A DNA stretch of 40,835 nucleotides from a virus. A program made the position numbers and the translations under genes. Positions 1-40,835 of this stretch are shown here, piece by piece; within the stretch, counting starts at the first letter, position 1, and every line of letters begins with the position of its first letter. Location of the stretch: IMG/VR virus record IMGVR_UViG_3300046660_000139, positions 1 to 40,835 of that record. The stretch is one strand, 5' to 3'. The notes below the pieces were generated by a model. It worked only from the letters and a program-made list of their open reading frames with translations. It was not told where the DNA came from and made no database searches.

Positions 1-159
1 ATCCAGGAAAATGCCGTGCCGTATTCGGAAGCGATCATCAGCTCCGGCGGGCCGGTCGCCTATGTCATCGAGCTGAACGGCGGCGTTGTGAAGAAACTCG
101 GCCTTGCCGTCGACGACAAGGTAACGAACGGCACCATTGCCGCCAAGCTCGGCAAATAA
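1..159 (+). CDS. DUF192-family protein, C-terminal fragment (host)
   Basis: An open frame runs from base 1 to a TAA at 157-159; the start lies outside the window, so only the last 52 residues are visible. The residues AYVIELNGG followed by KKLGLAVDDKV match the C-terminal part of the DUF192 family (small, often exported beta-barrel proteins of unknown function), where the chain reads as a conserved 'leVN.G...k.gi..GD.V' pattern. The assignment rests on this short stretch only. It belongs to the host chromosome and lies 125 bases upstream of tRNA-Pro. Confidence 0.6.
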   Translation: MQENAVPYSEAIISSGGPVAYVIELNGGVVKKLGLAVDDKVTNGTIAAKLGK

Positions 160-284
160 CTTTATCCCCGGCGATCGTTGCTTCAACGCCATTTTAGCTG
201 TTGCAGCATTGAGGCGAACCGTGTATCTCCCCACTCGTTCTGCCAAGCAGGGCGCGCGATCTTCTGAAGATAGCGTCAAGGGTA

Positions 285-361
<77 letters not shown>

Positions 362-537
362 TTTTAAATCCCCCAAAACTATCGATGGATTGAGACGAGG
401 CTGAGCCGCCTTTTCGCTTGATAACAAAGGGATTCGCGGCTAAGCAGAATCCTATATGCGCTCTGCCCGAAAGGGTCGGGCGAAGACAAGAGAAGCAAGA
501 AAGCGGGTTGTCCCGCTTATTCGGAGGCGCTGCTGCG

Positions 538-843
538 ATGCCTGCCAAGATTTACCGTCCCGCAAAGACCGCCATGCAGTCCGGCAAGGCCAAGACCCAT
601 CTCTGGGTTCTGGAATTCGACCAGGAGACCCCGCGCAAGATCGATCCGATCATGGGCTATACCTCCTCGGGCGACACCCGCCAGCAGCTCAAGCTGACCT
701 TCGAAACGCAGGAGCAGGCTGAAGCCTATGCCCAGCGCGAAGGCATCGAATACCGCGTCATCGCTCCAAAGGACGCTACTCGCCAGGTGGTCTCCTATAC
801 CGATAATTTCCGCTTCAGCCGCATCCAGCCTTGGACTCATTGA
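538..843 (+). CDS. NADH dehydrogenase (complex I) accessory subunit, NDUFS4-like
   Basis: A 101-residue protein of the 'ETC complex I subunit conserved region' family, the alpha-proteobacterial relative of mitochondrial NDUFS4, which sits on the peripheral arm of NADH:ubiquinone oxidoreductase. Visible signatures are the N-terminal AKIYRPAKTAMQSG, the central WVLEFD followed by DPIMGYTSSGDT, the AYAQREGI helix and the C-terminal YTDNFRFSRIQPWTH. The ATG at 538 is chosen because the family begins with M-x-A-[KR]-I-Y; the frame stays open upstream but without a family match. It is a single host gene between tRNA-Pro and tRNA-Arg. Confidence 0.88.
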   Translation: MPAKIYRPAKTAMQSGKAKTHLWVLEFDQETPRKIDPIMGYTSSGDTRQQLKLTFETQEQAEAYAQREGIEYRVIAPKDATRQVVSYTDNFRFSRIQPWTH

Positions 844-937
844 GCCGGGTGTTCATTGCAAAGCCGCCCATTGAGTTCGGCGGCGATTTCAGGCATGTAG
901 TGCCCGCCGCGACCAGCTTGCGGCGCCTTGGCTTCAA

Positions 938-999
<62 letters not shown>

Positions 1000-1014
<15 letters not shown>

Positions 1015-1126
1015 AACCACATTGTAACTAATTGATTTTCCTATAGGTGCGACCGGGTAGGGTCGAAGGTGCGACCTACATTCTGTTCGACAGGCGTTCC
1101 GACGCGCCTCGCGCGAGCTTTTTCTT
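1000..1126. repeat. Left copy of 127-bp terminal direct repeat (attL with phage left end)
   Basis: Bases 1000-1126 are identical to 40709-40835. Base 999 (c) differs from 40708 (a), and the right copy is cut by the window end, so 127 bases is exact on the left and a minimum on the right. It contains the last 15 bases of tRNA-Arg, 61 bases of spacer and the final codons of the integrase gene. The true crossover core must lie inside the part shared by host and phage; the tRNA 3' end is the obvious candidate. Confidence 0.93.
1045..1076. repeat. Pair of 10-bp direct repeats beside att core (candidate arm sites)
   Basis: The decamer AGGTGCGACC occurs at 1045-1054 and again at 1067-1076, a spacing of 22 bases or about two helical turns. 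It lies between the tRNA-Arg 3' end and the integrase stop codon. Tandem short repeats beside a core site are typical of integrase arm-type or excisionase sites, but binding here is only inferred. Confidence 0.45.
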
Positions 1127-2104
1127 GTCGGCTTCTTTCGTATAAATCTCAGCCATCGCCAGCCTCGACCATCCAAACATTGCCATCAGCTCATGTGCTG
1201 TTGCGCCTTCATCGGCCGCTATGGTCGCGCCGGCCTTTCTCAGGCCGTGGGCTCTGCATTCAACAGGCAGTTTCGCCGCCGTGCACTGCTTGGCGAACCA
1301 ATTCCCAAACGATGCCCCAGAACTGAACGGCTTTCCGCGCTCCGTCGTTAGGAAAGCCAGATCGCCAGTCGGCGTTGCCTCAATAGATTCCAAAAGCTGC
1401 TTGAAGACCGGCAGGTAAACCCATTGCCCGGTCTTCTCCGTGCGAAGTGAAATGACGCCATCTTTCAGATGCTGGCGGCCGACCACAACCGCATCACCGC
1501 GGCGCAGTCCCAGAAATAGCAGGATGTCGATCGCAAGCCTGGGTTTTGTCCCGATCGGATGGTGGGCGCGGTATTTTTCGACCTGATCGACGGTCCAAGT
1601 ATGGAAGCCGTCCGATTTCACATTGACCTTGCTCACGCCCGCAACGGGGCTGATCTCAACATGCTCGGCCTCGACTGCCCATTTGAACAGGTGGCTCATT
1701 GTCTTGAGGAAGTTGTTGGCAGCGTTGGGCGTTGCAGCGCGCTTATCGATGCCGGCCTTGATATCGGCCTTCGCCATGCGACCGAAAGGCAGATCACCAT
1801 TCTTTGCCAACACCTGCTTCAGGATGTTATCTCGAGCTCGTCTCGTGCCAGGCGCGAGCTCGGCGAATGCTGCACTTCGCTTATATTGATCGACCAGCCA
1901 TTTTAGAGAACCGGTGCGCGTCTTCGGCGCTTCTGGGGTGAAGCTTGATCCAGTCAGAGCCCTCTCATGGGCGGCATTGAACTCGTCGCTCCCATATTCC
2001 CCCTTCAGCCGGACGCGCTTCCCCTTCCGCTTGAAATACCAGACAAGCTTTCCGTGGCGGGTTGTCTCGTGCGAGAGGTATGGCTTGCGCGGCATGTCAT
2101 CCAT
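1076..2104 (-). CDS. int: Tyrosine-type site-specific integrase
   Basis: A 342-residue phage integrase that catalyses recombination between the phage site and tRNA-Arg. The N-terminal part holds an arm-binding-like segment and the SAM-like core-binding domain (about 60-160). The catalytic domain shows the first Arg in LGLRRGDA (about 200), Lys in TEKTG, H286-x-x-R289 in HGLRK, Trp in place of the second His in FGWSR (about 312) and the nucleophile Tyr321 in AEIYTKEAD. The ATG at 2104 is preferred over a TTG at 2107; it overlaps the stop of the upstream 58-residue gene (TGATG), which suggests translational coupling. The last codons lie in the 127-base terminal repeat. It is the last gene of the leftward early operon, so it is made with the recombination genes. 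Confidence 0.95.
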   Translation of the reverse strand: MDDMPRKPYLSHETTRHGKLVWYFKRKGKRVRLKGEYGSDEFNAAHERALTGSSFTPEAPKTRTGSLKWLVDQYKRSAAFAELAPGTRRARDNILKQVLAKNGDLPFGRMAKADIKAGIDKRAATPNAANNFLKTMSHLFKWAVEAEHVEISPVAGVSKVNVKSDGFHTWTVDQVEKYRAHHPIGTKPRLAIDILLFLGLRRGDAVVVGRQHLKDGVISLRTEKTGQWVYLPVFKQLLESIEATPTGDLAFLTTERGKPFSSGASFGNWFAKQCTAAKLPVECRAHGLRKAGATIAADEGATAHELMAMFGWSRLAMAEIYTKEADKKKLARGASERLSNRM

Positions 2105-2280
2105 CAAAGATCAAAACCTCTGATGGGTTCAACATCCTTGCTGCTGTGATTAGTGGGGATATCGGGGGAAACTCTGATGATTTTCCCATTGACTTCGATC
2201 TCGACGCGCACGCCTTCGCTTTTGGCGATGTGGGCCATGCGTTTCAGATCGGATTGCTTGACGAGGGCTGAGGCTGTCAT
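2104..2280 (-). CDS. Small unknown protein upstream of integrase (candidate excision factor)
   Basis: A 58-residue protein starting MTASALVKQSDLKRMAHIAK. A predicted helix (LVKQSDLKRMAHIAKSEG) is followed by a beta hairpin (VRVEIEVNGKIIRVSPDI). Proteins of this shape often stand directly before integrase genes in rhizobial prophages, but I know of no assigned function. Its stop overlaps the integrase ATG by one base and its ATG overlaps the stop of the upstream gene by four bases (ATGA). A recombination directionality role is plausible from position only; it lacks a recognisable winged-helix excisionase motif. Confidence 0.65.
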   Translation of the reverse strand: MTASALVKQSDLKRMAHIAKSEGVRVEIEVNGKIIRVSPDIPTNHSSKDVEPIRGFDL

Positions 2281-2825
2281 TCCGCCTCCTTTGCCTTAGC
2301 AAGGGCTCGGATAGATTGGGCGATGCCCCGGCCAACGGAATAGGTGTCTCCGTAATTCTCGGCGAAGCTCGCCACTTCCTCGAACACGTCGCCACGGAAT
2401 GATCTAAGCAGTCCGATCAGCTCCTCGCGATGGGCAAGGAAAACGGCGCAGCGCTCCTTCTCGTCTTCCAACGCCTTCGCCATTTCGTCGCATAGGGCCT
2501 TGAGGGAGTCTCGTTCGGAGCGGAGACTGATGATTTCGTCATCGCCTTTGCTAGCGATAGAGAGAGGGGCGTGGAGTGGAACGACGAGATCCGGATTGCC
2601 GAAACGGAAGTCTCCCGGCTCGCTGGGGCCAACGTTCCAAGTTTCGCCGCCATCAAAGCTCCATTTCCATCCGGCCGGCTCTCGGTGGCACACCACGCCG
2701 CCGATGGATGAGAGGTAGGCGGAGATGACCTTTGCCATATGCTTTTCGGCGTCACGGACTTCGCGCCAGAATTTCGGAGCGGCCTTCATGGCGGCTGCCA
2801 AAGCCGTTTCGTGTGGTATGGTCAT
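2277..2825 (-). CDS. Unknown early protein with coiled coil
   Basis: A 182-residue protein of no recognised family. The first 45 residues are helical. A compact segment around 46-90 (GVVCHREPAGWKWSFDGGETW and onward) looks beta-rich. Residues about 95-135 (IISLRSERDSLKALCDEMAK and onward) form a likely coiled coil of a kind common in phage accessory proteins. It overlaps both neighbours by four bases (ATGA), so it is translated as part of the leftward operon. No catalytic motif is visible. Confidence 0.7.
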   Translation of the reverse strand: MTIPHETALAAAMKAAPKFWREVRDAEKHMAKVISAYLSSIGGVVCHREPAGWKWSFDGGETWNVGPSEPGDFRFGNPDLVVPLHAPLSIASKGDDEIISLRSERDSLKALCDEMAKALEDEKERCAVFLAHREELIGLLRSFRGDVFEEVASFAENYGDTYSVGRGIAQSIRALAKAKEAE

Positions 2826-3802
2826 CAGTTCGCCTCCTCTTGCTCAGGGGCGATGGCGGCGCGGAAGGCGTAAAGCGCGTCCCCGTATTCCATCATGAGG
2901 TTTACTTCGGGGACGCTTTCGCCGTCAACATAGGCATCGGTTGCTTTCAAAAATCGAGTTCCGGTCTGCCGCAACCGCTCATTCTCAGCCCTAAGCGCGG
3001 CTATCTCGGCAACCTGCTGACGTGCCTTTTCATTCCAGAAGCGCCACAGACTTTGATCCATGTCGTTTCCGGCTCTCTCGGGTGCGGGGTCGCTTTGGGA
3101 GGTGGATAGAACTGCGTCGAGGATTTCGCCAAGAGCTATAGCCGCATCCGCCTGCCCAACCATGACACGTCCCATTTCATTGTTAACGCGGACGGCATTG
3201 CGGATCGTCGCAATATGCGGGCGCATCTGTTCAAGGATATCTCCCGCCTTTACGGCCACCGGCTCTTGCACCGCTGCGGGTGGGGGTGGGGCGGCGTAGA
3301 GGGGAATAATGTCGACGTTTGGATTCCCAAGGCGCCAGCGATCAAGAACGTCTTTGTCTCGCGTGACGGCAAGACCGTTACCCTTGATCATCCACGCCAC
3401 CGGCTCCTGCTCCACCGTCCCGGCTCCAAGGGCGGCGCGGTCGATCTGCTTGAAGTAGTCACAATCTTTCGCCTCGAATGCGGAGAAGGCTTTAGCGAAC
3501 GACTTGGCTACATCGTATTGTCCGCGATAGAAGTTGCCCTCAACGGTATCAACGCCTTTGAGTGCATGAGTCCGCTCGGTGTAATCTTCCGAGAGGAGAT
3601 AAACCTGCCTCCGGCAAGCGTTCCAGCCATCTTCAGCCGCCTTTGCCAGCCGTTCCCCATCTACGGGCTTGGCGAGATGAGGGAGGGCGGCGGAGATGGC
3701 GGCCTCATATGGCTTGACATCGCCATACCCGCTGCCGTGGTGGATCTCAGTCCAATAGGCATGGCGAGCTGCGTCGATCGCTTCCATGGGTATCGTGGTC
3801 AT
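2825..3802 (-). CDS. Unknown early protein, Ala-rich with C-terminal coiled coil
   Basis: A 325-residue protein when started at the ATG at 3802 (MTTIPMEAIDAARHAYW), which overlaps the stop of the upstream gene by four bases; an in-frame start at 3877 would overlap it by 79 bases and is less likely. The segment EPVAWMIKGNGLAVT (about 130-145) and the later PLYAAPPPPAAVQEPV resemble the 'W....g....T' and 'vPLYtaPP' pieces repeated in many phage accessory proteins that have no known function. Residues about 255-285 (RFWNEKARQQVAEIAALRAE) form a coiled coil. The two neighbouring genes carry similar PLY motifs, so this may be a shuffled family. Confidence 0.7.
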   Translation of the reverse strand: MTTIPMEAIDAARHAYWTEIHHGSGYGDVKPYEAAISAALPHLAKPVDGERLAKAAEDGWNACRRQVYLLSEDYTERTHALKGVDTVEGNFYRGQYDVAKSFAKAFSAFEAKDCDYFKQIDRAALGAGTVEQEPVAWMIKGNGLAVTRDKDVLDRWRLGNPNVDIIPLYAAPPPPAAVQEPVAVKAGDILEQMRPHIATIRNAVRVNNEMGRVMVGQADAAIALGEILDAVLSTSQSDPAPERAGNDMDQSLWRFWNEKARQQVAEIAALRAENERLRQTGTRFLKATDAYVDGESVPEVNLMMEYGDALYAFRAAIAPEQEEAN

Positions 3803-4248
3803 GGTTGTTCCTTGGGAGAAAGGGCGCGTAGGGTGGCAATCACGAGCGCAAGCGCCGCCGTTGGTGCATGCGAGCATTTTGCTGACTTCCGGTCGAAGAA
3901 TTCGAGACGCCGTTCCACAAGGTCACACATCCAAGGGCCTTGATCTCGAAGGATTTCTGCATCCCATTCGGACAGGTTCTCGATGCGCCACCCTGGCAGC
4001 ACGCGCTCTAGCAGACCAAGTGTGGCGTCGATGGATGCGGTGAAGGCCGGGACGCGCTCACCGTAGGTATCCTTGTGGCATCGCTTGCAGGTGAAGCCGC
4101 TGTCGTAATCGTTCCCGTCCTCGATGCAGTAATATTCTGTCTCGCGATGGGCGCAGCCGCCTGTGGCCTCCAGAATGTCCGCATCCAGATCGTGATCTGG
4201 TCCCGTCGAATTCTCCAGCGCTGCAATCACCTCTTCAATCTTTTGCAT
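3799..4248 (-). CDS. Phage ABA-sandwich-domain-like protein
   Basis: A 149-residue protein with the layout of the 'phage ABA sandwich' family: an N-terminal TGPDHDLDADILEATGG, then ASIDATLGLLERVLPGWRIE, and a C-terminal APTAALALVIATLRALS helix. A zinc-binding-type cluster is inserted at about 33-60 (C-x-H and CKRCHKD), which is less usual. The family is common in early regions of alpha-proteobacterial phages and has no established activity. The ATG at 4248 overlaps the upstream gene by 14 bases. Confidence 0.65.
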   Translation of the reverse strand: MQKIEEVIAALENSTGPDHDLDADILEATGGCAHRETEYYCIEDGNDYDSGFTCKRCHKDTYGERVPAFTASIDATLGLLERVLPGWRIENLSEWDAEILRDQGPWMCDLVERRLEFFDRKSAKCSHAPTAALALVIATLRALSPKEQP

Positions 4249-4798
4249 TGGAATAGGCCTCTAGTTTGGAGAGGAAGGAACGGGCGGCATCAAGCGCGGC
4301 CCGCGTCTCGGGATAGCCGACAATGACCGCAGTGGCGCTGATATCGATCGATCCTCTGGCAAACGGTTCGATCACTCTCCGCATTTCTTCCAGCAGCCCA
4401 TCTCTGTCTACAGAGGGATGGGGAGTGGGGGAGATGTAGAGGGGTTGAACCTGGACCATCTTCGAAAGGTGTTCGGCTTTAACCCTGTCGGTTGTGACAT
4501 CCCAAGATGTGTCGTCTACGGCGTATCGCCACGCCACCGGCTTGCCCGGTAGCAGCGCAAGGGCTGAGAGGATGACGCGCATGTTCTTCGGCTGCGTGGC
4601 GATGATGTATTCGCCGTTCTCGCGATTGCCGCAGTATTTCAGCGCCCCGGCAATTTCCGCAATGATCGTGCCATCGCACATGATGTAGCCATTCTCGTTG
4701 CCATTGGCTTCAGTGAAGGTATCAAGGGTCCATTTGCCCTTATAGGTGCCCTCCATGGCCTTGGTGATTTGGTCGGATAGTTCCTTGGCTGTGGTCAT
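4235..4798 (-). CDS. Unknown early protein
   Basis: A 187-residue protein without a recognised family. The N-terminal half (residues about 1-80) is a mixed alpha/beta segment containing NGYIMCDGTIIAEIAGALKY, resembling small phage domains that read 'v...dg..ia......' and are followed by an atNP-like stretch (here IIATQPKNMRVIL). The middle has KPVAWRYAVDDTSWDVT and QPLYISPTPHP, matching the short 'aWR....G.W.vt' and 'PLY' pieces seen in the gene at 2825-3802. It overlaps its neighbours by 4 and 14 bases and is part of the leftward operon. Confidence 0.65.
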   Translation of the reverse strand: MTTAKELSDQITKAMEGTYKGKWTLDTFTEANGNENGYIMCDGTIIAEIAGALKYCGNRENGEYIIATQPKNMRVILSALALLPGKPVAWRYAVDDTSWDVTTDRVKAEHLSKMVQVQPLYISPTPHPSVDRDGLLEEMRRVIEPFARGSIDISATAVIVGYPETRAALDAARSFLSKLEAYSNAKD

Positions 4799-4998
4799 GG
4801 CTGGAATCTCCCGCCGTGCTCAATGGCAATGAGAAGGTCATTGAGAAGACGAACGCACAGCGCCTTGCGGGATTCGGACAGGCCATCCCAAAAATCCATG
4901 GAGCCGCCGCGCTGGGCAGCGTATTCCTTATCCCAAAGGGCCATAGCTAGGCGCGCTTCAGCATGCGGGTTGAGATTGCGTCGCTGATCGTCGCTCAC
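4795..4998 (-). CDS. Small unknown early protein
   Basis: A 67-residue, mainly helical protein (MSDDQRRNLNPHAEARLAMA at the start). The segment PHAEARLAMALWDKEYAAQRGGSMDFWDGL resembles short phage proteins of unknown role. It overlaps the genes on both sides by four bases, which supports translation in the operon. Confidence 0.6.
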   Translation of the reverse strand: MSDDQRRNLNPHAEARLAMALWDKEYAAQRGGSMDFWDGLSESRKALCVRLLNDLLIAIEHGGRFQP

Positions 4999-5411
4999 TG
5001 CTCGATCCTCTCTCTAAGACGGCCGGCAAGCGCCAAGCCTTGATTGATGATGGCCGCTGCGAAAGGTTCAGCTTCGTCTCCCATGTCGGAAAACAGGCCG
5101 AAGATCGTCAGGGCGAGAACATGGGGATCGATCCCGGCGCGGCGCCAGAATTCCATCTCGTTCATGGAATGCTGGATGCGGTGCTGGGCCGGCGAGAGCG
5201 GAAGTGCCCAGCGATCCGGTGCTTTCGAGCTTTTGCCTCGGCCGTAGTGACCGAGTTGCAGCGCAGGCGACGACAGATGAGCCGCCTCGACGCCGTAGAC
5301 GCCAGTCACGCAACATGGCAACGCATGGATGAAGGATAGATAGTCCTTGTTCTTCACGGCCTTGCGCTTGGGAACTTCTTGGCGAGGGATATAGGCGATA
5401 CGAGATGCCAT
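4995..5411 (-). CDS. DUF968 / Ref-like HNH-type nuclease
   Basis: A 138-residue protein whose core matches DUF968, the family around phage P1 Ref (a RecA-dependent HNH-type nuclease). The visible pieces are PCCVTGVYGVEAAHLS (Cys pair and first His, about 32-47), GKSSKAPDRWALPLSPAQHRIQHSM (second His group, about 60-84) and the usual end EFWRRAGIDP. These residues would bind zinc and the catalytic metal. It likely acts on DNA during recombination beside RecT and NinB. The ATG at 5411 overlaps the HNH gene upstream by one base. Confidence 0.72.
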   Translation of the reverse strand: MASRIAYIPRQEVPKRKAVKNKDYLSFIHALPCCVTGVYGVEAAHLSSPALQLGHYGRGKSSKAPDRWALPLSPAQHRIQHSMNEMEFWRRAGIDPHVLALTIFGLFSDMGDEAEPFAAAIINQGLALAGRLRERIEQ

Positions 5412-5761
5412 CAGAGCATATCCTCCATATCAAGCTGCGGAGATTTCCGGCGACGGGTTAGAGCTGCATTGACGGCACGGTGGGGAGCATCCCAAGAATT
5501 ATGACAGCGCTGACAAAGTGCGCGGCACCGATCCGGATCGCCGTGGCTCTCGTCGTGATCCATGTGGGCAATCGTCAGAACGACCTTGCTTCCGGTCACC
5601 GGATGAGGATTTCCGTTCTCGGCTCGGCACTCTGGATGCATCGGCGTGCCTTCGCAGCGATTGCCTGCGCGATCGAGGAGGGAGGCGCGGAAGGCTTTCC
5701 ATTCCTTCGAATGCGTGCCGCCGCCGAGATAGAGCGATTTTCGTTCAGTTCGGATTGGCAT
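5411..5761 (-). CDS. HNH endonuclease
   Basis: A 116-residue HNH nuclease. The motif is spread over NRCEGTPMHPECRA, VVLTIAHMDHD (first catalytic His pair) and RCRALCQRCHNSWDAPHR (N and final H, with a C-x-x-C zinc knuckle). The ATG at 5761, preceded by a purine-rich GAGGCGGTGA, is preferred over an in-frame ATG at 5791 that would overlap the upstream gene by 28 bases. Free-standing HNH proteins of this type may act in recombination or packaging. This one sits in the early operon far from the terminase, so a recombination or homing role is more likely. Confidence 0.82.
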   Translation of the reverse strand: MPIRTERKSLYLGGGTHSKEWKAFRASLLDRAGNRCEGTPMHPECRAENGNPHPVTGSKVVLTIAHMDHDESHGDPDRCRALCQRCHNSWDAPHRAVNAALTRRRKSPQLDMEDML

Positions 5762-5763
5762 CG

Positions 5764-5955
5764 TCACCGCCTCCATATCCAAGAAGGCCAAAGGCCGGTG
5801 CGCTTCACAATCTCAAACAGGCGGTTGCGCTCACGGCGAGCCGAGGCGATTTCCTTACGGAGCCGTTCCGTCGTCTCATCTCTCTTTTCGAGTTCGGTGA
5901 GCTTTGACCGGCGGCAGTGAGGATAGCGGGTGAGGTGGCGATGGGCGGAGTTCAT
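5764..5955 (-). CDS. Small unknown coiled-coil protein
   Basis: A 63-residue basic protein. The stretch KLTELEKRDETTERLRKEIA is a clear coiled coil, and the C-terminal end is aromatic (TGLWPSWIWRR). It begins at an ATG overlapping the stop of the acyl carrier protein gene by four bases and ends two bases before the start of the HNH gene. No family is recognised. Confidence 0.6.
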   Translation of the reverse strand: MNSAHRHLTRYPHCRRSKLTELEKRDETTERLRKEIASARRERNRLFEIVKRTGLWPSWIWRR

Positions 5956-6203
5956 GCCGCACCGCCTTTCCGGCCAAGCGCCATATCGACAGCATTGACG
6001 GCGTCCTGAACGCTCATGATGATGGCGAGGGTGGAGTCATCAATCTCGCAGCCGAACTGCATCTCGGCTTCCATGACGATTTCGATGGTGTCCAGGCTAT
6101 CAAGACCGATGTCTTCGTCGAATAGCGCCTCTGGCTTGATAAGGTCACCGTTGACGCCGGTGCATTCGATGATGATCTTCTTTACCTTGTCGAAGGTGGT
6201 CAT
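5952..6203 (-). CDS. Acyl carrier protein (phage-encoded)
   Basis: An 83-residue protein with the complete layout of a type II acyl carrier protein. Helix 1 is TTFDKVKKIIIECTGV. The loop reads LFDEDIGLDSLD, with Ser36 in the DSL motif as the 4'-phosphopantetheine site. Helix 2 is TIEIVMEAEMQFGCEI, and the final helix is SVQDAVNAVDMAL. The length and acidity match bacterial AcpP, which shuttles acyl groups in the cytoplasm. No ketosynthase or acyltransferase gene is nearby, so it must use host enzymes. It is embedded in the early operon with four-base overlaps on both sides, so it is a true phage gene. Confidence 0.88.
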   Translation of the reverse strand: MTTFDKVKKIIIECTGVNGDLIKPEALFDEDIGLDSLDTIEIVMEAEMQFGCEIDDSTLAIIMSVQDAVNAVDMALGRKGGAA

Positions 6204-6598
6204 GCCGCGCTCCCAATTTCACTGACAATGCGGTAGACGCGCCGAGCCTCGTCGACGCTGCGGATCTCGGCGGTGTGATATTCCTCAACGCCGAGAACGT
6301 GGGCGATCATCGCGTACAACTCGCGCCGGCCGTAACGACCGGACTTCCAGATCGGATCAAGGATGCGATGAATATGGCTCCGGGCTTCCTTGATCTCGCG
6401 CGTCGGGATGCACCCGAGCGGGTTCGTGCGGTTCTTGGTCTTGTGGTGACAGCCGACGAAATTCTTGCAGGCGTCGCATTTCCAGAACGGAAGCGCTGCG
6501 AGATCGCCGCGGTGCGGATAAATTTCCTTGCCGTCCGTCAGTCGAGCCTGAACTTCAGCCTGGCAGCCGCAGCAGAAGATTGAACGTGTCTTGCTCAT
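6200..6598 (-). CDS. Zinc-finger protein, DUF3268-like
   Basis: A 132-residue protein. Its N-terminal half has Cys pairs in FCCGCQAEV and WKCDACKNFVGCHHKT that would bind zinc, with the intervening IYPHRGDLAALPFW and the following NPLGCIPTREIKEARSHIH. This is the pattern of the DUF3268 'zinc-finger-containing' family. The C-terminal half (WKSGRYGRRELYAMIAHVLG and onward) is helical and resembles the part that follows in that family. A DNA-binding or recombination accessory role is inferred only from its place between NinB and the early genes. Confidence 0.72.
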   Translation of the reverse strand: MSKTRSIFCCGCQAEVQARLTDGKEIYPHRGDLAALPFWKCDACKNFVGCHHKTKNRTNPLGCIPTREIKEARSHIHRILDPIWKSGRYGRRELYAMIAHVLGVEEYHTAEIRSVDEARRVYRIVSEIGSAA

Positions 6599-6990
6599 GC
6601 CGCGCGCTCCTGTGATTCCGGTTCGGTCCAGACGACACCCTTTTCAGCGCCGTAGGCGTAGATTGTTTCAATCAAATCGCTCATCTGCGACTTGGTGAGT
6701 CTGGAGGACCGGAACCCGGTCGGGAAAGGCTGACCGTTCAAGCCCATTTCGAATTGGACCGAGTGACCACAGGCGTGCATGAACAGCGTTTTCCATACCT
6801 CTGGGGTATGTCTGCGACCGTCTGGCATTGCGCGGCTGACATCGGACAGCATCGCCCAGAGCTTCGAATTTTGGTCGACTGATCGGGTGGCCTCACGGAT
6901 CGTGAGAACCGCGCCGGCCGGGGCCTTATCGATAAGGCCCTTGGCGAATAGACGCTGGCTTTGACCGTGGAGTATGACTGTCTGGCTCAT
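6595..6990 (-). CDS. ninB: NinB-like recombination protein
   Basis: A 131-residue protein of the NinB (lambda Orf) family, which binds single-stranded DNA and SSB and aids phage recombination. The family signature is RSVDQNSKLWAMLSDVSRAM (about 37-56), then PEVWKTLFMHACGH and the terminal RLTKSQMSDLIETIYAYGAE. It lies directly after the RecT gene (four-base overlap), as expected for a recombination operon. Confidence 0.85.
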   Translation of the reverse strand: MSQTVILHGQSQRLFAKGLIDKAPAGAVLTIREATRSVDQNSKLWAMLSDVSRAMPDGRRHTPEVWKTLFMHACGHSVQFEMGLNGQPFPTGFRSSRLTKSQMSDLIETIYAYGAEKGVVWTEPESQERAA

Positions 6991-7886
6991 GCGACCGCCT
7001 CAAGCATCTTCTTGATTTCCAGCGCGTCACCGGGATGACGAGCCCAGAACTGGCGAAGCGGCTCGCGATTGGCATCACGCCACTTGAGGATCTTTTCCTT
7101 CGGCTCAGCCTTGATGAACTCGGCAACGCGGTCGGCAAACTCACCAACCTTCACGTTTTCCAGCGCCCAGTTGTCGCCCCAGGTCACAGTGATGGTGTCC
7201 GCGCCGCCGATGGCCTGAAGACGGTTCTGTGTCTTTTCGTGCTCGACGATCTCGGAAGCCGACAGGTCAAGCACCTTGGCCCGGTCCATCTCGGCTTCAT
7301 CGTACATGCCGGTGAACTGCTCAGGCCAGCCGGCCCGCAACGCCTGCATCTCGGCGCACTTGGCGATCATCAGGCGCGGCATGCGGCACCAGTTGCCGGA
7401 GCTATCCAGAACCTTCTTGCCACTCGGCTTGCGCTTGCCGGCGCCCTCGTCATAAACCCATTCGTCGGAGACGGGCGCAAACTCTTCCCAGAAGGCCTGT
7501 CCAACGACCTTGAACCATTCGCCGGACTTCTGGTCCTGCTTCCAGAGATATGTCGTAGCCGAGACGATGCCCTGCGGGTTCAGTGGCGACATCAGCGCTT
7601 TGTCGGTATCGTAGGTAACCGGCTCGCTGGCGGGCCGATAGTCGCCGCAGCGCTGGGCAATAACGCGCTGGCCGTCGCGGCTGATGATGATAGTCATCTT
7701 CCGCTTGTCGGCGTTGCCCTTGTTGAAGACCATGGGAATGATCTGACCCAGGAACGGGTCGAGACCCTTCGCGTTGGCAACCTCAAGATAGAGGTTGAAT
7801 TCGTCGGCGTTGGTGTCCTTGGCGACGGTCGTCTTGACGAGCGCGATCTGCCGTGAGGTCATATCAAAGCGGGTGATGGCGTTCAT
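6987..7886 (-). CDS. bet: RecT/Bet single-strand annealing recombinase
   Basis: A 299-residue RecT-family annealing protein of the lambda Bet type. Key pieces are the N-terminal NLYLEVANAKGLDPFLGQI (about 33-51), MTIIISRDGQRVIAQRCGDY (about 64-83), the central VVGQAFWEEFAP and WCRMPRLMIAKCAEMQALRAGWP, typical of the family core. It pairs complementary single strands during phage recombination. It is followed by NinB and preceded by the Gp157-like gene. No lambda-exo or YqaJ-type exonuclease gene is next to it, which is the usual partner. Confidence 0.92.
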   Translation of the reverse strand: MNAITRFDMTSRQIALVKTTVAKDTNADEFNLYLEVANAKGLDPFLGQIIPMVFNKGNADKRKMTIIISRDGQRVIAQRCGDYRPASEPVTYDTDKALMSPLNPQGIVSATTYLWKQDQKSGEWFKVVGQAFWEEFAPVSDEWVYDEGAGKRKPSGKKVLDSSGNWCRMPRLMIAKCAEMQALRAGWPEQFTGMYDEAEMDRAKVLDLSASEIVEHEKTQNRLQAIGGADTITVTWGDNWALENVKVGEFADRVAEFIKAEPKEKILKWRDANREPLRQFWARHPGDALEIKKMLEAVA

Positions 7887-8425
7887 TATCGTCTCCTGAC
7901 GGTGAGGCTGACAGAGCCGTTATCGAGGGTGGCACCCGGAACGGGTTCGTTCGCTTTGAGCGCCGCGCTAAGGGCTTTCTTGTCGAGCTTTGGAGCAGGA
8001 CGCTCTTGCTCGACCCAGAACCGGGCCGGAATGTCGGATTCCGTCTCGATGATGAGGGAAGGCGCACGGGTGGCGAGTGAGATAGTCGCCGTCGAAAGCT
8101 TCATGGCCTTCTGTTCGGTGGCGATAAGAGCCTGTTCGATCAGCGCCCGGATGCGCTCGGCTCTGTCAGCCTGCATCTTCTTGCGGGCATCGAAGGCCTT
8201 GATCTTTTCATCCAGGCCGATGATCAGGATTTCGCACTCGTCGATCTCGGAAAGTGCTTCCTCAAGCGCTTCAGCAAGGTTCGTCTGGCCTTCGATGCTG
8301 TCGGTGACCAGATCGGCATCTTCCGAGAAACCTTGATCATGCAGGTTCTGGATTAGGCGCTTGGCTGCTTCCGTCTGGATCATGACCATGCGGTCGGCAG
8401 GCATGGGAGATTTTACCTTTTCCAT
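7886..8425 (-). CDS. Gp157-like phage protein
   Basis: A 179-residue protein of the siphovirus Gp157 family: a long coiled-coil N-terminal half (SIEGQTNLAEALEEALSEID with KIKAFDARKKMQADRAERIR after it) followed by a short beta domain (MKLSTATISLATRAPSLIIE, IPARFWVEQERPAPKLDKKALSAALK). The family is regularly found beside RecT-type genes, but its activity is uncertain. Its stop overlaps the RecT start by one base. Confidence 0.82.
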   Translation of the reverse strand: MEKVKSPMPADRMVMIQTEAAKRLIQNLHDQGFSEDADLVTDSIEGQTNLAEALEEALSEIDECEILIIGLDEKIKAFDARKKMQADRAERIRALIEQALIATEQKAMKLSTATISLATRAPSLIIETESDIPARFWVEQERPAPKLDKKALSAALKANEPVPGATLDNGSVSLTVRRR

Positions 8426-8646
8426 GCGACATCCTCCTGCGTGATAAGCGCCTGCTTCCGATAGGCTTCATTCGCACTGTCCAGCGCCCCATAGCTGATC
8501 GAGATCATGAGTAGGGTAAGCATCGCCATGGCAAAGAACTGCTCTTTGGCGGTGAAGGTGATGAGAGGGGCGGCCTTGGCAGGAGCCGCGCGGCATTCAG
8601 TTGGCCGGCAGTTGCATTCGACGCCTCGGAGATGGCAATGGATCAT
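8413..8646 (-). CDS. Small unknown membrane protein
   Basis: A 77-residue protein. The N-terminal part is Cys-rich (CHLRGVECNCRPTEC), followed by one transmembrane segment (FFAMAMLTLLMISISYGAL, about 37-55) and a short charged tail. It overlaps the Gp157-like gene by 13 bases and the upstream gene by four. No family is recognised. Confidence 0.55.
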   Translation of the reverse strand: MIHCHLRGVECNCRPTECRAAPAKAAPLITFTAKEQFFAMAMLTLLMISISYGALDSANEAYRKQALITQEDVAWKR

Positions 8647-8876
8647 GACCGGACCCCGCGCATTTCAAGCCACTCGTGATACTGAGCGCGGCATTCGTCA
8701 TTGCGCCAGCGAAGCCGAAGAGGATGGCCTCGACTTTCAAGCCTTTGACGTTCGGCTTCGATCTGCTCGGGCTTGGTGATGTATCCGGTACCGACGCGGT
8801 TGTTTGTCCAAACGCGTCCAGATATTGGATTAGACCCATAAAGTGGGTACGTGGCGATGTGCTTGCTCATAGTCAT
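8643..8876 (-). CDS. Small unknown early protein
   Basis: A 77-residue basic protein with no recognised domain. The residues RQRLESRGHPLRLRWRNDEC suggest a nucleic-acid-binding or structural role, but that is weak. The ATG at 8876 overlaps the stop of the upstream gene by four bases; a second in-frame ATG at 8870 is possible. Confidence 0.55.
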   Translation of the reverse strand: MTMSKHIATYPLYGSNPISGRVWTNNRVGTGYITKPEQIEAERQRLESRGHPLRLRWRNDECRAQYHEWLEMRGVRS

Positions 8877-9265
8877 TCCGCCGCAACAGAGTGAACGGAG
8901 CCGGTAGGGCTGATCTCGGGGATGCGGGCCATCGGCATGCCGCGACGGCGGCGAAGGGCCGGGACGAACTCGGAAAGCTGACCGGAAACGGCATCGGTCC
9001 AGTCATTCGCGGCCTGCTTGCCGTGCGTGGTGCGGTCGTCTTCGATCTGCTTGACGATCTCAGTGAAGAGAAAGCCGCCGACCGGATCAGAACTGTTGAT
9101 CCGGCTCGGGCGCGTCAGCGTGGTCTTGCCAAGCTGGATCGATGAGACGTAGAATTCGCTGTCGTCATAATTCGCGCTCTCAAGCGTGGCTTCTCCGTAG
9201 AAAAGAACGCCTTCGCCGTAGAGGGGGATTTTCAGTTCTTCGAATGTGAAAATATGAGTTGTCAT
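8873..9265 (-). CDS. Unknown early protein
   Basis: A 130-residue protein with an N-terminal beta-rich part (VLFYGEATLESANYDDSEFY, VSSIQLGKTTLTR) and a helical C-terminal part (FLFTEIVKQIEDDRTTHGKQ). No family is recognised. It starts after a 63-base gap from the gene at 9329-9523 and begins the block of overlapping leftward genes. Confidence 0.6.
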   Translation of the reverse strand: MTTHIFTFEELKIPLYGEGVLFYGEATLESANYDDSEFYVSSIQLGKTTLTRPSRINSSDPVGGFLFTEIVKQIEDDRTTHGKQAANDWTDAVSGQLSEFVPALRRRRGMPMARIPEISPTGSVHSVAAE

Positions 9266-9328
9266 CGCACCGTCCTCGGTTGATCACTTTCGAAATCCGC
9301 TGCAGTAAAGAGCGGATGCCGAAGGGGA

Positions 9329-9523
9329 TCAGGATGCGCGGAGACTACGAGTTGAGCCGTGGAAGGCCTCCTTCTCGGCCTTAGCCGCAGCCAGGACAGA
9401 GGCATTCGCAGCGCGGATTTCCCAGAGGCGAGACTTGTCGCCTTCTGCCATCATGAAGCGATGAGCTTCAGCGTAGTTGCCAAAGTTGCGGATTTCGTTG
9501 CTGGTGCTGATTGCCTTGAACAT
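9329..9523 (-). CDS. Small unknown protein, first gene of leftward operon
   Basis: A 64-residue protein (MFKAISTSNEIRNFGNYAEA at the start) with a helical, Ala/Lys-rich C-terminal half. It is the first gene downstream of the leftward early promoter at about 9600, with about 50 bases of leader. A position such as this is often used by antiterminators or host-takeover proteins, but nothing in the sequence shows that here. Confidence 0.55.
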   Translation of the reverse strand: MFKAISTSNEIRNFGNYAEAHRFMMAEGDKSRLWEIRAANASVLAAAKAEKEAFHGSTRSLRAS

Positions 9524-9577
9524 CTCATCATCCTTCGCTTCAGAGCCAGGTGGCTCGGTAGTGGTTGGTATGAGGAT

Positions 9578-9606
9578 GTTGTACAGTTAAACTAACGACT
9601 GTGCAA
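9578..9606 (-). promoter_or_regulatory. Leftward early promoter PL with operator OL1
   Basis: Read on the minus strand, TTGCAC (9601-9606) and TACAAC (9578-9583) stand 17 bases apart, a good sigma-70 type pair directly before the leftward operon. The spacer and -10 hold the operator GTTAGTTTAACTGTAC (9581-9596). The same 16-mer with one centre base changed lies in the rightward promoter. The core AGTTwAACT is a nine-base inverted repeat, as expected for a dimeric CI/Cro site. Confidence 0.75.
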
Positions 9607-9624
9607 TAGGGTGGCGACAAAAAT

Positions 9625-9640
9625 GTGCAGTTAAACTAAC
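9625..9640 (-). promoter_or_regulatory. Second leftward operator OL2
   Basis: GTTAGTTTAACTGCAC on the minus strand differs from the OL1 operator by one base. Its start lies 44 bases from OL1, suited to cooperative repressor binding. A further AACT-TT-AGTT inverted repeat touches it at 9638-9647. Confidence 0.7.
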
Positions 9641-9683
9641 TTTAGTTGAGCGACGCGTCGAATCAAGGCTTACCTTCAAACAC

Positions 9684-9720
9684 GAAAAAGCCCGCTCAAG
9701 CTCTCTATGCTTGGCGGGCT
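9684..9720 (-). terminator. Intrinsic terminator of the cI transcript
   Basis: On the minus strand AGCCCGC and CAAGC (with one bulge) pair with GCTTG and GCGGGCT, a 12-pair stem with a six-base loop, followed by a run of five T (positions 9685-9689). It lies about 20 bases after the cI stop codon and would end leftward transcription from the repressor gene before PL. Confidence 0.85.
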
Positions 9721-9740
9721 GGTTTCGGGGCGCTTCCTGC

Positions 9741-10379
9741 TTATCTATTGAACCGGAGCGGCGACCACTTGGCGATGATTATGTCGCTGATGCGAATTGT
9801 CGTGTCGCCATCGCCAGAAATCTCGATATCCTCTTGCCATCGGTCATCGTAGCTTTCGGGCCGCAATATGCTGTTGCCGTCGATAAACAGCAGTCGCTTC
9901 GCCGTGTATTCGTATCGGCCATGCTGTTCGCGAATGACCACGACCAAATCGCCGTTCCCTGGTATCAGCCCAGCTTCGAGGACGTTCACGCAATGGATGA
10001 ACTCGCCATCGGCGACAACGCGATTAACTGAGTTTCCGGAGACTTTATAGAGCCGCTGAGCATTTGCCGGATAGTCGGGATGCGGCGCGACCGGCACGCC
10101 GAAAGGAACGAACTCTAAGCTCTCTTCCTTCCATAGGCCGGCGGCTACTTCGCCGATCACCTTCAGACCAATGCTGTCATCGCCAATGCCGCTCTCAAGC
10201 CATTTGAACGGTTTTGCCGTAGCCTTCGCTATAGCTAACAGAGTTGTATGGCGCGGACGAACCTCGCCAGACTCCCATTGCGCGACGGCCCCGCGTGTCT
10301 TTCCAACAGCGTCCGCAAGTTCCTCTTGCGTCAGGCCAGCGTCTTTGCGGGCTTTGAATATGCGAGCGTTCAATTCCAT
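9741..10379 (-). CDS. cI: CI-type repressor, XRE helix-turn-helix plus S24 peptidase domain
   Basis: A 212-residue lysogeny repressor. Residues 1-60 are an XRE helix-turn-helix domain (LTQEELADAVGKTRGAVAQW). The C-terminal half is a LexA/S24 self-cleavage domain with nucleophile Ser117 in KVSGNSVNRVVADG, general-base Lys161 in YTAKRL and a likely cleavage bond Ala80-Gly81 in GEVAAGLW. It should therefore be inactivated by RecA during the SOS response, which induces the phage. The ATG at 10379 (MELNARIF) is chosen because it begins the domain and leaves the operator outside the gene; an in-frame start at 10454 would run through the operator. The gene is flanked by the divergent promoters PL and PR. 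Confidence 0.93.
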   Translation of the reverse strand: MELNARIFKARKDAGLTQEELADAVGKTRGAVAQWESGEVRPRHTTLLAIAKATAKPFKWLESGIGDDSIGLKVIGEVAAGLWKEESLEFVPFGVPVAPHPDYPANAQRLYKVSGNSVNRVVADGEFIHCVNVLEAGLIPGNGDLVVVIREQHGRYEYTAKRLLFIDGNSILRPESYDDRWQEDIEISGDGDTTIRISDIIIAKWSPLRFNR

Positions 10380-10426
10380 AAATGTATCATATCGCGCTGT
10401 TTCGTCGCAATCTTCGATAGTCTCAC

Positions 10427-10455
10427 TTGACGCGATGTTAGTTAAACTGTACATC
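10427..10455 (+). promoter_or_regulatory. Rightward early promoter PR with operator OR1
   Basis: TTGACG (10427-10432) and TACATC (10450-10455) are 17 bases apart and precede the cro-like gene. The operator GTTAGTTAAACTGTAC (10437-10452) fills the spacer and overlaps the -10. It matches the PL operator in 15 of 16 positions with the same placement, so one repressor can shut both promoters. Confidence 0.75.
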
Positions 10456-10456
10456 T

Positions 10457-10468
10457 GATTAAACCAAC
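10457..10468. promoter_or_regulatory. Imperfect second rightward operator
   Basis: GATTAAACCAAC resembles the operator half GTTAAACTAAC, in the orientation opposite to OR1 and shifted by 17 bases. It lies at the expected start of the cro transcript. The match is partial, so binding is a weak inference. Confidence 0.4.
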
Positions 10469-10484
10469 AGAGTGAGCATCTACA

Positions 10485-10679
10485 ATGAAGACAGGTATGG
10501 AGGCGGTGAAGGAAAGTGTTCCTTCATTGGCCCATCTAGCAAGAGAACTAGGCGTTACACGCGGCGCGGTGGCGCAATGGAATCGTGTCCCCGCCGAGCG
10601 AATTGCTGACGTGGCCCGAGTGACCAAGCTGTCTTTCGACGTGATCCGCCCTGATCTCTTTGCCGCAGGTGCAGCATGA
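10485..10679 (+). CDS. cro: Cro/YdaS-like transcriptional regulator
   Basis: A 64-residue DNA-binding protein. The helix-turn-helix is SLAHLARELGVTRGAVAQWN (about 14-33), followed by VPAERIADVARVTKLSFDVI, which matches small YdaS/Cro-like regulators. It is the first gene of the rightward transcript from PR and faces away from cI, the classical place for Cro, which would repress cI expression and early promoters. The ATG at 10485 follows the promoter by about 25 bases. Confidence 0.88.
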   Translation: MKTGMEAVKESVPSLAHLARELGVTRGAVAQWNRVPAERIADVARVTKLSFDVIRPDLFAAGAA

Positions 10680-10690
10680 CCGGCGCACTT

Positions 10691-10927
10691 CTAATCAGTC
10701 ATCCCGGCACTTTGATCGTCGATAAGATCGTTAAGAGCATTTCGAAGCTCAACGGCTGTCTTCAGCCCCATGACGAATCGGCCGCCCGTAAATCCGCTTC
10801 GGTATGCGGTCGGCGCGCGTCCGAGGCCGATCACGATAAAGCCGCCGATGACGGATCGTTCCGCGACAAAATCAACAAACTCAGCGTCTCCATTCCCATC
10901 GCTTTGATGGCTTTCCTTCGTCGGCAT
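10691..10927 (-). CDS. Small unknown protein, antisense to the rightward operon
   Basis: A 78-residue frame on the minus strand starting MPTKESHQSDGNGDAEF. The body (FVDFVAERSVIGGFIVIGLG, RFVMGLKTAVELRNALNDLI) has regular beta-alpha character and resembles small phage proteins ending in a 'ElRnAL..L' helix. The ATG at 10927 is preceded by GGGAGAG at the right distance. A plus-strand ORF at 10676-10990 overlaps it fully but has irregular composition, so the minus frame is preferred. It is odd to find a leftward gene between cro and the next rightward gene. Confidence 0.55.
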   Translation of the reverse strand: MPTKESHQSDGNGDAEFVDFVAERSVIGGFIVIGLGRAPTAYRSGFTGGRFVMGLKTAVELRNALNDLIDDQSAGMTD

Positions 10928-10990
10928 GTTCTCTCCCATAAGTTAAATGCGGTTTATCATGAATACTCGCATTGGGCGAGGGTTGCCTAA

Positions 10991-11887
10991 ATGATCTCCT
11001 CCAAAACCCTCAAAGATATTGTCTCCGAAGCGCGCCCAATCATTGAGCGGCAGATTGACGATGCAGAGCGCATTTCTGGTTTCCGCGAAGTTGTCGCATC
11101 GGCCGGCGGCGACTGGGGCGCACTCAAGGCGCTGATTAAGGCCCAGATCCAAGATGAACGCGACGAGACCGGCGACGGCAAACGCGTGAAGAAGATTTTG
11201 GACAAGGCAGAGTTCGCGACCGGTTACGCCGACATGCTCAGCTGGTCGAAGATGAACGAGAATAATTTTTCTGCCGAGGAAGAATTTGACCCGATTACGG
11301 GCGAATTCCTTGAAGACGAACAGCCGGAAACGGCAAACGAGACGCCCAAGCAGGTATACGGGGACAGTGGGGCAGAGGCGACGGCCCTTCCGAGTCAGTC
11401 TGTCAATATTCCTGCCGGCGGGGATGAAGCTTCGAAGATCGACGGATCGGACGAGCAATGCCCCGCCGACAACAATCAGCCGGAAACGGCAGCATTCCAA
11501 GCGAAAGCCAATGATGAAGCATGCGAGACAGGTCCGTATGAGGGCCGCGCGGAGGCTTCGGCCGATGCATCCGACGGTGTGGAGTTGGTGAGTAGGGTTG
11601 TCGATGGCCGAACATCGACTGCAACGTCTGAGGGAATGGACGCGACAGCCGGAGAGACGGCACTCAATTCCGAGATTGCTACGGCCTCTCAAGGCGAAGC
11701 CGAAGCCCCCAGCGTCGAGCGCGTAAGCCCAGCCGAGACCAACACAGGCAGCGCCGCCGCCAACACAGGAGGCGATCATGAAGTAGCTGTTACCCAGTCG
11801 TTCGCCGCACAGGCCGGTGCCTCTGTTCAGGTCGCACCGGCCGCTAAGCTTCGAATTGCTTCCCGAGAATTGGAGGCAACCGAATGA
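10991..11887 (+). CDS. GapR/DUF2312-like protein with long acidic tail
   Basis: A 298-residue protein in two parts. Residues about 1-85 (ARPIIERQIDDAERISGFRE with LKALIKAQIQDERDETGDGK after it) follow the helical pattern of DUF2312, the family of GapR, which binds overtwisted AT-rich DNA in alpha-proteobacteria. Residues about 90-298 are low complexity, rich in Ala, Glu, Thr and Ser, and likely disordered. Function as a replication or nucleoid factor is an inference. It ends in an ATGA overlap with the next small gene. Confidence 0.6.
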   Translation: MISSKTLKDIVSEARPIIERQIDDAERISGFREVVASAGGDWGALKALIKAQIQDERDETGDGKRVKKILDKAEFATGYADMLSWSKMNENNFSAEEEFDPITGEFLEDEQPETANETPKQVYGDSGAEATALPSQSVNIPAGGDEASKIDGSDEQCPADNNQPETAAFQAKANDEACETGPYEGRAEASADASDGVELVSRVVDGRTSTATSEGMDATAGETALNSEIATASQGEAEAPSVERVSPAETNTGSAAANTGGDHEVAVTQSFAAQAGASVQVAPAAKLRIASRELEATE

Positions 11888-12039
11888 CCTGTCAAAACCG
11901 CAAACCCATCCCAAGCCATTACATCGGCTGCCCCAAATGCTGGAAGCCGCTGTCGATCGCAGAGCAGATCGAGAAGCATTGCGAAGAATGCGCGATGGAC
12001 GTTCGGCCGGAACAAATCGCAGATCGGAGAGCAGCATGA
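11884..12039 (+). CDS. Small zinc-ribbon protein
   Basis: A 51-residue protein (MTCQNRKPIPSHYIGCPKCW at the start). Two Cys pairs, GCPKC and HCEEC, stand 16-17 residues apart and would bind one zinc ion. It is linked to the genes on both sides by four-base ATGA overlaps, which supports translation despite its small size. Its role is unknown. Confidence 0.65.
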   Translation: MTCQNRKPIPSHYIGCPKCWKPLSIAEQIEKHCEECAMDVRPEQIADRRAA

Positions 12040-12173
12040 GCATTATGAGTTGCACCTTCGCTGAAGCATGTCTGGTGGCCGTGGTCGTCATCTGCTTCTC
12101 GGCCACCTTCCTCTGCGCCTGCGCTTGCTGCCTATCTGGTCGCATCAGCCGTGAACAAGGAGATAGCGAATGA
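12036..12173 (+). CDS. Small Cys-rich membrane protein
   Basis: A 45-residue protein starting MSIMSCTFAEACLVAVVVIC. One transmembrane segment (ACLVAVVVICFSATFLCACACCL) holds five of its six cysteines. ATGA overlaps with both neighbours support it as a gene. No family is recognised. Confidence 0.55.
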   Translation: MSIMSCTFAEACLVAVVVICFSATFLCACACCLSGRISREQGDSE

Positions 12174-12361
12174 GCTACTTCCTCCTCGGCCTTCAATACT
12201 GCGCCGGAGCCTTTGGCATGATCATGGTGGCAGTCATCGCCGGTAGCATCGCCTATTGGCTGTTCCGCCTGATCTACGGCCAGAGCCTCGCCAGCAAGTC
12301 GGATGAGGAAGCCGGCGCTCCCGAGGGCGAGATCAGCCACGTCAACCGCGAGGACTTTTGA
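12170..12361 (+). CDS. Small unknown membrane protein
   Basis: A 63-residue protein with a transmembrane segment near residues 10-35 (GAFGMIMVAVIAGSIAYWLF) and an acidic soluble tail. It is the last of three overlapping small genes and is followed by inverted repeats and a convergent gene. No family is recognised. Confidence 0.6.
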   Translation: MSYFLLGLQYCAGAFGMIMVAVIAGSIAYWLFRLIYGQSLASKSDEEAGAPEGEISHVNREDF

Positions 12362-12370
12362 ATTTCGATT

Positions 12371-12441
12371 GAGCGCGTCCGTCCCCCAACTCCGCGCGCT
12401 CAAGACTGGTCCAGATCTTCCTCCTCCGGGGTCTGGACCAG
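12371..12441. other. Inverted repeats between convergent genes
   Basis: GAGCGCG (12371-12377) pairs with CGCGCTC (12395-12401), and CTGGTCCAGA (12406-12415) pairs perfectly with TCTGGACCAG (12432-12441). They lie between the end of the rightward membrane-protein gene and the end of the leftward gene at 12400. A bidirectional termination or processing role is possible, but no T-run is present. Confidence 0.4.
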
Positions 12442-12687
12442 GACATTTATCCTCGGTCGAGCGCGGCCAAGCCTCATTACGACGGCGGCAACTGCGCTCC
12501 CAAGGGGAATGAAGGCGGCCGGTTCCTGGCGGGGATCACCGGCCGCAGCAAGATCGACCATGGCGGCGCGTCGATCTTGCGGAAATGGAATTACGGTTTG
12601 CCCAGACGGCGGGCCGGCGACCAAGGGCGAAGGCCCTGCAAGGCTTTCCCCTTGGTCGTGATCATCGAACTTCGATCCGTGGCTCAT
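12400..12687 (-). CDS. Unknown protein on the minus strand
   Basis: A 95-residue frame starting MSHGSKFDDHDQGESLAGPS. The support is a strong ribosome binding site AAAGGAG (12694-12700) six bases before the ATG. The sequence is Pro/Ala-rich with a possible short helix (GSAVAAVVMRLGRARPRINV) and an acidic end. No family is recognised. It is convergent with the small membrane-protein gene and would need its own promoter in the gap near 12700-12730. Confidence 0.5.
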   Translation of the reverse strand: MSHGSKFDDHDQGESLAGPSPLVAGPPSGQTVIPFPQDRRAAMVDLAAAGDPRQEPAAFIPLGSAVAAVVMRLGRARPRINVLVQTPEEEDLDQS

Positions 12688-12731
12688 CTGCGGCTCCTTT
12701 AGCAAGAGCAAGATGAACCAGGGAAAATGTC

Positions 12732-13085
12732 ATGGGTGACAAAAGTTCTGTCAGGAAAAGCAAAATGTCTGTCGCGTACGTCAACGAAGCAAAAGGGATG
12801 GCTGAGTATCTCCTCTCAAGGGAGTTCCGCGGCCCCGGCGATACGATCGAAGCGGCCTCCCACCGCGCCGAGATCAAGTATCGCGTCCCTGCATCATTTC
12901 TCCTTCGGCTGAGAAACAGAACCGTGAAGGACATGCTTGTGTCCAATTTCATGGCGCTCGCCGCTGGATACATCAAGGCAACCGAAGCGGTGGATAGGGC
13001 CTACGAACATGAAAAGTCTTTGGCGGTTAATCCGGCGATCCTGCGGCTGGCTAGTCTTGTGGCTGGCTCGGAAAGTGAGGCGTGA
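12732..13085 (+). CDS. Unknown early protein
   Basis: A 117-residue helical protein of unknown family. The segment VAYVNEAKGMAEYLLSREFR followed by RVPASFLLRLRNRTVKDMLV gives it a basic centre that could bind DNA. Starts at 12732 and at 12765 (MSVAYVNEA) are both possible; the second has AGGA upstream. Its stop lies three bases before the methyltransferase ATG, so the two are probably coupled. Confidence 0.65.
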   Translation: MGDKSSVRKSKMSVAYVNEAKGMAEYLLSREFRGPGDTIEAASHRAEIKYRVPASFLLRLRNRTVKDMLVSNFMALAAGYIKATEAVDRAYEHEKSLAVNPAILRLASLVAGSESEA

Positions 13086-13088
13086 GTG

Positions 13089-14150
13089 ATGCAGGAAGCA
13101 ATCGAGGTTCTCGACTTATTCAGCGCCGCGGCTGGTGGTTGGTCGCTTGGCATGCACCGTGCCGGCTTCAATACCATAGCCGCATGTGAATTCGTCGACT
13201 GGCGCCGCGCGCTTTATCAGGAGAACAATCCCGGTGTCCGAATCTACGACGATGTCCGCACGCTCACAGCAGATCAACTTCTTCGAGATTTCGGACGACT
13301 TCCGTCCATTGTCGTCGGAAGCCCCCCCTGCCAAGACATCAGCAGCGCCAACACCAAAGGCAAAGGCGTCGAAGGCGAGCGCAGCGGCCTCTACTTCGAA
13401 GCTGTCCGCATTATCGGAGAAGTCCGCCCTCGTTGGTTCGCTCTTGAAAACAGCTCTAATCTCAGAACTCGGGGAGCTGACGCCGTCCTCGCTGCATTGG
13501 AAGCACTCGGCTACGCCTGCTGGTCGTTTGTGGTCCGTGCTGGTGACATCGGAGCCAATCACGAACGGCCCAGGTGTTGGATCATCGGGTGCGACGTCGA
13601 GCAAGTTGCCTACCCCGATGGCCTCGGACGGAATGAAGGATGGGGCAGGGGGCGGTGCGGGTTCGACCTATCCATTTCGGATGATACTGTCTACGCCGCG
13701 GGCGTCGGACATGAAGGCTGCTGGACACGGGGCGACGGGGCGAACAGGAACGGTTCGGCACATGTTGCACGAATCCTACCTGCCGACGCCGCGCGCTTCG
13801 GAAGCTTATCACGGGCCGGATATGACCTCGCACAGCCCGAACATCAAAGCGAGGATGCAGAACAACGATCCACGGTGGTCGGGAGCGAGGGCGCTTGCGG
13901 ATATCCTTCAGAGCCATGGTCTGACTGGAACCACGGCATTACCGGTCACTTACGGCTGGATGATGGGCTTTCCGCCTGGCTGGCTGGCACTCGCGTTGCG
14001 CTCGGCACTCCAAAAGGGACATCTGCAGCAAGTCTCATCGTCGAAGCGTTCGGGGACGCTGTAGTCCCCCAAATACCGGAAGCAATAGGCCGCGCGATCC
14101 TTCGTACTGAGCGAGCCCTGGCCGTCGCCTACGGGAGGATCGCAGCATGA
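13089..14150 (+). CDS. C5-cytosine DNA methyltransferase
   Basis: A 353-residue Dcm-type enzyme that methylates cytosine at C5 using S-adenosylmethionine. Motif I is LDLFSAAAGGWSLG (8-21), motif IV is GSPPCQDIS with catalytic Cys81, motif VI is ALENSSN (118-124), motif VIII is NHERPRCWIIG (158-168), and the SAM-closing motif X is GDAVVPQIPEAIGRAI (about 322-337). The stretch between is the target-recognition region. No restriction nuclease is nearby, so it is an orphan, likely protecting phage DNA from host restriction. The ATG at 13089 is preferred over a GTG at 13086. A second long ORF is overprinted in the +1 frame. Confidence 0.93.
   Translation: MQEAIEVLDLFSAAAGGWSLGMHRAGFNTIAACEFVDWRRALYQENNPGVRIYDDVRTLTADQLLRDFGRLPSIVVGSPPCQDISSANTKGKGVEGERSGLYFEAVRIIGEVRPRWFALENSSNLRTRGADAVLAALEALGYACWSFVVRAGDIGANHERPRCWIIGCDVEQVAYPDGLGRNEGWGRGRCGFDLSISDDTVYAAGVGHEGCWTRGDGANRNGSAHVARILPADAARFGSLSRAGYDLAQPEHQSEDAEQRSTVVGSEGACGYPSEPWSDWNHGITGHLRLDDGLSAWLAGTRVALGTPKGTSAASLIVEAFGDAVVPQIPEAIGRAILRTERALAVAYGRIAA
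13252..14064 (+). CDS. Overprinted ORF inside the C5 methyltransferase gene
   Basis: A frame without stops runs from 13186 to 14064 in another frame of the methyltransferase gene; the first ATG is at 13252 (270 residues). It looks protein-like: SLLKTALISELGELTPSSLH, then ATPAGRLWSVLVTSEP, three related pieces (LPTPMASDGMK, STPRASDMK, LPTPRASEAYH) and YGWMMGFPPGWLALALRSAL. From memory, the same pieces (lpTPtA.D, WK..ATPAGR, MGFP.GW) recur in phage proteins encoded next to or within methyltransferase genes. The true start is uncertain and no clear ribosome binding site is visible. Function is unknown. Confidence 0.6.
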   Translation: MSARSQQINFFEISDDFRPLSSEAPPAKTSAAPTPKAKASKASAAASTSKLSALSEKSALVGSLLKTALISELGELTPSSLHWKHSATPAGRLWSVLVTSEPITNGPGVGSSGATSSKLPTPMASDGMKDGAGGGAGSTYPFRMILSTPRASDMKAAGHGATGRTGTVRHMLHESYLPTPRASEAYHGPDMTSHSPNIKARMQNNDPRWSGARALADILQSHGLTGTTALPVTYGWMMGFPPGWLALALRSALQKGHLQQVSSSKRSGTL

Positions 14151-14344
14151 CCGAACCCTCCGAGATGATTCAGTGGTTAGACAAGCGCATAGCCAGCGCC
14201 ATGACCTGGCTCGACGATCACGGCCGCAGTTCCAAGCGTCCTCGTCCTGAAGGCGAGATCGCCACCAAGCTCGATGACGTGTCGAAGTTTGAGGAGATCA
14301 AGGCGGCTTATGTGAAGGCGCTCGCGAAGAGGGATGCATTATGA
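14147..14344 (+). CDS. Small unknown protein
   Basis: A 65-residue helical protein (MTEPSEMIQWLDKRIASAMT at the start). It is joined to the methyltransferase before it and the adenine methyltransferase after it by four-base ATGA or ATGA-type overlaps. No family is recognised. Confidence 0.6.
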   Translation: MTEPSEMIQWLDKRIASAMTWLDDHGRSSKRPRPEGEIATKLDDVSKFEEIKAAYVKALAKRDAL

Positions 14345-14907
14345 CCGTTGTCGCCTCAAAATATGCTCGCGTCGAAAACGACCTATACCAAACAGAACCA
14401 TGGGTGACTGAGGCTCTATTGCGCCACTTCCCCGTTGCGGGGCTTGATGTGTGGGAGCCGGCCGCTGGCAATCATCTCATGGCTGACGTTATCGCAGAGC
14501 AGGCAAGCTCCGTCTATACATCGGACATCGCGACTTACGGGCGCCAGCATGACAAGGCTTTCGACTTCCTCAAGCCGCATGGCTCATGGCCGGCGCTGGA
14601 TGCCATCATCACGAACCCACCATACGGTAAAAGCAATCGCGATGCGCGTCTCTTCGCCGAGTATGCGCTTACGCGGTGCAAAGGTCTGGTCGCGCTTCTT
14701 CTCACGGCCAAATTCGATTTCGGGAATACACGCACCCATCTATTCGCCACCAATGCTCGCTTCGCCGCCAAGATAACCCTCGTCGATCGCATCAGTTGGA
14801 CGCTCGACGGTGTGACTGGCACCGAAGACCATGCTTGGTACGTTTGGACCGAAGCGCCACGTCTGCCGCGCTCGCCTGTCATTCTTTATGACGGGAGGAG
14901 AGCATGA
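14341..14907 (+). CDS. N6-adenine DNA methyltransferase
   Basis: A 188-residue phage methyltransferase. The SAM-binding motif is VWEPAAGNHLMAD (38-49), and the catalytic motif is TNPPYGKS with NPPY at 92-95, typical of N6-adenine (or N4-cytosine) enzymes. Its small size and lack of a clear target-recognition domain fit the short phage Dam-like enzymes. No restriction partner is present, so protection from host restriction or regulation is likely. It overlaps both neighbours by four bases. Confidence 0.85.
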   Translation: MTVVASKYARVENDLYQTEPWVTEALLRHFPVAGLDVWEPAAGNHLMADVIAEQASSVYTSDIATYGRQHDKAFDFLKPHGSWPALDAIITNPPYGKSNRDARLFAEYALTRCKGLVALLLTAKFDFGNTRTHLFATNARFAAKITLVDRISWTLDGVTGTEDHAWYVWTEAPRLPRSPVILYDGRRA

Positions 14908-15125
14908 CCTTCTCAGAAGCCTTCACTCTCCACGGTCCAGATTCCATAGCCATCAGCGAAGCTATGGATGTCCCAGAATACGTCGCTGATCATTTCATCA
15001 ACGAAGCAATGGAAGCCATACACACGCAGAAGGTAAAGCGGGAAGCCCGCAAAGCCTACCAGCGTGAATGGGTGGCGAAGACCCGTTCCAATCTGCGCGA
15101 GATCCGCGCCGGGAGGCAGGGATGA
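14904..15125 (+). CDS. Small unknown protein
   Basis: A 73-residue protein starting MTFSEAFTLHGPDSIAISEA with a helix-turn-helix-like stretch (SIAISEAMDVPEYVADHFIN) and a basic tail (KREARKAYQREWVAKTRSNL). A DNA-binding role is possible but unproven. ATGA overlaps connect it to both neighbours. Confidence 0.6.
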   Translation: MTFSEAFTLHGPDSIAISEAMDVPEYVADHFINEAMEAIHTQKVKREARKAYQREWVAKTRSNLREIRAGRQG

Positions 15126-15493
15126 GCGAAGTCATGACCCGCGAGGAATATCAGATCGCCATCGCCAAGCCGAAGCGCGGGAACAAATTCGGAGCCAAGC
15201 GCACGCTGGTCGACGGCATCTGCTTCGATAGCAAGCGCGAGGCAGCATACTACGCCGCCCTCAAGCTTCGTGAGCGGGCGGGCGAGGTCACTGACGTTGA
15301 ACTGCAAGTTCCCTTCGATCTCATCGTCAACGGTGTTCTCGTCGCTCGTTACATCGCCGACATGGTCTTCTTCGACCACGTCGTACACCACCAGCGCATT
15401 ATTGATGTGAAAGGCTGCGTGACACCTACGTTCAGGCTCAAGGCCAAGCTTATGAAGGCTTGCCACGGCATTGAGATCGAGGTGGTTCGATGA
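15122..15493 (+). CDS. DUF1064 endonuclease-like protein
   Basis: A 123-residue protein of DUF1064, a PD-(D/E)XK-like phage family related to T7 endonuclease I type resolvases. Signatures are KFGAKRTLVDGICFDSKREA (about 22-41), LQVPFDLIVNG, the metal-binding ARYIADMVFFD and IIDVKG, and FRLKAKLM. It may cut branched DNA in recombination or packaging. The ATG at 15122 overlaps the upstream stop. Confidence 0.82.
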   Translation: MSEVMTREEYQIAIAKPKRGNKFGAKRTLVDGICFDSKREAAYYAALKLRERAGEVTDVELQVPFDLIVNGVLVARYIADMVFFDHVVHHQRIIDVKGCVTPTFRLKAKLMKACHGIEIEVVR

Positions 15494-16086
15494 GAACGCT
15501 ACCGCCGATATCAATCAGCAACGGCATTCTTTCGACGCTGCTTAAGGATGATGAGTGGCAGAAAGGAAAATTGTGCCGCCGTGCCAGGATCGCCAGATCG
15601 GAGTTAATCGAGCGCGAGCAAGAAGATTTCGCGGATGTGGAAGATCAGGTATCCGCAGTCGCCGACATGCTGGAAAGCCCAATTGAGCAGGTTGCTGCCT
15701 ATCATCTTCTTGGACGAAACTACGCTCCATTCACAAGCGCAGGCGCCGTCTACGCTCGGGTTTATAGAGATCTTCCAGAGCAGTGGCCGGAAGGCGTCAT
15801 CATCGCGATCGTGCCACAGGTTGAGATTGGCCGCTACCGTGTCGATTTCATGGTTCACCTTCGGAACGGTGCGAAGTTCGCAATCGAATGCGATGGCGAG
15901 GAATACCACGACGATATCAAGGACGGTCTCAGAGACGCAAAACTGACCGCGTTCTTCAAGCTTCCCGTCCTTCGGTTCACCGGTTCATCCATATGGGAAA
16001 GCCCGCTCTGGACGAATGAGGTCCGGAAGATGGTGTTCATGCTTCTTGGCATGCGGAATGCAGAAAGGGTCAATCGCCGTGGCTGA
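15490..16086 (+). CDS. PD-(D/E)XK nuclease, DUF559-like
   Basis: A 198-residue protein. The C-terminal part is a Vsr/DUF559-type nuclease: ESPIEQVAAYHLL (Glu62, Glu66), the beta strands VPQVEIGRYRVDFMV with Asp119, and FAIECDGEEYHDDIKDGLRD (Glu133, Asp135, His140). Such enzymes nick DNA, and some act next to methyltransferases or recombinases. It could provide strand resection for RecT, but that is only a suggestion. It overlaps both neighbours. Confidence 0.78.
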   Translation: MRTLPPISISNGILSTLLKDDEWQKGKLCRRARIARSELIEREQEDFADVEDQVSAVADMLESPIEQVAAYHLLGRNYAPFTSAGAVYARVYRDLPEQWPEGVIIAIVPQVEIGRYRVDFMVHLRNGAKFAIECDGEEYHDDIKDGLRDAKLTAFFKLPVLRFTGSSIWESPLWTNEVRKMVFMLLGMRNAERVNRRG

Positions 16087-16564
16087 TCTCCCCTGCATGC
16101 CGTTCTGGACCGATGCCTATCTTGCTGACACTCAGCACCTGACGACGGAAGAGCATGGCGCATACCTGCTTCTGCTCTTTCAGGCTTGGCGCTCGCACGA
16201 CTGCTCCTTGGCCGACGACGACGACATGCTTGCTCGCCAGGCGCGCGTTTCCGCCGCGAAGTGGAAGGGCATGAAGACGATCATCATGGCCTTTTGGACG
16301 CTTGATAAGCGCCGGAAAAGATGGGTGCAGAAGCGTCTAAAAATCGAACGCGAAAAAGCTACCATCAAGAAGGCCAAAGCGCGCGATAGCGCTGCAAGCC
16401 GTTGGAATTCAAAGGAAAAGGATGATGCGAACGCATTGCGAACGCAATGCTACCCTGAACCTAATCCTGAACACATCGAAAGATCTAAAGATCTTTCTCT
16501 AAGCGCTAGCGCGCCGAAAAAATCAGATCTCGAAATAATCAGGGGGAAGTTCATCGATGCATGA
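16079..16564 (+). CDS. DUF1376 replication-associated protein
   Basis: A 161-residue protein whose N-terminal half follows DUF1376: ADLPCMPFWTDAYLADTQHL, then TEEHGAYLLLLFQAWRSHDC and LARQARVSAAKWKGM. DUF1376 proteins stand in phage replication modules, often as N-terminal part of initiator-like proteins. The GTG at 16079 is chosen because the family starts M-A-D-x-P; an ATG at 16058 would overlap the nuclease gene by 29 bases. The C-terminal part is basic and then low complexity (LSLSASAPKK). Confidence 0.8.
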   Translation: MADLPCMPFWTDAYLADTQHLTTEEHGAYLLLLFQAWRSHDCSLADDDDMLARQARVSAAKWKGMKTIIMAFWTLDKRRKRWVQKRLKIEREKATIKKAKARDSAASRWNSKEKDDANALRTQCYPEPNPEHIERSKDLSLSASAPKKSDLEIIRGKFIDA

Positions 16565-17198
16565 CCTCGTTTCCGAAGATATCTTCGACCGCCTTCCAGA
16601 GCGCTATCGCCGTAGGGCCAGAGAGATCGCCCAGCGTGTTGCCGAGATCGATCGGCTGATGGAGCGTTGCAAGCCTATCGCCATCCGAGACGCTGCTATC
16701 CGCCTTCGTGGCCAGTTGCGCCCGCAGCCAGGTATCGAGATCGGAGACTTCGCTGAGGAGTTCCGCCAGGCATGCGCCGATCTTCCGGAATGGGCGGTAT
16801 CCGAGGCCACGAACGATTTCCTTGGCGGACGGGTTGAAAACCATACCGGCCAGTTCATGCCGACATGTGCGGAGTTTGCCAAGCACGCCAGATCGATCAC
16901 CGCCCCGTTCTGGGGTGAACGGTTGGGCCTGCGCCGGGAAGCTCAGAAGCTCTTCGACAGAGCCGAGGACGAGCGCCGCCGCATGCAGATCGCCGTCGAG
17001 CGAGCCAAGCCAGGGCACCGTGAATGGGTTCGGAAGCTTGCTAAGTCAGTCACAGCCGGAGCGCCAGTGATCACCAGCCGCAAGCAGGCTTCAACCGATC
17101 CAGAGACGCAAGCCAAGCTCGACGCTCTCAAGGCAAAGCGTCCCGAGCCGCAATCGAAACTCCCACAAACCAGCATGGTACGAGGATCCAAGCGATGA
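16557..17198 (+). CDS. Unknown replication-region protein
   Basis: A 213-residue helical protein with basic segments (PERYRRRAREIAQRVAEIDR). The region EFRQACADLPEWAVSEATND with FMPTCAEFAKHAR after it resembles phage proteins of unknown function found between DUF1376 and DnaA-like genes. A loader or primosome function is possible from position only. It overlaps its neighbours by eight and four bases. Confidence 0.65.
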   Translation: MHDLVSEDIFDRLPERYRRRAREIAQRVAEIDRLMERCKPIAIRDAAIRLRGQLRPQPGIEIGDFAEEFRQACADLPEWAVSEATNDFLGGRVENHTGQFMPTCAEFAKHARSITAPFWGERLGLRREAQKLFDRAEDERRRMQIAVERAKPGHREWVRKLAKSVTAGAPVITSRKQASTDPETQAKLDALKAKRPEPQSKLPQTSMVRGSKR

Positions 17199-17674
17199 AC
17201 ATCCAGTTTGAAACCAAGCACTACCAGACCGGCGCCGAGATGATCGAGGAAGCCAGGGCGCGCCGCAAGCGGTTCGAGATTGCTGGGCGTCTGGCGAAGA
17301 TGAAGAGGCTCGCGCCGCCGCCAGCCCCTGAACCGGCGGTGAAGACAGTCGTCGCCCCGAAGCCTCCGCTCTGGGATCAGTTCAGCTTGAACTTCGATGC
17401 CCACATCACCGAGTGGCACATGCGGAAGGTAAACCCGCCGCTGACCTATCTCAAGGACCGATGCGCTGAACTCGGATGGTCGTTCACCGTCATCATCGGG
17501 CCGCAGCGCCGGGACAAGGTCGTCGAGGTTCGCCATCAGCTGATGTGGGAAATCTCTGAGCGGTTCCGGATCAGCTTGCCGCAGATTGGTCGGCTATTCG
17601 GCGGCAGGGACCATTCTACTGCACTTTATGCGATCAGGAAAGTCGAAGCGCGGATGGTGGAGGCGCGCGCATGA
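17195..17674 (+). CDS. DnaA domain IV-like DNA-binding protein
   Basis: A 159-residue protein without the AAA+ part of DnaA. Residues about 105-152 match the DNA-box-binding domain IV: helices VVEVRHQLMWEISERFRISL and the signature GGRDHSTALYAIRKVE (136-151). The N-terminal 100 residues are unrelated, with a proline-rich linker. It may bind DnaA boxes in host or phage DNA to direct or block initiation. It overlaps both neighbours by four bases. Confidence 0.82.
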   Translation: MNIQFETKHYQTGAEMIEEARARRKRFEIAGRLAKMKRLAPPPAPEPAVKTVVAPKPPLWDQFSLNFDAHITEWHMRKVNPPLTYLKDRCAELGWSFTVIIGPQRRDKVVEVRHQLMWEISERFRISLPQIGRLFGGRDHSTALYAIRKVEARMVEARA

Positions 17675-17964
17675 CCAATCGATACGCAGCATATCCACAT
17701 CGCCTCCCAAGCGGCCGGTACTGGGCAATGATCCGCATGTGCCGTGACGCTCACCCGTCGCCGATCATGGCCGAAGGAGAGCGCCCCAAGGTTTTCCAGA
17801 CGAAGGGTGAGGCTGCCGAAGAATGCTTGCGGCACATGGTTGCCTTCATGAACGGCCGGGAGATCCGCGGCGAAGTGTTCGACGGGCCTTCGGTCAAGGA
17901 GGCCAAGTTCGCGCGGGCTGAGAAGCTGTTTCGGAAAGACGCGGTTATGGAGATGGCGCGATGA
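17671..17964 (+). CDS. Small unknown protein
   Basis: A 97-residue protein with a basic, beta-rich start (YPHRLPSGRYWAMIRMCRDA) and a helical end (SVKEAKFARAEKLFRKD). The piece PKVFQTKGEAAEECLRHMVA resembles the substrate-like short domain of integrase arm-binding or AP2-type proteins, but this is not firm. It overlaps both neighbours by four bases. Confidence 0.6.
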   Translation: MTNRYAAYPHRLPSGRYWAMIRMCRDAHPSPIMAEGERPKVFQTKGEAAEECLRHMVAFMNGREIRGEVFDGPSVKEAKFARAEKLFRKDAVMEMAR

Positions 17965-18605
17965 GCAAGACCTATGTCATAGCCGATATCCATGGGAGAT
18001 ACGATCTCCTGCATGCGGCCCTTCAGCGGATTGAAGCGAACCAATCGGGCGGAACTGTCGTCTTCACTGGTGACTATATCGATCGCGGCCCGGCGTCAAA
18101 ACAGGTTCTAGACCGTCTAATGTCCGGACCCACAGACGAGCGTTGGCGCTGGGTCTGTCTGAAGGGAAATCATGAGGACATGATGGTCGCATGCCTGCGT
18201 GGGCAGGCCGATCTGCCTTGGTGGATCGGAAATGGTGGCCGGGAAACTCTTCAATCGTTCGGTGGCGAAGTATCGGAGAAATACATCCAGTGGGCTGATT
18301 CTCTCCCGCAATACTTTTTAGACGGCAAACGCGTCTTTGTCCATGCGGGCGCAGACCCGACCAAAAGAATGGCAGAGCAAACAGAGGCTATGATGCTTTG
18401 GTCTCGATGCTCCAGGCATCAGGATATTGCACATCCGGAAGGATACGTCGTCCACGGACACACTCCATTCGAAGATGGACCTGTCGTTCTTGAGGGGCGG
18501 TGCAATCTCGACACTGGTGCAGTCTGGACCGGAAAGATGGCCGTTGCCGTCTTCGACGATGACATCCCTGGGAAACCAGAGCGAATTTTCACGATCGTAG
18601 CATAA
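17961..18605 (+). CDS. Serine/threonine-type metallophosphatase, NinI-like
   Basis: A 214-residue phosphoesterase of the lambda phosphatase (NinI) type. All metal and catalytic motifs are present: IADIHGRYD (Asp9, His11), FTGDYIDRGP (Asp38), LKGNHEDMM (Asn70, His71), VHAGADP and VVHGHTPF. It would remove phosphate from proteins in the cytoplasm with Mn2+ or a similar metal. Its place at the end of the replication module mirrors the nin region of lambda. Confidence 0.92.
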   Translation: MSKTYVIADIHGRYDLLHAALQRIEANQSGGTVVFTGDYIDRGPASKQVLDRLMSGPTDERWRWVCLKGNHEDMMVACLRGQADLPWWIGNGGRETLQSFGGEVSEKYIQWADSLPQYFLDGKRVFVHAGADPTKRMAEQTEAMMLWSRCSRHQDIAHPEGYVVHGHTPFEDGPVVLEGRCNLDTGAVWTGKMAVAVFDDDIPGKPERIFTIVA

Positions 18606-18637
18606 CCGAGCGGCGGCTCGAACACGAGGGCAATGAA

Positions 18638-19231
18638 ATGGCGGAACCGAAGAAGACACGAAAGCGGCCGGCGCGGACGTTCAAGGGACTGGTAGCAGCA
18701 AATACGGAGTTGGACGGCCTCGGCAACCAGCATTCCAAGGTAAAGCTGATCGAGATCGACAATCCGCATTACAGCAAAGCGCACGCTGGCGCCGTGGGTA
18801 ACCCGAAGACCATAACGGCGGCAATGAACCTACGAGAAAGCCCGATCGCCATGATGGCGGCGAAGGGGCACATCGAGCCTCACCAACTTCAGGCGGCCGA
18901 CAAGTTCCGGCGCTTGTGGGAATCGCTCGGCGGATCTGGCGCTGGATCATTCGATTACAGCCGGGAGCCGGTCGATGGCGGCGGCACGCGCGAGCCGATA
19001 ACCGATAGGCAGATCGACGCAGGATTCGCTCTCAAGGCATGCCAGAGTGCATTGGGCCCAAGGCCATACGACATCGTCAGCAAAGTGGTGGGGGAAGGGC
19101 GCACGATTACAGAACTTGGCGCGTCAAAGCGCGAGCGCCATACCTTAGCCGACTACCTACGAAATGCCTTGGACGATTTGGCTGTGCATTGGGGCTTCCA
19201 GAAGAGAAAAACACCAGTGAATTCGCGATAG
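18638..19231 (+). CDS. DUF6456-like protein, candidate late regulator
   Basis: A 197-residue protein with a basic, disordered N-terminal part and a helical C-terminal part (residues about 125-190, QIDAGFALKACQSALGPRPY, VVGEGRTITELGASKRERHT, YLRNALDDLAVHWGF) that resembles DUF6456, a helix-turn-helix-type domain of alpha-proteobacteria. It is the last gene before the candidate promoter at 19238 and the late genes, the usual place for a late activator or antiterminator. That role is inferred. The ATG at 18638 has GAGGG upstream. Confidence 0.6.
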   Translation: MAEPKKTRKRPARTFKGLVAANTELDGLGNQHSKVKLIEIDNPHYSKAHAGAVGNPKTITAAMNLRESPIAMMAAKGHIEPHQLQAADKFRRLWESLGGSGAGSFDYSREPVDGGGTREPITDRQIDAGFALKACQSALGPRPYDIVSKVVGEGRTITELGASKRERHTLADYLRNALDDLAVHWGFQKRKTPVNSR

Positions 19232-19539
19232 GCGGTATTGTCAAGGTTAACCTTGCGAGGTATGTAGTGGATATGGTGGTGATTTGCGCAATGCGCAGTG
19301 AAATTCACCTGAACCAATTCGAGGCGAATGCCGGCGAGACTACAGGCTTTGATGTCTCGCCAATCCTTGTCGCCTCAACGAGGGTGCCTCCTGTTAGCCA
19401 AGCGCAGGTGCAGAAAAATGTGGATATGCCCACATAGGCCAGAGCAATTCAGTTTAGCGCCATAGAGCCCGTCACCGGATTGTCACCCGGTCGACGGGGT
19501 TTCGTATTTCCCCACGCAATCAATCCAAGGAGAGTGCTG
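19232..19539 (+). other. Intergenic region before the Tad1-like gene
   Basis: This 308-base stretch contains the promoter and palindrome described separately. A 54-codon frame starting at 19273 (MVVICAMRSEIHLNQFEANA) ends at 19437; its ATG falls at the predicted transcription start, so a leaderless peptide is possible, but nothing else supports it. Between 19450 and 19505 several short repeats and hairpins (GTCACCGG, GTCACCCGG, GGGG/CCCC) are visible without a clear RNA fold. Confidence 0.35.
19238..19266 (+). promoter_or_regulatory. Candidate promoter with 14-bp palindrome
   Basis: TTGTCA (19238-19243) and TATGTA (19261-19266) stand 17 bases apart. The spacer holds the perfect palindrome CAAGGTTAACCTTG (19242-19255), which is unlike the CI operator. 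The placement copies that of the operators in PL and PR. It would drive the Tad1-like gene and could be under a separate regulator. Confidence 0.55.
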
Positions 19540-19908
19540 ATGCGCACGATCACCGAGCATAAGGTCAACCCGGCCAACGACAAACTTCTTATCGAGGTAG
19601 TGGATGAACCTGGCGCCGGTGGCGCGAACCACGAATATGTTGTGACGCTTCCGCCTGTCGATGGGGCAGCCAAGGCCTTCCATATCAGTTTTCAGAATGG
19701 CCCAATCAACGAGAATGGCGTGAACGGTTTGACGCAGGAAGTCTTGCTGGCAATCGTTGCCGACCGTCTGCGTTCGTTCCAAGCAGGCCCATACTCGTGC
19801 CGCGAAAATGCGCTCGCTCTTACCAAGATTGAAGAGGCCCAGCATTGGCTTCATAGTCGTACCCTGGCGCGTATGCAGCGCGGCGTTGAAGGTACCCACC
19901 AGAAGTGA
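19540..19908 (+). CDS. Acb2/Tad1-type anti-defence protein
   Basis: A 122-residue protein. Residues 5-55 form a beta-rich domain (LLIEVVDEPGAGGANHEYVV with FHISFQNGPINENGVNG after it). Residues 63-118 form a helical hairpin (TQEVLLAIVADRLRSFQAGP, CRENALALTKIEEAQHWLHS, RTLARMQRGVEGT). This order matches the Acb2/Tad1 hairpin family as I know it: phage sponges that bind signal nucleotides of Thoeris (glycocyclic ADP-ribose, Tad1) and CBASS (cyclic oligonucleotides, Acb2). With the beta domain it is closer to Tad1. The ATG at 19540 has AAGGAG upstream, and a terminator follows the stop, so it may be a separate unit. Confidence 0.72.
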   Translation: MRTITEHKVNPANDKLLIEVVDEPGAGGANHEYVVTLPPVDGAAKAFHISFQNGPINENGVNGLTQEVLLAIVADRLRSFQAGPYSCRENALALTKIEEAQHWLHSRTLARMQRGVEGTHQK

Positions 19909-19915
19909 TTTATTC

Positions 19916-19948
19916 AGCCCGATCGGCATAACTGCTGATCGGGCTTTT
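19916..19948 (+). terminator. Intrinsic terminator after the Tad1-like gene
   Basis: AGCCCGATC (19916-19924) pairs perfectly with GATCGGGCT (19937-19945) around a 12-base loop, and four T follow (19945-19948). It starts eight bases after the stop codon and lies just before the ribosome binding site of the next gene. Confidence 0.88.
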
Positions 19949-19972
19949 GCGTTTCACAACCGAGAGGCAAGC

Positions 19973-20188
19973 ATGGTTGAAAATCAAGCCGCCTCCGTTT
20001 TGAGAGACAACGCCGATTTCGCCAGCCTCGATCACTGTTGCTACATGCGTCGCGCCACTGCGGAAGACGGCCGGCTATGCTGGGTCCTGTTCAACAGCGA
20101 TGGTGACGCGGAACTGGCGACGGACACCCGCAGTGATGTGTTCTTCTATGCTCATAAGCGTGAGCTGAAAATGATGTGGCTGAATTAG
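19973..20188 (+). CDS. Small unknown protein, DUF1150-like
   Basis: A 71-residue protein starting MVENQAASVLRDNADFASLD. The pattern CYMRRATAEDGRLCWVLFNS followed by a helix and a final strand (AHKRELKMMWLN) is reminiscent of DUF1150, a small alpha-proteobacterial family without known function. The ATG at 19973 has GAGAGG upstream. The match is by pattern only. Confidence 0.55.
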   Translation: MVENQAASVLRDNADFASLDHCCYMRRATAEDGRLCWVLFNSDGDAELATDTRSDVFFYAHKRELKMMWLN

Positions 20189-20206
20189 GTGACACTGGAG
20201 ATTTCA

Positions 20207-20557
20207 ATGACCCTCGCAGAATTCAAAGCTTGGTTTGAAGGATTCACGGAAACGTTGGAAGCCGCACCAAATGAAAAGCAGTGGGAACGGATCAAGGCTC
20301 GCGTGGCTGAGATCAACGGGACGGTGACCACATATCCGGTCTTTGTCGATCGGTATGTTCCGCCGTATCGCCCTTGGTACGGCGGTACGCCGCTCAATCC
20401 TACCTTCTATAACACCAACACTTCGTTGGACGTGAAGTCCACGATCGGCCTGAACGGCGATCAGGTCGGCGCATCCTATTCAGAGCAGCCCATCTTCAAT
20501 GCTTCGGCCGCCATGATGGATCTCGGTAAAGCCGAGTATCAGTCTTTGTCATCTTAG
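20207..20557 (+). CDS. Unknown protein upstream of terminase
   Basis: A 116-residue protein. The N-terminal half (MTLAEFKAWFEGFTETLEAA, then QWERIKARVAEING) resembles a small helical module common just upstream of terminase genes in rhizobial prophages. The middle is aromatic and proline-rich (YVPPYRPWYGGTPLNPTFYN). The ATG at 20207 with GGAG upstream is preferred over a GTG at 20189. Function is unknown. Confidence 0.65.
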   Translation: MTLAEFKAWFEGFTETLEAAPNEKQWERIKARVAEINGTVTTYPVFVDRYVPPYRPWYGGTPLNPTFYNTNTSLDVKSTIGLNGDQVGASYSEQPIFNASAAMMDLGKAEYQSLSS

Positions 20558-20573
20558 CCATCTTCTGAATGGA

Positions 20574-20587
20574 GCGGAGTACTCCGC
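20574..20587. other. 14-bp palindrome before the terminase genes
   Basis: GCGGAGTACTCCGC is a perfect inverted repeat in the 167-base gap between 20557 and 20725. The gap also holds GC-rich short repeats, as in CCGCCGCTCCGGGG. It could be a regulator site or part of a packaging (pac/cos) signal, but nothing decides this. Confidence 0.35.
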
Positions 20588-20724
20588 CCTAATCCGCCGA
20601 CATTAGGAACAAGGCTTCGTTCGTGGCCAAGAACCATCCCCGCCGCTCCGGGGTCGTCTCCCTTCATATTCGGCGTTAAGCGAGCCAGTCGGTAATCATT
20701 CAAATCTAAAGTAGGCGTTTGTAG

Positions 20725-21003
20725 ATGGCGCAAGGTGTAAAAACGGGCGGCCGAAAAAAAGGCACCCCGAACAAAACCACGGCTGTCTTGAAAGACGCGA
20801 TCTTAGAGGCTGCAACGCTCTCTGGCGGTAAAGACGGGCTGGTTGGATATTTGAAGAAACAGGCATCCGAGAACCCGGCGCCGTTTCTAGCGTTGCTCGG
20901 GAAGGTTCTTCCTATGCAGATCGCAGGAGATCCAGACAATCCCATCCACACCGTAACCCGCATTGAGCTTGTCGCTCCTGGCCATGACGACAGCACGACT
21001 TGA
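20725..21003 (+). CDS. Terminase small subunit (candidate)
   Basis: A 92-residue protein with the basic N-terminal GGRKKGTPNKTTAVLKDAI (about 8-26) common to many small terminase-like phage proteins, followed by helices (DGLVGYLKKQASENPAPFLA, LLGKVLPMQ). It directly precedes and overlaps the large terminase gene, so DNA recognition for packaging is likely. The ATG at 20725 fits the start of the motif. Confidence 0.72.
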   Translation: MAQGVKTGGRKKGTPNKTTAVLKDAILEAATLSGGKDGLVGYLKKQASENPAPFLALLGKVLPMQIAGDPDNPIHTVTRIELVAPGHDDSTT

Positions 21004-22285
21004 AATCCCTCCAAAGCTTCTGTCGGTGTTCTCCGGTGAGGCAGATGTAAGAGGAGCAAAAGGCGGCCGCGGTTCTGGCAAGACGCGGACTTTTGCGAAG
21101 ATGACTGCCGTTCGCGGCTACATGTGGAGCAAAGCAGGGCGCGAAGGCATATTGCTCTGCGGCCGCCAGTTCATGAACTCGCTGGATGATTCCTCGCTTG
21201 AGGAGATCAAGTCCGCGATCCGATCTGAACCATGGCTGGAAGCGCATTACGAGATCGGTGAAAAATACGTTCGGACCAAAGACGGGCGCGTCTCATACAA
21301 GTTCACCGGCCTTGATCGTAACATCGACAGCGTCAAATCAAAATCCCGCATTCTTCTGTGCTGGGTTGATGAGGCAGAGCCGGTTACCGAAGAGGCTTGG
21401 GTAAAGCTCATACCGACGCTTCGCGAGGAAGACAGCGAGCTTTGGCTTACCTGGAACCCTGAGCGCAAGAATAGCGCCACCAATAAGCGTTTCGTGAATT
21501 CCACCGACCCGAGAACCAAGATTGCGACAGTGAACTGGCGCGACAATCCTTGGTTTCCGAAGATTCTCGATCGTGTCCGTCTCAAAGATCTGAACGAGCG
21601 ACCAGAGCAATATGATCATATCTGGGAAGGTGGATACAAGACAGCGATAGAAGGCGCCTATTATGCCAAAGCTTTGGCTCAAGCGCGCCTAGAGGGCCGG
21701 ATAGGTCATGTTCCTCGCGATCCGCTTATGCCGCTCCGCGCTTATTGGGATATCGGCGTCAGCGATGCAACCACGATCTGGTTGCCGCAGCTGATCGGAA
21801 TGGATGTCCGATTCATCGACTATTACGAGGTCGAGAACCAGCCTCTAGCCGCTCATGTTGAATGGATGCGCTCGAGCGGATACGGGAACGCCGTCTGCAT
21901 CTTGCCACATGATGGCGAACATAGAGATGCAGTGACGGCGATCCGTTATGAGGACCATCTACGAGCCGCCGGATTCGAAGTCCGTACGGTTGCCAACCAA
22001 GGTAAAGGCGCTGCGATGAAGCGCGTTGAAGCTGGCCGCCGCGTTTTCCCGCGCCTCTGGTTTGATGAAAAGAAATGCGCCGCCGGAATTGACGCTCTAG
22101 GCTGGTATCACGAAAAGCGTGATGAAAATCGTGGCGTCGGTCTCGGGCCTGAGCACGATTGGTCATCGCACGGCGCCGATTCCTTCGGGCTCGCCTGCGT
22201 GGATTACGAAGAGCCTTATTCGCCGGCCTCGCGCCGCAGATACTCGGGACGTTCGTCCTCCTCAAATTCCTGGATGGCTGGTTGA
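20984..22285 (+). CDS. terL: Terminase large subunit
   Basis: A 433-residue packaging motor of the PBSX/Terminase_3 type. The ATPase has Walker A GAKGGRGSGKT (24-34) and Walker B ILLCWVDEAE with Asp130 and Glu131, then the coupling region WLTWNPERKNS. The nuclease half has AYWDIGVSDATT (Asp257) and the later HDWSSHGADSFGLA (Asp near 408). It pumps DNA into the procapsid and cuts it. The ATG at 20984 overlaps the small-subunit gene by 20 bases. Confidence 0.93.
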   Translation: MTTARLEIPPKLLSVFSGEADVRGAKGGRGSGKTRTFAKMTAVRGYMWSKAGREGILLCGRQFMNSLDDSSLEEIKSAIRSEPWLEAHYEIGEKYVRTKDGRVSYKFTGLDRNIDSVKSKSRILLCWVDEAEPVTEEAWVKLIPTLREEDSELWLTWNPERKNSATNKRFVNSTDPRTKIATVNWRDNPWFPKILDRVRLKDLNERPEQYDHIWEGGYKTAIEGAYYAKALAQARLEGRIGHVPRDPLMPLRAYWDIGVSDATTIWLPQLIGMDVRFIDYYEVENQPLAAHVEWMRSSGYGNAVCILPHDGEHRDAVTAIRYEDHLRAAGFEVRTVANQGKGAAMKRVEAGRRVFPRLWFDEKKCAAGIDALGWYHEKRDENRGVGLGPEHDWSSHGADSFGLACVDYEEPYSPASRRRYSGRSSSSNSWMAG

Positions 22286-24342
22286 TGGCTGACGACAACA
22301 CGACCGATAGCGGTGCGTCGATCAGCGCATCGTCTGACATGGACGATCTGAAGCGCAAGCTCATTGGCTGGTTCAAAGAGGATATCACGCACGTCGTGGA
22401 ATGGCGCAAGGAAGCGCGCGAGGACTTCAAATTCTACGCCAACGACCAATGGGACGAAAAAGACCTTCAGGTTCTCCGCGAGAATGGCCGTCCGGTGATG
22501 ACGTTCAACCGCGTCGGCCCAGTCGTCAATGCGGTTACCGGTTCCGAGATCAACAATCGTCGTGAGGTTCGCTATATCCCCCGCGAAATGGGAGACGCCG
22601 AAGCCAACGAAGTTCTGACGGCGGCTGGCGAATGGTTCCGCGATCAGTCCGGCGCCGAAGATGAAGAATCCGACGCGTTTCACGATACAGTCGTCGGCGG
22701 GATGGGCTGGACATCGACGCGCCTTGATTATGAGTGCGAACCGGATGGTGCGCCGAAGATCGAGCGCCTTGACCCTCTGAAAATGGTCTGGGATTGCAGC
22801 GCGACGAAAGCCAACATCGAGGACGGTCAGCGCTTCTTCTATGTCGACCAGAAGCCTTGGACCGAAGCTGAGGACATGTTCCCCGACGTGCCGCGCGAAG
22901 AATTGCATGCGGCATGGGCCGAAACTCTGACGACTGACCCGACCGGGCCACACGATCAGACGGAAGCGAACTTCTACACCGGCACGCAGAATGAGTTTGC
23001 CGACGGTTATCCGCGCAAGATGTGTACCATTGTGGAAGCCCGCTGGCTTGAGCGTGAACCATATTGGCGCGGCCCGGATATTGCCCAGCCTGGACAGATG
23101 CGCGAATATGCCGAGCAACAGGTTCAGCTTATCAAGCGCAATATGCCAAGCTTCAAGGCGGTTCGCCAGTATCGCAAGGTCGTTCGGCGCTGCTTTATCG
23201 GTGCCCGTATTCTTGCGCCCGTCGATGCACCCCAGGTTCCTGACGGTCTGATCGGCTGGGAATGCATCACAGGCTTCAACGACAAGATCAAGAAGCAGTT
23301 CTATGGCGTCGTGCGGCCTATGAAGGACCCACAACGCTGGTCGAACAAGTATTTCAGCCAGGTCATGTATCTGCTGAACAGCAAGGCCAAGGGCGGTATT
23401 CTCGCCGAGCGCGGCGCATTTGATGACGATCGGCAGGCGGAAGAGTCTTGGGCAAAGTCTGACACCATTACGTGGCTAAAGTCTGGGTCTCTTTCTGGGC
23501 CGAATGCGAAAGTTACCTCCAAGCCTGAAAGCCAATTCCCGGCTGGCTTCTGGACCCTGTTTCAGGAGACCAAGGAAGCGATCAACGATGTAACCGGCCT
23601 ATCGGCCGAATTCATCGGAACCCGCGAGGTCGATCAGGCTGGCGTTCTGGAATACCAGCGCAAGCAATCGTCCCTGAACCTGCTGGCGCCGCTGTTCAAC
23701 AGCCTTCGGCGGTATCGCAAGCGCCAAGGTCGGATCATGCTCTATCTGATCCAGAACTTCCTCTCAGATGGGCGCCTCATCCGTATCGTCGGACAGGACA
23801 AGGCGCAATATGTGCCCCTGACGCGCGATAAGGTCGCAAACGCCGAATACGATATCATCGTGGATGATGCTCCGACCTCTCCGAACGAGAAGGAACGGAC
23901 ATGGCAGATTCTCATGCAGCTTATGCCGATCGTCAAGGATCAGGTCCCGCCTGACATGATGCTGCAACTGATGAAATATTCTCCGCTGCCGGCGTCTCTC
24001 GTCGATATGCTCATCAAGCTGGCGCAACAGAAGATGCAGCAGGAAGCACAGAATCCTCCACCAAACCCGCTACAGATGAAAATGCAGGCTGAGCAGCAGA
24101 AGCATCAGCTCACGCTAGCCGGAAAGCAGGTTGACTTGCAGGCCAAGCAGCAGAGCGCCCAGATTGATGCGCAGTCGCAGGGGCTTGATCTCTTCTACAA
24201 GCAGCAGCAGGCCGCGCTCGATCAGCAGACAGCGGAATTCCAACTGCTGTTGGATGTCCAAAAGCTCCAGATGCAGCAACAGCAAATGGAGATCGCGGCA
24301 AGACGCGCCCAGAACCAACAGACGCGCGCCGCCACGCAATAG
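22285..24342 (+). CDS. P22-like portal protein
   Basis: A 685-residue portal that forms the dodecameric DNA gate of the head. The N-terminal part (FYANDQWDEKDLQVLRENGR, PVMTFNRVGPVVNAVTGSEI, NNRREVRYIP) is typical of P22-type portals, and the middle has VVRRCFIGARIL and SAEFIGTREVDQAGVLEYQR. The last 90 residues are Gln-rich coiled coil, which corresponds to the barrel helix of P22 Gp1. Its ATG overlaps the terminase stop by one base (TGATG). Confidence 0.9.
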   Translation: MADDNTTDSGASISASSDMDDLKRKLIGWFKEDITHVVEWRKEAREDFKFYANDQWDEKDLQVLRENGRPVMTFNRVGPVVNAVTGSEINNRREVRYIPREMGDAEANEVLTAAGEWFRDQSGAEDEESDAFHDTVVGGMGWTSTRLDYECEPDGAPKIERLDPLKMVWDCSATKANIEDGQRFFYVDQKPWTEAEDMFPDVPREELHAAWAETLTTDPTGPHDQTEANFYTGTQNEFADGYPRKMCTIVEARWLEREPYWRGPDIAQPGQMREYAEQQVQLIKRNMPSFKAVRQYRKVVRRCFIGARILAPVDAPQVPDGLIGWECITGFNDKIKKQFYGVVRPMKDPQRWSNKYFSQVMYLLNSKAKGGILAERGAFDDDRQAEESWAKSDTITWLKSGSLSGPNAKVTSKPESQFPAGFWTLFQETKEAINDVTGLSAEFIGTREVDQAGVLEYQRKQSSLNLLAPLFNSLRRYRKRQGRIMLYLIQNFLSDGRLIRIVGQDKAQYVPLTRDKVANAEYDIIVDDAPTSPNEKERTWQILMQLMPIVKDQVPPDMMLQLMKYSPLPASLVDMLIKLAQQKMQQEAQNPPPNPLQMKMQAEQQKHQLTLAGKQVDLQAKQQSAQIDAQSQGLDLFYKQQQAALDQQTAEFQLLLDVQKLQMQQQQMEIAARRAQNQQTRAATQ

Positions 24343-24417
24343 CGGGGTCTATCCCGTTTTCGTTCGTCCATGGCGTTCATGGACTTCGTCAGCCCACGAG
24401 ACGGGCAAGAGGTGAAA

Positions 24418-25380
24418 ATGAGTGAAGCACTTGCAGACAGCCTATCGCCGGCTGAACAGGCTTTCTTTGATTCCAAGGGTGAGACCGCAATCCCGGTTGA
24501 AGGTGATGGCGGCGCTGCTGCCAATCCTGGCGGCACTGATCCGGTTGCCGAACAGGTCCCTGGGACAGATCAGACCGAAGGCGCCCAGCTTCGCGACGAG
24601 AAAGGCAAATTCGTCCCTCACGGTGCCTTCCACGAGGAGCGCACCAAGCGTCAGAACCTTGAGCGCCAGCTTGCCGAGATGCAGACGAAGCAGGCTGTTC
24701 TCGAAGATCGATGGAATACGATCCTCAAGGTTGGCGACAAGAAGGACGAGCCGGCTGCGCCACCGAACCCAGAAGAAGACATCTTCGGGTATGTGAAGTG
24801 GCAGGCCGACCAGCTCAAGCAGATCCAGTCCGAAAAGCAGGCCCGCGACGAGGCGGATCGGCAGCATCAGACGATGACGAAGCAGGAAGAGGCCATTTGG
24901 TCGACCTGGCAGCAGTCGCGCAACGAATATGCGCAGACAAACAAGGAATTTGATCAGGCGGCTACATGGCTCTCTGATTTTCGCATGAATCAGCTGAAGG
25001 CGCTTTCTGTCATCGACCCTCGCATGGGGAACGATGGCGCCCGCAACCAGCAGATCAATGAAGAGCTGAAGGCAATCGTCGTCGCTGCGCAGCAGCAGGG
25101 CCGAAGCCCTGCTGAACTCGTTCATCAGCTTGCCGTCAGTTACGGTTTCAAGCCAACGGCTGCGACCGATACGACTGACCCGAGCAAATCACTGGCAGCT
25201 CAGGTCGACAATCTCGGCAAGGCGCTGGAAGCCAGTCGCACATTGACCGCTTCTGGTGGAAAATCTGGCGCCGATCCGATGTCTGCAGAATCCATCGCCA
25301 ATATGAGCGAGGGAGAATTTTCCGCCTGGATCAAGGATCCGGCGAACGAACGCCGTTTCCGACAGATCATGGGCGGATGA
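24418..25380 (+). CDS. Scaffolding protein (candidate)
   Basis: A 320-residue acidic, Gln/Glu-rich, mainly helical protein between portal and capsid genes, where the scaffold stands in P22-like phages. The N-terminal part is disordered (about 1-60), then a coiled coil (HEERTKRQNLERQLAEMQTK), then long helices (KQARDEADRQHQTMTKQEEA). The ATG at 24418, with AAGAGGTG upstream, is chosen over an earlier in-frame start at 24370. It should be removed from the procapsid during packaging. Confidence 0.78.
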   Translation: MSEALADSLSPAEQAFFDSKGETAIPVEGDGGAAANPGGTDPVAEQVPGTDQTEGAQLRDEKGKFVPHGAFHEERTKRQNLERQLAEMQTKQAVLEDRWNTILKVGDKKDEPAAPPNPEEDIFGYVKWQADQLKQIQSEKQARDEADRQHQTMTKQEEAIWSTWQQSRNEYAQTNKEFDQAATWLSDFRMNQLKALSVIDPRMGNDGARNQQINEELKAIVVAAQQQGRSPAELVHQLAVSYGFKPTAATDTTDPSKSLAAQVDNLGKALEASRTLTASGGKSGADPMSAESIANMSEGEFSAWIKDPANERRFRQIMGG

Positions 25381-25527
25381 CCTGAAATGACCGCGGCAGC
25401 CGGTTAAGCTGCCTTCGTCGTTCGGCGCGTCAGTCCGAAGCCCGAGAGGCCGGGGATAATACCTCTTCGCTCGCTCACAGCGTGAAGTGCAGCACCAAAC
25501 CCGCAAAATCCAATCAGGAAAAGCACC

Positions 25528-26628
25528 ATGTCTACAACGACCTATGGCGTCAACGACGCCCTGGCGAATAAGCTGTGGTCGAAATCTCTCGCGGTTGAGG
25601 TGTCCAAGGCAACAGCCATTGCGCCTCTCATCGGGACTTCGCAGAACAGCATTATTCAGCTCAAGAACGAAACGCAGAAGGCCTCCGGTGACAAAGTCAC
25701 TTTCGGCCTTCGCACCCAACTTATCGGCGAAGGTGTTTCGGAAAACGAAACGCTGGAAGGCAACGAAGAGTCTCTGACGACTTATTCGGATTCCATCTTC
25801 ATCAACGAGTTGGCCCACGCTGTCCGCGTCAAGAACGATCAGACGATCGACGCCCAGCGCGTGCCGTTCTCGCTTCGTGATGAAGCCAATTCCGGTCTGA
25901 CCGACTGGTATGCCGACCGCATGTCGATGATGGCTTTCATCCAGTGGGGCGGCTACACCGCGCCGACGATGGACTTCGAAGGCCGCTCCGTCACGCTCTC
26001 CGCCAAGCATTGGGGCTACAACTCGCCGCTCGCACCGTCCGCCAACCGGATCATCCGGGCGGCTGCCGCTGCCAACGACGAAAGCCTGATCGCTGCCAAT
26101 ATCTTCACGCTCGATCTGATCGATAAGGCCGTGGAGAAGGCGAAGCTTGCCAACCCGAAGATCCGCCCGGTGCGCATCGACGGCGAAAACAAGTATGTCA
26201 TGTATCTGCATACCACGCAGGTAACTGACCTTCGCACCAATACCTCCACCGGTCAGTGGCTCGACATAACTAAGGCCATCTACATGGGTTCGAAGCAGAA
26301 GAACCCGATCTACGATGGTTCGCTCGGCGAATACAATAACGTCATCCTGCGCGAAGCGGAACACGTTGTGCCTGGCGTGAATTCGGCCACCGGTGCGCAG
26401 ATCAACACGGTTCGCCGTGCTGTCCTGCTCGGCGCGCAGTCTGCGGTTACCGCCTTCGGCATGAAGACGGCTCCGGAGAAGTACAAGCGCGTCGAAGAAC
26501 TCTTCGACTACCAGCGCGAACTCGGCGTCTCGGTTCAGACGGTGCTCGGCATGAAGAAAACCCGTTTCAGCAACGGGGAAGACTTCGGCACGATCGTCGT
26601 TTCCACCTACGCCGCGCCGCACAACTAA
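25528..26628 (+). CDS. Major capsid protein, N4 gp56-like
   Basis: A 366-residue HK97-fold coat protein of the N4-gp56 family. The start TTYGVNDALANKLWSKSLAV, the piece KASGDKVTFGLRTQLIGEGV and the E-loop-like region, ESLTTYSDSIFINELAHAVR, and the later RAVLLGAQSAVTAFG and GMKKTRFSNGEDFGTIVVST are typical. It has AGGAAAAG upstream and is followed by a decoration-like gene with an unusually perfect ribosome binding site, fitting high late expression. Confidence 0.9.
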   Translation: MSTTTYGVNDALANKLWSKSLAVEVSKATAIAPLIGTSQNSIIQLKNETQKASGDKVTFGLRTQLIGEGVSENETLEGNEESLTTYSDSIFINELAHAVRVKNDQTIDAQRVPFSLRDEANSGLTDWYADRMSMMAFIQWGGYTAPTMDFEGRSVTLSAKHWGYNSPLAPSANRIIRAAAAANDESLIAANIFTLDLIDKAVEKAKLANPKIRPVRIDGENKYVMYLHTTQVTDLRTNTSTGQWLDITKAIYMGSKQKNPIYDGSLGEYNNVILREAEHVVPGVNSATGAQINTVRRAVLLGAQSAVTAFGMKTAPEKYKRVEELFDYQRELGVSVQTVLGMKKTRFSNGEDFGTIVVSTYAAPHN

Positions 26629-26641
26629 GGAGGTCTGAAAC

Positions 26642-27019
26642 ATGGCTACTGACGTTCAAGGCACAACGGCGCGCCGTTACCACACCCAACAGACGCACTA
26701 TCTTCGCAAGCGCGTCTCTTTCGACGATGCGAGCCTCGGCGGTATCGTCGGCATTCTGCCGGCGAATGCCATCATCCTTCGCGGCAATGTTTATGTGTTC
26801 ACGGCCTTCAATGCCGGAACGCTGGATGTTGGCGCACAAGGGACCAGCGCGAACACCTTCGCTTCGGCTCTCGCTCTGGCGCAGGCAATCGTTCCTTTCG
26901 ATGATCTCGCAATCGGCAATGCTCGGCGTGCGGCCGATACGACCGTGACGTTTGCCCGCTCGGCGACGGCTACGGCCGGCGAAGCGGAAATCATCGTGGA
27001 ATACGTCGTCAAGAACTGA
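26642..27019 (+). CDS. Small virion (head) protein
   Basis: A 125-residue protein of beta-rich, Ala/Thr-rich type (VYVFTAFNAGTLDVGAQGTS, VTFARSATATAGEAEIIVEY). It stands directly after the capsid gene and resembles head-decoration or minor capsid proteins, but no family is firmly recognised. The ribosome binding site TAAGGAGGT (26626-26634) is perfect and includes the capsid stop codon, so strong expression is expected. Confidence 0.7.
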   Translation: MATDVQGTTARRYHTQQTHYLRKRVSFDDASLGGIVGILPANAIILRGNVYVFTAFNAGTLDVGAQGTSANTFASALALAQAIVPFDDLAIGNARRAADTTVTFARSATATAGEAEIIVEYVVKN

Positions 27020-27026
27020 CGCAAGA

Positions 27027-27058
27027 GGGGCGGGGAAACTCGCCCCATTTTCTCTTTT
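27027..27058 (+). terminator. Intrinsic terminator after the capsid genes
   Basis: GGGGCG (27027-27032) pairs with CGCCCC (27041-27046), followed by a T-rich tract (27048-27058). It ends 15 bases before the start of the fibre-like gene at 27073, so it can reduce transcription past the strongly expressed capsid genes. Confidence 0.75.
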
Positions 27059-27072
27059 GAAAGGATGGGATC

Positions 27073-27558
27073 ATGGCTGTTACTGGCATCAATTCTCAAA
27101 ATCAGGATATGCGCCTTCTGGCGAAGGAATTGCTTATTGACGGATCGCCTGTTTCTGGCGCCGCTGTCACATGGGCGAATATTTCCGGCAAGCCTGCCGT
27201 CGTCGCTTCCGGGGTGGATGCCCCCACAGCACGCACATCGATTGGCCTCGGAACTTTGTCCACGCTCTCCACAATCACGAGCGCAGAAATAACGGACGGC
27301 ACCATCGTCAATGCGGATATTGGTGCTTCCGCCGCGGTCGCACGCACGAAGCTCGCCGCACATGGCATTGTGTCATTGACGGATTCGTCTGGGGGCGCTT
27401 CTGGCGGCAACACGGTCCCGGCTGTCGCTGCCGCAACAGCGGCCACCACTGACACGTCGGCCGCGTCTCTGACCTCCACCAACGCGGCCATCACGGCCAT
27501 CAAGAACGATATTGCCACGCTTGCAGCCAAGGTCAACGCGCTCCTGGCGGCCGTCTGA
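27073..27558 (+). CDS. Head fibre-like protein (candidate)
   Basis: A 161-residue Ala/Thr/Ser-rich protein. The N-terminal part (VSGAAVTWANISGKPAVV) and the repeats 'GTLSTLSTITSAEITDGTIV' match phage fibre modules, and the C-terminal part (TSTNAAITAIKNDIATLAAK) is a trimer-type coiled coil as in head fibres. A surface fibre or decoration role is likely. It has AAAGGATGGG upstream of the ATG. Confidence 0.65.
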   Translation: MAVTGINSQNQDMRLLAKELLIDGSPVSGAAVTWANISGKPAVVASGVDAPTARTSIGLGTLSTLSTITSAEITDGTIVNADIGASAAVARTKLAAHGIVSLTDSSGGASGGNTVPAVAAATAATTDTSAASLTSTNAAITAIKNDIATLAAKVNALLAAV

Positions 27559-27560
27559 TC

Positions 27561-27749
27561 ATGCGGATCGATATGGACACTGATTGGAGCCTCATCAGCT
27601 TCGATCCTCCCAGCACGGCGGCTCCGGCTCCGGCAATACCTGCTCCAGATGTCCCGAAAGGGTGCTGCGCCAAATGCGGCAAGCATATTGGCAAAGGTCT
27701 CTACATTCACATGAAGGCCTGCGATGGACATCCTGAAAACGCTCACTGA
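27561..27749 (+). CDS. Small zinc-finger-like protein
   Basis: A 62-residue protein with a Pro/Ala-rich linker and a C-terminal CCAKCGKHIGKGLYIHMKAC, whose Cys and His residues could bind zinc. It follows the fibre-like gene by two bases and overlaps the next gene by 26 bases. Function unknown. Confidence 0.55.
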   Translation: MRIDMDTDWSLISFDPPSTAAPAPAIPAPDVPKGCCAKCGKHIGKGLYIHMKACDGHPENAH

Positions 27750-27894
27750 CCTCGGGTTTTCCAATGCGGCAATTTTGAACCCAGATCAGGGCCTCGCAAA
27801 AATCCGCACCGACAAGGGGTGGGTCTATCAGCGATTTGCGAATGAGCAAGAAATCGCTGCGTGGGCCAAGAATAGAAAGCCGGAGACGAACTGA
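27724..27894 (+). CDS. Small unknown protein
   Basis: A 56-residue protein (MDILKTLTDLGFSNAAILNP at the start) with the body AKIRTDKGWVYQRFANEQEI. Its stop overlaps the next ATG by one base (TGATG), which supports it as a gene. No family is recognised. Confidence 0.55.
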   Translation: MDILKTLTDLGFSNAAILNPDQGLAKIRTDKGWVYQRFANEQEIAAWAKNRKPETN

Positions 27895-28601
27895 TGTCTA
27901 TTACAGTCACCACCGGCGGCCCGATCTCATCCCTCTCGACAATCATTCCGAATGGGCCTCAGACCTTCGGAGATCTGGTGACGGCAATTGCCGATGAGAT
28001 CGATGACACGACCGGCGAATATTCGGCTCAGATCGTCTCCTCGATTAGCTCAGCAATCCGATTCTGCGAGCGCAAGGTCTACTATTTCAACGAGACCCGC
28101 GACATTGTCTTCCCTACGGTTGACGGGCGGGAATGGTATGATGCCATCGACAATGCAGCCATCCCGACGCTCGTCCACATTGCTGTGGCATATCGCGAGG
28201 ATTCGAACGGGCAACGCACATTTCTGAGCCGGGAAATGCCGGCTGATATCGAGGTCGTCGCAGATAATTCCGCCTCTCGCGGAGAGCCCTATTGCTGGAC
28301 CTATTTCGGACAGCGCGTGCGCCTTTATCCCATTCCAGCCGCAGAGATTTACACGATCCGCCTTCAGGTTGGGCCATATCGTCTCGATCCATTGACCGAT
28401 CAAAGCCAGTCGAATGCGTGGACGATGGAAGCTTTCGACATGATCAAGGCGCGTGCGAAATATGTCATCTACAAGGACATCATCAAAGATGCTTCGCTCG
28501 CTGCTGAAGCGCTGAATGATTTCAATGATCAGGAAAGCGCTCTAAAGGCGGAAACATCAAGCCGCAATGGTCGCGGCCGCATCATCGGGACTTGTTTCTG
28601 A
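27894..28601 (+). CDS. Head-tail adaptor protein
   Basis: A 235-residue protein matching the phage adaptor family found after the capsid module in short-tailed phages, such as P22 Gp4-like head completion proteins. It has the helical start FGDLVTAIADEIDDTTGEYS and the beta-rich centre (YCWTYFGQRVRLYPIPAAEI, IRLQVGPYRLDPLTD), followed by a helical end. It likely joins the portal and the tail. Overlaps of one base on both sides show tight coupling. Confidence 0.75.
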   Translation: MSITVTTGGPISSLSTIIPNGPQTFGDLVTAIADEIDDTTGEYSAQIVSSISSAIRFCERKVYYFNETRDIVFPTVDGREWYDAIDNAAIPTLVHIAVAYREDSNGQRTFLSREMPADIEVVADNSASRGEPYCWTYFGQRVRLYPIPAAEIYTIRLQVGPYRLDPLTDQSQSNAWTMEAFDMIKARAKYVIYKDIIKDASLAAEALNDFNDQESALKAETSSRNGRGRIIGTCF

Positions 28602-30055
28602 TGCTGGCGCCAATCGCTGAGTTTCGGCCTGACGTGGCTGACCTGAATTCGCCCTATACGGCCGACATTCGAAATGTCCTTTGCGCCGACGGATCCTATA
28701 TTCCTGCTCCGCAGTTCGTCGGTGTTGCTGTGGCGCTTTTGGAGCGCCCGCTTGGCTATATCTCCATTCGAGCCATCAACGGCGACGTACTGACGTTTGC
28801 CGGCACTGCGACGAAGCTTTATTCCCTCGATAACACAACGCTGACGTGGGACGACATTTCGCAGGCACCATATAACGCCAATCCAGAGGCGCCATGGTCC
28901 TTCGGTCTCTTTGGCAACTTCGTGATCGCGGTCAATCTGAACGATGACCCACAGGTCTATGAGATCGGCGTTGATAGCGCGTTTCGTGATTTGGGAGGCT
29001 CGCCACCCCGCGCCGGCATGGTGCGGATCTGGGGTGATTTCGTTGCCCTAATGCAATTGACCGGCAATCCGAACAGAGCGCAATGGTCAGGTCTCAACGA
29101 CTGTGAGTTTTGGACGCCAGGCGCGAACAACAGCGACTATCAGGATTTCCCCGACGGTGGAAAGGTGCAGACTTCATCAGAAGGCACAAACCCAACCATA
29201 TTCTTGGAAAGCGCGATCCAGCGCGCGACCTTCGTTCCTGGATCAGCCGAGATTTTCACATTCCTCAAGATCCATGAAAAGCGCGGCGCCAAATCGGCGT
29301 TTTCGGTCGCTACACGCGGATCTTATGCCTTTTATGCGGATGAAGGCGGTTTCTTCCAGATTGATGTTGATGGCGGCCTTACGCCAATCGGCTTTGAGAA
29401 GGTGGACCGCACCGTCTTCAAGCGCCTGAATGTTAGCTCGATCGCCAAAATCCTTGGCGCCGTCGATCCGTTCTATTCCCGCGTTTATTGGGCGATCGAC
29501 TTCAATGGCGACGACATTTTTGAGACGATCTATGTCTATGACTGGCAGATTGGCAAGTGGACCACGATGGATGCCAACGTGGTCGGGATTTTCCCTTATG
29601 CCACTCATGGGTATACGCTCGAAAGCCTTGATAGCATTTCGGACCTTGATTCCCTTCCTTTCTCTCTCGACAGCAAGGCATGGCAGGGGGGGGCGCCGCT
29701 CCTCGGCGGCTTCGGCACTGATTTCAGGCTCGGTTCGTTCTCGGGCACCAATCTTGAGGCGCTGATCACCACACAAGAAGCTGGGCAAACGACTGGGGCC
29801 GTGACGCGGACGAACAACTGTCAGCCTGTCGTCGATAGCTACAACGTTTTTGTGACGATCGGCGTCCGCATGCGCCGTTACAGCCTTGAGCCGATTGTCT
29901 GGCTCCCAGAGACTGCCCCGTCTTATGTCACCGGGCGCGTGAGGAAGCGGGCTCGAGGCCGATACTTCACCTATAAAATCCGCATACCGGCCGGTGAAGA
30001 CTGGACCCACGTCAGCGGCATTGACATCGACACGACGGATTCGGGAACGCGATGA
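28601..30055 (+). CDS. P22 Gp10-like tail hub (packaged DNA stabilisation) protein
   Basis: A 484-residue beta-propeller-like protein (VLTFAGTATKLYSLDNTTLT, WSFGLFGNFVIAVNLNDDPQ, AFYADEGGFFQIDVDGGLTP, YVYDWQIGKWTTMDAN). This repeated pattern with GNFVIA and G...Y is typical of the P22 Gp10 'nozzle' family that closes the portal channel. The ATG at 28601 overlaps the upstream stop by one base; an in-frame TTG at 28592 is less likely. The position after the adaptor fits. Confidence 0.78.
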   Translation: MLAPIAEFRPDVADLNSPYTADIRNVLCADGSYIPAPQFVGVAVALLERPLGYISIRAINGDVLTFAGTATKLYSLDNTTLTWDDISQAPYNANPEAPWSFGLFGNFVIAVNLNDDPQVYEIGVDSAFRDLGGSPPRAGMVRIWGDFVALMQLTGNPNRAQWSGLNDCEFWTPGANNSDYQDFPDGGKVQTSSEGTNPTIFLESAIQRATFVPGSAEIFTFLKIHEKRGAKSAFSVATRGSYAFYADEGGFFQIDVDGGLTPIGFEKVDRTVFKRLNVSSIAKILGAVDPFYSRVYWAIDFNGDDIFETIYVYDWQIGKWTTMDANVVGIFPYATHGYTLESLDSISDLDSLPFSLDSKAWQGGAPLLGGFGTDFRLGSFSGTNLEALITTQEAGQTTGAVTRTNNCQPVVDSYNVFVTIGVRMRRYSLEPIVWLPETAPSYVTGRVRKRARGRYFTYKIRIPAGEDWTHVSGIDIDTTDSGTR

Positions 30056-30480
30056 AGCTTGAACTGACATCGGAATGGCCGCTGGAAAAGATCGCAATTT
30101 ATGGACCGCAGATCACGGCCGCCATGAAGAAGCTGATTGCCAAGTTCCCGGAAGACGCCACGCTTGGCAGCATGACGGCCGATATGTTGGCCGGTCATGT
30201 GCAACTCTGGCTCATGCTCGGCGATGAGGAAGAATTCAAGGGCATCGTTCTCACGGACATTCGCACCATCGAAGCCACCGGCCATAAAGCAGCGCGGATC
30301 GTCGGCGCAGCTGGAGAGGATGGCGTCGATCTATGCCCGCATGTGGAAGCGATAGAAAAGTGGGCTTGGGAAAAGGATTGCGAAAGCGTTCAGCCTGTTG
30401 GCCGTGAGGGGTGGAAAAAGCCTCTATCAAAGCTCGGCTATCGCGTCGATCGCGTCGTTTACAGGAAGGATAGGCCGTAA
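30052..30480 (+). CDS. GNAT-like protein in the tail module
   Basis: A 142-residue protein. The segments EEFKGIVLTDIRTIEATGHK, VEAIEKWAWEKDCESVQPVG and REGWKKPLSKLGYRVDRVVY follow the helix-strand order of small GNAT-type acyltransferases seen in short-tailed phages. The acetyl-CoA loop (Q/R-x-x-G-x-G/A) is not clear, so it may be catalytically weak or structural. It overlaps the hub gene by four bases. Confidence 0.6.
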   Translation: MKLELTSEWPLEKIAIYGPQITAAMKKLIAKFPEDATLGSMTADMLAGHVQLWLMLGDEEEFKGIVLTDIRTIEATGHKAARIVGAAGEDGVDLCPHVEAIEKWAWEKDCESVQPVGREGWKKPLSKLGYRVDRVVYRKDRP

Positions 30481-31232
30481 TGGGCAGCACCACGTCAACA
30501 CAGAAAACGGAGAGTGCGCCCCCGGCATGGTCGAAGCCTCTTTTCGAGCAATCTGCCAGCGAGGCGCAGAATATCTATGACTCTGGCGCGGGCGGGAACG
30601 TCTATCAAGGGAAGACGGTCGCGGGGCTCGGCAATACGACGCAAGGCGGAATTTCTGGCGTTCAGAACACGGTCAACAATCTTTCTGGAAGCACGGCAAG
30701 CGGGACAAATCTCGCTGATATGGCATCCGGTAACTATCTAAAGAGCGGGAATCCTTATTTCAATTCTGCGCTTCAAGGCCAGCTCGATAATACGGCGGCG
30801 CAGGTTCAAAGCCAGTTCTCCGGTTCCGGTCGATATGGCTCCGCAGCAAACACGAATGCCTTGACGACGCAACTCGGCAATATCCGCTCCGGCGCGCTAG
30901 CCAACCAGTTCAACCAAGACACATCGAACATGCTGGCAGCCAACAACCAGATCGATTCTTCGAACTCCGCCAACTATCAGAACAGGCTCGCCGGCAATCA
31001 GGCGGTCATAAACGCGGGCCAGCTACAGGATACCGCCAAGCAACAGCAGTTGACCTCAGATTACAACAAATGGACAGCCGAAGACATGCAGCCATGGACG
31101 CGCCTCGGCCTGTTGCAGAGCGCGGCGTCTGGGTCTGCCGGCAATTACGGCACGAATGTTCAGACATCGCAAACTCCGACAAACCCGCTCTCCATGATCG
31201 GTGGCGTCGGCTCTCTTGCGACGAAGGGGTAA
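30480..31232 (+). CDS. Ejection-type virion protein (small)
   Basis: A 250-residue protein rich in Ser, Asn, Gln and Gly (NTTQGGISGVQNTVNNLSGS, AAQVQSQFSGSGRYGSAANT). The GSGRYGSAA piece occurs in structural proteins of many podoviruses that lie before the internal virion proteins. By position it corresponds to P22 Gp7, which enters the cell envelope with the DNA. Its ATG overlaps the previous stop (TAATG). Confidence 0.6.
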   Translation: MGSTTSTQKTESAPPAWSKPLFEQSASEAQNIYDSGAGGNVYQGKTVAGLGNTTQGGISGVQNTVNNLSGSTASGTNLADMASGNYLKSGNPYFNSALQGQLDNTAAQVQSQFSGSGRYGSAANTNALTTQLGNIRSGALANQFNQDTSNMLAANNQIDSSNSANYQNRLAGNQAVINAGQLQDTAKQQQLTSDYNKWTAEDMQPWTRLGLLQSAASGSAGNYGTNVQTSQTPTNPLSMIGGVGSLATKG

Positions 31233-31235
31233 GCA

Positions 31236-32588
31236 ATGGCCTTCAATCTTCTCGACTTGTTTGGGCCTACGGCCGTCAACCGTCTTCTGGCGCCTGCGCA
31301 GAATACCAATGGCGTTCAGAACATGCTTTTGTCGCGCGATACGCCGCAAGACCCATCGGCAATGCCTGGCGCTGGTATGCCGCAGACTGCCGAAAATATC
31401 CCTGTTCCGTTGCCTCGTCCTTCTGAAGGCCCCGCATTGGACCCGTTAACCGTTGCCTCTGTTCAAGGTCCGGCGCCATCGCCAACGCAGGGCGTCCAGA
31501 CTGCGCAGGCGCAGCAGCAGCCAAGCGGCATGTTTGGAAGCCTCTTCACGCCGGACCGCAAGGCTATGCTTAATGACTTCTTCCTCGGTTTGGCGGCCGG
31601 CGCCACGCCGCAACAGAGCTTGGCTCTTGGCGCGGCCTCTGTTGGTCAAGGATCGAAGGGGCGCAAGACCACGAACCAAACCGTTCAATGGCTAAAGGGC
31701 CGCGGTCTTGGCGATCAGGAAGCTGCATTCCTTGCCAACAATCCGGCCGGCCTTTCTGACTATCTGAAATCTGTCTATGCTGCCCAAAAGAACCAAGGCC
31801 TTCTCAACGTCGGCAAGGGAGCCACCCTTTATGATCCAGCGAGTGGAAAGTGGATCACCCCACCCGAAGGTGCTGCTGGATCAGCACAAGATGAATATGG
31901 TCTGAACCCGATTTATGGCAAGGACGCCGATGGAAACATTGTCGCTCTTCAGCCTGGAAAGCACGGCTCTGTCAATCAACTGAAATTCCCTGATGGCGTT
32001 ACAATCACGCCGCCTGTGCAGCAAACTGATCTGGGGACTAGTGTCCAGTTTCGCGACAAGTTCGGGAACGTCATCGATGATCAGCAGAAGGACATTCGCG
32101 GAAAGGCTTCTCAAGAAGTTCTTGGCAAACAGGAGGGCGGAATGGAGGCGGCGGCTCCGGCCGATTATCAGTCAGCACAGAATGCTCTCGATACGATCGA
32201 TACCATTCGAAAAGACCCCAATAAAGCATGGGGGACTGGCGCATCGTCATGGTTCAATAGCATCCCTGGCACTCCGGGCCGGGACTTTCAGAACAAAGTC
32301 AATGCGGCTAAATCCGGAGCATTCCTCACTGCTATTCAGCAGATGCGCGGCCTTGGGTCTCTTTCCGATGCAGAAGGCCAGTCGGCTACCAAGGCAGTCA
32401 ACCGCCTTGATACAGCTACCTCCGAAGAGGAATTTAACAGTGCTCTGGATGATTATGAAAAGATCGTCAGGCAGGGACAAACCCGGGCCGCGTCAAGGAT
32501 GAAGGGTGTTCAGCCCCCCGCGCCAGTTTCCGCCCCTGCAACTGCAAACACAACCTCTTCCGGCGTGAAATGGAGCATTGAACCATAA
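31236..32588 (+). CDS. Ejection-type virion protein (medium)
   Basis: A 450-residue protein with a proline/glutamine-rich N-terminal part (PALDPLTVASVQGPAPSPTQ), a hydrophobic Ala/Gly stretch (FFLGLAAGATPQQSLALGAA) and a helical C-terminal part (AITQMRG-like, here FLTAIQQMRGLGSLSDAEGQ). It stands where P22 has gp20, so it likely forms part of the channel for DNA entry. No exact family is recognised. Confidence 0.6.
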   Translation: MAFNLLDLFGPTAVNRLLAPAQNTNGVQNMLLSRDTPQDPSAMPGAGMPQTAENIPVPLPRPSEGPALDPLTVASVQGPAPSPTQGVQTAQAQQQPSGMFGSLFTPDRKAMLNDFFLGLAAGATPQQSLALGAASVGQGSKGRKTTNQTVQWLKGRGLGDQEAAFLANNPAGLSDYLKSVYAAQKNQGLLNVGKGATLYDPASGKWITPPEGAAGSAQDEYGLNPIYGKDADGNIVALQPGKHGSVNQLKFPDGVTITPPVQQTDLGTSVQFRDKFGNVIDDQQKDIRGKASQEVLGKQEGGMEAAAPADYQSAQNALDTIDTIRKDPNKAWGTGASSWFNSIPGTPGRDFQNKVNAAKSGAFLTAIQQMRGLGSLSDAEGQSATKAVNRLDTATSEEEFNSALDDYEKIVRQGQTRAASRMKGVQPPAPVSAPATANTTSSGVKWSIEP

Positions 32589-34747
32589 TGGCAACGCTCA
32601 ATATCAATGGTCAGCGCGTGAGTGTGGATGACAGCTTTTTGAAGATGTCGCCCGATCAGCAGAACGCGACAGTCGAAGAGATCACCAAGTCTCTTTCTCC
32701 GCCACAGCAGCCGCAAGACAGCGCTGTCGTTCCCGGTAACACGGATACGGGAATGGCGCGGCTGATCAAAGGGGATTCCGTAAATGATCAACCTCTTGTA
32801 GTCGGAAACGCGCCGCGTGTGGGTAGGCATCTATCTTTCGAAGAAGGCGCGACTCTCTTGGATCAAGAAGGCGCGCGCGGTGCAGCTTTAGCTGGCTCTA
32901 GCGCCTTTATTAATGGGATTCCTATCGTCGGACCCTATTTGCAATCCGGCATTCAAGGTGCGGCTACCGGGTTGAGGTCTATTATTGATGGTGAACCATA
33001 CGCTGATGTAAAAAAGCGCGTAGATCTGGCTACCCAAGGCGCTCAAGAGCAGCATCCGAATATTACGACCACAGGACAGATTGCCGGTGCCGTTGTCCCA
33101 ATGATCGGAATCGGTGCCACGCAAGCCGGAGCGCAGGCTCTAGGGATCACAGGTAAAAATCTGGGCGCTCGTGCCTTGGCCTCCGGTCTCTCAAATTTTG
33201 GAATTTCAAGCGCAGATACCCTCGCACGAGGAGGATCAGCAGATTCCGCCGTTGGAAGCGGTGTTGTTGGCGGGACAATTGGAGCAGCCGTTCCAATTGT
33301 GGGTTCTGGCATAAAAGCCGGCATCGGCGCCGTGGCGGATCGTTTCGCGCCGACTATTCGAGCGCTCATCAGCCCGGATGAGGAAGCCGCAAGACGCGTC
33401 GGTGTCGCGATGTCGCGCGATGCAGCCGGGAACCCGACACAGCTACTTTCACCTACTGATGAGGTTGTTGCCCAACAAACTGCCGTTCCTCTTGTCAACG
33501 CTGATCGAGGTGGCGACGTCACGCGGGCGCTTGTCCGTTCCGTCGCCAACCAGTCACCAGAGGCGAGGGCAACGATCACCAAAGTTGCAGATGATCGTTT
33601 TGGCTCACAAAGCCAAAGGGCAGTAGATTTTGTGCGCAGCGTCGCGGGCGGCAATGCCGATGATTTGGCGTATCAGGATATGCTTCGTCAAACTGCTCAA
33701 GCCGCCAATAAGCCTGCTTATGATGCAGCGTTCTCCAACCCTGCTGCACAGGCCCTTTATACTCCACGCCTGCAACAATTGATGCAGTCACCATCTTTCC
33801 GTTCGGCAGTAGCAAAGGTTCCAGCGCGTTCAGCCGATCGTGGCGCCGTTCAAGGTTTCCAGGAGTTGGGCAATCCCTTCTCTGTCAACAGCCAGGGAAA
33901 TTATGTCTTGCGGCAAAGTGCGGACGGCAAGCTCGTAACTCCGACACTTCAGTTCTGGGATCAAGTAAAGCGCAATCTTGACTCGCAGATTGGTGTGGCA
34001 AAGCGCGCCGGCGATAATACACGCGTCAGCGATCTTATGGGGCTGAAAAGCACGATGGTCGGCGAACTCGACAGCGCAGTGCCTGCATATCAAACAGCCC
34101 GGCAAGGCGCGGCTGGTTTCTTTGGCGCGGAAGACGCGCTGGATGCCGGACGAAAATTTGCCGATACTCCTCGCCTTGTTCCAGAAGCGCAACGTGCATT
34201 TTCTGCATTCTCCCCCGCTGAAAAACAGGCGTTCTCAACGGGATACGCCTCTTCATTAATCGACAAGATCCGCGCCTCCGGAGACCGCACGAATGTGATT
34301 AACGCTACATTCAAAAGTCAAGCGGCCCGAGATAGCATGAATATGGTCTTCGGTCCGAAGAAAGCGCAGCAAATCGAAGCCTATGTCCGCGTCGAAGATC
34401 TTGCGGATAAGCTTCGCGGTTCTCTTGGCAATTCCACAACAGCCCGCCAGTTGGTGGAATTGGGAATTGGCGCTGGCGTTGGTGGAGGAGCTGGGTATGG
34501 CCTGACGGGCGATTGGAAGGGCGCTGCCATTGGCGCTATTGCTCCGAAAGCCATTAAATATGTCGGGGCAAAAGCTGATACGCAGGTAATGCAGTCTATG
34601 GCAAAACTGCTAACGCAGGATAATCCCGGGTCGCTTAAAATTGCTGCCCAGATTGCGGCAAAACAACCGGCATATATGGACGCCCTGGATAAACTCGGGG
34701 CGGTTCTTGCCGCCCCAGCTCGTGGCATGGCTATTCAGCACAATTAA
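32588..34747 (+). CDS. Ejection-type virion protein (large)
   Basis: A 719-residue protein. The N-terminal part (FLKMSPDQQNATVEEITKSL) is a short domain found in large phage internal proteins. Ala/Gly-rich hydrophobic segments follow (TGQIAGAVVPMIGIGATQAG, SAVGSGVVGGTIGAAVPIVG) and a helical end with GIGAGVGGGAGYGLTGDWKG, suited to membrane insertion. By order it matches P22 gp16. It overlaps the preceding stop by one base. The exact role in ejection is inferred. Confidence 0.65.
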   Translation: MATLNINGQRVSVDDSFLKMSPDQQNATVEEITKSLSPPQQPQDSAVVPGNTDTGMARLIKGDSVNDQPLVVGNAPRVGRHLSFEEGATLLDQEGARGAALAGSSAFINGIPIVGPYLQSGIQGAATGLRSIIDGEPYADVKKRVDLATQGAQEQHPNITTTGQIAGAVVPMIGIGATQAGAQALGITGKNLGARALASGLSNFGISSADTLARGGSADSAVGSGVVGGTIGAAVPIVGSGIKAGIGAVADRFAPTIRALISPDEEAARRVGVAMSRDAAGNPTQLLSPTDEVVAQQTAVPLVNADRGGDVTRALVRSVANQSPEARATITKVADDRFGSQSQRAVDFVRSVAGGNADDLAYQDMLRQTAQAANKPAYDAAFSNPAAQALYTPRLQQLMQSPSFRSAVAKVPARSADRGAVQGFQELGNPFSVNSQGNYVLRQSADGKLVTPTLQFWDQVKRNLDSQIGVAKRAGDNTRVSDLMGLKSTMVGELDSAVPAYQTARQGAAGFFGAEDALDAGRKFADTPRLVPEAQRAFSAFSPAEKQAFSTGYASSLIDKIRASGDRTNVINATFKSQAARDSMNMVFGPKKAQQIEAYVRVEDLADKLRGSLGNSTTARQLVELGIGAGVGGGAGYGLTGDWKGAAIGAIAPKAIKYVGAKADTQVMQSMAKLLTQDNPGSLKIAAQIAAKQPAYMDALDKLGAVLAAPARGMAIQHN

Positions 34748-34947
34748 TAAAGAAGACCGCCAAGAGAAAGAACAAAATGTCCGATTTGCTCGGCATAGTG
34801 TGCTTTTAAGTACGATCCGATAGGTAGAAAAATCGCCGCGGCGATTAGATAGCTAACGAACGTGATGATTGCGTCGGCGCTTGGAAGTTTTCGCCGTTCG
34901 TTTGGATCGTGATCGATGGTTTTCATGGCCACAAACATAGTCGTCAT
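34744..34947 (-). CDS. Small membrane protein on the minus strand (candidate lysogenic gene)
   Basis: A 67-residue frame starting MTTMFVAMKTIDHDPNERRK. One transmembrane segment (AIITFVSYLIAAAIFLPIGS) is followed by a short periplasmic or cytoplasmic end. It is antisense to the late genes, overlaps the ejection gene end by four bases and fills the gap of about 260 bases before the next late gene. A weak GAAAGAAA precedes the ATG. Such isolated reverse genes may be expressed from the prophage, for example in superinfection exclusion; this is only a suggestion. Confidence 0.5.
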   Translation of the reverse strand: MTTMFVAMKTIDHDPNERRKLPSADAIITFVSYLIAAAIFLPIGSYLKAHYAEQIGHFVLSLGGLLY

Positions 34948-34975
34948 CTGAGTTTCTTTCAATAAGCAGATCATG

Positions 34976-35001
34976 GGCGGTTCTTCGGAGCCGCCTTTTT
35001 T
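34976..35001 (+). terminator. Intrinsic terminator with TTCG loop
   Basis: GGCGGTTC (34976-34983) pairs with GAGCCGCC (34988-34995, one T-G wobble) around the stable loop TTCG, followed by six T (34996-35001). It stands three bases before the ribosome binding site GGAGG of the gene at 35014. It would end or weaken transcription from the ejection genes. Confidence 0.9.
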
Positions 35002-35013
35002 CATGGAGGCTTC

Positions 35014-35871
35014 ATGGCCGACGATCTCATGAGTATCCTTGCAGATGCGGCTCAACGGGCGCGCCTGCCTGCTGGGATGAGGAATAACAATCCCGGCAAT
35101 ATCAAGTATGTCGGGCAAAAAATACCGGGAATTGTCGGGCCATCAGTCAATACTGACCAAGGCGATCCGCAAGCCGTCTTTGATAGCCCTGAATCCGGCA
35201 TGCGGGCAATGTATTCACTGCTCGATAAGAAGTATGCGGGTGGGAAGACAACGCCCAATGCCATTATCGCCGGCAACATGGGGTGGACGCCTGGAAACTA
35301 TCAGGCGGCGATAAATGTGGCGCGAAACGCCGGTATCGGACCTGATGATGATATCGGGATGAATGATCCGTCCAAGGCCGCGCGCTTCATGCATGGCCTT
35401 ATCCTTCAGGAGCATGGAAACTCTGGAAATCTTTATCCGGAAAGCATGATTGCCTCTGCGATCGGCGGAGCGCCTGCATCTTCCCCGCAGCTCGGTTCAC
35501 AGCCTCAACAGGCGTCTCCGGTCGCTATGGGCTCCATCGGTCCAACTCAGGCGCCGCAACACCAATCCGCCGTTGGTCGATTGTTCAACCCGCAGAACGA
35601 GCAGGATCAGCAGCGTTCATTCGCAGAGAGGCTATTCACGGCCCCGGCGCAGGATCAGCAACAGGCAGGTGTCCCGCAGTCCGTCCAAGATGCAGCGAGC
35701 GGCGGCGGCAAAGAGAAGTCGCCTATGGCCAATCTCTTCGGATCCCTCGCGCTCGCCCAGCAGCAACAGCAAAAGCCACAATTCTCGCCGGTGCAGATCC
35801 AAGGGCCATCGGCTGATCAAGCCAATGCCCTCGCCAACTTCCTTCAAACGCTTCGAAGCAGGACCGCATAA
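35014..35871 (+). CDS. Virion lysozyme-like protein
   Basis: A 285-residue protein. Residues about 20-150 (GMRNNNPGNIKYVGQKIPGI, SPESGMRAMYSLLDKKYAGG, WTPGNYQAAINVARNAGIG) carry the RNNNPGNI start and the following pattern of lysozyme-like virion proteins that may cut the cell wall during DNA entry. The C-terminal half is Gln/Pro-rich (QPQQASPVAMG and onward) and may anchor it in the particle. The catalytic Glu cannot be named with certainty. GGAGG precedes the ATG at 35014. Confidence 0.65.
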   Translation: MADDLMSILADAAQRARLPAGMRNNNPGNIKYVGQKIPGIVGPSVNTDQGDPQAVFDSPESGMRAMYSLLDKKYAGGKTTPNAIIAGNMGWTPGNYQAAINVARNAGIGPDDDIGMNDPSKAARFMHGLILQEHGNSGNLYPESMIASAIGGAPASSPQLGSQPQQASPVAMGSIGPTQAPQHQSAVGRLFNPQNEQDQQRSFAERLFTAPAQDQQQAGVPQSVQDAASGGGKEKSPMANLFGSLALAQQQQQKPQFSPVQIQGPSADQANALANFLQTLRSRTA

Positions 35872-36851
35872 TGACCAGCATCTTCGATTGGAGCCTGGAC
35901 GCAGCGTCGAACGCAACTGCAGACGCCTCGATCAACTGGCAGGAGGGTCAACCGCCTTCCACCGTGAACAATAGCGCACGCGTCATGATGCAGCGCGTGA
36001 AGGAATTGCTCAACGACTGGAGTGGCATTCCTGCGGCTACTGGAACGGCCAATGACCTGACTTTGACATTGGCGAGCCAAATTTCGGCCTATGCCGCCGG
36101 CCAGCGCGTTACCTTCACGGCTACGGCTACCAACACGAACATCATGACGATGAACGTAAACGCCGTAGGGGGAAAGCCTATCAGGAAATTTACCCAGAGC
36201 GGAGAGAAGGCTGTTGATGCTGGGAATGTTGTAGCAGGCAATATTTATGAGGCTGTCTATGTCCCGGCTCTAAATTCGGCTGCGGGCGCGTGGCTTCTCC
36301 TCAATCCGACGCAGCCAACGACGGTCCCTGTCGGGACCATCATCACTATGGCGTCAAGAACTGTTCCGGCTGGATTCTTGCCACTGGTAGGTGGCGTATA
36401 TTCTCGCGCAGATTATTCTGATTTGTGGGCTCATGCTCAAGTAAGCAATAACATGTCTGCCAGCGATGTAATCTGGCAATCAAATTCGCAGTGGGGGCGA
36501 TATTCTCCCGGCGATGGCTCTACGAATTTTCGGGTTCCAGATACCAGAGGCATGTTCATTCGTGGATTTGATGCTGGAAAGGGTGTCGACGTAGGGCGCT
36601 TGGTCGGTCTCCATCAGGATAGCCAGAACATTGCTCATTTGCATGACGTGAACGATCCTCTCCACACACACCTATGGGGAAACGGGGCGCAAGGATTTGG
36701 GCTGACACCAGGTAATTGGGGGGCCTACTCCCAAGGTGGAAGCGGCAATCTATCAACCACGGCATCGGCGACTGGCATTTCTATTCAGTCGTCAGGCGGC
36801 AGTGAAGCGCGTCCCCGCAACATCGCGTTGCTGATGTACCTGAAATACTGA
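35871..36851 (+). CDS. Tail fibre with collar domain
   Basis: A 326-residue protein. The N-terminal part (IFDWSLDAASNATADASINW, PSTVNNSARVMMQRVKELLN) is the particle-binding module seen in many rhizobial phages. The C-terminal part is a tail-collar domain: VPVGTIITMASRTVPAGFLP, FRVPDTRGMFIRGFDAG, HLHDVNDPLHTH and EARPRNIALLMYLKY. It likely contacts the cell surface. It overlaps the preceding stop (TAATG). Confidence 0.85.
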   Translation: MTSIFDWSLDAASNATADASINWQEGQPPSTVNNSARVMMQRVKELLNDWSGIPAATGTANDLTLTLASQISAYAAGQRVTFTATATNTNIMTMNVNAVGGKPIRKFTQSGEKAVDAGNVVAGNIYEAVYVPALNSAAGAWLLLNPTQPTTVPVGTIITMASRTVPAGFLPLVGGVYSRADYSDLWAHAQVSNNMSASDVIWQSNSQWGRYSPGDGSTNFRVPDTRGMFIRGFDAGKGVDVGRLVGLHQDSQNIAHLHDVNDPLHTHLWGNGAQGFGLTPGNWGAYSQGGSGNLSTTASATGISIQSSGGSEARPRNIALLMYLKY

Positions 36852-36852
36852 C

Positions 36853-37026
36853 ATGGACAAATTTCCCATCGATGCGATCGGGCAGGTAACTGACCCGACG
36901 AAGCTCCGTGTCGTGATCTTCATCAATGGGCGCCTCGTGCATGCCCCTCGAGATGAACTGATCAAGGATCTCCTTCAACAAATTGCTGACTTGCAAGACC
37001 GCGTCACCGCATTGGAGAGCGCATAA
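36853..37026 (+). CDS. Small protein between fibre and tailspike genes
   Basis: A 57-residue protein (MDKFPIDAIGQVTDPTKLRV at the start). The middle VVIFINGRLVHAPRDELIKD is strand then helix, and the end LQQIADLQDRVTALESA is a coiled coil suited to trimer formation. It starts after the fibre stop and overlaps the tailspike ATG by one base (TAATG). It may be a fibre chaperone or adaptor. Confidence 0.65.
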   Translation: MDKFPIDAIGQVTDPTKLRVVIFINGRLVHAPRDELIKDLLQQIADLQDRVTALESA

Positions 37027-38972
37027 TGGTAAACGTTGCCTATCATACTCATACCTTTGATATTCCAACGGCAAGCGTGGCCGAAGCCGCTGCGGGGGCT
37101 AATGATACCAAGGCAATGACGGCTCTCGGTACCGCTGCGGCCATTGCTACTCAAGCGGCAACTATCCAGCAGGGCATAAATGCTGATAACGCTCTTGCCA
37201 TAGCGGAAACCGCAGCACAACAAGCGGCAAATCTCTCTGACATAGCAAGCCCGCAAGCGGCTATGCTAAATCTCGGTCTAAGCACATACTCTGTCGGGAA
37301 TTATGGATCGATCACGCCAGGCGACAACTCGGCTATCATAAATGCGGCTATCAATGCGGCGAATACGGCCGGCGGCGGCGTTGTTCTTCTTCCTGTCGGA
37401 ACAACGCCAGCATCGTCTATCATCCTGAAGGACAATGTCCGGCTTGTGCCGGCGGGGCGCGGATCCTCGCTTCTAAATATCGGAACAGACCCGTATTTTC
37501 TGAGGGCTGAGGGCTCACTCGGCGGTAGCGTATCTTTGACCGCAGACGCCGATGCGGGAGATAACATTGTCATCATCTCCAGCACCTCTGGTCTTTCTGC
37601 TGACGGCTATTTCCTGATCTCCGATAACTATTCCTACGCATCGACCGATGCCAACTACAAGTCTGGGGAAATCGTTCAAATCAAGTCGGTCGACAGCCCA
37701 ACGCAGCTTACCATTTTTGGAACACTAAGCGGGTCAATGGCGACGGGCGGAAGCTATACCGTGGCGAACTCGGCGAAGATCCAGCCAATCTCGCCTATCC
37801 TTTCGCCCATTGTGGAGGATGTCGAATTCCTTGGTGACAAGGCAGCTCTAACAACGGCTATCCATTCGGTATATGCGCTCGACGGAAGATTTAGCCCTCG
37901 CGTCCAGCACTATGGAAATATTGGCCTCCTAGTTCGCGGGGCTATAAATGGTGAAGCTGATAGTTGCTTTTTCGATGACCTGACCGACGATGTCGCGAAC
38001 GGTCATGCTGGCTATGGCGTTTGCATCGCTGGGCCATCCATGGGGTTTCGCGTCCATGATATCACGGCGAGACGTTGCCGCCATGGCATAACGACAATTG
38101 GCGGGGTGACAGGATACCCGCACGATCTCCTTGTCTCTGACTTTATCGCAATCGATACGTCTCAGGCTGGTTTTGATTGCCATAACTCTGTCGATGGCAT
38201 GACGTTGAATGATTGCTGGTCCATCCGTTCCGGCGGGGCAGGGGCGACGATCAGAGGGCGGAATGTCACTCTCCGAAACTTCCGCTCACAGAAGTCTGCG
38301 TCACATGGGGTCTATCTGGCGGAAGATGGCGTTAGCAATGTCACACTGTCTAAGGTCGAGATCGAAGACCCGGGCGGCCACGGCGTCGCAAGTAGCGTCT
38401 CCTGCACCAATTTGAGATTGACTGGCGTCGACATCTACAGAGCGGCGCTTGATGGCGTTCATCTCTTTGACACGGCAACATACGACAGCACTGGCCTTGT
38501 TATGAGGCAGGTCAGTGTTCTGGGGTACGGCTTGGGAACGACCTTGGCCAACGGTATCGTCACCACTGGATCAGTTACTACGACCGGAGCTATTATTGAA
38601 GGGTGTCTGGTTGCTCCTTTAACCGGATCTGCGGCTTATGGCATCCGTACCCTTGCGTTGACCGGGAGTGCCGTGATCGACAATAAGGCATCCGGGACGT
38701 TCTCATCTGCGGCGTTCAGTCTCGGTGCAAACATAGACCTTGGCAACAAACGAATCGATGGATCGGTTCCGCAGGTCAGACTTGACAGCACTACGTCGGC
38801 TGTCCGTGCAACAGGCCCAAGCACAAACCATGATCTTCTCCTTTTACCACAAGGGACCGGCGGAGTTGTTCGCTTCGGAACGTTTGCTTCGGAAGCAGAC
38901 ACTCCGATCGTAGGCTCGGTATCCATTAAAACGGCTGATGGCGTTGTTCATAAGCTGGCGACAATATCGTGA
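37026..38972 (+). CDS. Tailspike with pectate-lyase-type beta helix
   Basis: A 648-residue protein. The N-terminal part (about 1-90) is Ala-rich and helical, with similarity to spike head-binding segments. Then YGSITPGDNSAIINAAINAA, GGGVVLLPVGTT and VRLVPAGRGSSLL mark the start of a right-handed beta helix of the Pectate_lyase_3 type, running to about 580 (e.g. DGMTLNDCWSIRSGGAGATI, LRNFRSQKSASHGVYLAEDG). Such spikes bind and often cleave capsule or LPS sugars. Substrate unknown. Confidence 0.85.
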   Translation: MVNVAYHTHTFDIPTASVAEAAAGANDTKAMTALGTAAAIATQAATIQQGINADNALAIAETAAQQAANLSDIASPQAAMLNLGLSTYSVGNYGSITPGDNSAIINAAINAANTAGGGVVLLPVGTTPASSIILKDNVRLVPAGRGSSLLNIGTDPYFLRAEGSLGGSVSLTADADAGDNIVIISSTSGLSADGYFLISDNYSYASTDANYKSGEIVQIKSVDSPTQLTIFGTLSGSMATGGSYTVANSAKIQPISPILSPIVEDVEFLGDKAALTTAIHSVYALDGRFSPRVQHYGNIGLLVRGAINGEADSCFFDDLTDDVANGHAGYGVCIAGPSMGFRVHDITARRCRHGITTIGGVTGYPHDLLVSDFIAIDTSQAGFDCHNSVDGMTLNDCWSIRSGGAGATIRGRNVTLRNFRSQKSASHGVYLAEDGVSNVTLSKVEIEDPGGHGVASSVSCTNLRLTGVDIYRAALDGVHLFDTATYDSTGLVMRQVSVLGYGLGTTLANGIVTTGSVTTTGAIIEGCLVAPLTGSAAYGIRTLALTGSAVIDNKASGTFSSAAFSLGANIDLGNKRIDGSVPQVRLDSTTSAVRATGPSTNHDLLLLPQGTGGVVRFGTFASEADTPIVGSVSIKTADGVVHKLATIS

Positions 38973-39035
38973 TGCTGAACGTTGAGCCGCGACTTGGTGA
39001 CAATAACGAAGGTTCATATCTGATTGGCATTGCCT

Positions 39036-39059
39036 AGGCTCGCTCATGCGGGCCTTTTT
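39036..39059 (+). terminator. Intrinsic terminator before the lysis genes
   Basis: AGGCTCGC (39036-39043) pairs with GCGGGCCT (39048-39055, one T-G wobble) around the loop TCAT, followed by five T. It ends about ten bases before the ribosome binding site AAGGA of the holin-like gene at 39078, and lies 64 bases after the tailspike stop. Confidence 0.88.
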
Positions 39060-39077
39060 ATTTTCCAAGGACATCCC

Positions 39078-39290
39078 ATGAAACCGAAACTCGTGCGCCA
39101 GCCCGGGCGCGTTCTCGCGTGGTCTCTTTCCATGTGGTGCGTCTACCTCTCCGGGCTGCTCCAGATCGTTCCGTACGCCCTCCCTTATCTCGATGGCTAC
39201 ATTCCACGTTGGGCTTCCCTCGTCGCCCTGCTGGCCTCTCCGATCGGCGCCATCATCTATCAAGGAAACCTTCATGCCGATAAAAATTAG
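39078..39290 (+). CDS. Holin-like membrane protein
   Basis: A 70-residue protein with two hydrophobic segments (AWSLSMWCVYLSGLLQIVPY about 14-33; ASLVALLASPIGAIIYQG about 46-63) and charged ends, the topology of a class II holin or pinholin. It directly precedes and overlaps the endolysin gene by 17 bases. It would set the time of lysis by opening or depolarising the inner membrane. It is small for a canonical lesion-forming holin, which fits a pinholin partner of a SAR endolysin. Confidence 0.75.
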   Translation: MKPKLVRQPGRVLAWSLSMWCVYLSGLLQIVPYALPYLDGYIPRWASLVALLASPIGAIIYQGNLHADKN

Positions 39291-39777
39291 CCCTAAGAAG
39301 GGCGGCACGGCTGCGGTCGCCGCAGGCATCGCAATGGCCGTCACGACGTTAGCCGCGCCATCTGAGGGCTTCTATGGCTACGTCTATAAAGACCCGGTCG
39401 GGATATTGACCTACTGCTACGGCGAGACACAGAATGCCAAGGATATGAAGGGGCGCACCTTCAGCCAGCAAGAATGCATGGATCTTCTCAAGGTCCGCAT
39501 GGCTCACTACGAGCAGGGTAATGCAAAGTGCGTTCCGGGCTATGAGAACCTGTCGCCATATGTCCAGATGGCGTTCAACGACTTTAGCTACAACCTCGGG
39601 AACGGTGCGTTCTGCCAGTCATCAGCCGCAACCTATCTGCGCGCCGGCAATGTTCGTGCCGCCTGTGGACGGATCACGCTTTACAACAAGGCTCGGAAGA
39701 ACGGGGTTCTCGTGGAGCTTCCTGGCCTGACGAAGCGCCGCGCGCTTGAGCAGATGTACTGCTTGAAGGGGGCGTGA
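39274..39777 (+). CDS. SAR-type endolysin, GH24 lysozyme
   Basis: A 167-residue T4/P21-like muramidase. The catalytic triad follows the E-8-D-5-T pattern: Glu31, Asp40 and Thr46 in SEGFYGYVYKDPVGILTYCY. The later ENLSPYVQMAFNDFSYNLGN and GLTKRRALEQMYC are typical. The N-terminal GGTAAVAAGIAMAVTTLAAP (about 10-29) is a weakly hydrophobic Ala/Gly-rich segment, as in signal-anchor-release endolysins, which reach the membrane by Sec and are released when the potential collapses. Several Cys could regulate activity. ATG at 39274 has AAGGA upstream. Confidence 0.9.
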   Translation: MPIKISPKKGGTAAVAAGIAMAVTTLAAPSEGFYGYVYKDPVGILTYCYGETQNAKDMKGRTFSQQECMDLLKVRMAHYEQGNAKCVPGYENLSPYVQMAFNDFSYNLGNGAFCQSSAATYLRAGNVRAACGRITLYNKARKNGVLVELPGLTKRRALEQMYCLKGA

Positions 39778-40124
39778 TGTTCGGATTCGGGATATTCGAT
39801 TACGCAAAAATAATCGGTGGTGTCGCGATCGGCGCGGCTCTCGTCTTTTACCCGGCTCGCTGGATTGGCCAAGGCGAAGGAAAACAGATGGCGGCGACAG
39901 CTGCTCTTACAAAATCCGTGACGCTTCTCCGCGAAAGGAATGTGGTCAATGATCAGGTCTCTACTTCTGATGCTGCCGCTTTGTGCTCTGATTTCGGGCT
40001 GTCAGACGCCGACGCCACAGAATGCATGCGACGGTTGGCAGAAGCTACAGCCGAGCCTGGCAACGTCGGTAACAATCCTCCAAACGGATCGGCCGTTTGC
40101 CAACCAGGTCGCGGCCCACAATAA
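39777..40124 (+). CDS. Inner-membrane spanin (Rz-like)
   Basis: A 115-residue protein with an N-terminal transmembrane anchor (IIGGVAIGAALVFYPARWIG, about 10-29) and a periplasmic part with a helix (AATAALTKSVTLLRERNVVN) and acidic/Gly-rich end. It follows the endolysin by a one-base overlap (TGATG), and its 3' half contains the start of the o-spanin gene in another frame, the classic Rz/Rz1 arrangement. With its partner it fuses the membranes in the last lysis step. Confidence 0.78.
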   Translation: MFGFGIFDYAKIIGGVAIGAALVFYPARWIGQGEGKQMAATAALTKSVTLLRERNVVNDQVSTSDAAALCSDFGLSDADATECMRRLAEATAEPGNVGNNPPNGSAVCQPGRGPQ

Positions 40125-40152
40125 ATTCGGCCAATCGCAGAAATGCTGGTAG
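39949..40152 (+). CDS. Outer-membrane spanin lipoprotein (Rz1-like)
   Basis: A 67-residue lipoprotein in a frame different from the i-spanin gene, starting inside it and ending 28 bases beyond. The signal peptide MIRSLLLMLPLCALISGC has a good lipobox (LISGC, Cys18). The mature part is short with Pro and Gln (TPTPQNACDGWQKLQPSLAT). The ATG at 39949 has AAGGA upstream. The overlap with the i-spanin is the strongest evidence for the role. Confidence 0.82.
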   Translation: MIRSLLLMLPLCALISGCQTPTPQNACDGWQKLQPSLATSVTILQTDRPFANQVAAHNKFGQSQKCW

Positions 40153-40159
40153 CGCGATC

Positions 40160-40255
40160 ATGTTGTCAAAATCGGCAAGCCTTATTTTCTTCCTGCTCTT
40201 GGCCGGCACCCTCGCATGCGCGATCACTGCCGGCTTGATGTCTATTCCCCACTGA
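40160..40255 (+). CDS. Very small membrane peptide
   Basis: A 31-residue peptide (MLSKSASLIFFLLLAGTLAC at the start) with one transmembrane segment. It follows the o-spanin stop by seven bases. It may be a second holin-like or regulatory peptide of the lysis cassette; coding status is uncertain because of size. Confidence 0.45.
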   Translation: MLSKSASLIFFLLLAGTLACAITAGLMSIPH

Positions 40256-40267
40256 AAGAATCTCCGC

Positions 40268-40615
40268 ATGGCGCCTGCCGACGACAACTACATCCACCAG
40301 CAAATAGGCTCTCTCGCTGCAAAGGTCGATATGCTGATCGAGGCGACGCGCCGATCTGAAGAGAAGTCAGACGTGAGTAGGGCCTCTATGCATAGACGCA
40401 TGGATGAAGTCGTGGACCGGGTTGCCAAGGTCGAGAATACAACGTCTGCCGTTCAGGAGGATGTGAAGGAAATGCGGCCCGTGACCGATGATGTGAAGCG
40501 ATGGAAGCTCATGGGTCTTGGCGCGCTCGGTATGATCGGGATCGCCGGCATGGCGCTGGGGGTGTCATTTGCTGATGCGCTTAAGAGGATTGCTGCAATT
40601 GTTCTCGGAAGGTAA
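40268..40615 (+). CDS. DUF1515-like membrane protein
   Basis: A 115-residue protein. The N-terminal part (IHQQIGSLAAKVDMLIEATR, RRMDEVVDRVAKVENTTSAV) is a coiled coil resembling DUF1515, a rhizobial phage family. Near the C-terminus is a transmembrane segment (LMGLGALGMIGIAGMALGVS). It is the last gene of the prophage and may be an additional holin or holin regulator. Function is not known. Confidence 0.7.
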   Translation: MAPADDNYIHQQIGSLAAKVDMLIEATRRSEEKSDVSRASMHRRMDEVVDRVAKVENTTSAVQEDVKEMRPVTDDVKRWKLMGLGALGMIGIAGMALGVSFADALKRIAAIVLGR

Positions 40616-40708
40616 GACCGACCATTTCAAATTTGATAATGATATCAATGGGACGATATCTGGTCCCACCCATCTCTAAGTCGTTGATTTTGGCCAAATC
40701 TCGTATAA

Positions 40709-40835
40709 CTGCAGGGGTCGCCAAACCACATTGTAACTAATTGATTTTCCTATAGGTGCGACCGGGTAGGGTCGAAGGTGCGACCTACATTCTGTTCGAC
40801 AGGCGTTCCGACGCGCCTCGCGCGAGCTTTTTCTT
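40709..40835. repeat. Right copy of the 127-bp terminal repeat (attP-type junction)
   Basis: These bases are identical to 1000-1126 and run to the end of the window. They begin with the last 15 bases of tRNA-Arg, continue through the phage left-end spacer and reach into the integrase coding region (on the minus strand). A simple attR would switch to host DNA after the tRNA part. It therefore reads as the joined ends of the phage, or the start of a second tandem prophage. The copy is cut by the window, so its true end is not seen. Confidence 0.9.

Follow-up and report, generated by a model that had tools for sequence, protein, structure and literature searches.

What does a long second reading frame inside a phage DNA methyltransferase gene encode, and is it a gene at all? 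The question is raised by a locus in the IMG/VR virus record IMGVR_UViG_3300046660_000139, analysed here over a window of 40,835 nt (the whole stretch, to which all locus positions refer). The C5-cytosine methyltransferase ORF of this locus, termed alpha, carries a long ORF in its +1 frame, termed beta. We propose, with a probability of about 0.87, that the locus is a two-subunit C5-cytosine DNA methyltransferase encoded by one piece of DNA, whose alpha and beta polypeptides would assemble into one enzyme. The surrounding genes are those of a temperate phage and include integrase, repressor, RecT, terminase and portal genes. A second DNA methyltransferase (phrog_799, NPPYG motif) lies shortly downstream at 14341-14907. 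Long ORFs on opposite strands, 10943-12403 (-) and 10991-11887 (+), overlap by about 900 bases, and the + strand ORF 10991-11887 has no match in PHROG.

The features of both frames are collected in Table 1. The +1 frame is free of stops over 13180-14061 and is closed by a stop codon at 14062-14064, which agrees with the original prediction that it stays open over most of the methyltransferase gene. The start proposed at that time, GTG 13186, would give 292 aa and had to be given up; the probable start is ATG 13252, which gives 270 aa. An ATG stands at this position in 40 of 42 relatives, and a Shine-Dalgarno-like 4-mer precedes it in 23 of the 42. No clear Shine-Dalgarno sequence was seen ahead of ATG 13252 in the window. 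The elements by which the second frame had been recognised as protein-like, namely ATPAGRLWSVL, three LPTPxASD-like repeats and YGWMMGFPPGW, are all present as quoted.

Table 1. Features of the nested methyltransferase locus, in window positions.
Feature	Position	Strand	Description and basis
alpha ORF	13086..14150	+	C5-cytosine methyltransferase; motifs I-VIII and X, without motif IX
alpha start candidates	GTG 13086 or ATG 13089	+	sequence
beta ORF	13252..14064	+	+1 frame relative to alpha; 270 aa from ATG 13252; proposed recognition/motif-IX subunit
alpha motif IV PPCQ	13323..13334	+	sequence; catalytic Cys82, invariant Cys in alignment A5
alpha motif VI ENS	13446..13454	+	sequence; Glu121 invariant in alignment A5
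alpha motif X FGDAVVPQIPE	14049..14081	+	sequence; conserved in alignment A5
alpha residues 179-323	13620..14054	+	AF2: pLDDT about 30, no predicted fold
beta QINFF	13270..13284	+	sliding-clamp-binding-like pentapeptide, speculative; motif survey
beta residues 53-99	13408..13548	+	helix and beta-hairpin over the alpha motifs VI-VIII region; AF2, local pLDDT mostly 75-87 in a model of low overall confidence
beta cassette LPTPMASD	13606..13629	+	sequence
beta cassette LSTPRASD	13687..13710	+	sequence
beta cassette LPTPRASE	13780..13803	+	sequence
beta YGWMMGFPPGW	13951..13983	+	motif-IX-like; hhalign and in-frame position in L360/L361

An open +1 frame in one sequence alone is only moderately surprising. 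When the synonymous codons of the window gene were shuffled, an equal-length +1 ORF arose in 0.4% of the shuffles (p=0.004), and the same shuffles applied to other single genes gave p mostly in the range 0-0.02. Relatives were collected from viral contigs by the methyltransferase frame alone and were not chosen via the second frame. In nearly all loci of this alpha-selected set, the +1 frame runs without a stop from near codon 50 until some 20 codons short of the end, and the third frame contains roughly 10-20 stops. The exceptions are L087 and L090, which are frameshifted, and L064, which has one internal stop. The Rhizobium phages RHph_N2 and RHph_X2_25 also keep the second frame open, and free variation of this frame in relatives, with stop codons, was not what we found. 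Canonical methyltransferases have at most 42% of their ORF free of stops in the +1 frame, with a median of 16%.

Conservation at synonymous sites, suggested in the original prediction as a check across homologous loci, revealed constraint in the overlap. Among 42 non-redundant genes, the identity at fourfold-degenerate third positions is 0.70 in the overlap and 0.95 at codons 281-300, compared with 0.35-0.38 outside; third positions of alpha in the overlap are second positions of the beta frame. The synonymous constraint sets in around codons 54-65, where the conserved ATG lies, and weakens past the end of beta. The most variable codon position of alpha is position 3 outside the overlap and position 1, the beta wobble position, in codons 176-300. 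Judged from the aligned sequences, beta is under stronger amino-acid constraint than alpha in the C-terminal region. For the C-terminal half of 39 sequences, alpha-synonymous shuffles predict 109 stops in the beta frame and beta-synonymous shuffles predict 138 in the alpha frame, and 0 were observed in either; the expected counts are summed over related sequences and give an effect size, not a p-value or probability. Both frames are maintained, since neither contains the stops that were expected.

These results bear on the view that the second ORF is a by-product of the methyltransferase sequence and its codon usage, with no second protein. The moderately unusual outcome of the window gene shuffles fits such a view, as do weak +1-frame matches over motifs VI-VIII in canonical methyltransferases. 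However, the constraint at alpha-synonymous sites, the switch of the variable codon position and the lack of stops make it very unlikely, and the C-terminal sequence of beta also occurs inside the one-polypeptide relatives described below. The comparative sequence evidence confirms the +1-frame ORF as a real gene under selection, and the overprinting of two conserved proteins, as first suggested, is borne out by the open frame, the synonymous constraint, the stop counts and the homologues.

The methyltransferase frame had been described as fully family-like, and here the original prediction needs correction, as alpha has no motif IX and the region 13620-14054 has no predicted structure. Alpha matches Pfam PF00145 (E=1.6e-31) with the alignment confined to residues 7-173, and among PHROG profiles it matches phrog_363. 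A motif-IX profile matches 0 of 153 alpha proteins, compared with 21 of 21 held-out canonical enzymes. The AF2 model of alpha is confident for most of residues 1-178 and for the C-terminal motif X helix, and no fold is predicted for the 145 middle residues, 179-323. In Foldseek, the alpha model aligns with the 327-residue M.HhaI over about 171-175 columns, which is about half of M.HhaI. In our reading of the model and of the codon-position pattern of the beta frame, alpha would translate 13620-14054 in a frame other than that of the recognition domain.

Of the two frames, only beta matches phrog_1008 ('DNA methyltransferase', E=3.6e-18), a profile that is matched by all 41 members of set A1. 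Sequence searches with beta against Pfam, NCBIfam and PDB gave nothing useful; a Herpes_US8A match was under the cut-off, is probably compositional and was rejected. Similarity of the phrog_1008 type over motifs VI-VIII is in part also shown by the +1 frame of canonical methyltransferases (L331), and that part is not independent evidence. Against canonical motif IX, hhalign scored beta at 22.0, the alpha frame at 9.3 and the third frame at 6.8, a weak local match of 8 columns that counts as supporting evidence only, because at least one outlier of the control with shuffled columns (mean 9.5, maximum 129.3) exceeds the score of beta. In this alignment, WMMGFPPGW of beta is paired with LQGFPDDF, the end of motif IX. 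Few beta proteins score above 5 bits against canonical motif IX. AF2 modelled beta alone with low confidence (pTM 0.23), and Foldseek found no fold match with this model. The poor predicted folding of beta on its own is compatible with an obligate partner and also with a thin alignment.

Relatives with other layouts indicate what beta may contribute. In the actinophages L353-L356, alpha does not extend beyond motif VIII, and the cassettes, the motif IX-like sequence and motif X (GNGV) are in the beta frame. In the mycobacterial prophage prophiFSIL01-1 (L360) and phage Fancypants (L361), a single ORF contains motifs I-VIII, the cassettes, EWMMGWPxxW and motif X, with the LPTPxASD-like cassettes and WMMGxPxxW placed between motifs VIII and X. 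The beta profile A4, built from 33 mostly alphaproteobacterial proteins, aligns with L360 at this place with an hhalign probability of 95% (E=2.3e-8). These natural fusions are the strongest evidence in the compared sequences for beta as the recognition and motif-IX part of the same enzyme. The original prediction left the second product as unknown, one that may assist, regulate or target the methyltransferase; given an alpha without motif IX and the one-polypeptide forms, beta is most likely the detached target-recognition and motif-IX half of that methyltransferase. Since L361 retains a partial +1-frame beta ORF alongside its one-polypeptide form, the one-polypeptide form could be secondary. 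In the variable regions of beta from L035-L092, LPTP-led cassettes differ in number and order, as if shuffled.

The same relatives might be taken to mean that programmed frameshifting joins the beta C-terminus to motifs I-VIII of alpha and that no separate protein is made, all the more as the actinophage ORFs overlap end to start. We consider this unlikely. The onset of constraint near codon 54-60, where a conserved ATG stands some 100 codons ahead of motif VIII, is expected of independent initiation and therefore counts against frameshifting; the full alpha frame through motif X also stays open.

Another reading makes beta a partner in its own right, for example a regulator, a clamp adaptor or an anti-defence protein, and not a structural half of the methyltransferase. 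The long N-terminal part of beta has no counterpart in methyltransferases, and near the beta N-terminus a QLxLF-like pentapeptide is enriched, being found in 92 of 160 beta proteins, many of them related sequences, against 5.7 expected by shuffling. The sliding-clamp-binding consensus is QL(S/D)LF (PMC9690074). This clamp-binding-like pentapeptide is a speculative lead only. Quite improbable as it is, the independent partner has against it an alpha without motif IX and without a folded recognition region, as well as the one-frame forms, in which motifs VIII and X flank the cassettes and WMMGxPxxW.

A second frame in a phage methylase gene has a published precedent of a different kind. In the ShiLan-type case, a hidden out-of-frame HNH ORF, a mobile insertion, lies inside a phage methylase (PMC11855218). 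Beta likewise occupies a second frame in a phage methylase gene, but is neither a nuclease nor an insertion by our results: profile and sequence searches with beta gave no HNH or other nuclease match, and beta covers conserved methyltransferase motifs. A homing endonuclease inserted out of frame, like the ShiLan element, was rejected on these grounds as an extremely improbable identity of beta.

Homologues of beta occur far beyond close relatives, and the second frame is more than a trivial overlap with the same gene. Profile searches found them in 4 of 300 genomes sampled around G001 and in 28 of 399 genomes of one phylum, sampled around G005 (titled Gammaproteobacteria). Further loci are found in Alphaproteobacteria, a Parcubacterium and Paenibacillus. 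Once the profile had been iterated, 64 beta ORFs could be placed, and 61 of them overlie a C5-methyltransferase ORF in its +1 frame; the other three are short or frameshifted fragments. As this sample was gathered via beta, it speaks for the association of beta with alpha and not for the frequency of the pair among methyltransferases. Standalone beta genes were absent from the placed samples. A Leptospira plasmid carries the nested pair, and in a copy on a Bacteroides plasmid (L362) a stop interrupts the alpha frame and the beta frame is open. In Paenibacillus larvae phages, beta is annotated as 'internal gene', and in Vibrio phage 1.236.O (L359) beta is annotated as a gene and the methyltransferase frame is missed. 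The phrog_1008 family and the P. larvae phage 'internal gene' represent the same beta family, annotated as methyltransferase or hypothetical with no subunit role. Literature searches found no published description of this overlap in phages.

Two-polypeptide C5 methyltransferases are known. The small gene of M.EcoHK31I is reportedly contained in the large gene in a different frame (Lee et al. 1995), and the small gene of the window and its relatives is nested in the large one in the same manner. M.EcoHK31I needs both of its polypeptides for methylation and has YGGCCR specificity. M.EaeI is another two-polypeptide C5 methyltransferase of this sort. The large polypeptide of M.EcoHK31I has motifs I-VIII and X, and motif IX is on the small one (PMC3404938). 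The window is alike in both respects, with a large subunit that lacks motif IX and a motif IX-like sequence on the small polypeptide whose match to the canonical motif is weak. In the published account, the predicted recognition domain of M.EcoHK31I is assigned to the large subunit, which is itself a prediction (PMC3404938), whereas the codon-position pattern, the predicted disorder and the fusions favour the small subunit in the window. The repeated LPTPxASD cassettes of beta are a further difference from M.EcoHK31I, as far as the latter is known here by description. In M.AquI, a second polypeptide carries motif IX together with some of the recognition region (PMC3404938). The small subunit of M.AquI also has motif X, which in the window lies in alpha, and the AquI-type placement is seen only in the actinophage relatives L353-L356, which resemble the M.AquI layout. 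The locus is of a known kind, the nested two-subunit C5 methyltransferase, but belongs to a far wider and mostly unrecognised or under-annotated family.

In the proposed mechanism, one message would be translated into both polypeptides, with beta made from the internal ATG. Alpha would supply motifs I-VIII, the core for SAM binding and catalysis, along with the motif X helix at its C-terminus, and beta, with its own internal start, the DNA-recognition region with the LPTPxASD cassettes and motif IX. The two would assemble into a single active methyltransferase comparable to M.EcoHK31I, and the assembled enzyme would methylate phage DNA, both activity and target being presumed. Protection from restriction is an established role of phage methyltransferases. 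By analogy, an anti-restriction role of the locus is likely, and methylation would most plausibly let the phage evade host restriction. A more far-reaching picture, which we hold only tentatively and regard as doubtful, is a reciprocal overprint, in which alpha covers the recognition region and beta the catalytic core, each out of frame, and beta has acquired a conserved N-terminal module there. In that picture, the module would in many lineages bear the clamp-binding-like pentapeptide, which could tether methylation to the replication fork, and the nested, split and one-polypeptide layouts would be states of one widespread shuffling family that convert into one another.

It is rare for a long overlap on one strand to have two conserved products, and the present one recurs in phages and bacteria of several phyla. 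In many cases, annotation pipelines record one frame, and the other half of the enzyme is then missed; moreover, cloned alpha genes may seem inactive. The side-by-side occurrence of nested, split and one-polypeptide relatives opens the origin of such an overlapping pair to testing, and the nested layout would represent a naturally bipartite methyltransferase whose recognition cassettes are modular.

Follow-up and report, generated by a model that had tools for sequence, protein, structure and literature searches.

The window analyzed here, the whole of a 40,835-base virus record, contains a short gene beside its packaging genes, and this locus raises two questions: what kind of protein does the gene encode, and is it expressed as a unit of its own or under the control of the phage that carries it? 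The window encodes an integrase, a repressor, RecT, Gam, a terminase, a major head protein, and tail genes; the integrase, repressor, head, and tail genes identify it as a temperate tailed phage. Its relatives, as judged by sequence, point to the Rhizobium group: for a regulator gene upstream of the locus (Table 1), 29 of 148 genomes in the genus-level group of Rhizobium sp. BK251 gave matches, one of these genomes carrying a relative at 80%, and seven stretches (L123–L129) from the 29 matching genomes were taken for comparison. The early region of the window also holds two DNA methyltransferase genes (13086–14150 and 14341–14907, + strand).

Results

The gene encodes a Tad1 homolog

With the 122-aa product as query, a phmmer search of the PDB retrieved Tad1 chains at E values of 5.3e-21 to 3.2e-20 (8kbb, 5.3e-21; 7uav, 2.4e-20), followed by gp184 (8y6v_I; 1.5e-14) and nothing else below 0.3. 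A profile built from 70 sequences raised the match to solved Tad1 structures to 9.8e-30. The AlphaFold (AF2) monomer model (mean pLDDT 91.2) has strands at residues 17–20, 32–40, and 43–51 and helices at 66–82 and 88–113, an order that agrees with the description of Tad1 in PMC12043709, with an antiparallel beta part at the N terminus and then two long helices. When this predicted model was submitted to Foldseek, the best named match was CbTad1 (7uaw; E 1.5e-9, TM 0.81) and all 20 matches below 0.001 were Tad1 chains; a second structural aligner gave CbTad1 a Z score of 13.4 over 119 residues, against 7.4 over 50 residues for the best unrelated row. Sequence and predicted fold, the latter agreeing with CbTad1 and CmTad1 far better than with any other structure, thus strongly support a real gene whose product is a Tad1 homolog.

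Table 1. Positions of features in the window (first 12 rows) and in related loci (last three rows).
Feature	Position	Strand	Basis
DnaA C-terminal helix-turn-helix protein, 159 aa; candidate GafY-like partner	17195..17674	+	PF08299
DUF6456-like protein, 197 aa; candidate late regulator/anti-terminator (GafZ, GafA C-terminal kind)	18638..19231	+	Weak PF20057 match
Promoter TTGTCA-N17-TATGTA, sigma-70-like, immediately after the regulator gene	19238..19266	+	Conserved layout
Perfect palindrome AAGGTTAACCTT in the -35/-10 spacer	19243..19254	+	Read from sequence
Conserved element GGTGATTTGC, shortly past the -10	19278..19287	+	Conserved place
YrlA (Y-RNA-like) stem in the leader, lacking the tRNA-like module	19321..19379	+	RF02553, 40.1 bits, under gathering score 69
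Ribosome site of tad1, AAGGAGAG	19527..19534	+	Read from sequence
tad1 homolog, 122 aa, ATG start	19540..19908	+	Sequence and predicted fold
Intrinsic terminator-like hairpin, 8 nt past the tad1 stop	19916..19945	+	13 pairs, 4-nt loop, T-rich tail
71-aa ORF, weakly DUF1150-like, same slot	19973..20188	+	PF06620, E 0.022; NF052376, E 9.2e-5; both under cut-off
Probable small terminase gene, named by place alone	20725..21003	+	phrog_11043 (unknown function), E 4.9e-35
Large terminase gene	20963..22285	+	PF04466, E 1.1e-22; phrog_3717, E 7.8e-58
Slot loci with a gene followed by a terminator	Window, L130, L132, L123, L137, L139, L136 (doubtful ORF)
tRNA genes near tad1	L003:4864-4939, L004:4856-4931, L023:4841-4917, L091:9895-9971		ARAGORN
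tRNA match within 100 nt upstream of tad1	L054:2041-2172		Rfam

Because its predicted model has the N-terminal beta part, the protein is placed in the Tad1 branch and not with Acb2, which PMC12043709 describes as helices only. Pfam groups the C-terminal hairpin with Acb2 (Acb2_Tad1_hairpin, PF24729; E 5.3e-5, 23.8 bits, under the gathering score of 27, a score that is no defining feature of Tad1). The original prediction had named the Acb2/Tad1 family and quoted three peptides, all of which are present in the 122-aa protein; the family was right, with Tad1 singled out by sequence as well as by fold, and the structure comparison that it proposed returned Tad1 complete with the beta part that Acb2 lacks.

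The protein is of the same sequence type as CbTad1 (7uav/7uaw/8smd), CmTad1 (8kbb–8kbd), and SBSphiJ7 Tad1, with the same beta part and helical hairpin, the same FQ/CREN/R...R positions, and the same setting as a single small phage gene. It is ∼40% identical to CbTad1 and differs from many Tad1 relatives in having a shorter loop between strands. We regard it as a clear, and in itself ordinary, member of the Tad1 sponge family. PADLOC and NCBIfam contained no model matching the protein at E <= 1, and the three PHROG families that match it strongly (2428, 23843, and 22140) are all labeled as of unknown function, so these libraries would not name tad1. The three PHROG families can probably be named Tad1-like.

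Conserved positions point to a probable signal-binding sponge

We aligned the window's protein with those of 72 of 99 tad1 loci, leaving out copies and broken or partial ones (alignment A1, 73 sequences). Residues F51, Q52, G54, N62, G63, E67, R76, F80, Q81, A93, R107, T108, R111, V116, E117, and G118 are invariant, and N90 is kept in at least 90% of the sequences. Some relatives have K or E at position 88, where this protein has R, and some carry KAN in place of REN at the CREN motif, where the window's protein keeps REN. Structural alignment pairs CbTad1 F82, R90, N92, R109, and R113, which we take to be its ligand contacts, with F80, R88, N90, R107, and R111, all kept in the tad1 protein (the offset near the C terminus is +2, model residue 121 being entry residue 123 of 7uaw). 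For five tad1 pairs, dN/dS was 0.032, 0.052, and 0.064 in three, at dS values of 2.3 to 2.8 that are near saturation; dS was not computable in the other two. In the three computed pairs, replacement changes are thus scarce next to silent ones.

PMC12043709 describes Tad1 as a hexamer with one kind of pocket for both gcADPR and cyclic dinucleotides and another place for cyclic trinucleotides, and Tad1 proteins as binding several signal classes. Taking sequence, predicted fold, conserved positions, and this family description together, the most likely mechanism is that of a sponge for gcADPR and cyclic nucleotides. As in the known family, the protein would assemble as a hexamer and bind gcADPR and cyclic di- or trinucleotides without degrading them, and the bound signals would leave Thoeris or CBASS effectors silent during phage growth.

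Relatives of tad1 lie in varied surroundings

Searches for relatives confirmed 142 tad1-matching stretches in viral contigs, 80 of which were kept for further use, and 15 loci in bacterial contigs, including one in Rhizobium sp. BK251 at 84%. There are relatives in 121 phage records, among them SBSphiJ7, where the gene is annotated Tad1 (49% identity over 80% of the query), and a Leptolyngbya relative is 51% identical. In a contig of Rhizobium leguminosarum Tri-43 (L093), the tad1 copy is broken by a frame change into separate pieces on the same strand that cover profile positions 1–26 and 35–123.

DNA likeness to six close relatives extends over the gene and only ∼20 to 45 bp 5' of the ATG, the final ∼20 bp being alike in all six; one of them (L006) has an extra short DNA-similar patch at window positions 20605–20687. 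When 15 proteins encoded around tad1 in the window were compared by tblastn with 98 tad1 loci, one of them from the window's own phage (L002), the surroundings proved mostly unrelated, and we rejected the idea that tad1 travels with its neighbors; the most widely common ones were a portal (9 loci), a large terminase (8), and a DnaA-like protein (5). The terminase is likewise a frequent neighbor and not a constant one. An ORF of 380 aa or more lies downstream in 41 of the 64 loci having at least 4.4 kb there. Across those 41, Pfam terminase families form a minority (6, 6, 3, 3, 3, 2, and 2 members, overlapping), and ten loci scanned singly yielded five terminase domains and one head-tail connector. 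tRNA genes stand within 100 nt upstream of tad1 in four of 64 loci by ARAGORN, and Rfam gave one further such match (Table 1).

The hairpin directly behind the window's tad1 is strong: positions 19905–19960 fold at -28.2 kcal/mol, compared with -10.2 +/- 2.6 for 200 shuffled sequences, none of which did as well (z -7.0). The original prediction of a terminator directly after the stop was therefore correct. It is also the sole terminator-like site found in the 2000 nt after the stop of the DUF6456-like gene. As a general feature of tad1, a terminator was rejected; one occurs within 60 nt after the gene in seven of 83 distinct loci, L002 among them, and in four of 1660 random control positions, so that the window's terminator is real and not typical. 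The 83 loci exclude copies, loci with little downstream sequence, the broken L093, and the partial L095 and L096.

The hairpin overlaps a match to the CC0196 sRNA (RF01519) at 19883–19948, with 30.3 bits against a gathering score of 35. The consensus of that family can be taken for a Tad1 C terminus, a likeness that we rejected as chance: RF01519 matched 18 of 385 alphaproteobacterial genomes at E <= 0.01, one of them over the cut-off, and among 20 RF01519 loci, tblastn of five found no Tad1 and the two of these five that were read had no Tad1 tail.

A conserved putative promoter stands behind the regulator gene

The promoter called ahead of tad1 lies directly behind the gene for a DUF6456-like protein and is followed by a short element of the form GGYGATTTGC (Table 1). 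We counted this element first in 24 loci having a regulator relative (the window, L130–L147, L123, L124, L125, L127, and L128; 22 distinct rows), and L126, L129, L148, and L149 were added later; the exact element is present in 24 of these 28 loci, from which L002 was left out, and the loci carrying it are mutually related, so the counts are not independent events. It is absent from the four added loci and from the diverged L009 and L054. Where present, it occurs once per locus, 27 to 53 nt past the regulator stop (in L143, 66 nt past the end of its match). For comparison, the element occurred four times in 95 tad1 loci that do not have the regulator gene, 961,906 bases in all. The window has one exact copy, and its sites with at most one mismatch number nine against 9.4 expected by chance, so the weight of the element lies in its conserved place. 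Ahead of it, a TTGNNN-17-TATNNN layout was seen by eye in all 22 distinct rows, which had been chosen by the downstream element.

A generic promoter scan reported no + strand site at the promoter, its one site lying on the other strand (1.6 expected), and the promoter call rests on conservation in related phages. No tad1 match was found in the stretches examined of the other 23 of the 24 element loci, the window being the sole carrier. Since the layout is conserved in relatives with no tad1 match, we assign this putative promoter to the phage, with tad1 inserted behind it. The palindrome in its spacer, ∼285 bp upstream of the tad1 ATG, is imperfect or different in relatives; by likeness to the Caulobacter GafZ element, AAGGTTAACCTT is a candidate regulator-binding element. 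A candidate promoter with a palindrome had been predicted to serve tad1 itself: a conserved promoter-like sequence and a perfect palindrome do stand there, and the sequence belongs with the phage's regulator gene and not with tad1.

The candidate regulator weakly resembles the GafZ family, and a DnaA-like gene lies nearby

The 197-aa regulator matches DUF6456 (PF20057) at E 9.1e-5 and 23.0 bits, under the cut-off of 26.3, and 11 of 18 of its relatives match at E <= 0.01. DUF6456 genes are found on the chromosome in eight of 31 genomes and, among 14 controls, only in Caulobacter. A profile comparison of the regulator with four of the eight chromosomal proteins was not significant (p 0.099); an HMM of these four had no match in the 83 tad1 loci, and an HMM of the phage regulators found L002, L054, and L009 there. 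No solved-structure relative of the regulator was found at E <= 1, and its predicted model is poor (pLDDT 66). A relative of the large terminase lies 1.6 to 4.5 kb downstream of the regulator in 13 of 23 other loci (L130 and L131 being alike).

Upstream, the 159-aa DnaA-like protein matches PF08299 at E 1.9e-13 and 50.7 bits, above the cut-off of 31.5. It is 35% identical over 46 aa to a DnaA-like ORF that, in a Rhizobium-group genome, neighbors a chromosomal DUF6456 gene (E 2e-5 as a single comparison).

DUF6456 is one annotation given to GafA homologs (PMC9638019). PMC11150451 reports that in Caulobacter the cluster of the gene transfer agent is driven by GafY and GafZ, which resemble the N-terminal and C-terminal parts of GafA, respectively; it describes GafZ as an anti-terminator, with a putative element located between -35 and -10, and places a terminator after the cluster's first gene. 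The window compares with this account, as a pattern of sequence, in having a DnaA-like and a weakly DUF6456-like gene and a putative promoter before packaging genes, with a palindrome between its -35 and -10 and with a terminator-like hairpin behind the first gene. It differs in that two genes lie between the regulators and that the first gene is tad1. From the weak family match and this precedent, we consider it somewhat more probable than not that the regulator is GafZ-like.

The leader holds a Y-RNA-like stem

Between promoter and gene, the leader matched the family of YrlA, a Y RNA of bacteria (RF02553), at E 1.5e-5 when the whole window was searched against all of Rfam, and at 3.5e-9 for RF02553 alone. 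In this match the two sides of the closing stem agree, as do the unpaired letters that separate them; the inner module of 57 nt is missing. Matches at E <= 0.01 were also seen in nine of 14 control genomes, none over the cut-off, so low scores for this family mean little. The leader score is well above that of the only other RF02553 match among 50 phage records (16.6 bits, in L146), which we rejected because it overlaps ordinary tRNA matches. A strict motif search of 1.41 Mb of loci, redundant ones included, recovered the stem from the window and copies of its phage and from no other locus. For a Ro60 (TROVE) partner, four of 148 genomes matched at E <= 0.001, one of them just at the cut-off, and none was a clear partner.

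A variable slot lies ahead of the terminase genes

Sister phages carry differing small ORFs between the promoter and the terminase. In seven of 22 distinct loci (Table 1), the slot contains a gene of 60 aa or more with a terminator-like site no farther than 40 nt from its end, a count that has no random control. Because the slots of sister phages hold varied small ORFs, some with terminators, we read tad1 as one cargo among several in a variable slot before the terminase, on this comparison of sequences. In 11 of 24 loci a GC-rich terminator lies 58 to 83 nt past the regulator stop, ahead of any cargo. The window, L130, and L131 have no such promoter-near terminator; the first one found downstream of the promoter stands behind the cargo, both in the window and in L130/L131, where the cargo gene is a different one. 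Scans of 2000 nt in L140, L142, L143, L145, L146, and L147, and of 887 nt in L128, gave no terminator-like site.

Several further observations concern this slot. The slot genes of L123, L137, and L139 encode alike proteins of 105 to 118 aa with a signal-like N terminus (by eye), followed by a terminator. tRNA matches lie just behind the regulator promoter in two sister phages with no tad1 match (L145:5680-5751 and L146:1882-2030). In the window, the 71-aa ORF past the tad1 terminator weakly resembles the DUF1150/BQ00720 small-protein family, and the product of the probable small terminase gene had no Pfam match.

Defense genes in the host group

The original prediction held further that tad1 tells which nucleotide signals the host's defense uses, and suggested looking for Thoeris or CBASS in related hosts. 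Among 148 Rhizobium-group genomes, ThsA of the STALD type occurs in three, ThsA of the macro type in three, SMODS CD-NTases over the cut-off in 28, and tad1 in two. Neither tad1-bearing genome had a match to ThsA (two Pfam models) or to a SMODS CD-NTase. SMODS matches are thus commoner than ThsA in this group, and SMODS alone does not prove CBASS. With both carriers negative for these genes and Tad1 described in PMC12043709 as binding several signal classes, the prediction about host signals is not supported.

Discussion

We consider it likely that the locus encodes a Tad1-type sponge whose expression is probably tied to the late switch of the phage. The original prediction of a separate transcription unit would make tad1 a moron of full autonomy, equipped with a promoter and a terminator of its own and expressed in the lysogen free of phage control. 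The strong terminator after the gene and the promoter-like site upstream fit such a unit, as does L009, where tad1 also has a terminator directly after it and a terminator-like sequence just before it (by eye). The order in L009 (partly by eye) is DUF6456-like gene, terminator-like sequence, tad1, terminator, and an HTH small-terminase-like ORF; that first terminator-like sequence ends ∼50 nt before the ATG (by eye), so close that there is scant space for a promoter. This points to read-through, and otherwise the L009 gene would have to depend on a promoter of very small size. In the window, moreover, the promoter layout is conserved in relatives with no tad1 match and lies outside the DNA common to the six close tad1 relatives, the generic scan gave no + strand site, and 76 of the 83 distinct tad1 loci have no terminator directly after the gene. 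Autonomy is accordingly an unlikely reading; the terminator of the predicted unit stands, and a private promoter for tad1 is improbable. In the lysogen, tad1 may be expressed.

Two other readings concern the protein. Tad1 might be a virion protein that is injected, which would provide the cell with the sponge from the first minute of an infection onward. This would fit the position of tad1 next to packaging genes and its sequence relationship to gp184 (8y6v_I, E 1.5e-14), probably the phiKZ protein to judge by its name; phiKZ gp184 is reported in PMC10449902 as injected into the host, and PMC12043709 says that Tad1 is encoded by an orf184. The gp184 of 8y6v, however, has 230 aa and is a Tad1 relative in its C-terminal half only, whereas the 122-aa protein does not have its N-terminal part, and we hold packaging to be quite improbable. 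Least probable is that the Tad1 fold has been retained for some other role after its binding was lost or altered: some relatives do have KAN instead of REN, but the window's protein keeps REN and both C-terminal arginines, and dN/dS is ∼0.03 to 0.06 in the three computed pairs.

For the preferred reading, a sponge tied to the late switch, the regulatory part is probable on the conserved sequence, the weak family match, and the published precedent. The conserved promoter behind the DUF6456-like gene would start a leader RNA, with tad1 as the first recognizable gene in the cargo slot. The terminator after tad1 would stop many polymerases, and the regulator, acting like the anti-terminator GafZ, would let polymerases run on into the terminase and head genes. 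In this way tad1 would be expressed ahead of the virion genes and with less difficulty.

A broader proposal, which we put forward tentatively and with the balance somewhat against it, is that this Rhizobium-group phage lineage keeps a standing cargo slot between the promoter of a GafZ-like anti-terminator and the terminase, that in the window and L130/L131 basal firing of the late promoter makes the cargo before or without virion genes, and that the leader of the window may also yield a minimal Y-RNA-like RNA. If it is true, the 11 of 24 loci with a terminator before the cargo would hold fully anti-terminator-dependent cargo, and the slot genes of sister phages would be candidates for further anti-defense or lysogenic functions.

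Literature searches on Tad1 in Rhizobium phages and on GafA antiterminators in prophages turned up no description of this arrangement, and the link of an immune sponge to a conserved late-gene switch may be new. With this finding a clear Tad1 sponge is assigned to a temperate phage that its relatives link to the Rhizobium group, and 142 matching viral-contig stretches carry Tad1-like genes while the three strongly matched PHROG families stay labeled unknown. It would also tie an immune sponge to an apparent alphaproteobacterial late-gene switch of the gene-transfer-agent kind, and the defined slot in sister phages offers a place in which other anti-defense genes may be found.
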